A stretch of DNA of 37,870 bases from Actinomycetota bacterium (GTDB taxonomy: Bacteria; Actinomycetota; Actinomycetes; Nanopelagicales; Nanopelagicaceae): positions 1 to 37,870 of the forward strand of contig WLQG01000008.1 in NCBI GenBank assembly GCA_009698445.1, written 5' to 3'. Positions 1 to 37,870 of this stretch are shown one piece after another; position 1 is the stretch's first letter; the number at the start of each line of letters is the position of its first letter. A model generated the notes under the pieces. The model was not told the DNA's origin and did not search any database. It worked only from the letters and a program-made list of their open reading frames with translations. The position numbers and the translations under genes are program-made.

Positions 1-57
1 AAAACTGCACTTCGTTATGAGGAAGCTTTTTATCGTTTAACTGGCAGCACGTTCTAA
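1..57 (+). CDS. purC: PurC (SAICAR synthetase), 3' end only
   Basis: The first 57 bases stay open from the window edge to a TAA and encode the last 18 residues, ending in YEEAFYRLTGSTF. This matches the usual C-terminus of phosphoribosylaminoimidazole-succinocarboxamide synthase, which typically ends in an EAYERITG-like helix. PurC joins aspartate to CAIR in purine synthesis. It sits 18 bases upstream of purS, as in many actinobacterial purine operons. The assignment rests on a short tail plus gene order, because the catalytic part lies outside the window. Confidence 0.75.
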   Translation, partial: KTALRYEEAFYRLTGSTF

Positions 58-75
58 TCAAGGGAGAATATGACA

Positions 76-321
76 ATGGCAAAGATCGTGGTTGATGTGA
101 TGTTAAAACCAGAGATTCTTGATCCGCAAGGCAATGCTGTGGCATCTGCGCTGCCTCGACTTGGATTCTCCTTTGCCAAATCAGTCCGACAAGGCAAGCG
201 CTTTGAAATCGAAGTGGAAGGCGAGCCAACTGCTGATCAGTTAGCACAAGTTGAAAAAGCAGCCGAAGTTTTGCTTTCTAATCCAGTTATCGAAAACTTT
301 GTTGTGAGAGTGGAAAAGTAA
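76..321 (+). CDS. purS: PurS, small subunit of FGAM synthase
   Basis: This 81-residue protein starts [19 protein letters not shown], the classic PurS opening. PurS bridges PurQ and PurL in the three-part formylglycinamidine ribonucleotide synthase found in Gram-positive bacteria and archaea, where it helps move ammonia from PurQ to PurL. An in-frame ATG also exists at 70. I prefer 76 because the AGGGAG ribosome site at 61-66 is then 9 bases away rather than 3, and the family normally begins MA(K/R)-VVV. The stop overlaps the purQ start by one base, implying translational coupling. Confidence 0.95.
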
Positions 322-989
322 TGCGCGTTGGTGTCATAACTTTTCCTGGAACTCTAGATGATCGTGATGCCGCGCGTGCAGTTGTTGCCGGTGGATCAGA
401 GGCAGTATCGCTGTGGCATGCCGATGCCGATCTCAAAAATGTAGATGCTGTTATTTTGCCCGGTGGATTTTCCTATGGGGATTATCTTCGCTGTGGAGCA
501 ATTTCTCGCTTTGCTCCAGTGATGAGTTTAGTAATTGAAGCTGCAGGCAAAGGAATGCCAGTCTTAGGAATCTGCAATGGTTTTCAAGTTTTGTGCGAAT
601 CACATTTATTACCTGGGGCCCTTACTCGTAACTCTGATCTCCACTTCTTATGTCGAGATCAAGAGATTGAAATAGTAAATAACACAACTGCCTGGACTTC
701 TTCATATAAAAGCGGAGAAAAGATTGTAATTCCACTAAAAAATGGCGAAGGTTCTTTTCAATGCGATGACAACACCCTTGCCCAACTTGAAGGTGAAGGA
801 CGTGTCATCGCTCGATATGTTGGCCAAAACCCCAATGGATCAAGGAATTTGATCGCTGGAATAACTAATGCGCGCGGCAATGTTGTTGGTCTGATGCCAC
901 ACCCTGAGCATGCGATTAATGAACTTACTGGCCCATCTGCACAAGGCCTTGGCTTCTTTACATCGATATTAAATGCGATGGTGAAATAA
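321..989 (+). CDS. purQ: PurQ, glutaminase subunit of FGAM synthase
   Basis: This is a 222-residue class I glutamine amidotransferase. It supplies ammonia from glutamine to PurL for making FGAM from FGAR. The nucleophile elbow GICNGFQ places the catalytic cysteine at residue 85, and PHPEH near residue 193 provides the His194-Glu196 pair. The opening [14 protein letters not shown] and the [15 protein letters not shown] segment are typical of PurQ. The length is normal. The start ATG overlaps the purS TAA by one base, and its own stop overlaps the purL ATG in the same way, so the three FGAM synthase subunits are likely made in fixed proportion. Confidence 0.97.
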
Positions 990-3214
990 TGTCACTTGAT
1001 ACCGTTTCAATTGCGCAATCAACTCCAGATAACGTACAGCCCTTTGCAGAACTCGGCCTAAAGCCCGATGAGTATGCACGCATTAAGGAAATCTTAGGTC
1101 GACGCCCAACTTCATCGGAATTAGCAATGTATTCAGTGATGTGGTCTGAACACTGTTCATATAAATCATCAAAGGTACATTTAAAGCAGTTCGGCGACAA
1201 AGCTCCAAAATCTGATGCATTGCTAGTCGGTATTGGTGAAAATGCAGGAGTTGTAGATGTTGGTCAAGGTTATGCCGTAACTTTTAAAATTGAATCACAC
1301 AACCACCCATCTTTCATCGAGCCGTATCAAGGCGCAGCTACAGGTGTTGGCGGAATCGTGCGCGATATTTTGACGATGGGTGCACGACCAATAGCAGTCA
1401 TGAATCCTTTGCGATTTGGGCCGGCCGATGCAGCAGATACAAGGCGCGTACTTCCGGGAATTGTTGCTGGAGTTGGCGGATATGGAAACTGCCTTGGTTT
1501 ACCAAATATCGGTGGCGAAGTTGTTTTTGATGAAACTTATATTGGCAATCCATTAGTAAATGCTTTATGCGTTGGCGTAATGAAGCACGGCGATATTAAG
1601 TTAGCTAAAGCTGCAGGTGCTGGAAATCTTGTAGTTTTATACGGTGCTAAAACCGGTGGTGATGGAATCGGTGGTGTATCAGTTCTAGCTTCTGAAACAT
1701 TTGGTTCTGGCGGATCTACAAAGCGTCCAAGTGTTCAAGTAGGAGATCCATTTGTTGAAAAGGTTTTGATCGAATGTTCGCTAGAAATTTTTGCGGAAGA
1801 TCTCGTTGTGGGAATTCAAGACCTTGGCGGGGCTGGCTTATCGTGTGCAACAAGCGAGCTTGCCTCTGGTGGTAGCGGCGGTATGCAGGTAGCCCTGGAT
1901 AAAGTCCCGCTTCGCGATCCATCGCTTTCGCCTGAAGAAATCTTGATGTCAGAATCGCAAGAGCGTATGTGCGCAATTGTTGAACCGAGCAAGATTGGCC
2001 GCTTTTTAGAAATCTGCAAGAAGTGGGATGTCACAGTAACTGTTATCGGTGAAGTCACTGATGGCGATCGACTTGAAATTACATGGAACGGCGAAGTTAT
2101 TGTCAATGTGCCACCACGCACTGTGGCCCATGAAGGACCGGTCTATAACCGCCCCATGGCACAACCCGCATATATTGATGAAGTTAATTCCCAAAAAGTA
2201 AATGTTCCAATGCCCAATAGTGCAGCTGAAATTAAAGCGGCAGTATTAAAACTTGCTGGAGCTCCAAACTTGGCCGATAAATCGTGGGTCACGGCTCAAT
2301 ACGATAAATATGTTCAGGGAAATACTATTCAAGCTCAACCTGATGATTCTGGAATGGTTCGCCTAGATGAGACAACTAACTTGGGCGTTGCAATTTCAAC
2401 TGATGCAAATGCTAACTGGTCATATTTAAATCCTTATCAAGGTGCAAAGTTGGCATTAGCTGAAGCTGCTCGAAATATTGCAACTGCTGGTGCTAGACCA
2501 CTTGCAGTAACAAATTGCCTTAACTTCGGTTCTCCCGAAGATCCAGGAGTAATGTGGCAGTTTGCCGAATCTGTTCGTGGATTAGCTGATGGTTGTTTAG
2601 AAATGGGCCTTCCTGTAACAGGTGGCAATGTTTCTTTTTATAATCAAACTGGCTCAGTAGCAATCTTGCCAACACCAGTCATTGGTGTACTTGGCGTCAT
2701 TCAAGATGTACGAACCCGTACACCTATGAGTTTTACATCTGCAGGGCTTGAGCTTTATTTGCTTGGTCAAACACAGGAAGATCTTGCGGGCAGCGAATGG
2801 GCTTTCTTACATGGCCAACGCGTTGGTCAATCGCCAACAGCTGATTTAGCCCGTGAAATGCGGCTTATCGAGCTACTACTAGAAGGAAACGCTTTCTTTA
2901 ACGCCGCCCATGATTTGAGCCAGGGAGGATTATCTGCAGGCTTAACTGAAATGGTGTTGCGTCATAACGTTGGCGCAGTCATTTCGCTTAGTAATCCGGC
3001 AGTAGATCTATTAAGTGAAACCCCAGGCCGCGTCATTGTTGCTATCGAATCAAACAAAACTTCTCAGTTGCAGGCTTTAGCAACTAAATACTCCATCGAA
3101 ATTTCAAAGCTTGGAACCACCGGGGGAGATTCACTTACTATTAATGAGTCCATCATTTCCCTAAGTGAACTTCGTGAAGTTCACACATCAACATTCCCAC
3201 GGTTGTTTGGATAA
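989..3214 (+). CDS. purL: PurL, large subunit of FGAM synthase (short type)
   Basis: The 741-residue product is the short form of PurL that lacks the fused glutaminase and PurS-like domains and so needs the adjacent purS and purQ products. It carries out the ATP-dependent amidation of FGAR in the cytoplasm. The segment [18 protein letters not shown] near residue 100 is the family's ATP/substrate loop, followed by [14 protein letters not shown]. The second half repeats the architecture ([16 protein letters not shown], then [11 protein letters not shown]), as expected for the internally duplicated AIRS-like fold. Length is normal and no frameshift is visible. The start is coupled to purQ by a one-base overlap. 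Confidence 0.97.
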
Positions 3215-3219
3215 TAGCA

Positions 3220-3516
3220 ATGCGCGATCAAGAGGTCCTAGAGGAAGTGAAACGCACGCTTGCGCTTTTAACTGCTAAAGCTCCTGGCCGTGCAATTGAA
3301 GTCCGGATTCCACCGTATGCCGCAGTGCAATGCGGTGACGGGCCAACACATACTCGCGGGACTCCTGCAAATGTAATTGAGATGAACGCAGCGACTTGGT
3401 TGGCATTAGCCAGCGGTGAAATCATTTGGATAGATGCATTAAATAACGGCGACATAATCGCTTCAGGGGTTCGCGCCGATCTTTCAGAGTATTTACCAAT
3501 TAGGATTCAAGCATGA
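3220..3516 (+). CDS. SCP-like small protein in the purine operon
   Basis: This 98-residue protein resembles the actinobacterial 'sterol carrier family protein' (SCP_3-like, PF17844 by recollection) that is commonly found between purL and purF. Recognisable features are the RIPPYAAVQCGDGPTHTRGTPANVIEM stretch (residues 27-53) and a TWLALASGE segment resembling the SCP2 lipid-binding fold. The biochemical role is not established. It starts 5 bases after the purL stop and its TGA overlaps the purF ATG by four bases, so it is embedded in the operon and probably co-translated. A role in purine synthesis is only an inference from context. Confidence 0.85.
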   Translation: MRDQEVLEEVKRTLALLTAKAPGRAIEVRIPPYAAVQCGDGPTHTRGTPANVIEMNAATWLALASGEIIWIDALNNGDIIASGVRADLSEYLPIRIQA

Positions 3517-4982
3517 GACGCCCCGACGGCTTACTTAATCACAACGTCTTAGGTGAAGACAAAGGCCCTCAAGATGCTTGTGGAGTTTTTGGTGTGTGGG
3601 CCCCGGGCGAAGAAGTCGCAAAGTTAACTTTTTATGGGCTGTATGCATTACAACATCGCGGAACTGAATCAGCAGGAATTGCTACTAGTGATGGCAGCAG
3701 AATTCTTGTTTATAAAGATATGGGTTTAGTTTCACAAGTCTTTACTGAAAGTGATTTAGCTACTTTGCCTGGAAATCTAGCGATTGGTCATTGCCGATAC
3801 AGCACCACAGGGTCAAGCACGTGGGTTAACGCCCAGCCAACTTTGCGCCCAACCAAGTACGGAACACTGGCTTTGGCGCACAATGGCAACCTCACAAATA
3901 CTGGCGACTTAGCTGAACTAGTTCAAAAACTAGAGCCAAGTACTGGGCGTGAAGGTGGAGCTACGACTGATACTGAAATCATGACTGCTCTCATCTCATT
4001 GCAAAATGAAAAAAATGTTGAAGCCAGCGCAATGACAGTATTGCCACAACTTGAAGGTGCGTTCTCTCTTGTCTTCATGGATGAAAATACTTTATATGCA
4101 ACCCGCGATCGCCATGGTGTTCGACCATTAGTTTTAGGAAAGCTAGAAAACGGATGGGTAGTTGCATCAGAGTCAGCTGCGTTAGATATCGTTGGTGCAG
4201 CATTTGTGCGCGAAATAGAACCTGGAGAATTTGTTGCCATCGACGCCAATGGAGTTCGCTCTAATCGTTGGGCAGTTGCAGAACCCAAGGGCTGTCTTTT
4301 TGAATATGTTTATTTGGCACGACCAGATACAACAATTGCTGGCCAAGGAATTCATGCAACACGTGTTCGTATTGGTGAGAGATTGGCTAAGGAAGCACCA
4401 GTTGAAGCAGATCTCGTTATCCCAGTACCAGAATCTGGAACCCCTGCCGCGATTGGTTATGCAAAAGGCTCAGGTATCCCATTTGGGATGGGATTAGTTA
4501 AAAACTCATACGTTGGTCGAACATTTATTCAACCGTCCCAAACAATTCGCCAACTAGGTATTCGTTTAAAGCTCAATCCACTTCGTGAAATAATTGAAGG
4601 TAAGCGGATTGTGGTTGTTGATGACTCAATAGTTCGAGGAAACACACAACGCGCGATAGTTCGAATGTTGCGTGAGGCTGGAGCTCGAGAGATTCATGTG
4701 CGTATTTCATCACCACCAGTTAAGTGGCCATGTTTTTATGGAATCGACTTTGCAACACGTGCCGAACTAGTTGCAAGCGGATTAGAAGTTGAAGAGATTC
4801 GCCGTTCTATTGGTGCCGATTCCTTGGGATATGTATCTCTTGAAGGTTTAATTGAATCAACCCAAGTTGATGAAAATAAGCTATGCGGGGCTTGCTTTAC
4901 TGGAACGTATCCCATTCGAATCCCAGCTGATATGTCTGAGGGCAAGATGCGTCTTGAAATCACCGAAGTTCATGGTCACTAA
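3513..4982 (+). CDS. purF: PurF, amidophosphoribosyltransferase (Fe-S type)
   Basis: This 489-residue enzyme catalyses the first committed step of purine synthesis, PRPP plus glutamine to phosphoribosylamine. A 22-residue propeptide precedes Cys23 in the sequence DACGVFGVW, and its removal would expose the N-terminal nucleophile. The class II glutaminase domain fills the first half and the PRPP loop VVVDDSIVRGNT lies in the second half. Four cysteines in KGCLFE, WPCFYG and LCGAC match the positions that bind the [4Fe-4S] cluster in the Bacillus-type enzyme, so an iron-sulphur, propeptide-processed form is expected. The ATG overlaps the preceding stop by four bases, and purM follows with no gap. 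Confidence 0.98.
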   Translation: MRRPDGLLNHNVLGEDKGPQDACGVFGVWAPGEEVAKLTFYGLYALQHRGTESAGIATSDGSRILVYKDMGLVSQVFTESDLATLPGNLAIGHCRYSTTGSSTWVNAQPTLRPTKYGTLALAHNGNLTNTGDLAELVQKLEPSTGREGGATTDTEIMTALISLQNEKNVEASAMTVLPQLEGAFSLVFMDENTLYATRDRHGVRPLVLGKLENGWVVASESAALDIVGAAFVREIEPGEFVAIDANGVRSNRWAVAEPKGCLFEYVYLARPDTTIAGQGIHATRVRIGERLAKEAPVEADLVIPVPESGTPAAIGYAKGSGIPFGMGLVKNSYVGRTFIQPSQTIRQLGIRLKLNPLREIIEGKRIVVVDDSIVRGNTQRAIVRMLREAGAREIHVRISSPPVKWPCFYGIDFATRAELVASGLEVEEIRRSIGADSLGYVSLEGLIESTQVDENKLCGACFTGTYPIRIPADMSEGKMRLEITEVHGH

Positions 4983-6041
4983 ATGAGTACGTATAAAGCC
5001 GCTGGCGTAGATATCGATGCAGGAGATCGCGCAGTTGAATTAATGAAAGCTTCAATTACTAAGGCGTCACGTCCAGAAGTAATGGGTGGAATTGGTGGGT
5101 TTGCTGGACTGTTCGACGCAAGCGCCTTAAAGAATATGAAAAAACCTTTGCTAGCAACATCAACCGATGGTGTTGGAACTAAAACCGAGATTGCTCGTGC
5201 CCTTGGTAAATACGACACTATCGGCGAAGATTTAGTAGCAATGGTTGTAGATGATTTAGTTGTATGTGGAGCAGAACCATTATTTATGACGGATTACATT
5301 GCCGTCGGAAAAGTTATTCCAGAACGTATTGCCGAAATTGTGGCAGGAATTGCACGCGGTTGTGAAAAAGCAGGGACTGCTTTAATTGGCGGAGAAACTG
5401 CAGAACACCCAGGTTTGTTGGAAGATGATGAGTTTGATGTTGCAGGTGCAGCAACTGGCGTTGTTGATGCTCATTTGCAGCTAGGTGCACATCTTGTTCA
5501 AGAAGGTGATGTGTTAATTGCAATGCCCTCAAGCGGTTTTCATGCTAATGGTTTTTCATTAGTTCGCCACATTATAAAAACTGCCAAACTTTCACTTGAT
5601 GCCTACGTGAGCGAATACGGGAAAACTTCCGGTGAAGTATTTTTAACACCAACTGAAATTTATGCCTTGGATTGCTTGGCGTTAATTAAATCAATGCAAG
5701 GAAAGCTGCGTGGTTTTTCACATATTACTGGCGGCGGAATTGCAGAAAATACTGCGCGCGTTATTCCTGAACATTTAACTGCTATTTATGATCGCGCCAC
5801 ATGGTCGCTACCAATTGAGATGGAGTATTTGTCTACAGTTGGTGCAGTGCCGCAGGCCGATATGGAGCGCACCTGGAACTGCGGCATCGGGATGACGGCG
5901 ATCATCTCGGCTGATTCTGCCGATTTAGCCCTTCGATCTCTGGCTGCCCGGGGAATGAAAGCGTGGGTCGCAGGCGTTGTAGAGGCTAGGAAGGCCTCCG
6001 ATTCACGCTCAACTTTGGAAGGCACCTACAGAGCGCGATAA
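4983..6041 (+). CDS. purM: PurM, AIR synthetase
   Basis: The 352-residue protein is phosphoribosylformylglycinamidine cyclo-ligase, which closes the imidazole ring of FGAM to AIR using ATP. Diagnostic stretches are MGGIGGFAGLFD, the STDGVGTK loop, DDLVVCGAEPLFMTDYIAVGK and the GGETAEHPG segment. The length is typical. Its ATG follows the purF TAA directly, making it the last clear enzyme of this purine operon. The last ~250 bases read slightly more GC-rich than the body of the gene, which I regard as minor. Confidence 0.97.
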   Translation: MSTYKAAGVDIDAGDRAVELMKASITKASRPEVMGGIGGFAGLFDASALKNMKKPLLATSTDGVGTKTEIARALGKYDTIGEDLVAMVVDDLVVCGAEPLFMTDYIAVGKVIPERIAEIVAGIARGCEKAGTALIGGETAEHPGLLEDDEFDVAGAATGVVDAHLQLGAHLVQEGDVLIAMPSSGFHANGFSLVRHIIKTAKLSLDAYVSEYGKTSGEVFLTPTEIYALDCLALIKSMQGKLRGFSHITGGGIAENTARVIPEHLTAIYDRATWSLPIEMEYLSTVGAVPQADMERTWNCGIGMTAIISADSADLALRSLAARGMKAWVAGVVEARKASDSRSTLEGTYRAR

Positions 6042-6084
6042 CCTTCGCCTCTGACGAACACGCAAAAAGTTAAGGAGCTCGCAT

Positions 6085-6261
6085 ATGGGTCGCGGCCGAG
6101 CCAAAGCAAAACAGACCAAAGTTGCTCGTGATTTGAAATATAACTCACAAGATATGGATTTAGATCGTCTTGCGAAAGAACTTCACGGCGATGTTGAACC
6201 TTCACGCAATCGGGATGACGATGATCCTTTTGCCGAAGGCAATTTCATTCCACGTGCGTGA
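6085..6261 (+). CDS. DUF3073 small protein
   Basis: A 58-residue, highly charged protein beginning MGRGRAKAKQTKVARDLKY with an acidic middle (DDDDPFAEG). This is the pattern of the DUF3073 family, an actinobacterial small protein of unknown function often located just after purM. The start is well supported by AAGGAG at 6072-6077, seven bases upstream of the ATG. The TGA overlaps the GTG start of the next gene by four bases. The basic N-terminus and acidic tail suggest a nucleic-acid or ribosome contact, but that is speculation. Confidence 0.93.
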   Translation: MGRGRAKAKQTKVARDLKYNSQDMDLDRLAKELHGDVEPSRNRDDDDPFAEGNFIPRA

Positions 6262-7073
6262 GACCTACACCGTACGTCGCTTCACTGAGAGTGTACGAAC
6301 CACTTTCAGCATTTGATCCTGCTGATCGTTTACGTTGGCAATCTCTTGACATTAGTGATCAGAGTTATTTAAAAGAAGAATCCTTTGCGTTGCAACGTAC
6401 CGTTGTCCCCGAACCTCCTGCTGGGCGTCCTGACGGTGTGCATATTTTAGATATCGACGGTGAACGCTATGTTGCACCATGGTCAACAGCTACACGTTGT
6501 TGGGCAGCGTTAGATAATTTTAAGGATTCATTGCCAAGTAGCGTTGTTCCATATTTTGTTTCACCTGCAATGGAAGAAGTCATAACAGCAGGTGTTGATT
6601 TACTTGAAGATAAAGTTCCACATATTTTAAATGAAACGTGGGTAATTCCTCCACGTTGGTTCCTGCTTTTTATGCCTGAAGAACGCACACGCGGTGAAAA
6701 TATAAACGGACTGTTCACTAAAGCACAGGCAACAATTGCAAATGCCAAAGCCCGAGCAGAAGTTGCTCACCAAACTGTTGTAAGCGCATTTGGTGAAGGT
6801 CCAGTAGAACAAGATCTAGAAAACTTAATTGGATGGCTAGAAATGTTTCATCCAAAGTCATATGTTGAATTAGATTACGGCGGCCTTGCGCTGTATTTAG
6901 ATAAAGCGTTGCGCGATAACGATGAAGATGGCTTACCAGCGGATACTTCAATAGAAGACGTTTTGCATTCACTCTCTGGTCTTGCCGCCGCCGACGGACT
7001 TATGGCTGGCCAGGGTTATGAACGGCTCATGTCACGTTGGCGCAGGGTTCAAGCCCTGGAATCAGCTAATTAA
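6258..7073 (+). CDS. Conserved actinobacterial protein, function unknown
   Basis: The 271-residue product has no domain I can name. It is soluble by eye, with no signal peptide or membrane segment, and is rich in Trp and Pro (VIPPRWFLLFMPEERTRG near residue 130). A helical, Ala/Lys-rich stretch lies around residues 150-175. The GTG start overlaps the DUF3073 stop by four bases, so the two are probably co-translated. Similar-sized uncharacterised proteins occur beside DUF3073 and bldC in other actinobacteria as far as I recall, so it is likely a conserved lineage gene rather than a chance ORF. Confidence 0.85.
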   Translation: MRPTPYVASLRVYEPLSAFDPADRLRWQSLDISDQSYLKEESFALQRTVVPEPPAGRPDGVHILDIDGERYVAPWSTATRCWAALDNFKDSLPSSVVPYFVSPAMEEVITAGVDLLEDKVPHILNETWVIPPRWFLLFMPEERTRGENINGLFTKAQATIANAKARAEVAHQTVVSAFGEGPVEQDLENLIGWLEMFHPKSYVELDYGGLALYLDKALRDNDEDGLPADTSIEDVLHSLSGLAAADGLMAGQGYERLMSRWRRVQALESAN

Positions 7074-7088
7074 TTCACCACATTCATA

Positions 7089-7117
7089 TTGCATATAGGC
7101 CTTTTAGTCGCGATACT
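7089..7117 (+). promoter_or_regulatory. Candidate promoter of the BldC-like gene
   Basis: TTGCAT at 7089-7094 and GATACT at 7112-7117 are separated by exactly 17 bases, a vegetative-sigma-like pair. Transcription would begin near 7124, giving a leader of about 50 bases that contains the AAGGGG ribosome site at 7162-7167. It sits in the 99-base gap before the regulator gene. The -35 match is only partial. Confidence 0.4.
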
Positions 7118-7172
7118 TCACCACAATACGGAGCAATTCGGACACCGTTAAGCTTTGATGGAAGGGGAAGAG

Positions 7173-7370
7173 ATGACGCGCTTGCCTGATGCTGAAAACC
7201 TACTTACCCCTAAAGAGGTCGCTGCACGTTTTCATGTGAACCCTAAAACAGTTACTCGATGGGCAAAAGCAGGCAAGCTCACCGCGATTCGCACCTTAGG
7301 TGGCCATCGTCGATATCGTGAATCTGAAGTTTTAGAGCGCTTGCGTGAGTACAAAGAGAGTTCAAGTTAA
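7173..7370 (+). CDS. bldC: BldC-like MerR-type DNA-binding regulator
   Basis: A 65-residue protein consisting of a single winged-helix domain: LLTPKEVAARFHVNPKTV (helix-turn-helix), TRWAKAGKLTAIRTLGGHRRY (recognition and wing), then a short charged tail. This closely resembles Streptomyces BldC, a minimal MerR-like protein that binds DNA cooperatively as head-to-tail monomers and controls development there. Its role in a non-sporulating bacterium is unknown. I chose ATG 7173 over the upstream TTG 7155 and ATG 7158 because AAGGGG lies five bases before it and BldC proteins start MT..PDAE.LLTP. Confidence 0.92.
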   Translation: MTRLPDAENLLTPKEVAARFHVNPKTVTRWAKAGKLTAIRTLGGHRRYRESEVLERLREYKESSS

Positions 7371-7374
7371 CTAG

Positions 7375-7380
7375 TAAGGT
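7375..7380 (+). promoter_or_regulatory. TAAGGT: -10 box or ribosome site before DUF5302
   Basis: TAAGGT ends six bases before the ATG at 7387. It fits TANNNT at leaderless spacing and also contains AAGG, a weak ribosome site at seven bases. The same hexamer at the same spacing precedes the gene at 19227. The sequence cannot separate the two readings. Confidence 0.3.
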
Positions 7381-7386
7381 TCTCTC

Positions 7387-7578
7387 ATGGCCGATAAGAA
7401 TGATGACATGAAAGCAAGAATGCTTGCTGCCCTTGAAGCAAAGAAAAATAAACCAGGCGCTCCAGGTACACAGTCACATGCCGAATCTGGATCAAAGATT
7501 CGCGGCGGACAACGCAGTGGAGGAGCTCCACAAGTTCAGCGCAAGGCCGGGCCATCAGGTTCTGGCTCTGCTGGCTAG
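7387..7578 (+). CDS. DUF5302 small protein
   Basis: The 63-residue protein begins MADKNDDMKARMLAALEAKK and continues into a Gly/Ser/Lys-rich, probably disordered tail ending in RKAGPSGSGSAG. This matches the DUF5302 pattern, a small actinobacterial family of unknown function often found beside bldC-like genes. It is 16 bases downstream of the regulator. Its stop lies only two bases from the 3' end of the opposing peptidase gene, leaving no room for a conventional terminator. Confidence 0.88.
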   Translation: MADKNDDMKARMLAALEAKKNKPGAPGTQSHAESGSKIRGGQRSGGAPQVQRKAGPSGSGSAG

Positions 7579-7580
7579 AA

Positions 7581-9614
7581 CTAAAGCAAACCGCGACGCT
7601 TCAACAGCGGCTCGATCTTTGAATCACGCCCACGGAAATTGCGGAACATCTGCATTGAATCAATTGATCCACCGCGTCCAAGCAGTGTGTTTCTAAAGTG
7701 TTCACCGTTCTTACGAGTTAAACCACCGTTTTCTTTGAACCAATCAACAGTGTCAGCATCTAAGACTTCAGACCAGACATAACCGTAATAACCAGCAGAG
7801 TAACCGCCGGCAAAGATGTGCGAGAAGTATGTAGATCTGTAGCGGGTTGGGACTGGCGCAAACTCAAGTCCGTAGTCCTTTATTGCTTGGGCTTCAAAGG
7901 CTTCTACATCAGTAACTTTTGCCGCCTCTTGGGTATTCAATGAGTGCCACGCTAAATCAAGAATTGCTGCAGCTAAGTAACTAGTCGTCGCATGACCTTC
8001 ATTAAATGTTGACGCAGCTTTCAAGTTATCAATCCACTCTTGTGGCAATTTCTCGCCAGTTTCATAATGGCGCGCATAATTTTCAACTACTTCTGGCCAT
8101 AAGATCCACATCTCATTGACCTGTGATGGGAATTCAACAAAGTCGCGCTGAACGCTTGTGCCGGATACACGAGGATATTTAACTTGCGAAAGCAATCCAT
8201 GGAGTGCATGACCAAACTCATGGAACAACGTCGTTGTTTCATCGAATGTCAGCAAAGTTGGTTTACCTGCTGGAGGTTTAGGAATATTAAGGTTATTTAC
8301 AACCACCGGGAGTTGATTAAAGAGGAAGTTTTGATCGACCAGATTATTCATCCATGCACCACCACGCTTTGAATCGCGTGTGTAGAAATCCCCAATGAAT
8401 AGGCCAAGCTTTGAGCCGTCTTCATTGCTGACTTCAAAAGCACGTGCTTCTGGATGGTAGGTAACCAAATCAGGACGTTCTTTGAAAGTAATCCCAAAAA
8501 GTTTATTGGCAGCAAAAAAGATTCCATTAACTAAAACGGATTCCAGTTCAAAATAAGGGCGCATCTTGCTGGTATCGATGTTGTATTTTTCAAGACGAAC
8601 TTGTTCGGTATAAAAGCCCCAATCCCAACTTTGGATATCAGTTCCAGCTGATTTCTTGAGATCTTCGGCTTCAGCTTTGGCGTTACGAACAGCAGCAGGT
8701 GCAATTTTACGAAGCATTGCATGCACATTGTCTGGATGTTCGGCAGTCTGCACCGCAATAACGTGCTCGGCATGAGTGTTCTTGCCAAATAATTTAGCCC
8801 GCTCAGCACGCAACTTAACTACCTGCAGCAATACCGGCTTGTTGTCATTGTCATTCGTGCGGTTAGCTTTAAGTAGTGATTGCTGCATTATTTTTTGGCG
8901 CAGCTCGCGATTAGTCAAGGAATTCAATACTGGATTACCTGAAAAATTCACCATACCGATAAGCCATTTACCGTCATGGCCACGATCGTTGGCCGCAGAA
9001 GCCGCAGAAGCAATCTCATTTTCACTCAAGCCATCGAGCTCTTCAATAGTTTCAACTAAAACAGCTAAATCATTTGTATCGGCTAAAACATTTTTTGAAA
9101 ACTGAGTTTCCAATTTTGAAAGCTCTTCATTGAGTTGCTTAAGACGATTGCGCTCAGATTCTGTCAGGTGGGCTCCAGCATGAATTAAATCTTTGTAGTA
9201 GCGCTCCAGCAACCAGGCATCCTCGCTATTGAGACCAATTGACTCGCGGTTATCGTAGAGATTCTTAATGCGCGCAAAGAGAACAGGATTGAGATTGATG
9301 GCATCTTGGTGGGCAGCAAGTTTTGGTGCCATTTCTTCTTCGATTGCATCTAATGAATCGCTGGTATCGCTTGAAGATTTATTAAAAAAGACCAACAAAG
9401 TGCGCATCAACATCTGTCCACTTTTTTCTAAAGCAACAATTGTATTTTCAAATGTTGCGGCACCTGGCGCATCAAGAATCGCCTTGACTTCAGCTAACTG
9501 TTGTTTGCATCCTTCATAAAAGGCAGGCAGATAGTGCTCCTCTTTAATGAGGGCAAAAGGTGGCAACTCAAACTCAAGCTCACTTCGTGTGGCAAATGGA
9601 TTCGCAATAGTCAT
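7581..9614 (-). CDS. dcp: M3 family oligopeptidase (peptidyl-dipeptidase type)
   Basis: The 677-residue cytoplasmic protein is a zinc metallopeptidase of family M3. The HEFGHALHG motif at residues 465-473 supplies two zinc histidines and the catalytic glutamate, and Glu494 in FVEFPSQ is the expected third ligand. The upstream stretch DFYTRDSKRGGAWM is typical of the Dcp/oligopeptidase A branch. The likely role is degrading short peptides from protein turnover or uptake. No signal peptide is present. The start ATG has no ribosome site but carries TAGGGT seven bases upstream. The helicase stop on the same strand is 27 bases away. Dcp versus oligopeptidase A specificity cannot be settled here. 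Confidence 0.93.
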   Translation of the reverse strand: MTIANPFATRSELEFELPPFALIKEEHYLPAFYEGCKQQLAEVKAILDAPGAATFENTIVALEKSGQMLMRTLLVFFNKSSSDTSDSLDAIEEEMAPKLAAHQDAINLNPVLFARIKNLYDNRESIGLNSEDAWLLERYYKDLIHAGAHLTESERNRLKQLNEELSKLETQFSKNVLADTNDLAVLVETIEELDGLSENEIASAASAANDRGHDGKWLIGMVNFSGNPVLNSLTNRELRQKIMQQSLLKANRTNDNDNKPVLLQVVKLRAERAKLFGKNTHAEHVIAVQTAEHPDNVHAMLRKIAPAAVRNAKAEAEDLKKSAGTDIQSWDWGFYTEQVRLEKYNIDTSKMRPYFELESVLVNGIFFAANKLFGITFKERPDLVTYHPEARAFEVSNEDGSKLGLFIGDFYTRDSKRGGAWMNNLVDQNFLFNQLPVVVNNLNIPKPPAGKPTLLTFDETTTLFHEFGHALHGLLSQVKYPRVSGTSVQRDFVEFPSQVNEMWILWPEVVENYARHYETGEKLPQEWIDNLKAASTFNEGHATTSYLAAAILDLAWHSLNTQEAAKVTDVEAFEAQAIKDYGLEFAPVPTRYRSTYFSHIFAGGYSAGYYGYVWSEVLDADTVDWFKENGGLTRKNGEHFRNTLLGRGGSIDSMQMFRNFRGRDSKIEPLLKRRGLL

Positions 9615-9621
9615 AGAGCAA

Positions 9622-9627
9622 ACCCTA
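9622..9627 (-). promoter_or_regulatory. Leaderless-type -10 box of the M3 peptidase
   Basis: On the minus strand TAGGGT ends seven bases before the ATG (9612-9614), the spacing expected if transcription starts at or next to the start codon. No Shine-Dalgarno-like sequence is present. No convincing -35 was found. Confidence 0.45.
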
Positions 9628-9641
9628 TCGAGAACTCTTAC

Positions 9642-11735
9642 TTAACGAGGGCGGCGGCGACGCTGACTTGAGTTAGGACGAGGGCGCTTATTGCCGCCAC
9701 TTCGTACTGATTTTTCAACGATTGGTTGAATGTATGGAACACCTGATGGCTCTTGTGCGCCAGTGATCTTCATAAGTTCGGTGCTTAATGGTGTGACACC
9801 AACAAATTTTGGAGTAACACCAGCACGTGAAGTCAGGCTACCAATTGATTTCTGCTGCTTAGTTGTAGCGATTGTTACAACAGTTCCAGCTTCACCAGCA
9901 CGAGCGGTACGGCCTGCGCGGTGTAGATAATCTTTGTGATCAGTTGGTGCATCAACGTGCACAACTAATGAGATTCCATCAACGTGAATACCGCGAGCCG
10001 CAACATCTGTTGCAACCAATGCAGCGTTAGCTGAATCCTTGAAGAGTGCAAGAGTACGAGTACGAACTGCCTGTGACTTTCCACCGTGAAGTGCTCCAAC
10101 AGCAACACCTGCGTGAGCAAGTTTGTCAGCTAAGCGATCAGCACCACGTTGAGTCTTAACGAACATAATGGTTTTACCGTTACGTGCAGCAATTTGATTT
10201 GTAATGTCATCTTTATCGCCCGGATTCATCACAAGAACGAAGTGCTCCATTGTTGAAACAGATGCACGGTCATTTTGAAGTGAGTGAGTCTTTGGGTTCT
10301 TCAAGTACTGACGAACCAAAGAATCAACACCGCGGTCAAGAGTTGCTGAGAACAACAGACGTTGTCCATCGAGCTTTGCTTGATCCAAAATCTCTTTAAC
10401 TACTGGCAAGAAGCCCATGTCAGCCATTTGATCGGCTTCATCAAGAACTGTGATTTGCAAGTGATCGAGTTGAACTTCACCCTTATTTAATAGATCAATA
10501 AGGCGACCAGGTGTTGCAACCAAAATTGCTGTTCCGCGGCGCATTGCAGTGATCTGCTTTGCATAAGACATTCCACCGGCAACGACAACTGATTCGTGAC
10601 CAATTGATCGTGCAAGTGGCATCAAAACTTCATCAATCTGTTGAGCAAGTTCGCGCGTTGGAGTTAATACCAATGCCAGTGGCTTATGTGGCTTTGCAAC
10701 CTTGCCATTGAGGTTATTAAGAAGCGCTAAACCAAATGCAAGAGTCTTACCTGAACCTGTTTGCCCTCGGCCCAAAATGTCATGACCAGCTAATGCATCT
10801 GGCAATGTTGCAATCTGGATTGGGAATGGAAGCATGATTCCTTGTTTTGCAAGGGCGTTAACTAGGGGAGCTGCAATACCGAGATCACTGAAAGTAGTTG
10901 TAATTTCAGTAAGTGGAGTTGCATCAACCAAGTTGGCATCAGCTAAATTTGTTGAAATGTAATTATCATCTGCGCCGAAATCGACTGCAGCATTTGTATG
11001 AGTCTTTGATGAATGCTTGAAATCATCACGTGCATATGCAGGTGAATCATTACGGCGGTCGCGAACTGGACGTTCTGCGCGAAAGTTAGCTGCACGTGTA
11101 TCAGGTGCTTCGCTGCGCTTCTTTGGACGAGTTGGATCAAACTTTTCTACCTTGCGTGGAACAAAGTTTGGACGGCCATCATCAATACGTGAGACCTTAG
11201 CTTTTGCAGCATCACGGCGATTAGTTGGACGAGTATCTGAGGTTTTGTAATCAGGCTTTTTGAACTCTGGCTTTTTGTATTCAGATTTCTTGTTCTCTGG
11301 CTTTACAAACTCTTTCTTCTTATCAAATGCGCGCTTAGTGCGATCATCACGTTGTGCAACAAACTTCTTTGCGCGGCTTTCTGGGCGCTGTGATTGTTCG
11401 ATACGTGCAGCACGTTCTTCAGGAGCCTCAATCGGACGTGGCTTTGACGCTGTCTTTTCCTGGAAGCGCTTAGCGCGAAGCTTTGAGCGATCAGTTAGAC
11501 GTGTTTCCTTTTTTGATTGAGTTGATGAATCTACATCGGAGTAACGACGTGTAGATGCGGGCTTTCCAGATTTAGGAGCCACGTTTTCGCCCTTGCGTGC
11601 ATTCTTTTGCGCAGTTGTGTGACGAGCTTTTGGGTCAGCAGCTTTAAAAGCAGCTTTCTTAGTTCGCTTAGGCTTTCCAACTGATGCTGCACGGCGGGCT
11701 TTTCCGGGCGCTGAAGTACGAGGTGTTAATGACAT
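9642..11735 (-). CDS. DEAD-box RNA helicase with long basic N-terminus
   Basis: The product (697 residues from this ATG) has two parts. Residues 1 to about 275 are low-complexity and very rich in Lys, Arg, Asp and Pro, including a repeated KKPEF/KKPDY segment near residues 140-165. The helicase core follows: Q-motif around residue 281 (FSDLGI), Walker A GQTGSGKT near 324-331, LDEADQM, LLFSATL, and motif VI HRAGRTARAGEAGT. These RhlE-like enzymes remodel RNA, for example during ribosome assembly or cold shock. The N-terminal tail is probably disordered and RNA-binding. The start is uncertain: a TTG at 11762 would add nine residues, and neither start has a ribosome site. A structured region lies upstream. 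Confidence 0.93.
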   Translation of the reverse strand: MSLTPRTSAPGKARRAASVGKPKRTKKAAFKAADPKARHTTAQKNARKGENVAPKSGKPASTRRYSDVDSSTQSKKETRLTDRSKLRAKRFQEKTASKPRPIEAPEERAARIEQSQRPESRAKKFVAQRDDRTKRAFDKKKEFVKPENKKSEYKKPEFKKPDYKTSDTRPTNRRDAAKAKVSRIDDGRPNFVPRKVEKFDPTRPKKRSEAPDTRAANFRAERPVRDRRNDSPAYARDDFKHSSKTHTNAAVDFGADDNYISTNLADANLVDATPLTEITTTFSDLGIAAPLVNALAKQGIMLPFPIQIATLPDALAGHDILGRGQTGSGKTLAFGLALLNNLNGKVAKPHKPLALVLTPTRELAQQIDEVLMPLARSIGHESVVVAGGMSYAKQITAMRRGTAILVATPGRLIDLLNKGEVQLDHLQITVLDEADQMADMGFLPVVKEILDQAKLDGQRLLFSATLDRGVDSLVRQYLKNPKTHSLQNDRASVSTMEHFVLVMNPGDKDDITNQIAARNGKTIMFVKTQRGADRLADKLAHAGVAVGALHGGKSQAVRTRTLALFKDSANAALVATDVAARGIHVDGISLVVHVDAPTDHKDYLHRAGRTARAGEAGTVVTIATTKQQKSIGSLTSRAGVTPKFVGVTPLSTELMKITGAQEPSGVPYIQPIVEKSVRSGGNKRPRPNSSQRRRRPR

Positions 11736-11881
11736 AGAAATAGATACCAATCGAGACGACAAGCGCGTCTCGGGTGTGATCGGCGCTTAGTGGCCGTCAG
11801 GGTCGTGATAAGACTCGCAAGTAGCGCTGCATGAGCAGCACTTGGGGGAAGTTCTTTGATGCGGTTGCATCAACATGGGCA
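11736..11881 (-). ncRNA. Structured leader or small RNA upstream of the helicase
   Basis: This stretch has no credible gene but carries several inverted repeats on the minus strand. One is a perfect seven-pair hairpin (arms TTGATGC / GCATCAA, 11856-11873). Another has arms CAAGT+GCTGC / GCAGC+ACTTG with a three-base bulge (11818-11844). A short ACTT-CCCCC-AAGT element (11840-11852) shares its AAGT arm with the second hairpin, so the two are mutually exclusive. TAGAAT at 11882-11887 could be the promoter -10. It may be a regulatory leader of the helicase or an independent RNA; neither is proven. Confidence 0.4.
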
Positions 11882-11887
11882 ATTCTA
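11882..11887 (-). promoter_or_regulatory. -10 box before the helicase leader
   Basis: The minus strand reads TAGAAT, five of six matches to TATAAT, directly upstream of the hairpin-rich region. Transcription would begin near 11875, giving the helicase a leader of roughly 140 bases. No good -35 element was found at 16-18 bases. Confidence 0.4.
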
Positions 11888-11894
11888 CCCTGAA

Positions 11895-12215
11895 TTATTG
11901 CTTCTCTTTACCATCGGCTTCATCGGCCAAAGCCTGCAAATCTGGCCGTGGAATTCGTGGAATATCGCCTTTAGTGAGTCGTCGCCACAAATAAAAAGAA
12001 ACACCAGCAAAAAACGGCCATTCAAATGTGTAAACCCATGCACGCCAGTTGCCACTTTGTGCGCGGCCAAATTCAAACCATCCAGCCCACAAACAAAAAG
12101 GGACAACAATAAATAATGAAATATTTAATATCCGCTTTTGCTTCGTGGTTATTGGTGGAGTTTGCGAATCATTTCTTACCCAGTCAGGGGCTTCAAAACC
12201 ATCGCGGTCAGGCAT
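11895..12215 (-). CDS. Small membrane protein next to ctaG
   Basis: The 106-residue protein has a polar N-terminus (~30 residues), then two hydrophobic segments, about residues 30-48 (LNISLFIVVPFCLWAGWFEF) and 58-77 (WVYTFEWPFFAGVSFYLW), and a charged C-terminal tail. No catalytic motif is visible. The WVYTFEWPFF pattern resembles a conserved actinobacterial membrane protein of unknown function, but I cannot name a family with certainty. The start overlaps the ctaG 3' end by eight bases, so it is co-transcribed with the oxidase assembly factor. A supporting role in respiratory-complex assembly is only a guess from position. Confidence 0.85.
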   Translation of the reverse strand: MPDRDGFEAPDWVRNDSQTPPITTKQKRILNISLFIVVPFCLWAGWFEFGRAQSGNWRAWVYTFEWPFFAGVSFYLWRRLTKGDIPRIPRPDLQALADEADGKEKQ

Positions 12216-12972
12216 TCTCAGCTGCTATCTCTGCATCGATTTCTTGAGATTTCTTTTCTTCAGATTTAATCCAGTGATAAACCGCCAGCGACATCCATAT
12301 GGCATCAATAATCATCGAGCCCGCCCACATAAAAGATCCACCTTGGCGCTGATCGCTCAGCGAATACATGTTGTCGTATAAAGAACCAGGGGCGGTATAG
12401 ATAAAGAAGCCAGTCAAAGTTTCTGGAACCATCATCAGAAATAATGCAATAACGGCAATTGCTGGAGTAACCCGACGGCCCTCTAAATTTCGATCAAGTA
12501 AGTTGAAGTAGAAAAAATATGGAAGCAATAAATAGAGTCCAACTTCTAGATAAGTGTGTGCCCAAGGGTTATCCATGATGAATTTATGTGGGATAGGAAG
12601 GTGAACGCCAATCATTAGTGCGGCGTAAGCGAACCAGCTGAAAAATGGATTAGTTGCGGCGCTAAAAAATTTGTTGGTGGGATGAAAACCTTTAGGAGTT
12701 CCCAACACCAAGAGAGGTCCAGTGATCATCATCAAGGTAATGTGCTGAATCATGTGTAGCGAGAAATAATCCATAGCTCGAGCACCAATAGGTGTCACGA
12801 TTACTGCAAGAGCGCTAAAGATGCCTGCGTAGAAGAAGCCTTGCTGCCTAGGGGTAACTTCACCTTTGGATTGGCGTGCATATAGATATGTAACAAATAA
12901 AAGCGGAAGCAGAATTTCTGGGGCCAACTGCCAGGAAGCCCAGATCCCTACGCCATGATGGTGCATCTGCAT
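12208..12972 (-). CDS. ctaG: CtaG, cytochrome oxidase copper-assembly factor
   Basis: This 254-residue membrane protein has about seven hydrophobic segments and matches the caa3-type CtaG family, with features such as HMIQHITLMMITGPLLVLG, LPIPHKFIMDN and PETLTGFFIY. The family is needed to build active cytochrome oxidase, probably by delivering copper to the CuB site. The N-terminus MQMHHHG is His-rich, which would suit metal contact. It is transcribed divergently from the oxidase structural genes, supporting the role. There is no ribosome site, but TAGGTT lies seven bases before the ATG, suggesting leaderless expression. A 14-base palindrome (12994-13007) lies just upstream. Confidence 0.92.
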   Translation of the reverse strand: MQMHHHGVGIWASWQLAPEILLPLLFVTYLYARQSKGEVTPRQQGFFYAGIFSALAVIVTPIGARAMDYFSLHMIQHITLMMITGPLLVLGTPKGFHPTNKFFSAATNPFFSWFAYAALMIGVHLPIPHKFIMDNPWAHTYLEVGLYLLLPYFFYFNLLDRNLEGRRVTPAIAVIALFLMMVPETLTGFFIYTAPGSLYDNMYSLSDQRQGGSFMWAGSMIIDAIWMSLAVYHWIKSEEKKSQEIDAEIAAENA

Positions 12973-12979
12973 GGGCGAA

Positions 12980-12985
12980 AACCTA
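12980..12985 (-). promoter_or_regulatory. Leaderless-type -10 box of ctaG
   Basis: The minus strand reads TAGGTT, then seven bases, then the ctaG ATG. There is no ribosome site. The palindrome at 12994-13007 falls in the region between a -10 and a -35 and could act as an operator. Confidence 0.42.
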
Positions 12986-12993
12986 ACACCATG

Positions 12994-13007
12994 GCTTCAT
13001 ATGAAGC
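12994..13007. promoter_or_regulatory. Perfect 14-bp palindrome upstream of ctaG
   Basis: GCTTCATATGAAGC reads the same on both strands. It lies 22 bases upstream of the ctaG start, overlapping its promoter spacer, and about 45 bases upstream of the candidate oxidase promoter. A dimeric repressor or activator site is plausible; the regulator is unknown. Confidence 0.4.
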
Positions 13008-13052
13008 AGAAAATCACCCCTAAGTGCTGGCACTCATGATGCATGGTGGTGA

Positions 13053-13081
13053 TTGGCAAAAAGGGGCGCTTGCCGTACCCT
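13053..13081 (+). promoter_or_regulatory. Promoter of the cytochrome oxidase operon
   Basis: TTGGCA at 13053-13058 (five of six matches to TTGACA) and TACCCT at 13076-13081 (TANNNT) are exactly 17 bases apart. Transcription from about 13088 would give a leader of roughly 57 bases with a hairpin (13093-13113) and a strong ribosome site GGGAGGGG at 13132-13139. Confidence 0.55.
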
Positions 13082-13092
13082 GCTATGAACTG

Positions 13093-13113
13093 ATTCACAG
13101 TTTTTCTGTGAAT
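13093..13113 (+). promoter_or_regulatory. Hairpin/inverted repeat in the oxidase operon leader
   Basis: Perfect eight-base arms ATTCACAG and CTGTGAAT flank a TTTTT loop, followed by TTTCTTAAATT. It starts about five bases after the predicted transcription start. It could be an RNA hairpin (5'-end stabiliser or weak attenuator) or a DNA operator for a dimeric regulator. The stem is AT-rich, so it is weak as a terminator. Confidence 0.45.
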
Positions 13114-13144
13114 TTTCTTAAATTCCCTATCGGGAGGGGCATTG

Positions 13145-13831
13145 ATGAATAAGCGGGTATTTGGCGCGCTTGGAACGGTGATCTTAGGCGTGGCAGTTAT
13201 TGCCGGTGTCGGGTCATATGTTGCTAACGCTAAAAACGATTCAAGAGTTTTAGCGGCGACACCAGCGGGAACGATGGATACACCGCAGGGAACTTTGCCT
13301 CATGCAACTTTAGATATTTCTGTTTACCCAGACAGTATGGCGGGTAGCCACGGAAAAGATGGTGGTGCACACCCTGGTTATGTTACATATGGACCAGTAA
13401 CTAACTATGAAGTCCCAGCACATTCAGTAATCACGATGACTGTTACCAACTATGACGGTGGTGAAAGTTTAAATAACGATTACTTCGCACATGTTCGCGG
13501 AACCATTGATGGCTCAGCACTTCTTAATGGAGAGCGTATGACTCAGATTTCTCCCGATGCAGTTGGTCATACTTTTACTATTCACGGCCTAGCTGTTGGT
13601 CAAGATGAATTTTTTGTAAGCGTTCCGATGAAAGCAGTTGCTGAAGAAGATATGCCAGAAGAAGGATATTCTTCAAAGCCAAGCGTCACAGTCTTTACAT
13701 TTATTACTGGTGGACCTGGCGAATATATTTGGAACTGCGAATACCCATGTGGCGACGGAACGATTGCCAAGTTTGGCGCAGCGATGTCAACAATGGGTTA
13801 TATGTCCGGTCACTTTACGGTGAAGGGATAA
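13145..13831 (+). CDS. Exported cupredoxin-like protein with CuA-like cysteine pair
   Basis: The 228-residue product begins with a signal peptide or anchor (hydrophobic residues 6-26, possible cleavage after YVANA). The rest looks like a beta-rich cupredoxin fold: H142 in GHTFTIHG resembles the KHSF histidine of cytochrome oxidase subunit II, and C198-x3-C202 (WNCEYPCG) resembles the CuA CAELC motif. However, the His and Met that should follow the second Cys are absent; instead there is a Met cluster (M214, M217, M220) in the segment ending MGYMSGHFTV. It heads the operon, six bases before ctaC. It may carry copper for CuA assembly or act as an accessory redox subunit. ATG 13145 is chosen over TTG 13142 because GGGAGGGG sits five bases upstream. 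Confidence 0.85.
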   Translation: MNKRVFGALGTVILGVAVIAGVGSYVANAKNDSRVLAATPAGTMDTPQGTLPHATLDISVYPDSMAGSHGKDGGAHPGYVTYGPVTNYEVPAHSVITMTVTNYDGGESLNNDYFAHVRGTIDGSALLNGERMTQISPDAVGHTFTIHGLAVGQDEFFVSVPMKAVAEEDMPEEGYSSKPSVTVFTFITGGPGEYIWNCEYPCGDGTIAKFGAAMSTMGYMSGHFTVKG

Positions 13832-13837
13832 CGCGCT

Positions 13838-14608
13838 ATGACTGATCTAATGACGCCAAAAACTCCACAATGGTGGAAGAAGTCAGATGTTAAGAAAACA
13901 TTTATCCTCTGGATAATCTGCACAGCAGTTATTGGTTATGTCGGTGTGGAATTCCATGTTCGCAACATGGTTGACCCAGCTTCAGAAACTATGTCTAGTG
14001 TTATTTCTTTGATGCGTATATTTACTTGGGCTGCAGCACCTGTTGCAGGACTTGTAAGCGCAATGAGCCTTACGGTGCTTACTTCAAAGCGCCATTATGG
14101 AGATAACCCACCGGCCGAAGCCGACCATGAAATTCGCAACTCGCCAAAGACAGCTGCAGTTTGGGTAGTTGTTTCTGGGCTTTTGTGCTTATTTGCACTT
14201 GTTGGTGGATTGGTTGTTCTCCAGCATGACAATGAAGCCATTCTGGATTCAAAGGCTATTCAAGTAAATGTAACTGGCCAGCAATGGGTCTGGAACTTTG
14301 ATTATGCAAATGGTGCTCGAAGTGAAGATCTGTATCTTCCAGTAGATAAGCCAGTTGTATTCCACATTACTAGCGTGGATGTTAAGCATTCATTCTGGGT
14401 GGTTCAAATGGGAATCAAAATGGATGCAAATCCGGGTTACATAACCGAGACTGCGGTAACTCCAAACAAGATTGGTGTATTTGATGTTCGATGCGCTGAG
14501 CTGTGCGGGCTACTACATGCATATATGCAAACAAAAGTTCACGTAGTAAGTCAGGCAGATTATGACGCATGGCTAAATGCTCATGCAGCAATGGAGGCAG
14601 GCGCATAA
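13838..14608 (+). CDS. ctaC: Cytochrome c oxidase subunit II
   Basis: The 256-residue protein carries the complete CuA centre: H184 (DVKHSFWV), C219, E221, C223, H227 and M230 (CAELCGLLHAYM). Trp-rich QQWVWNFDY near residue 150 matches the electron-entry region. Three hydrophobic segments (about 20-38, 58-80 and 105-128) precede the periplasm-facing cupredoxin domain; the first may be a retained signal anchor. There is no fused cytochrome c domain. It accepts electrons from cytochrome c or the bc complex and passes them to subunit I. It lies six bases after the cupredoxin-like gene and overlaps ctaD by one base. Confidence 0.96.
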   Translation: MTDLMTPKTPQWWKKSDVKKTFILWIICTAVIGYVGVEFHVRNMVDPASETMSSVISLMRIFTWAAAPVAGLVSAMSLTVLTSKRHYGDNPPAEADHEIRNSPKTAAVWVVVSGLLCLFALVGGLVVLQHDNEAILDSKAIQVNVTGQQWVWNFDYANGARSEDLYLPVDKPVVFHITSVDVKHSFWVVQMGIKMDANPGYITETAVTPNKIGVFDVRCAELCGLLHAYMQTKVHVVSQADYDAWLNAHAAMEAGA

Positions 14609-16473
14609 TGACAACTCTTACTCAACACACATCAACTGCACCTGGTAAATCAATCATTGAGAAACTCAATGTCTTTACAGCACTTGCACTAGGAGTAATT
14701 AGCGCAGTTGTTGTTTGGCGATTGTCGCTTGCATTTTTGCCACAAGACGGTGAAGAGGTTCGTCTATTTTCACGTGAAGATAAAATCACATTGCTTTCAA
14801 TGTGTGCATGGTTCGTTGGATTTATGACTGGTATTGGCGCTCTTGTTGGGCCAATGCGTTGGGTTATGGGTAAAGATTTAGCTCATGATGAAAACATGTT
14901 TTTGGCCGGAGAAAATATGGGGCCAAAGAGATATTTCCGATATACAACTGATCACAAAGTTGTAGGTATTCAATACCTCTTCATCACAATTTTAATTTTC
15001 TTCTTGGGTGGTGGTTTAGCGATGTTAATTCGCACAAACCTTGGAACCCCCGAGGGTGGCTGGTTACATGCGCAGGCATATAACTCAATCGTTGGAACAC
15101 ATGGAATTTTGATGATCGTAGGAACAATCATCATGGTTACTGGACCTTTCGGTAACTTCATCATGCCAATCATGATTGGCGCTAGAGATATGGCTTTCCC
15201 ACGCCTTAATGCTTTGAGTTTCTGGCTCATTGTTGCGGCAGCTGTTCCACTTATCTGGGGACAGTTCATTGGTGGAATTACGACTGGTTGGTCTGCGTAT
15301 AACCCGTTGGCTGGTCAAGCACCGTTAGGTATGGATGGGTACATCATGTACATCTGTATCTTTGCAATTTCCACTATGGTCGCCGGTGCAAATATCACCA
15401 CAACTGTTGTGAAAATGCGTGCAAAGGGAATGACGTGGAATCGCACACCAATCTTTATTTACGGAACTGTGGCATCAGTTGCACTTGCGCTGCCAGCATT
15501 TCCAGTCTTCTTCTTGTCACAAGTTCTTTCAGCATTCGACCGCGCTTTAGATACTTCTTTCTATAACACCGCAGGTGGTGGCAGTGGATGGTTGTATGAA
15601 AACTTATTCTGGATTATGGGCCACCCTGAGGTCTATGTAATTTTGATCCCTGCAGTTGCAGCGTTAATGGAAATGGCGCCGGTATTTACACGCCGTCCAC
15701 TATTTTCATTCAATATTGCAGTTCTTGGTATCGCTGGCATCTCAGGTCTATCAGTTTTGGTATGGGCACACCACATGTACATCTCAGGATGGGCGCCATT
15801 ACTTAATGCACCATTTATGTTGACGACCGAATTGATTTCAATACCAACTGGAATGTTGTTCTTGGTATTAATCGGAACGTTATGGCGTGGTCGGATTTGG
15901 ATGACAATGCCATTGATGTCAATTTTCGCATTGTTATGGAACTTCATGATCGGTGGAGTCACAGGAATTTATCTCTCAGATGTTCCTGCTGATGCTTTCT
16001 TGCACGGTTCAATGTATGTAACCGCGCACTTCCACTACACATTGATGGGCGCTGGTTTAACTGGTGCACTTGCATCACTTGTCTACTGGTTCCCAAAGAT
16101 GACCGGTCGCATGTTTGATAAGACTCTGAGCTGGATTGCTTTCTGGATGGTTCAGATCGGCTTCAACGTAGCCTTTATTGGTATGTTTATGGTTGGCCTT
16201 GCTGGTCAACCTCGACGCGTCGAGTCATATGCGCCAACATTTAATACTGCCAACTTAGTAACAACAATTGGTGCTTACACAATCATGATCGGAATGTTAG
16301 TTCTGCTCCATGGTGTGATTTCATCAGCTCGCAATGGTGTTAAAGCTCCTAAAAACCCATGGCAAGCCAAGACATTGGAATGGACTGTTGATTATCCAAT
16401 TCCACTCGAGAACTTCGATGTTCTACCTGTAGTTACAACAGATCCATACGGTTATGGAAAGGCAAAGTCATGA
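14608..16473 (+). CDS. ctaD: Cytochrome c oxidase subunit I
   Basis: The 621-residue heme-copper oxidase subunit reduces oxygen and pumps protons. Visible ligands are H165 (VGTHG), the CuB and cross-link motif GHPEVY (H339, E341, Y343), H388-H389 (AHHMYISG) and H474/H476 (AHFHYTL). D194 in GARDMAFPRLN is the D-channel entry and E341 the channel glutamate, so this is an A-type, aa3-like enzyme. Unusually, about 110 residues with two extra predicted helices (about 22-44 and 60-87) precede the normal first helix, which follows YTTDHKVVG. ATG 14608 overlaps the ctaC stop by one base; an upstream in-frame ATG at 14569 would lie inside ctaC and is less likely. Confidence 0.96.
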   Translation: MTTLTQHTSTAPGKSIIEKLNVFTALALGVISAVVVWRLSLAFLPQDGEEVRLFSREDKITLLSMCAWFVGFMTGIGALVGPMRWVMGKDLAHDENMFLAGENMGPKRYFRYTTDHKVVGIQYLFITILIFFLGGGLAMLIRTNLGTPEGGWLHAQAYNSIVGTHGILMIVGTIIMVTGPFGNFIMPIMIGARDMAFPRLNALSFWLIVAAAVPLIWGQFIGGITTGWSAYNPLAGQAPLGMDGYIMYICIFAISTMVAGANITTTVVKMRAKGMTWNRTPIFIYGTVASVALALPAFPVFFLSQVLSAFDRALDTSFYNTAGGGSGWLYENLFWIMGHPEVYVILIPAVAALMEMAPVFTRRPLFSFNIAVLGIAGISGLSVLVWAHHMYISGWAPLLNAPFMLTTELISIPTGMLFLVLIGTLWRGRIWMTMPLMSIFALLWNFMIGGVTGIYLSDVPADAFLHGSMYVTAHFHYTLMGAGLTGALASLVYWFPKMTGRMFDKTLSWIAFWMVQIGFNVAFIGMFMVGLAGQPRRVESYAPTFNTANLVTTIGAYTIMIGMLVLLHGVISSARNGVKAPKNPWQAKTLEWTVDYPIPLENFDVLPVVTTDPYGYGKAKS

Positions 16474-17072
16474 GCGTAGAGACACACGCACACCACGAAC
16501 ATCCAGATGTAGTTGGAAGTCGTAATCGCCTTGGCGTTATCTTGCTTCTTGTTGCAGATATTGCATTTGCACTCAGCATGGTCTTCGTCTACTTCTACTT
16601 ACGTGGCCAAAATGTAAACAACATGTGGCTGCCTGCAGCAACTGCCGATCATCCAGCTATCGAACCATTATCAGCTGGTCCAGGTTGGACAGTCACTGCA
16701 ATTGCAGCGTTTGGATTACTTGCGCACATGTATGGATTAAAGGGTGCGCGTTCACAGAATCAGACACAGTTGAAGTTAGGTTCTTTGGTTGCCCTTGTTG
16801 CTTCAGTTATTGCAATTGGTTATCAATACAACACAATTTCATCTGCGCCATTTACATTCTCAGATGGTGCCTATGTTTCATGCTTCTATATGTTTGCATT
16901 TCTCAACATGGTGCACTTACTTCTCACCCTATTCATCTCATTTGGAAACTGGAACCGTGCTCGCTTGGGCTTGTACGTCGAAAATTTCTGGCACGTCGAT
17001 ATCGTGAGAATATGGTGGATCTGGATGGTTGTGTCATCATTACTCGGTGCATTCAGCCTCAGTTATCCATAA
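16470..17072 (+). CDS. ctaE: Cytochrome c oxidase subunit III
   Basis: The 200-residue membrane protein has about five hydrophobic segments and fits the short subunit III typical of actinobacteria. Recognisable features are RLGVILLLVADIAFALSMVFVYFYLR at residues 20-45 and the C-terminal FWHVDIVRIWWIWMVVSSLLG segment. Subunit III stabilises the oxidase core and proton uptake. The ATG overlaps the ctaD stop by four bases. Unlike in many actinobacteria, the bc1 genes qcrCAB do not follow; a transporter gene begins inside the 3' end instead. Confidence 0.95.
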   Translation: MSVETHAHHEHPDVVGSRNRLGVILLLVADIAFALSMVFVYFYLRGQNVNNMWLPAATADHPAIEPLSAGPGWTVTAIAAFGLLAHMYGLKGARSQNQTQLKLGSLVALVASVIAIGYQYNTISSAPFTFSDGAYVSCFYMFAFLNMVHLLLTLFISFGNWNRARLGLYVENFWHVDIVRIWWIWMVVSSLLGAFSLSYP

Positions 17073-17961
17073 AAAACCTTCTAACTGGATCAGCCTCTAC
17101 ATCGCCTTAGGCGTTGTCTGGGGCTGTTCCTTTATCTTCATAAAGTTAGGGCTGGAGTTCTTAACCCCCATAGGGGTGGCTTTTGGCCGTGTTTCATTAG
17201 GCGCGCTCACTTTGGTTTTTTGGGCGCGCTATAAAGGAATTGAACTTCCGAAGGATAAAAAACTGTGGCTACATCTGTGGGTTGTGGCTTTGTTGTTAAA
17301 TGTAATTCCAGGATTTCTTTTTGCTTTTGCTGAAACAAAAGTTACATCGATTTTGGCTGGAATTATTAATGCCGTAACTCCACTGATGACTTTGCTAGCA
17401 ATCATGATTGCTTTTCGTGAAGAAAAGCCCAAGAACTACCAAGTTGTTGGATTAGTCCTTGGTTTTCTTGGGGTATTAACTGTCCTTGGCGCTTGGGAAG
17501 GCCTTGGCGCGAATCCAGTTGGTGCAGTTCTAGCGTTACTACTCGCAGTGTCTTGCTATGGAATCTCATTTCCATATTCACGCAAATTTGTTTTGCCCCA
17601 TAAATTAAAACCCGAAGCAATTGCTGCCGGGCAAGTTTCAGCAGGTGCTCTCACGCTGTTACCTTTCTATCTCATTGATGGGATAGCAAAGGATGAATAT
17701 CGACCAGGACCAGTCCTTGCAATGATTGCACTTGGCGTCTTTGGTAGTGGCTTTGCATATATTTGGAACTTTAAGATCATGGAAGCTGCAGGAAGTGCTA
17801 TTGCCAGTACGGTTACGTACGTGACACCGGTGGTGGCCGTTATTGTTGGAATTATCTTTTTAGGCGAATCTATTGTTTGGAATGAACCAGTTGGTGCCTT
17901 GATTGTCTTGCTTGGTGCAGCTATCGGCCAACACCGCATAAAAATATTTAATCGATCTTAA
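17047..17961 (+). CDS. EamA/DMT-family transporter
   Basis: The product (about 304 residues) has roughly ten hydrophobic segments and the duplicated EamA layout: YIALGVVWGCSFIFIKLGL at the start, and GSAIASTVTYVTPVVAVIVGIIFLGE near the end, which is typical of the second repeat. Family members export amino acids or other metabolites; the substrate here is unknown. The start is uncertain: GTG 17047 or TTG 17029, both inside the end of ctaE, and neither has a clear ribosome site, so translation may be coupled to ctaE. The stop overlaps the opposing NiCoT gene by 14 bases. Confidence 0.9.
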   Translation: MHSASVIHKKPSNWISLYIALGVVWGCSFIFIKLGLEFLTPIGVAFGRVSLGALTLVFWARYKGIELPKDKKLWLHLWVVALLLNVIPGFLFAFAETKVTSILAGIINAVTPLMTLLAIMIAFREEKPKNYQVVGLVLGFLGVLTVLGAWEGLGANPVGAVLALLLAVSCYGISFPYSRKFVLPHKLKPEAIAAGQVSAGALTLLPFYLIDGIAKDEYRPGPVLAMIALGVFGSGFAYIWNFKIMEAAGSAIASTVTYVTPVVAVIVGIIFLGESIVWNEPVGALIVLLGAAIGQHRIKIFNRS

Positions 17962-19135
17962 ATCCATCTTTGATTGGACCTAAATCAATACCAGCTGCGG
18001 CATGGTCACTTTGTTCACCGCGCGCTAATTGAGCTGCGTGGGCTTTGTTATGCCAGCGCTCTTCAATTTTGCCGTATTTCCACAGCACTAATGCCACGGT
18101 CCACACCACAACAAAAGCACCGACAATGAAGTACCCAGCACTGTTTAAATTAAAAGCTAAGGCGTAATCCCAGAAACCACCTGTCAGATTTAACTGACGT
18201 GCAAAGACTTGGCAGAGTTCTAAGCCACCAACAAAGAGTGCAACGGCCACTGAAAGTCCAGTAATGATTATGTTGTAGTAAACCTTACGTACTGGCTTTG
18301 AAAAAGCCCAACCGTATGCAAAGTTCATAAATGAGCCATCGATCGTATCTAGCAAGCTCATTCCGCCAGCAAAAAATAACGGCAGAGAAATAATTGCCCA
18401 CCAAGGCAGACCTGCAATAACTGATGATCCAGCAAGTACTAGTAAACCAATTTCAGTTGCAGTATCAAAACCTAATCCAAAGAGAATACCGAGGGGATAC
18501 ATCTTCCATGATGCATCAATTCGACGCGCAATTGGGCCAAAGAATCGCATAAGCAAGCCACGTGAATTCAAATGCTTTTCTAACTCTTCTTCGTTATATG
18601 TACCTTTACGCATTTGAATAAATACACCAACAATTGAAACCAAAATCATTAAATTCAGAATTGCGATTAACATTAAGAAGGTTCCACTGATAGTTGTGCC
18701 GACAAGACCTGTGTAGTGGTGAAGTTGCGAATTATCATCTTTGAGCTGCGATCCAAGTGCCTTAATTCCAAAGTTAAGCAAAATCGCAAGAAAAGCGACA
18801 ACTGAAGAGTGACCTAATGAGAAAAAGAAACCAACTGCGAGAGGTCGCTTGCCTTCTGACATTAATTTACGAGTTGTGTTATCGATAGCGCTAATGTGGT
18901 CAGCATCAAATGCGTGGCGCATGCCTAGCGTGTAGGCAAGAGCTGCAGTTCCCCAACCGAAAAGTGATCCATCACTTAATTCATATTTACCAGTGGTTGC
19001 TTTCCACATTAAAAGCGCGCCAGCTACGTGAAGGAAAAGGATGAAGCCAAACATTGCCCCCATGCGGCGCCATTCATCGCGAGTAAGCATCTGGCGAAGC
19101 GGCGTGCGCTCAACCTGCTGCACTACAACGTTCAT
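17948..19135 (-). CDS. NiCoT-family nickel/cobalt transporter
   Basis: The 395-residue inner-membrane protein carries the signature RHAFDADHISAIDN (residues 73-86), where the HAxxxDH motif in helix II binds Ni2+ or Co2+. LGFDTATEIGLL further on is another family motif, and about eight hydrophobic segments are visible. It imports nickel or cobalt, for example for Ni superoxide dismutase, urease or cobalamin use; the metal cannot be decided from sequence. AGGGAG lies five bases before the ATG. A TAGACA-N17-TACGCT promoter sits upstream. No cobalamin riboswitch fits in the 91-base gap. Confidence 0.94.
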   Translation of the reverse strand: MNVVVQQVERTPLRQMLTRDEWRRMGAMFGFILFLHVAGALLMWKATTGKYELSDGSLFGWGTAALAYTLGMRHAFDADHISAIDNTTRKLMSEGKRPLAVGFFFSLGHSSVVAFLAILLNFGIKALGSQLKDDNSQLHHYTGLVGTTISGTFLMLIAILNLMILVSIVGVFIQMRKGTYNEEELEKHLNSRGLLMRFFGPIARRIDASWKMYPLGILFGLGFDTATEIGLLVLAGSSVIAGLPWWAIISLPLFFAGGMSLLDTIDGSFMNFAYGWAFSKPVRKVYYNIIITGLSVAVALFVGGLELCQVFARQLNLTGGFWDYALAFNLNSAGYFIVGAFVVVWTVALVLWKYGKIEERWHNKAHAAQLARGEQSDHAAAGIDLGPIKDGFKID

Positions 19136-19172
19136 GGTGGCTCCCTAGATGCGAATGGTTTGCAAGAACGTA

Positions 19173-19201
19173 AGCGTAAATGACCCTCGCAGGGCTGTCT
19201 A
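19173..19201 (-). promoter_or_regulatory. Promoter of the NiCoT gene
   Basis: On the minus strand TAGACA (19196-19201, five of six matches to TTGACA) and TACGCT (19173-19178) are separated by 17 bases. Transcription would begin near 19166, giving a leader of about 30 bases that includes the AGGGAG ribosome site. Confidence 0.5.
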
Positions 19202-19214
19202 TTTGAAACGAGTT

Positions 19215-19220
19215 TAAGGT
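19215..19220 (+). promoter_or_regulatory. TAAGGT: -10 box or ribosome site at 19227 gene
   Basis: TAAGGT ends six bases before the ATG at 19227, matching the leaderless spacing; it also includes AAGG, a weak ribosome site at seven bases. No -35 was found at a good distance. Confidence 0.3.
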
Positions 19221-19226
19221 TTGCAG

Positions 19227-20558
19227 ATGAAGCTCGCGCTGGTCTGTGCCCTCGTTATTGGGGGGATGACACCTATATCTGCCCCTGCGGCCCAGTGCGC
19301 GTGGCAAACGGGTTGGGTTAAGGCCGAGAATGCAAAGGTTGGAAAAAAAGGTTGGGATAGTGATGTCCCATTGCGATTTAGTGCAGATTTTTCACGGCGC
19401 AAAAATGCCCAACGCATCGAAGGCTATTTTGATCAGACAAGTATTGGTTGTGGGCAAAGCGCATCGTTAAAAATAGTTGGAGCAAAATCAGCAGATATTA
19501 CGTTGTATCGAATTGGTTACTACCACGGTGCTGGCGCTCGCCTGGTTCAAACAATTAAATCAGCAACAAAAATTACTGCCACACAATCAACTCCGCCGGG
19601 TCAATATTTAGTGAAATTAAAATCTCCGGGAAGAGTCTCAACTTTTGCTCCGCTGCTAATTAGAGGATCATCAAAGAGTGAGATTACTTTTGTTTCCTCA
19701 GTCCTAACATGGCAGGCATATAACCAGTGGGGTGGGGCTTCACTCTATAAAGGCGCTGATGGAATGCGTGAGACTAAAGCCAATTCTGTTTCATTTGATC
19801 GACCTTTTGATGGTGATGGTGCGGGGCAATTTCGTTACATGGAACAACCACTTATACAAATGATTGAACAGTTGGGATTAGATGTTAATTATTTAACAGA
19901 TACAGATTTAGACAAAGCCCCGGAGATTGATTCAGCATCAATTGTTCTTGGAGGCCATAGTGAATTCTGGACTCAATCAATGCGTGACGTAATTGAAAAA
20001 GAAATCAACCAGGGCACGAATCTTTTAATCTTTGGTGGCAATACGGCCTATGCCAAGACTGAAATTGATGGCAGAGTTATGAATAACAGAATTCCGTATC
20101 GCGATATTAATCAACCAGAATCAAACTTCATAGGATCCCAATTCTTTGCGCTAGGAATTAAAAAAGATTTAGAAGTTCAAGCTGATAGCAGATGGCCTTT
20201 CAGTGTTCTGGGCAAAGCAGCGGTCATTACAGGCATATATGGCTATGAAGCCGATACTGCGATGGGCACGAAAGGCCCAGGTGTAGAGATTTTGGCACGA
20301 GCCAGCATCAGTCCAACCGAGAAGGGCTTTGTAGCCATGAGTACGTACTACACAGCCCCCGGTGGCGCTGGTGTGCTCAATCTAGGAACAAATGCATGGG
20401 TCTGTGCGATGGCTAATCGCTGTCCTTGGGGCCATACATTTGATGCACAAAGTATGAAACAAATCCGACTTGTAACTGCCGCCATTGTGAAGCAGGCAGG
20501 GCGAAAAAAGATAGGTAATTGGCGCCCCGCGTTCATCGATATTCCCACTCGAAATTAA
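19227..20558 (+). CDS. Secreted protein with dimethylformamidase-C-like domain
   Basis: The 443-residue product starts with a signal peptide (MKLALVCALVIGGMTPISAPA, then AQC). Most of the rest resembles the C-terminal domain of the N,N-dimethylformamidase large subunit: LTWQAYNQWGGASLY, SFDRPFDGDG, LDVNYLTDTDLD, GGHSEFWTQSMRD and LIFGGNTAYA are typical stretches. This domain occurs in many exported bacterial proteins of unknown substrate and has a class I amidotransferase-like fold, so dimethylformamide as substrate is not implied. It stands alone, divergent from the NiCoT gene and 24 bases before a TPR gene. ATG 19227 is preferred over TTG 19221. Confidence 0.82.
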   Translation: MKLALVCALVIGGMTPISAPAAQCAWQTGWVKAENAKVGKKGWDSDVPLRFSADFSRRKNAQRIEGYFDQTSIGCGQSASLKIVGAKSADITLYRIGYYHGAGARLVQTIKSATKITATQSTPPGQYLVKLKSPGRVSTFAPLLIRGSSKSEITFVSSVLTWQAYNQWGGASLYKGADGMRETKANSVSFDRPFDGDGAGQFRYMEQPLIQMIEQLGLDVNYLTDTDLDKAPEIDSASIVLGGHSEFWTQSMRDVIEKEINQGTNLLIFGGNTAYAKTEIDGRVMNNRIPYRDINQPESNFIGSQFFALGIKKDLEVQADSRWPFSVLGKAAVITGIYGYEADTAMGTKGPGVEILARASISPTEKGFVAMSTYYTAPGGAGVLNLGTNAWVCAMANRCPWGHTFDAQSMKQIRLVTAAIVKQAGRKKIGNWRPAFIDIPTRN

Positions 20559-20569
20559 CTCCTTACATA

Positions 20570-20575
20570 TAGAGT
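20570..20575 (+). promoter_or_regulatory. Leaderless-type -10 box of the TPR gene
   Basis: TAGAGT ends seven bases before the GTG at 20583, and no ribosome site is visible. The same hexamer serves trmH on the other strand at 23314-23319. Confidence 0.45.
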
Positions 20576-20582
20576 CTGGCTC

Positions 20583-21521
20583 GTGAGTGAAGATGACGAC
20601 ATGGAAGAAATCATCACCGAAGAGATGCTTTGGGATCGTATTCCTGAAGTTGATGGCGAAGAGCGTGCCAGCACATATTACGAATTAAGTGCCAGAATCT
20701 ATGCGCGGGGACAATACGACGAAGCATTAGCGCTAGCTGAAACTGCACGTGATATTTATTCAACCCTTGGTGAGAGTGCGCCAAGTGAAGGTCTGGCACA
20801 GGCGTACTCAGCAATTGGTTATAACTTAAATCAATTAAAGCGCATGGATGAAGCTGCAACCGCGATGAGCAAAGCAGTTGAAATCTTGCGTGAGAACAAA
20901 TCACCGATTGCTCTTGAACTTGCGTGCACACTTGGCGAGTGGTGGTACACATCAAAGCAATACGACAAAGTTGTTAGCACCATGAATGAATGCGCACAAG
21001 AGCACTTAGTAGATGGAAATGAAATTGGTGCAGCAAATGATCTGCACTTAATTGGTTGTGCTGAACGAGAATTAAAAAACTATCAAAAGGCAATTGATTC
21101 TTTTAAAGAAGCGCGTGCTTTATTTAAGCGAAATAAAGAAGTCATTCATGTTGCACGTTGTGACCAAAAAATTGCTTCATGCTTGATTGAACTTGGCGAA
21201 GGCGAATTAGCCTTAGAAACTGCGCGCAAAGCCATGGATGTCTTCGAAACTGGCCACGATCACCGCCGCGAAACCTTTGCCCAATTTGAATATGGGAAAG
21301 CCCAGATTTTGCTAGAAAAATTCGATGATGCTCTTGGCACACTGGAGCAAGTTCTTTCTATTGTCAGTGAAGATGAACCCAAAGATTTTGAATTTATTGT
21401 TGATGTTGAAACCCGAATCGCAAAGATAATTCGTATGCAAGGTCGAAATGATGAAGCTGATGAGATTGAACGCCGTTTAAAAGCTGTTCAAGATGCTTTA
21501 GAGGAAGAATCTGAAGCGTAA
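20583..21521 (+). CDS. Tetratricopeptide-repeat protein
   Basis: The 312-residue soluble protein is almost wholly helical and built from TPR-like units, for example YYELSARIYARGQYDEALALAETARDIY (about 35-62), LAQAYSAIGYNLNQLKRMDEAATAMSKAVEI, and ANDLHLIGCAERELKNYQKAIDSFKEARALF. The N-terminus (EDDDMEEIITEE) and the last residues (EEESEA) are acidic. It probably mediates protein-protein contacts; the partner is unknown. The GTG has no ribosome site; TAGAGT at 20570-20575 suggests leaderless expression. An alternative ATG is at 20601. The 3' end overlaps the opposing MFS gene by 34 bases. Confidence 0.9.
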   Translation: MSEDDDMEEIITEEMLWDRIPEVDGEERASTYYELSARIYARGQYDEALALAETARDIYSTLGESAPSEGLAQAYSAIGYNLNQLKRMDEAATAMSKAVEILRENKSPIALELACTLGEWWYTSKQYDKVVSTMNECAQEHLVDGNEIGAANDLHLIGCAERELKNYQKAIDSFKEARALFKRNKEVIHVARCDQKIASCLIELGEGELALETARKAMDVFETGHDHRRETFAQFEYGKAQILLEKFDDALGTLEQVLSIVSEDEPKDFEFIVDVETRIAKIIRMQGRNDEADEIERRLKAVQDALEEESEA

Positions 21522-22663
21522 GTAACAAGCAAGACAAGAGCTCCAACTAAGGCACCGCCCGCAGCAATAATGAGTGGCCACTGAGTAGCGCCTTTACTCC
21601 ACATTGCACCGCCCCAAATTCCGGCACCGAGCACTGCAAAGTTCATAGACGCTTGGTACACGCCTTGTGCGCGTCCACGGTGGTCCGCTTGGCTTATTCC
21701 GGCGATCCACGCTTTACCAACACCATCGGTTAATGCAGGAAATAATCCATAGAGAGCTAGAGCAATTAAAGCAACTGTGTGATTTTGAGTCGATCCTAAT
21801 GTTGCATACGCGGCGGCAAATGCAACTAAACCAGCGGCGTAAACAATGCGCGGTGAAAACTTATCCGCAATTGCTCCGCCCGGAAAGGCAGCTAAAACAG
21901 TCACTCCACTAAAAAGCATGTATGAAAGAACAACGCCATTAGTTGAAAATCCAATGTCATGTAAGCGAAGGAGCAAGAGAACATCAGGGATATTTGTTAG
22001 TTGGATGAGAACTAAGACCATAATTGCTTTCTTTAGTGGAGCAGGTAATGGTGTCGTATCCTTTTTAACTTTTACTTCTGGCTTTGTAGGCTTTATAAAA
22101 TTTTCTTTGACAAATAAAGTTAGAAACCCAGAAATAATTGCTGGAATCAATGCCCACTTAGCAACTGCGCGAACATCACCATTAAGAATCGCTAAACCAA
22201 TAAGTGCAATTCCGGGTCCTATAACCGCTCCGATATTGTCACCAGTTCGGTGGAAACCAAAAGCCTTACCCAAGTGCGCTTTATCGACAGAATCAGAGAT
22301 TAAAGCATCGCGTGGTGCCCCACGCATTCCTTTACCGATTCGATCAGTTACTCGACCCAAGAAAACTAATGGCCATGATGTTGCAACTACAACTAAAGCT
22401 TTACCAACACCGGCAAGTGAATAACCAGAGATAACAAAAGGTTTGCGCCCCAAACGATCACTTGACTTACCACTAATTAACTTCGTAAATCCTGCGGCAG
22501 CTTCGGCGCAACCTTCAATAAGTCCAAGGGCAAGCGGTGCTGCGCCAATAACACCAGTCAATAAAATTGGCAGCAAAGGATAAAGAAGTTCACTTGCCGC
22601 ATCTTGGGCTAATGAAACGAGAGTGAGAAGAATTAAATTGCGCGTTAACCAAGTTTTCATCAT
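21488..22663 (-). CDS. MFS transporter
   Basis: The 391-residue protein has about twelve hydrophobic segments. The loop between helices 2 and 3 reads GKSSDRLGRKPFVISGYSLAG, the major facilitator signature, and RVTDRIGKGMRGAPRDALISDS follows helix 4. The latter resembles the branch of MFS proteins with a conserved RGAPRDAL motif, often annotated as putative efflux carriers. The substrate is unknown. Its ATG overlaps the trmH-type gene stop by four bases, so the two form an operon. Confidence 0.92.
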   Translation of the reverse strand: MMKTWLTRNLILLTLVSLAQDAASELLYPLLPILLTGVIGAAPLALGLIEGCAEAAAGFTKLISGKSSDRLGRKPFVISGYSLAGVGKALVVVATSWPLVFLGRVTDRIGKGMRGAPRDALISDSVDKAHLGKAFGFHRTGDNIGAVIGPGIALIGLAILNGDVRAVAKWALIPAIISGFLTLFVKENFIKPTKPEVKVKKDTTPLPAPLKKAIMVLVLIQLTNIPDVLLLLRLHDIGFSTNGVVLSYMLFSGVTVLAAFPGGAIADKFSPRIVYAAGLVAFAAAYATLGSTQNHTVALIALALYGLFPALTDGVGKAWIAGISQADHRGRAQGVYQASMNFAVLGAGIWGGAMWSKGATQWPLIIAAGGALVGALVLLVTYASDSSSKAS

Positions 22664-23307
22664 CGGGGCAAGTGCTGCAAAGCCCAGTGGTACATGGCAA
22701 TTGCTCCAGCAGCTGAAGCGTTCATAGAACGCGTTGAGCCGTATTGATTGATTTCATATAACACTTCGCACACCGCAATTCCCTCATCCGACATTCCCGC
22801 GCCTTCTTGTCCAAATAAGAGTACGCATTTTTCAGGCAATTGTGCGCTTTCTAACTGCTTAGAATCCGGCACGTTATCTATTCCGATAATTGGCAATTCG
22901 TTTTCTTTACACCAAACAGCAAAATCCTCAACGGTTGGGTGATGATGAACGGTGAGGTATCTGTCGGTCACCATTGCTCCGCGCTTGTTCCAATCACGTT
23001 TTCCGACAATGTGAACGCCAGAAACGTTAAAAGCGTTGGCGGTTCTAACAATTGAACCAATATTTAAATCATGTTGCCAATTTTCAATTGCAATCTGCAG
23101 CTTGTGTCGTTTTGAATCTAAATCCGCCACGATGGCTTCAACGCTCCAGTAACGGTAATGATCTAGGACATTTCTGCGGTCACCGTTCAGCAATAGTTCA
23201 GTTTCATATTGAGGACCTTCTGGCCAAGGCTTTTCATGCGGGCCAACACCAACAACTGGGAAAAATTCACCCGGTCCAATAGAGGCTGGGGTTGTTGGAG
23301 AAGACAT
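22660..23307 (-). CDS. TrmH/SpoU-family RNA methyltransferase
   Basis: The 215-residue protein has the SPOUT knot motifs: NIGSIVRTANAFNVSGVHIVG (motif 1), LLFGQEGAGMS (motif 2) and GSTRSMNASAAGAIAMYHW (motif 3), where the Ser/Asn region binds S-adenosylmethionine. It should 2'-O-methylate a ribose in tRNA or rRNA; the target base is not predictable here. A ~60-residue N-terminal extension lacks a clear match to an L30e-like domain. There is no ribosome site; TAGAGT ends six bases before the ATG. The gene is divergent from the small membrane protein with only 22 bases between starts. Confidence 0.92.
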   Translation of the reverse strand: MSSPTTPASIGPGEFFPVVGVGPHEKPWPEGPQYETELLLNGDRRNVLDHYRYWSVEAIVADLDSKRHKLQIAIENWQHDLNIGSIVRTANAFNVSGVHIVGKRDWNKRGAMVTDRYLTVHHHPTVEDFAVWCKENELPIIGIDNVPDSKQLESAQLPEKCVLLFGQEGAGMSDEGIAVCEVLYEINQYGSTRSMNASAAGAIAMYHWALQHLPR

Positions 23308-23323
23308 AGAGGCACTCTAAACT
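23295..23323 (+). promoter_or_regulatory. Leaderless promoter of the small membrane protein
   Basis: TTGGAG (23295-23300) and TAAACT (23318-23323) are separated by exactly 17 bases, and TAAACT ends six bases before the ATG at 23330. The -35 lies inside the opposing methyltransferase gene. Confidence 0.52.
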
Positions 23324-23343
23324 GAATGCATGTCATCAATCAA
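23314..23343 (-). promoter_or_regulatory. Leaderless promoter of trmH-type gene
   Basis: On the minus strand TTGATT (23338-23343) and TAGAGT (23314-23319) are 18 bases apart, and TAGAGT ends six bases before the ATG. Its -10 shares the bases TA (23318-23319) with the -10 of the opposite gene, and its -35 lies inside that gene. Confidence 0.5.
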
Positions 23344-23680
23344 CAGCGTTCTACTTGTCATCCATATTCTCTGCGTAGTAGGGATCCTTGCTCTTTTATT
23401 ACTCCAGTGGAATAAAAGCCCAAGAAAATTTAACCCAGGAATCCTGCATGCAGGTTTAACTGCCCTCATTGCAGGAGTAGCGATGGTGGGAATGTTTTCT
23501 ACTGTTCATCCAGATGAAACGCTTAACCATACAAAATACGGAATCAAACTATTAGTTCTTATAGCGATTTTGGTAATTGGTTATAAAAATGTGAAAAAAG
23601 CAGAGTTAGCCAAGAATACCTGGATGTTACTTATTGGGCTGACAGTTACAAATATTCTCATCGCCTCTATGTGGAAGTAG
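23330..23680 (+). CDS. Small four-helix membrane protein
   Basis: The 116-residue protein has four predicted membrane helices, about residues 5-25, 39-60, 69-86 and 95-113, joined by short charged loops (NKSPRKFN, KNVKKAELAKN). No catalytic motif or known family is apparent to me. It is transcribed divergently from the trmH-type gene and four bases before the D-alanyl-D-alanine carboxypeptidase, so it may share an operon with that cell-wall enzyme. There is no ribosome site; the promoter layout suggests a leaderless message. Confidence 0.85.
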   Translation: MSSINSVLLVIHILCVVGILALLLLQWNKSPRKFNPGILHAGLTALIAGVAMVGMFSTVHPDETLNHTKYGIKLLVLIAILVIGYKNVKKAELAKNTWMLLIGLTVTNILIASMWK

Positions 23681-23684
23681 CATC

Positions 23685-24857
23685 TTGAAGCACACGCGTA
23701 TTTTTATATTTGTTCTTGCACTCATTACTTTAGTTTCTTTAGCACCAGCAAATGCGGTGCTTTCTCCTGCTTCAATCCCAGCAGTTTTTGAAGAATTCTT
23801 ACACACCCCAGCCCTGGCTAATCCAGCAGTTATTTTGATTGATGAAACAACGGGCGAAGTTGTTTATGGGAAGAACGCGTTTTCACCTCGTAGACCCGCA
23901 TCGGTAATGAAACTCTTTTCCGGAGCTGTAGCTATTAAATACCTTGACCTGCAATCACGACTGGCAACCACTGTTTCTTTAGGCACTAATGAAAAAACCT
24001 TGGTTATTCAAGGTAGCTATGATCCGTGGATAAGTTTGAACGATAACGTCGCAAATAAAATGGATCGTACTTCATTGCCCTATTTGGGTTTTAACGCTTT
24101 AAATGCTGCGAAAAAGATGAATCATGGCTCCTTAAAAGGTTTCACAGTTATGTATTCAAATTTGTATTCCCAAGATGTCGCAAACTTTAAGGCTTTTTGG
24201 GCACAACGTGGCTTTAATCCAATTTTTAAGCCAATAGGTAATGAAGAGTCCACGCTAAATGCTGGTGAATTTGTCGTTGGCGATCAGTCACCCCAGATTT
24301 CTGAGATATTGAAATACACACTTCTGTGGAGTGAAAACAATTTGGCAGAGAGATTGGGCCGACTATCTGCGCGGGCTGCGGGATATTCATTCGATGATAA
24401 AGGCACTGCTCAAATTTTTACAGAACTACTTGAAGAACATGGAATTGATTCCAGCAAATTAGTTGCCATAGATGCAAGTGGGTTATCACGAGAGAATCGA
24501 ATTACAGCCACCATGATGGGCCAACTTCTTTATCAACTTCACAAAGATCCCAAATATGCATTTCTATATGAGGCGTTGCCAGTTGGTGGAGTCTCTGGAA
24601 CTTTACGCACACGGTTTGTAAAAACAGCACCCAATGCAATTGGTTTGGTGCGTGCAAAAACTGGGTCACTTAATGGAACCATTACTTTGGCAGGTTATGT
24701 TCAATCGACTGGACGCGAGTACGTTTTTGTAACTTTGGCAGATGAGATTTCTCGAGGAGTTGCAGCGGGAAAAAAAGCCCGTGCAGCTATTGATAGATTG
24801 TTAGGAAGAGTTGCCGCACCAAATATTCCTGCAGAGATATCAGCGGCAACGCTCTAA
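23685..24857 (+). CDS. dacB: PBP4-type D-alanyl-D-alanine carboxypeptidase
   Basis: The 390-residue exported protein has a signal peptide (likely cleavage after APANA, residue 24) and the three penicillin-binding motifs: SVMK with S73 and K76, SEN with S216 and N218, and KTG at 325-327. This fits family S13, which trims peptidoglycan peptides as carboxypeptidase or endopeptidase. It is shorter than the E. coli enzyme, suggesting a reduced insertion domain. The TTG start is four bases after the preceding stop, indicating co-transcription. The stop abuts the opposing gene end with no gap. Confidence 0.94.
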   Translation: MKHTRIFIFVLALITLVSLAPANAVLSPASIPAVFEEFLHTPALANPAVILIDETTGEVVYGKNAFSPRRPASVMKLFSGAVAIKYLDLQSRLATTVSLGTNEKTLVIQGSYDPWISLNDNVANKMDRTSLPYLGFNALNAAKKMNHGSLKGFTVMYSNLYSQDVANFKAFWAQRGFNPIFKPIGNEESTLNAGEFVVGDQSPQISEILKYTLLWSENNLAERLGRLSARAAGYSFDDKGTAQIFTELLEEHGIDSSKLVAIDASGLSRENRITATMMGQLLYQLHKDPKYAFLYEALPVGGVSGTLRTRFVKTAPNAIGLVRAKTGSLNGTITLAGYVQSTGREYVFVTLADEISRGVAAGKKARAAIDRLLGRVAAPNIPAEISAATL

Positions 24858-25352
24858 TTAGTCGTCTTCACCTTCGTTATCATCATCCCCGCCTTCGTGC
24901 TCATTACCTTGGTGTTCATTACCTTCATGTTCACCACCAGTTGGCTTTTTCCCAAGTGGATTAGAAACTCCGGGTGTTGACGTTGCCTTAGGTGCTACTG
25001 GTGAATTTGTAACTGCTGGTGTGGGAGCAACAGATTCATTGTCCTGAGATCCTTTAGCTGGGGTTAACGAACTTAGCGATCCAGCTGAATCTTTTGTTTC
25101 TATAACTTCTGTTGATGGTGCAGTTGTTTCTGACGGTGCTGAACTTTGATTTGAATTAACTGCAGGAGCAACAGTTTCAGTTGCATTAGCCGGAGCTTCA
25201 TCCTGTGTTTGTGCAACGATTGTTCCGACACCAATAATTGCGGCAAAAGCAAGGATCGCCATGATTGGCAGGCCTTTAGAGATCTTGCGAGTTGATGCTG
25301 CGTTATCTGCATCTGCAATTTGGAACCATTCAGGCTTCTGGTCTGGTGACAT
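24858..25352 (-). CDS. Membrane-anchored protein with acidic His-rich tail
   Basis: The 164-residue protein has a ~28-residue cytoplasmic start, one hydrophobic segment (about 28-47, LPIMAILAFAAIIGVGTIVA), then an Ala/Ser/Thr/Pro-rich, probably disordered outer stretch. It ends in a repeat-like GGEHEGNEHQGNEHEGG followed by DDDNEGEDD. No family is recognised. The His/Glu/Asp tail could bind divalent metal or buffer charge in the wall, but that is speculation. AAAGGA lies six bases before the ATG. The gene is divergent from ctaB and meets dacB end to end. Confidence 0.85.
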   Translation of the reverse strand: MSPDQKPEWFQIADADNAASTRKISKGLPIMAILAFAAIIGVGTIVAQTQDEAPANATETVAPAVNSNQSSAPSETTAPSTEVIETKDSAGSLSSLTPAKGSQDNESVAPTPAVTNSPVAPKATSTPGVSNPLGKKPTGGEHEGNEHQGNEHEGGDDDNEGEDD

Positions 25353-25400
25353 TGGGTGTTCCTTTCGTTGAGCAAAAAGTAACCCCTATGGCTGAGAACG

Positions 25401-25446
25401 GCCTGAGTTAAAATTGAGAATAATGCCTGAATTGTTGAGTAATCTT
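25401..25446 (+). repeat. Imperfect tandem repeat over the ctaB promoter
   Basis: GCCTGAGTT (25401-25409) recurs as GCCTGAATT (25425-25433), 24 bases apart. Each copy is followed by TTGAG (25414-25418 and 25435-25439) and then TAAT. The second TAAT begins the proposed ctaB -10. This could be a pair of regulator half-sites on one DNA face or a simple duplication. Confidence 0.4.
25440..25445 (+). promoter_or_regulatory. Leaderless-type -10 box of ctaB
   Basis: TAATCT ends six bases before the GTG at 25452, with no ribosome site. TTGAGA at 25414-25419 is 20 bases upstream, longer than ideal for a -35. Confidence 0.45.
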
Positions 25447-25451
25447 ACCGG

Positions 25452-26321
25452 GTGAGCACAACTATGCGGGGCTATCTAGATCTAATGAAGCTTCGGGTAG
25501 TAGAACTCCTTTTGATCTCGACCCTACCGGCGATGGTTTTAGCGGCTAAGGGCCTTCCTTCATTTTCACTGGTAGCTGCAACAATTTTTGCTGGAACCTT
25601 ATCTGCTGGAAGTGCTAACGCTTTTAATATGGTTATCGAAAGCGATATCGATAAATTAATGGCCCGCACATCAAAACGGCCAATTGTCACTGGAGTTATT
25701 AGTAAGACAAATGCTGCACTTTTTGCAACAGTAATTGGCGCTATCTCTTTAGTTATGTTTTGGGTTTTCACAACACCACTTGCAACGTTATTAGCTTTAA
25801 TTGCGATTGCTTTCTATGTTCTTATTTATACGATGGCTTTAAAGCGCAGAACATCACAGAATATAGTTTGGGGCGGTGCAGCTGGTTGTATGCCTGTGCT
25901 GATCGGCTGGGCAGCGGTAACAAATTCACTTTCATTAACTGCTGTGGCATTTTTTATGGTTATCTTCTTTTGGACGCCACCGCATTTCTGGGCGTTAGCA
26001 ATTAAGTACAAAGATGATTATTCAGCAGCTGGAATCCCGATGTTGCCAGTAGTTGCAACCCAAGCCCGCGTTCATAAAGAGATGTGGTTTCACACAATCA
26101 TGATGATTGGGTGTTCAATCTGGTTAATAAGCTCAGCTGGATTACCGCTGTGGTCAATGGTTGTAACAGTTCTACTGGGACTTGTGTTTGCTCGAGAACT
26201 AGTTGCGCTAAAAGAAGGTTCGGATACTTATAGTAAAACTGCCGCAAAGATATTTCAGTGGTCTATTACTTATTTAAGTTTGTTTTCCGTAGTGCTTGTT
26301 GCGGCTCAGCTCAGCGCTTGA
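25452..26321 (+). CDS. ctaB: Heme o synthase (protoheme IX farnesyltransferase)
   Basis: The 289-residue membrane protein belongs to the UbiA prenyltransferase superfamily. The first Asp motif is in NMVIESDIDKLMARTSKRP, and the second-loop signature WTPPHFWALAIKYKDDY is specific to the CtaB/CyoE branch. About eight to nine helices are visible. It adds a farnesyl tail to heme b to give heme o, the precursor of heme a for the aa3 oxidase encoded at 13838-17072. The GTG start is favoured by the -10 spacing; ATG 25464 is the alternative. The end overlaps the opposing metZ gene by 16 bases. Confidence 0.95.
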   Translation: MSTTMRGYLDLMKLRVVELLLISTLPAMVLAAKGLPSFSLVAATIFAGTLSAGSANAFNMVIESDIDKLMARTSKRPIVTGVISKTNAALFATVIGAISLVMFWVFTTPLATLLALIAIAFYVLIYTMALKRRTSQNIVWGGAAGCMPVLIGWAAVTNSLSLTAVAFFMVIFFWTPPHFWALAIKYKDDYSAAGIPMLPVVATQARVHKEMWFHTIMMIGCSIWLISSAGLPLWSMVVTVLLGLVFARELVALKEGSDTYSKTAAKIFQWSITYLSLFSVVLVAAQLSA

Positions 26322-27526
26322 TGTAAATCTTTAATCAAATCACTTGAATGTTCTAAACCAACAGATAATCGCAGTACTGATTCTGTAATCCCCATCTCGG
26401 CCTGAACCTCTGGAGCTAGACGGCGGTGTGTAGTCGAAGCTGGGTGAGTAATAAGTGATTTGCTATCACCCAAATTATTAGAAATATCAATGACTTTGAG
26501 CTTGTTCATGAAGTTAAAAACAGTTTTTTGATTTCCCACAAACTCAATACCTATAGTGCTTCCACCACCGGTCATCTGTTTTTTAGCAAGCTCGTATCCT
26601 GGGTGAGATTTAAGACCAGGAAAGCGAACTGTTTTGATTTCCTTACGGCCTTCAAGAAATTCCGCAATGGCTTGGGCATTCTCGGTCATACGCAGAACGC
26701 GCATTTCCATGGTTTCTAATGACTTAACTAGAACCCAAGCGTTAAAGGCACTAAGCGCTGGTCCCGTGTGGCGCACAAAAGGAAGTAGCTTTTCAAAAAT
26801 ATATTCGCGTGAACCAAGTAACGCGCCGGCTAAGACACGGCCTTGGCCATCAATGTGCTTTGTAGCTGAATACATAACAACATCTGCACCAAGTTGTAAT
26901 GGTTTCTGCAAGATAGGAGATGCCATTACGTTATCAACAATTACTGTTGCACCAACTTTGTGTGCAAGATCGCTGACCATTTGAATATCTACAATTTCAA
27001 GTAGGGGATTACTTGGTGTTTCAATGAAGACTGCTTTCGTTGGCTTACTTAAAGCTTTGGCCCATACTTCTGGGTCATTTCCTTTAACTAGCTCAAAAGT
27101 CACGCCCCACTTTGGCAAGAATTCGGTAATAACAACATGGCAAGAAGAAAACATTGCAGCTGATGCAACAACGTGGTCACCTTGCTCAACTATGCAGGCA
27201 AGGGAAGCAAACATTGCAGACATTCCAGAACCAGTTGCTACACAGAAATCAGCGCCTTCGATTGCCGCAAGGCGCTGTTCGAACATCGCAATTGTTGGAT
27301 TGTGAAAACGGCTATAAAGAAAATGATCTGTTTCTTCAGCAAAAGATGAGAAAGCTTCGTCGGCAGAGGAATAAGTAAAACCACTATTTAAGTAGAGCGC
27401 TTCAGAAGTTTCACCAAAACCTGAGCGAGCTAGACCTGCGCGTACTGAATGAGTTTGTGGGTGAAGTTCCCACTGCGGTTCTTCGCGCTCATTAAGCGGG
27501 CGGTGGCCCCATGGTCGTTTACTCAT
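26306..27526 (-). CDS. metZ: O-succinylhomoserine sulfhydrylase
   Basis: The 406-residue protein is a Cys/Met-metabolism PLP enzyme. The PLP lysine is K223 in YSATKHIDGQGR, D198 in VIVDN contacts the pyridine nitrogen, and YSRFHNPT near 71 is the phosphate-binding stretch. The HIDGQGR signature favours MetZ, which makes homocysteine directly from O-succinyl- (or O-acetyl-) homoserine and sulphide, over cystathionine gamma-synthase. It acts in methionine synthesis in the cytoplasm. Only 26 bases separate its start from the divergent ABC gene. A weak CACAAT six bases before the ATG hints at leaderless expression. Confidence 0.92.
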   Translation of the reverse strand: MSKRPWGHRPLNEREEPQWELHPQTHSVRAGLARSGFGETSEALYLNSGFTYSSADEAFSSFAEETDHFLYSRFHNPTIAMFEQRLAAIEGADFCVATGSGMSAMFASLACIVEQGDHVVASAAMFSSCHVVITEFLPKWGVTFELVKGNDPEVWAKALSKPTKAVFIETPSNPLLEIVDIQMVSDLAHKVGATVIVDNVMASPILQKPLQLGADVVMYSATKHIDGQGRVLAGALLGSREYIFEKLLPFVRHTGPALSAFNAWVLVKSLETMEMRVLRMTENAQAIAEFLEGRKEIKTVRFPGLKSHPGYELAKKQMTGGGSTIGIEFVGNQKTVFNFMNKLKVIDISNNLGDSKSLITHPASTTHRRLAPEVQAEMGITESVLRLSVGLEHSSDLIKDLHQALS

Positions 27527-27552
27527 GGCTCAATTGTGGCAGAGTTACACCC

Positions 27553-28458
27553 ATGTCCACTACTGCAATATCGGTTACAGATTTAAGCAAGAAATATGGG
27601 GATCAAGTTGCGGTCTCACACGCCACCTTTGAAGTCCCGCTGGGAACTATTTGTGGCTTTGTTGGACCTAATGGATCGGGTAAAACCACAACAATGCGAA
27701 TGTTGTTAGGACTTATCTCTCCGACCGGTGGCACTGGTGAAATCTTGGGTGAATCCATTAAGCACCCAGAGAAGTATCTGCCACGCGTAGGCGCAATGAT
27801 TGAAGGCCCAGCTTTTTATCCGGCCCTGAGCGGTAAAGAAAACCTTAATGTTTTGGCAACGCTAGGTGGATTTTCTACTGACCGAGTGCAAGGTTTATTA
27901 GAACAAGTTGGCCTAGGCGATCGCGGAAAATCAAAGTTTAAAACTTACTCACTTGGAATGAAGCAGCGCTTAGGTATTGCCGCAGCCTTGCTGCCAAATC
28001 CAAAATTGTTAATGTTAGATGAGCCAACAAATGGATTAGATCCAGAAGGTATCCAAGAAGTTCGAGCATTACTTAGGTCGCTAGCAAATGAAGGCACTTC
28101 AGTTTTTGTTTCTTCACACTTACTTTCTGAACTCGAATTAATTAGCGATTATTTAGTAATGCTTCGTAAAGGTGAAGTTGTGTTCACTGGGAAAATGACT
28201 GACTTAATGTTGGCGCAACAGCCAGTAATTATTGCTAAAAGTATTAATGAGAGCGAGTTAATCAAACTACTCGCAATTGCAGAACAGGCTGGCCACCACG
28301 GTGTTATTCGAGATGGGGCTGTTCATGTCCAAGGTCCAGCGGATTGGGCAGTTGAATTTAATCGTGCAGCCTTTGATGCAGGAATTACCTTGTCCCAGTT
28401 GACTCCACAGCTACCCAACCTTGAAGAAACCTTCTTTGAAATGACAGGTGACAAATAA
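27553..28458 (+). CDS. ABC transporter ATP-binding protein
   Basis: The 301-residue protein has the full ATPase set: Walker A GPNGSGKTTT, the family signature YSLGMKQRLG, and Walker B LLMLDEPTNGLDPEG, with a ~90-residue C-terminal extension. It resembles the DrrA/CcmA-type ATPases that power ABC-2 exporters. The partner is the membrane protein that starts at its stop codon. The substrate is unknown. ATG 27553 gives a start just ahead of the conserved domain; an upstream in-frame ATG at 27511 would lie inside the divergent metZ gene and is unlikely. Confidence 0.94.
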   Translation: MSTTAISVTDLSKKYGDQVAVSHATFEVPLGTICGFVGPNGSGKTTTMRMLLGLISPTGGTGEILGESIKHPEKYLPRVGAMIEGPAFYPALSGKENLNVLATLGGFSTDRVQGLLEQVGLGDRGKSKFKTYSLGMKQRLGIAAALLPNPKLLMLDEPTNGLDPEGIQEVRALLRSLANEGTSVFVSSHLLSELELISDYLVMLRKGEVVFTGKMTDLMLAQQPVIIAKSINESELIKLLAIAEQAGHHGVIRDGAVHVQGPADWAVEFNRAAFDAGITLSQLTPQLPNLEETFFEMTGDK

Positions 28459-29264
28459 TGTGGAATGTAGCATTTGCCGAAATTCGCAAACTTCGCCGTC
28501 CAACTTTGTTTTTCGGAACAATGGGAGCCGTTGTTTTCTTTAGCGCTCTTTTTTCTTCTCTACTTTTCTTGCTCATTGATTCTCCGCAAGGTAATTCAGA
28601 TCGCGGCCGCATGGTTGGCCGTGAAGTTCTCGGTCTTGCAACTGGCGGAGTTCAAGGATTCAGCAGTGTGGGTGGGTTCTTAGGAATAATCGCGCTTTGT
28701 GTGTTTGCTGCACAAACAGCGCAGGAATATACCTATGGAACCCTTCGCAATTTATTAGTTCGTCAACCTGGGCGCTTAAGAATATTGCTCGGAAAATTCA
28801 TTGCAATGAAGTTATTTGCATTAGTAATGATTGTGCTCTCTGCAGTCGTAAGTATTGGTGCTTCAGTCATCCTTGCACCAGGTGCCAAAGTCACTACTGA
28901 TCTTTGGTTTGGTAGCGATGGCCGCCATGCAATATTTACTACCTTTATCAACGTCGTTATCTCAGTTATTGGTTTTGGAACCATCGGAATGGTTCTTGGC
29001 CTGTTACTTCGTTCTCCAATCAGCGCTATTTCATTAGGTGTTCTATGGCTACTAATTGTTGAGAATCTATTAATTGCAGTAAAAAACTCATGGGAACAAT
29101 GGTTGCCTGGCGCCCAACTCACTGCGATCGCTTCTGGTGGAAGTGCAACTGGACGTTCGGCTGGAATTGATTATTCGCATGCACTTCTTGTCGGTGGAAT
29201 TTATGTTGCCGTAGGAGCAGCGATAGCTTCATTCCTATTTGTTCGCCGTGATGTAGCTAATTAG
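28458..29264 (+). CDS. ABC-2 type permease
   Basis: The 268-residue protein has about six hydrophobic segments: residues 16-38, 70-88, 118-137, 158-182, 185-205 and 240-260. The loop TAQEYTYGTLRNLLVRQPGR is typical of ABC-2 permeases that work with DrrA-like ATPases. Together the pair would export a lipid, peptide or drug; nothing in the sequence fixes the substrate. The ATG overlaps the ATPase stop by one base, so the two are translationally coupled. Confidence 0.92.
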   Translation: MWNVAFAEIRKLRRPTLFFGTMGAVVFFSALFSSLLFLLIDSPQGNSDRGRMVGREVLGLATGGVQGFSSVGGFLGIIALCVFAAQTAQEYTYGTLRNLLVRQPGRLRILLGKFIAMKLFALVMIVLSAVVSIGASVILAPGAKVTTDLWFGSDGRHAIFTTFINVVISVIGFGTIGMVLGLLLRSPISAISLGVLWLLIVENLLIAVKNSWEQWLPGAQLTAIASGGSATGRSAGIDYSHALLVGGIYVAVGAAIASFLFVRRDVAN

Positions 29265-29312
29265 AGACACCAGCAGTTAAACCCATAGTTTTCTAAGGAT
29301 TGCCATTTATTC

Positions 29313-29338
29313 TTAAGACCTTCCCCCGGAGGTCTTAA
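29313..29338 (+). promoter_or_regulatory. Hairpin overlapping the ribosome site of the NlpC/P60 gene
   Basis: Perfect eight-base arms TTAAGACC (29313-29320) and GGTCTTAA (29331-29338) flank a ten-base loop. The ribosome site GGAGG (29328-29332) is half in the loop and half in the downstream arm, and the TTG start follows two bases later. If transcribed in full, the hairpin could limit translation. Confidence 0.4.
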
Positions 29339-29339
29339 C

Positions 29340-30542
29340 TTGAAAAAATACCGAGCGATTTCACTCGCTCTAGCTCTTGGTCTGACGCTTACAACAGCGC
29401 CGGCTCTGGCAAAGACCCCAAAACCAACTCTTGCAGAAATTGAAGCCGCAAAAAAAGTTGAGACGGCAAAGAAAAAAGCTGCAGATGCGCAAGCGGCAAA
29501 GTTGGCTGCAGCCAATCAAACTCTGCGAACCCTAACTGCAAAAGCAAATGCGGCAACTGCCCTTTATGTAAAAGCTCAAAAAGAGTTAGCGGTTGCAGTT
29601 GCTGCAGCAAAAGCCGCAGCTAAATATGCAGCCGAAACTGCTGCCGCGGTTCTTGAAGCGCGTCGTGTTATTGGTCGCCTTGCTGCAAATGCTTACATCA
29701 TGGGTGGAAGCATGAGTGATATTGAACCGTTACTAAGTGCGAATGGTCCACAAGACATGATTGATCAACTCAGCACTTTGAGTACGTTAGGAACCAAAAA
29801 CTCAATTGCACTTGAGCGATTTAAAGCTGCAGAAGTTGTCGCACGTGCAGCAAAAAAAGCGGCCGATGAAGCAAAAATTGCACAGCAAAAAGCTACAGAA
29901 AAAGTTGCCGCTGCTAAGAAGGTTGCAGATGATGCAAAAATTGAACAAGCTAAAGAAGTAGCAAAACTACAAAAAGTTCAAGATGCATTAATGAAAGAGT
30001 TAATGAATGCTAGAAAAGTTCGTACAACTCTAGAACAACAACGACAACTGGCTTTGCTCGAAGAGTCTCAAGCTAATCAAGCTGATATAACTCCGGGCCA
30101 AAAAAATGTATGGCCAGATATTGGTTTCAAGGGCCGCTCAACCGTAAGGACAACACAAGCACAGCGCGATAAAGCTGTTGCATACGCTAAGGCCCAAGTT
30201 CTTGCGCGCAAACGTTATGTATGGGGATCTCAAGGCCCAAATACTTTTGACTGTTCAGGTCTTGTTTTTGCGGCTTATCGCGCAGCAGGTTTGAAGTGGC
30301 CTGATTGGGATCGCCTTAACTCAGCGTTGTATTCGGGCTATACCAAGCATGTTTCACTCAATGACTTAGTGCCCGGAGATCTCTTGTTCTATTCCTACAA
30401 GGGAACGATTTCTACAATTCATCACATCACCATTTACGCTGGAAATGGAATGATGTGGGAAGCCAACTCCACGCCTAAGGGCCTTTTGTACTCAAATATC
30501 TACAGCATTAAGGGCTTAATGCCATTTGGTGGTCGGGTCTAG
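29340..30542 (+). CDS. Secreted NlpC/P60 peptidoglycan hydrolase
   Basis: The 400-residue protein has a signal peptide (MKKYRAISLALALGLTLTTAPALA, cleavage after 24), a long Ala/Lys-rich coiled coil (about 30-245), and a C-terminal NlpC/P60 domain. C305 in FDCSGLVF is the nucleophile and H362 in HHITIYAG the base; the third polar residue is probably in WEANS. The layout resembles RipA/CwlO-type DL-endopeptidases that split daughter cells and are often controlled through the coiled coil. The TTG start is supported by GGAGG seven bases upstream. A hairpin overlaps that site. Confidence 0.94.
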   Translation: MKKYRAISLALALGLTLTTAPALAKTPKPTLAEIEAAKKVETAKKKAADAQAAKLAAANQTLRTLTAKANAATALYVKAQKELAVAVAAAKAAAKYAAETAAAVLEARRVIGRLAANAYIMGGSMSDIEPLLSANGPQDMIDQLSTLSTLGTKNSIALERFKAAEVVARAAKKAADEAKIAQQKATEKVAAAKKVADDAKIEQAKEVAKLQKVQDALMKELMNARKVRTTLEQQRQLALLEESQANQADITPGQKNVWPDIGFKGRSTVRTTQAQRDKAVAYAKAQVLARKRYVWGSQGPNTFDCSGLVFAAYRAAGLKWPDWDRLNSALYSGYTKHVSLNDLVPGDLLFYSYKGTISTIHHITIYAGNGMMWEANSTPKGLLYSNIYSIKGLMPFGGRV

Positions 30543-30545
30543 TCT
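30540..30545 (+). promoter_or_regulatory. Leaderless-type -10 box of tilS
   Basis: TAGTCT ends six bases before the ATG at 30552, and its first three bases are the stop codon of the preceding gene. No ribosome site is visible. It could drive the tilS-hpt-ftsH-fol cluster. Confidence 0.42.
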
Positions 30546-30551
30546 TACCTC

Positions 30552-31502
30552 ATGATTTCACAGCTGCCAGCTATTCGCAGTGCAGTCCGACCATTCCTAG
30601 AAAAAATGGAGGCAGGTGATCGCATTGTTGTTGCAGTTTCTGGTGGCGCAGATTCGCTTGCACTTGCTTATGCAGTTTCAATGGAAGTTAAAAAACTAGC
30701 GTTGCAATTATCAGCAGTAACAATTAATCACCAACTTCAAGATAAATCAAGTGATCAAGCGGCAACCGTTGTTGAACAGATGAAAACTTTAGGTGTCGAA
30801 TGCACAATTGAAAAAATTGCAGTTGAAATTACTGACGGCCTAGAATCTTCAGCACGCAGAGCACGTTATGAAGCATTAGATAGATTAAATGCAGCTGCAA
30901 TCTTTTTAGGACACACGCACAATGACCAAGCCGAAACAGTTTTATTAGGACTCTCTCGGGGATCAGGTACTCGTTCACTTTCGGGCATGGCAGAAGTAAA
31001 TGGAAAATATATTCGACCATTTCTTACAATCACCCGCGAGCAGACTGAACAGGCGTGTGCTGAAATTGGTTTGACACCCTGGAATGATCCACACAATAAG
31101 GATTCACAATTTGCACGAGTACGTGTTCGCACACAAGCGTTGCCAGTTTTAGAAGAAACAATTGGTCCAGGAATTTCTGATGCGTTAGTACGAAGTGCAC
31201 AGATTCTTCGCGATGATGCCGATGCACTTGATCAATGGGCCGAACAGGAAATTTTAGGTTTAGATCTTCATGATTTGGATTGCACATACTTACAGGGCTT
31301 GCCTAAAGCTATTCGCTCCAGAATTATTCGCCGAGCTATCTATGCGGCCGGTGCCCCCTCAGGATCGCTCACAGCCGAGCATGTAGGGGCAGTTGAGGCC
31401 TTAATTTGTGCGTGGAATGGCCAGGGCCCCGCTCATTTGCCGGGTGGTGTGAAGGTTGAGCGATTTTCGGGCAGACTTTCGCTCTTACGTCACCAACTAT
31501 AA
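30552..31502 (+). CDS. tilS: TilS, tRNA(Ile)-lysidine synthase
   Basis: The 316-residue enzyme carries the PP-loop SGGADS (residues 30-35) that binds ATP, and [24 protein letters not shown], the TilS-specific stretch. It converts cytidine 34 of the CAU-anticodon tRNA(Ile) to lysidine so that AUA is read as isoleucine. The C-terminal domain is short, as in many actinobacterial forms. It opens the conserved tilS-hpt-ftsH order. The ATG lacks a ribosome site. Confidence 0.95.
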
Positions 31503-31510
31503 GGAGCACC

Positions 31511-32062
31511 GTGGATTTAGCAGCAGTCGTAGGCGATATCGAACGTGTCATTGTTACCGAAGAAGCTTTGCAAGCGCGCATCAAAGAAATGGCTGCGCAG
31601 ATTGATAAAGATTACGAAGGTAAAGATTTACTTCTTATCGGTGTACTAAAAGGTGCAGTAATGGCCGTTGCCGATCTTTCACGTGCGTTGCAACGTCACG
31701 TTGAAATGGATTGGATGGCAGTTTCTTCTTATGGTTCAGGCACTAAGTCAAGTGGTGTCGTGCGCATCCTTAAAGATTTAGATCGCGACATTACCGGCCG
31801 CAATGTATTAATTGTCGAAGATATTGTTGACTCAGGTTTAACACTTTCGTGGCTTAAATCAAACCTTGAATCACGCGGTGTTGGAAGCGTTGAAATTCTT
31901 TCAATCCTTCGCAAGCCAGAAGCTGCAAAGGTGCATGTCGATGTTAAATACGTTGGCTTTGAAATCCCAAGTGACTTCGTTATTGGTTATGGCCTTGATT
32001 TCGATGAGAAATACCGCAACCTTCCATTTATTGCTGTGCTTGCCAAGCACATGTATTCATAA
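31511..32062 (+). CDS. hpt: Hypoxanthine phosphoribosyltransferase
   Basis: The 183-residue purine salvage enzyme converts hypoxanthine or guanine with PRPP to IMP or GMP. The PRPP loop is VEDIVDSG (about 102-109). [20 protein letters not shown] and the flexible-loop segment [11 protein letters not shown] near 72 are typical. The GTG start has AGGAG four bases upstream. It lies between tilS and ftsH, the widespread Gram-positive arrangement. Confidence 0.96.
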
Positions 32063-32097
32063 GAATTAATTCCCCAACGAATCGAGAAATCTGAGTT

Positions 32098-34152
32098 ATG
32101 ACTGAAGTTAAGAAACCAAAAAAGACAAGTCCGATCAAGAAGAGTTTTTCTGGCAAATCTCCATCAAAGAAGCCAACAACTCGTTCTAGTCGCATTCTTC
32201 GTGGACCACTTTTCTGGATCCTCGTTGCCATCTTTGCAGTTTCAATTTTTGGTCAGATCAGTGCTGCGGGAAATCGTTATACGCAGATTGAAACTTCTCA
32301 GGCTCTAGATGCAATCGCGCAATCGAAAGTTGAATCAGCTGAGATTGTTGATAAAGATCAAAAAATTAGATTAATTTTAAAATCAGGTTCAACAATTAAA
32401 GGTGCAACTAAAGTTGAAGCCTCTTATGTTGCCCGCCAAGAACCAACTCTGGTAGATGCTTTAACGGGTAATCCACCGTCAAAGGGATGGAATGTACGCG
32501 TTCCATCACAATCATTATTAGTTTCATTCTTGATGTCGATTGTTCCGTTCTTACTTATTGGTTTCCTTTTCTTCTGGATGATGGGTCAAGCCCAAGGTGG
32601 AAATAAGGTATTTCAATTTGGACGTTCGCGCGCCAAACTTCAGAGCAACGATGTTCCAAAGACAACATTTAAAGATGTTGCAGGTGCCGATGAAGCAATC
32701 GCAGAACTTGAAGAAATTAAGGATTTTCTTGCTAACCCAGATAAGTACGGAGTGCTCGGTGCAAAGATTCCAAAGGGCGTATTACTCTTTGGCCCTCCAG
32801 GAACAGGCAAGACTCTTCTTGCGCGCGCAGTTGCAGGTGAAGCAAATGTTCCGTTTTATTCAATCTCTGGCTCTGATTTCGTAGAAATGTTTGTTGGTGT
32901 TGGAGCCGCACGTGTGCGTGATCTTTTCAACCAAGCTAAAGAGAATGCTCCAGCAATTGTTTTTGTTGATGAAATTGATGCAGTTGGTCGCCAGCGTGGT
33001 GCCGGTATGGGTGGCGGACATGATGAGCGCGAACAAACACTTAACCAGTTATTGGTTGAGATGGATGGCTTTGAGGAAAATACAAAAGTCATTTTAATTG
33101 CTGCCACAAATAGACCAGATGTTCTAGATCCAGCATTGTTGCGACCTGGACGTTTTGATCGCCAGATTGCAGTTGATCGCCCAGATCTCAAGGGACGTGA
33201 AGCCATTCTTGCTGTTCACGCAAAGAACAAACCACTTGCTGATGATGTGAAATTACTTGACTATGCACGACGTACACCAGGATTTACTGGCGCAGATCTT
33301 GCTAACGTCTTGAACGAAGCGGCTTTGTTAACTGCGCGTGAAGAAAAGAAAACTATTGGTAATAAAGAGTTAGATGAATCAATTGATCGGGTAATGGCTG
33401 GGCCACAGCGCAAGTCAAGAATTATGAGCGATTCTGAGCGCCGAGTGACGGCTTATCACGAAGCCGGGCACGCACTTGTGGCGCACGCATTGCCACACAC
33501 GGATCCAGTTCACAAAATTACAATCATGCCTCGTGGTCGAGCACTTGGTTACACAATGGTTCTACCCGATGAAGATAAGTACTCAACTACTCGCAACGAA
33601 TTACTCGACCAATTAGCGTATTCACTAGGTGGGCGAGCTGCCGAAGAGTTAATTTTCCATGACCCATCAACGGGTGCATCAAACGATATTGAAAAAGCTA
33701 CTGCTCTTGCGCGCGCGATGGTCACTCAATATGGAATGACAGAAGCAATTGGTGCAATCAAACTAGGCGGCTCAAGTTCAGAACCTTTCTTAGGCCGCGA
33801 CTACGGACATCAACGTGATTACTCTGAAAATATTGCGGCAGTTGTTGACCGTGAAATTCGAACGCTTATTGAGAATGCCCATCAAGAAGCCTTCGATATA
33901 TTGGTAGCAAACCGCAAGATTTTGGATGAAATGGTGATTGTCCTTCTTGAGAAAGAAACTCTTAATAAAGAAGAGATTGAAGCGATTTTTAAGAAGGTGC
34001 GCGCAGTAACACCACGTCCAGCTTGGACAGGTTCACCAACACGAATTCCTTCAGAACAACCACCAGTTGATGTTCCAGAGCGCGTCGTAGAAGTTGTCGA
34101 GGAAGTTAAGAAGCCAACTCGCCGGAAGAAGGCAACAAGTGACGATAAGTAA
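32098..34152 (+). CDS. ftsH: FtsH membrane-anchored AAA protease
   Basis: The 684-residue protein has a basic ~35-residue N-terminus, a first helix (about 37-54), an extracytoplasmic domain, and a second helix (about 138-163). The AAA module has Walker A GPPGTGKT (232-239), Walker B VFVDEID (288-294) and [17 protein letters not shown]. The zinc site is HEAGH (454-458). It degrades misassembled membrane proteins and short-lived regulators. The start has no ribosome site or -10 at leaderless spacing, so ATG 32098 rests on length and first-codon choice. Its 3' end overlaps folE by 14 bases. Confidence 0.96.
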
Positions 34153-34741
34153 AGTTTCCGTCACTGATGGTCGCGCTAAGGGTCCTTACGACCAAGAGCG
34201 CGCCGAGAAAGCAGTACGTGAACTTTTATTGGCTCTAGGTGAGGATCCAGATCGCGAAGGTCTTAAGGAAACTCCGGCACGTGTTGCACGTGCAATGAAG
34301 GAAAACTTTGAAGGTTTGTGGCAATCACCCGAAGATGTTCTAACTACAACTTTTGATATTGGGCATGAAGAGCTAGTAATTGTGCGCGACATTGAAATCT
34401 TTTCGCATTGCGAACACCACTTAACACCTTTCCATGGTGTGGCACACGTTGGTTATATCCCCAGCGGAAAAATTACTGGACTTTCAAAGATTGCACGTTT
34501 AGTTGATATGTATTCACGCAGACCACAAGTTCAAGAGCGACTGACTACACAGATTGCTGATGCGATGGTTAATATTTTGAATCCACTAGGTGTAATTGTG
34601 ATTATTGATTGCGAACACCTATGTATGTCGATGCGTGGAGTTAAAAAATCTCATGCTCGCACTACAACAAGTGCTGTACGTGGGGTTCTACAAAATACTG
34701 TTACACGTGCTGAAGCGATTAGCTTAATTACAAATCGGTAA
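34139..34741 (+). CDS. folE: GTP cyclohydrolase I
   Basis: The 200-residue enzyme opens folate synthesis by turning GTP into dihydroneopterin triphosphate. Zinc ligands are C91 and H94 ([12 protein letters not shown]) and C162 ([11 protein letters not shown]). [18 protein letters not shown] is a further family segment. I chose GTG 34139: GAAGG ends six bases upstream and the family aligns from about there. An in-frame ATG at 34094 lies deeper inside ftsH and would add 15 basic residues. The 14-base overlap with ftsH in another frame implies coupled translation. Confidence 0.95.
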
Positions 34742-34746
34742 TCACC

Positions 34747-35502
34747 ATGATTGTCATGGGAATTTTGAATGTCACACCTGATTCATTTGCCGATGGTGGA
34801 CGCCACAATGATTTTGAAGCAGCAGTTCATCGTGCCCATGAAATGTTGGCAGAAGGTGTGGACATTATTGATATCGGTGGTGAATCAACTAAACCTGGTG
34901 CCGAACGTGTATCTGAAGCAGAAGAGTTTGGTCGTGTAATTCCAGTTATTAAAGAGTTAGCTAAAAGCGGTGTGCGCATAAGTATCGACACCATGCGCGC
35001 AAGTACGGCTAAAGCTGCGATTGAAGCTGGCGCGCAGATAATTAATGATGTCAGTGGGGGATTAGCTGATCCAGGGATGTTAACTACCGCAGCACAGCTG
35101 CAGGCTCCATATATTGCCATGCACTGGCGCGGACATTCAAAAGATATGAACTCTTTAGCTGTTTATGACGATGTCGTTAAGGATGTGATTTCCGAACTTC
35201 AAGAACGTATTAGTGCTGCCTTAGATGCTGGAATTACTAAGGACAAATTAATTATTGATCCGGGTCTTGGTTTTGCTAAAGATGCCCAACACAACTGGGA
35301 CATCATCGATTCCATCGATCAATTTGTGGCAATGGGTTATCCAGTATTAATCGGGGCTTCACGCAAACGTTTTCTAGGGGGAGATAATCCTGATGAACGT
35401 GAGGCGGCAACTATCCGGCTGACCAAACGCCTATCTACTTCTGGCATTTGGGGAGTTAGAGTTCATTCTGTGAAGTCACATAAGGATGCGTTGAAAGTAT
35501 GA
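34747..35502 (+). CDS. folP: Dihydropteroate synthase
   Basis: The 251-residue TIM-barrel enzyme joins p-aminobenzoate to the pterin diphosphate. MGILNVTPDSFADGG near the N-terminus is the pterin-binding signature, followed by DIGGESTKPGAE, and IIDPGLGFAKDAQHNW later binds substrate. The N-terminus is short, starting right at the first strand. ATG 34747 is five bases after the folE stop; ATG 34756 is an alternative. The stop overlaps folB by four bases. Confidence 0.96.
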   Translation: MIVMGILNVTPDSFADGGRHNDFEAAVHRAHEMLAEGVDIIDIGGESTKPGAERVSEAEEFGRVIPVIKELAKSGVRISIDTMRASTAKAAIEAGAQIINDVSGGLADPGMLTTAAQLQAPYIAMHWRGHSKDMNSLAVYDDVVKDVISELQERISAALDAGITKDKLIIDPGLGFAKDAQHNWDIIDSIDQFVAMGYPVLIGASRKRFLGGDNPDEREAATIRLTKRLSTSGIWGVRVHSVKSHKDALKV

Positions 35503-35861
35503 GCGATCAGATATTTCTAACCGGGATACATGGTTTTGGCTATCACGGATTATTTGAACATGAACGCCGCGATGGACAGGATTTTTATGTTGATGTTGCG
35601 CTGACTGTTGATTTAGCACCGGCTTCACGTAGCGATCTAATTGAAGACACAGTGAACTATGGCGAGATTACGGATTCAGTTTTCACACATATTACTTCGG
35701 ATCCCGTAAATCTGATTGAAAAATTAGCTGGGCGAATCGCAGAGAGCATTCTTAAGGCACACACCAAAGTATCTGCTGTGACTGTGACAGTTCATAAACC
35801 ACAAGCACCAGTCACTGCGGTTTTAAAAGATATCGCTGTGCAGGTCACTCGTACGCGATGA
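35499..35861 (+). CDS. folB: Dihydroneopterin aldolase
   Basis: The 120-residue protein opens IFLTGIHGFGYHGLFEHERRDGQDFYVDV, the standard FolB start, with the active-site Glu in the HGLFEHER segment. The C-terminal VTVTVHKPQAPV is also typical. It cleaves dihydroneopterin to 6-hydroxymethyl-dihydropterin and glycolaldehyde. The gene overlaps folP and folK by four bases each, so the folate genes are tightly coupled. Confidence 0.96.
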   Translation: MSDQIFLTGIHGFGYHGLFEHERRDGQDFYVDVALTVDLAPASRSDLIEDTVNYGEITDSVFTHITSDPVNLIEKLAGRIAESILKAHTKVSAVTVTVHKPQAPVTAVLKDIAVQVTRTR

Positions 35862-36307
35862 AAGCAGTTATTGCCCTTGGGGCAAATATTGGTGATCCGA
35901 AAGAAAATTTAGATTTAGCTATTGCCTTATTAAAAGAAGCCACAGAGTTTCTAGAAGTATCTTCATATTATTCAACTGCTCCAGTGGGCGGCCCCGAACA
36001 ACCTGATTACTTAAATGCTGTGTGTATTGTTGAAAGTGATTTGCCGGCAGTTGAATTACTTGCACTTTTGCATGGAATCGAAAAATCAATGGGCCGCGAA
36101 CGCATTGAGCAGTGGGGTCCACGAACTATTGATCTAGATCTCATTCAATATGGATCATTGCTCAGTGCTAGTGACGAGCTCCAACTTCCACATCCCCGAG
36201 CACATGAGCGACGCTTTGTTTTAGAGCCTTGGCATGAGATTGAACCTGAAGCAATACTGATTACGCATGGGAAAATTGCGCAGCTTTTGGAGCAATTGCC
36301 TAAGTAA
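35858..36307 (+). CDS. folK: HPPK, hydroxymethyl-dihydropterin pyrophosphokinase
   Basis: The 149-residue enzyme transfers diphosphate from ATP to 6-hydroxymethyl-dihydropterin. VIALGANIGDPKENLD is the family start, SSYYSTAPVGGPEQPDYLNAV the substrate loop, and GPRTIDLDLIQYG carries the two magnesium-binding aspartates. LPHPRAHERRFVLEPW near the C-terminus completes the signature. The ATG overlaps the folB stop. A 52-base gap follows before panC, containing a ribosome site and a possible -10 TATCTT at 36323-36328. Confidence 0.97.
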   Translation: MKAVIALGANIGDPKENLDLAIALLKEATEFLEVSSYYSTAPVGGPEQPDYLNAVCIVESDLPAVELLALLHGIEKSMGRERIEQWGPRTIDLDLIQYGSLLSASDELQLPHPRAHERRFVLEPWHEIEPEAILITHGKIAQLLEQLPK

Positions 36308-36359
36308 CCCTAAACTTAGCCATATCTTGCCCGGTACCTGAAAGGACTGGAGCCACACG

Positions 36360-37109
36360 ATGACTGTATTAGTGCCGACTATGGGCGCCTTGCATAAAGG
36401 CCACCAAGCGTTGATTAAACGTGCGCGCAGTATGAGCAAAGAAGTTGTTGTGAGTATTTTTATTAACCCGCTTCAATTTGAAAATAAAGATGATCTTGAA
36501 AAATATCCGCGCAGTCCTGAGAGAGATATCCAATTAGCAACTCTGGCAGGAGCCACAGAAGTTTGGATGCCTGATTATGAAGAGATTTATCCAGGTGAAA
36601 TCAAGAAGTTGAGCGCAGGTTCGTTAGGTAGTTTATTTGAAGGTCATGCACGCCCGGAACATTTTGATGGTGTTGTAACCGTTGTGAATCGCTTGTTTGA
36701 AATCGTTAAACCTGCGACGGCCGTGTTTGGCGAGAAAGATTTTCAACAGCTAGCAATTATCAAAGCGATGAAAAGTACGGTGGAAATTATTGGCGTACCG
36801 ACTGTGCGCGAATTTGATGGTCTTGCTCTTTCGTCACGCAATGTGCGCCTAACCGAACAAGGCCGGGTAAGTGCAAACGTTATTCACCGCGCATTGGCAG
36901 CTGCGCGCCTAGCCCCAACAATTGCGATTGCGCAAGAAGTAATGGATACAACGCTTTCAACCGAAGCCGGATTTAAAAAAGATTACGCAACGATTATTGA
37001 TGAAGATACTTTTGAAATTGCCACCGATGACGTTCGCAATAAGCGCGGGATTATCGCTGGCTGGATTGATGGTGTTCGCTTGATTGACAATATGAAAATG
37101 GGAGTCTAA
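36360..37109 (+). CDS. panC: Pantothenate synthetase
   Basis: The 249-residue enzyme condenses pantoate and beta-alanine with ATP. Motifs are PTMGALHKGH (with the HxGH adenylate site), INPLQFE, LFEGHARPEHFDGVVTVVNRLF, FGEKDFQQL and LALSSRNVRL (the KMSKS-like loop). It begins almost directly at the first beta strand, about 20-25 residues shorter at the N-terminus than the usual enzyme; an in-frame stop upstream (36339) rules out a longer form. AAAGGA at 36340-36345 is a plausible ribosome site. The usual DUF3180 and panD genes are not present here. Confidence 0.95.
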   Translation: MTVLVPTMGALHKGHQALIKRARSMSKEVVVSIFINPLQFENKDDLEKYPRSPERDIQLATLAGATEVWMPDYEEIYPGEIKKLSAGSLGSLFEGHARPEHFDGVVTVVNRLFEIVKPATAVFGEKDFQQLAIIKAMKSTVEIIGVPTVREFDGLALSSRNVRLTEQGRVSANVIHRALAAARLAPTIAIAQEVMDTTLSTEAGFKKDYATIIDEDTFEIATDDVRNKRGIIAGWIDGVRLIDNMKMGV

Positions 37110-37870
37110 ATGTTGCTTACAATCGATGTTGGTAATACAAATACTGTGCTTGGAGTTTTCAACGGCACCGAACTTGCACGTTCATGGCGCGTTAAGACCG
37201 ATCCTCGAAGCACTGCCGATGAACTTTGGTTGCAATACCGTTCACTAGTAGAGGGCCATGAAATTACTGGATTATCAGTCTGCTCAACTGTGCCTGCAAC
37301 CCTTCGCGAACTTCGCTCGATGATTGATGATTATTTTTCAGATATCAGAGTGACAATTGTGGAACCTGGAATCAAAACAGGTGTCCCCTTACTAGTTGAT
37401 AATCCAAAAGAAATCGGTGCAGATCGCATCGTTAATACCCTTGCCGCACACACTCTTTTTGGTGGGCCTGCAATTGTTGTTGATTTTGGTACCTCAACTA
37501 ATCTCGATGTTGTCTCACCCAAGGGCGAATTTTTAGGTGGAGCCCTGGCACCTGGAATCGAAATCTCAGTTGATGCACTTGCTGCTCGTGCTGCACAGTT
37601 GCGTAAAGTTGAATTAGTTCGCCCAAAAAATGTTATTGGTAAAAATACGGTTGAAGCTCTGCAATCTGGAACTATCTTTGGATTTGCGGGCCAAGTAGAT
37701 GGATTAGTTGATCGAATTTCGGCCGAACTTCTTGAAAGCTATTCAGCGGCGCCAACAGTTATCGCTACAGGCGGTTTAGCCCCGTTGATTATTGGTGTTT
37801 CAGAAACAATTGACCATCATGAGCCAGATTTAACTCTGATTGGCCTACGTCTGATTCACGAACGAAATGC
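37110..37870 (+). CDS. coaX: Type III pantothenate kinase (3' end cut by window)
   Basis: At least 253 residues are encoded before the window ends, probably all but the last few. MLLTIDVGNTNTVLGVF is the P-loop-like opening of CoaX, VDFGTSTNLDVVSPKGEFLGGALAPGI is the central ASKHA signature, and VIATGGLAPLI comes near the end. CoaX phosphorylates pantothenate, the first step to coenzyme A, and follows panC directly, so the two successive steps are coupled. The ATG immediately follows the panC stop. No defect is visible. Confidence 0.95.
   Translation, partial: MLLTIDVGNTNTVLGVFNGTELARSWRVKTDPRSTADELWLQYRSLVEGHEITGLSVCSTVPATLRELRSMIDDYFSDIRVTIVEPGIKTGVPLLVDNPKEIGADRIVNTLAAHTLFGGPAIVVDFGTSTNLDVVSPKGEFLGGALAPGIEISVDALAARAAQLRKVELVRPKNVIGKNTVEALQSGTIFGFAGQVDGLVDRISAELLESYSAAPTVIATGGLAPLIIGVSETIDHHEPDLTLIGLRLIHERN

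Follow-up and report, generated by a model that had tools for sequence, protein, structure and literature searches.

A membrane-anchored cupredoxin encoded ahead of an accessory cytochrome oxidase in actinobacteria: a possible electron-transfer partner of the CuA subunit

What does the protein do whose gene stands at the head of a cytochrome oxidase operon, immediately before the gene of the CuA subunit, when it resembles that subunit itself? The question is raised by the window, that is, the whole stretch of 37,870 nucleotides analysed here, which belongs to an actinobacterium of the family Nanopelagicaceae (contig WLQG01000008.1). The original prediction saw in this gene a relative of the CuA domain, and the coordinates of its reading frame and the numbers of the residues singled out (H142, C198, C202, M214, M217 and M220) all proved correct. 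The features on which the argument depends are the following.

13145..13831, forward strand: cupredoxin-domain protein of 228 aa, putative oxidase partner; open reading frame with ATG start, a membrane helix followed by an exported domain
13132..13138, forward strand: Shine-Dalgarno-like GGGAGGG (GGGAGGGG), read in the sequence upstream of the ATG at 13145
13151..13228, forward strand: N-terminal membrane helix or uncleaved signal anchor, residues 3-28; helix in the AlphaFold model, no lipobox Cys
13838..14608, forward strand: ctaC, accessory oxidase subunit II; Pfam COX2 4e-18, TIGR02866 2.8e-43; complete CuA motif HSFW ... CAELCGLLHAYM
14608..16473, forward strand: ctaD, accessory oxidase subunit I; Pfam COX1 2.4e-117; the genome has two COX1 genes, of which this is the second
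16470..17072, forward strand: ctaE, subunit III; Pfam COX3 7.9e-09; overlaps ctaD by 4 bases
12208..12972, reverse strand: ctaG of the Caa3_CtaG type, proposed CuB assembly factor; Pfam Caa3_CtaG 4.1e-34; divergent
11895..12215, reverse strand: small protein of 106 aa, 3' of ctaG; no significant Pfam family
25452..26321, forward strand: UbiA-family prenyltransferase, PF01040 8.9e-60, about 8 kb 3' of the operon; probably the haem O synthase CtaB

A conserved place before ctaC

The operon reads cupredoxin-ctaC-ctaD-ctaE, with the ATG of ctaD at the stop of ctaC (14608). The start proposed by the reading-frame program, a TTG at 13142, lies one codon 5' of the ATG at 13145. The cupredoxin gene is a genuine one, subject to strong purifying selection and not a product of chance, because dN/dS against nine close relatives is 0.02-0.10 and five residues of the protein are invariant. 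Its position at the head of the operon, noted in the original prediction together with the question whether it always precedes ctaC, is a rule of the family: ctaC lies directly 3' on the same strand in 73/73 distinct relatives with at least 500 bases downstream, out of 76 distinct members, after a gap that is typically 10-20 bases and mostly below 50 (gene positions in GC-rich relatives were set with profiles). The same order recurs elsewhere in the phylum, in further families and classes, and the neighbouring CtaC proteins retain the CuA motif, as judged by regular expression and by inspection of their tails. Upstream, ctaG is found within 1.5 kb of the cupredoxin gene in 58/63 relatives, in 54 of them divergently. 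The 106-aa small protein is found with the cluster at 53 loci and is tied to ctaG in many relatives. Two units of cupredoxin plus ctaC occur in tandem in one locus (L025:308-5111), and in another they stand on opposite strands, separated by about 7 kb (G210:C68:80239-88266).

The candidate metal site, its fold and its kinship

How close to CuA is the putative site? The residues in question are encoded as follows.

13568..13570, forward strand: H142; invariant in 48/48 members, in the hhalign register of the first CuA His
13736..13750, forward strand: C198-x3-C202 (CEYPC); 48/48 members and invariant in A3, in the register of the CuA Cys pair
13784..13786, forward strand: M214; 48/48 members and invariant in A3, in the extended loop without CuA counterpart
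13802..13804, forward strand: M220; 48/48 members and invariant in A3, in the register of the CuA Met

Among the 48 distinct aligned members, W196, N197, E199, P201, G203, D204, F210, G211 and G222 are invariant alongside H142, C198, C202, M214 and M220. The set A3, ten sequences going down to 21-30% identity (range 21-53%), keeps only eleven invariant columns, and one His, both Cys and both Met are among them. C198 and C202 are the only Cys of the whole protein. The subunit-II-like His and C-x3-C pair from which the original prediction started are borne out, invariant and in register with the CuA ligands, and the failure of conservation that might have been feared for the cysteines is not realised in any of the 48 members. 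The further claim, that both the following His and the Met of CuA had been lost, stands for the His only. No His lies within the loop, whose spacing is C198-x3-C202-x11-M214-x5-M220; the column of the second CuA His is variable across the 48 members in the profile register, and no conserved His follows C198, H223, C-terminal of M220, being present in 27/48. The Met, on the other hand, is kept, since M220 (YMSG) falls on the CuA Met of CtaC (YMQT). The longer loop was rightly predicted: the profile alignment places an insertion of about 11 residues before M220, and the second CuA His lies opposite this loop. On these alignments the CuA-like description holds, with one CuA ligand apparently missing and not two, and M214 is a candidate substitute for the missing His. 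As for the supposed Met cluster, M214 and M220 are invariant, but residue 217 varies between M, Q, Y, L, D and G and a functional role for it is unsupported. Short relatives differ in how far the first Met stands from the second Cys, but the Met residues are constant; in a few members (L062, L064, L066) two insertions lengthen the cupredoxin domain by about 30 residues.

AlphaFold models the protein as a membrane helix (residues 3-28) and a beta sandwich, with a mean pLDDT of 75 for the whole protein and 79 for the soluble part, the copper loop being below 50. Foldseek matches this model to auracyanin (2.5e-5), rusticyanin (3.5e-5), ba3 subunit II (5.9e-4) and the crystal structure of AcoP (7z3f, 1.1e-3). 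VIA-align gives NosZ and CuA domains at Z 8.1-8.2 and 22-26% identity, pneumococcal CopA-MBD and CupA at Z 9.4-9.6 over 97-98 residues and 2.2-2.3 A, nitrosocyanin at Z 9.3 and the B. anthracis Cupredoxin_1 protein 4hcf with 88/88 residues at 1.8 A; multicopper oxidase domains are also in this top set, in which all Z values are 8-9.7 and mostly tied. The predicted fold is that of a cupredoxin, and the unrelated fold that would have spoken against the original prediction did not appear. The ancestry shared with subunit-II/CuA domains, also predicted, is recovered by profile comparison through bridging relatives, to which the family is joined with an E value of 1.3e-35 and which match the neighbouring CtaC proteins with a probability of 92% (E 5.6e-7), His, both Cys and Met in register. 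This kinship rests on the bridging relatives because the direct comparison of the family with CtaC is weak (probability 1%, E 0.056), with an unchanged register.

Does the protein belong to a described family? None fits, as the original prediction suspected: the window protein has no Pfam or NCBIfam family at E values up to 1, PHROGs and PDB sequence searches with it gave no relevant match, and in the literature searched we found AcoP but no paper describing the cupredoxin family. The first profile had one PDB match, to a viral polyprotein without relation to it (0.03), judged to be chance. Several known groups were considered and rejected. Membership of COX2 (PF00116) is not backed by a profile match, and the ligand set His, Cys-x3-Cys, x3-His, x2-Met is incomplete. 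Compared with the CuA domains of subunit II and NosZ, the first His, Cys-x3-Cys, the terminal Met and the beta sandwich are in register, whereas the window protein differs from subunit II in the absent second His, the 11-residue insertion with M214, the single membrane helix, a large insertion before H142 and the lack of a Pfam COX2 match. The beta sandwich is that of type 1 (blue/green/red) cupredoxins, but the ligands of these are two His and one Cys, with the second His just behind the Cys, and the window protein has no conserved His after C198. Cupredoxin_1 (PF13473), whose member 4hcf shares the fold, as nitrosocyanin does, gives no Pfam match to the window protein above the curated cut-off, which only remote short relatives pass (L093/L094). 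Neither Sco (PF02630) nor PCuAC (PF04314) matches by profile. Sco proteins have a thioredoxin fold, with Cys-x3-Cys and His; what the cupredoxin may have in common with Sco and PCuAC is a role in CuA maturation. The sequence does not contain the PCuAC motif, H(M)X10MX21HXM (PMC9145763).

The closest parallel in layout is AcoP of Acidithiobacillus, a TM-anchored cupredoxin encoded in oxidase clusters; it copurifies with the oxidase, and electrons pass between it and cytochrome c4 (PMC4059628, PMC5982212). Both proteins have an N-terminal membrane helix and a single cupredoxin domain, both genes lie in oxidase clusters, and the fold match, though weak, is there. Their sites differ: that of AcoP is a type 1 set, H85 and C159-X6-H166-X4-M171 (PMC4059628), whereas the window protein lacks the second His and has an extra Cys and an extra Met. 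Membership of the AcoP sequence family was rejected, the C-X6-H-X4-M copper loop being absent and no sequence match found.

Co-inheritance with a second oxidase

In the public collection, the named relatives are actinobacteria, many of them freshwater bins; they include the single-cell genome SCGC AAA044-N04 (98% identity) and, at 87%, a bin of Candidatus Planktophila. The gene has been retained in several bacterial families and in further classes of the phylum, and no relatives were found on plasmids. Its distribution is patchy. In a sample of the phylum, 14/396 genomes carry it, and because the wider profile A3 finds the same 14 as A1, the patchiness within this sample is not due to a narrow query. 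Most near-complete genomes of the window's own genus lack the cupredoxin (G016, G028, G040, G051 and others) and, where tested, lack the second oxidase too, which marks the cluster as a patchy accessory trait.

In 61 genomes of the family Nanopelagicaceae, a second haem-copper oxidase COX1 is present in 22/22 carriers of the cupredoxin versus 1/39 non-carriers (p 1e-15), the COX1 matches having been sorted into two types by eye, from score and frame length, with one fragment (G014) left unsorted. In all 22 carriers the second COX1 is of a distinct type and stands beside the ordinary one; in the sole non-carrier that has it (G039), the contig begins within 136 bases of the match. Tree distances correlate at r 0.94 between cupredoxin and ctaC, 0.92 between cupredoxin and ctaD and 0.955 between ctaC and ctaD. 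The oxidase downstream of the cupredoxin gene is a second, accessory one, and the cupredoxin gene is co-inherited with it; neither point was made in the original prediction, nor was the conservation of the five-residue H-C-C-M-M set throughout the superfamily.

How do electrons reach this second oxidase? The PF13442 model, the one used in the search and blind to other cytochrome types, picks out in essence a single dihaem protein in each genome, about 270 residues long and consistent with QcrC, so that no separate cytochrome c carrier is seen for the second oxidase. Some freshwater actinobacteria have, then, a second oxidase without visible free cytochrome c, for which the cupredoxin is the obvious candidate electron link.

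Three distant relatives are not beside an oxidase: two stand directly before genes of NrfD-type quinone modules and the third near response regulators. At the two NrfD-type loci (L106:5245-8926 and L113:2867-7363) the cupredoxin gene occurs once or as a tandem array of up to four, a 4Fe-4S protein is encoded at one of them, and neither stretch contains an oxidase gene. Possibly, a quinone module feeds a cupredoxin there.

Electron relay or copper chaperone?

The reading that we favour, with a probability of about 0.48, is that the protein is a membrane-anchored cupredoxin dedicated to the downstream accessory aa3-type oxidase, relaying electrons to the CuA of CtaC. It would descend from an ancestor shared with the subunit-II/CuA cupredoxin and would have retained one His, the Cys-x3-Cys and the Met, the second CuA His having been replaced by the 11-residue-longer loop with its second invariant Met. 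Copper would be bound through H142, C198, C202, M214 and M220, and the protein would dock beside CtaC on the outer face of the membrane. The respiratory chain would supply the electrons, through the single dihaem QcrC or another donor, and the cupredoxin would pass them to the CuA of the accessory oxidase, in a layout that would work like AcoP with a different site. We infer copper binding, at a mono- or dinuclear site, as well as docking and the direction of electron flow. A redox partner is favoured because the operon rule is strict, the gene is co-inherited with the oxidase, no free cytochrome c is visible, relatives are linked to NrfD and AcoP sets a precedent. Surface charge gives no argument for a simple electrostatic docking, since both soluble domains are acidic (pI 4.7 for the cupredoxin, 5.1 for CtaC).

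Could such a site carry electrons? Engineered CuA sites tolerate losing one His, which makes a redox-active site possible for a cupredoxin partner; we know of no natural electron-transfer copper site with a single His, two Cys and two Met. Until now the loss of a CuA His and the gain of a Met have been explored mainly by engineering, and the family could be a natural test case of both. That it represents an undescribed natural copper centre, a CuA-derived His-Cys-Cys-Met-Met site on a separate anchored protein, acting as a relay in series with CuA where no free cytochrome c is apparent, is a bolder proposal and somewhat unlikely. Other points, too, speak against a relay. Two Cys plus Met would favour Cu(I), as befits a chaperone; the copper loop is predicted at a pLDDT below 50; the fold matches to CopA-MBD and CupA are no weaker by score than those to electron carriers; and QcrC could serve both oxidases directly.

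The main rival, possible if doubtful, is a dedicated Cu(I) metallochaperone that would load or repair the CuA of CtaC, performing the role of PCuAC or Sco on a CuA-like cupredoxin whose Cys pair, His and Met would hold Cu(I). On chemistry it is nearly as strong as the relay, the soft set of two Cys, two Met and one His being suited to Cu(I). It is also favoured by the place of the gene next to that of the proposed CuB factor CtaG and by the presence among the top fold matches of two proteins of Streptococcus pneumoniae, the Cu(I) chaperone CupA and CopA-MBD. To our knowledge these two act in copper export and have not been described from oxidase operons. In a comparison by fold only, they share with the window protein the cupredoxin fold, Cys and Met as ligands (putative in the window protein) and, in CupA, a membrane anchor; the site of CupA is a bis-thiolate plus a Met-rich one (PMC7558416). 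The usual chaperones point both ways. PCuAC is found in 1/61 genomes of the family and is missing from all carriers, and 8/22 carriers have no Sco, including the 100%-complete G003. However, strong Sco matches are present in 14/22 carriers versus 1/39 non-carriers (p 2e-7), so the cupredoxin is not a simple Sco substitute. Moreover, the non-carriers that have an ordinary CuA oxidase do without the cupredoxin, the two distant relatives beside NrfD-type genes have no CuA subunit in the stretch, and so strict a placement in the operon (73/73) is more subunit-like than one usually sees in an assembly factor. Sco accompanies the accessory oxidase in G005, G006, G007, G015, G021, G022, G027, G032, G033, G034, G044, G045, G055 and G060, its gene being sometimes right 3' of ctaE on the opposite strand.

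Co-inheritance and operon position would fit any subunit of the oxidase, including a stable structural or protective one that would act as a docking platform with a silent metal site or a C198-C202 disulfide; AcoP does keep the oxidase active at the acidic pH that is physiological for it (PMC4059628). We consider this improbable, because the superfamily-wide invariance of H142, M214 and M220 with both Cys argues for a metal site and not for a mere disulfide. Lastly, a degenerate duplicate of subunit II with no function of its own, which the absent second CuA His and the distant relationship to CtaC might suggest, is hardly credible, being contradicted by the strong purifying selection (dN/dS 0.02-0.10), by ligand-type residues kept in 48/48 members and by retention of the gene across families and classes.
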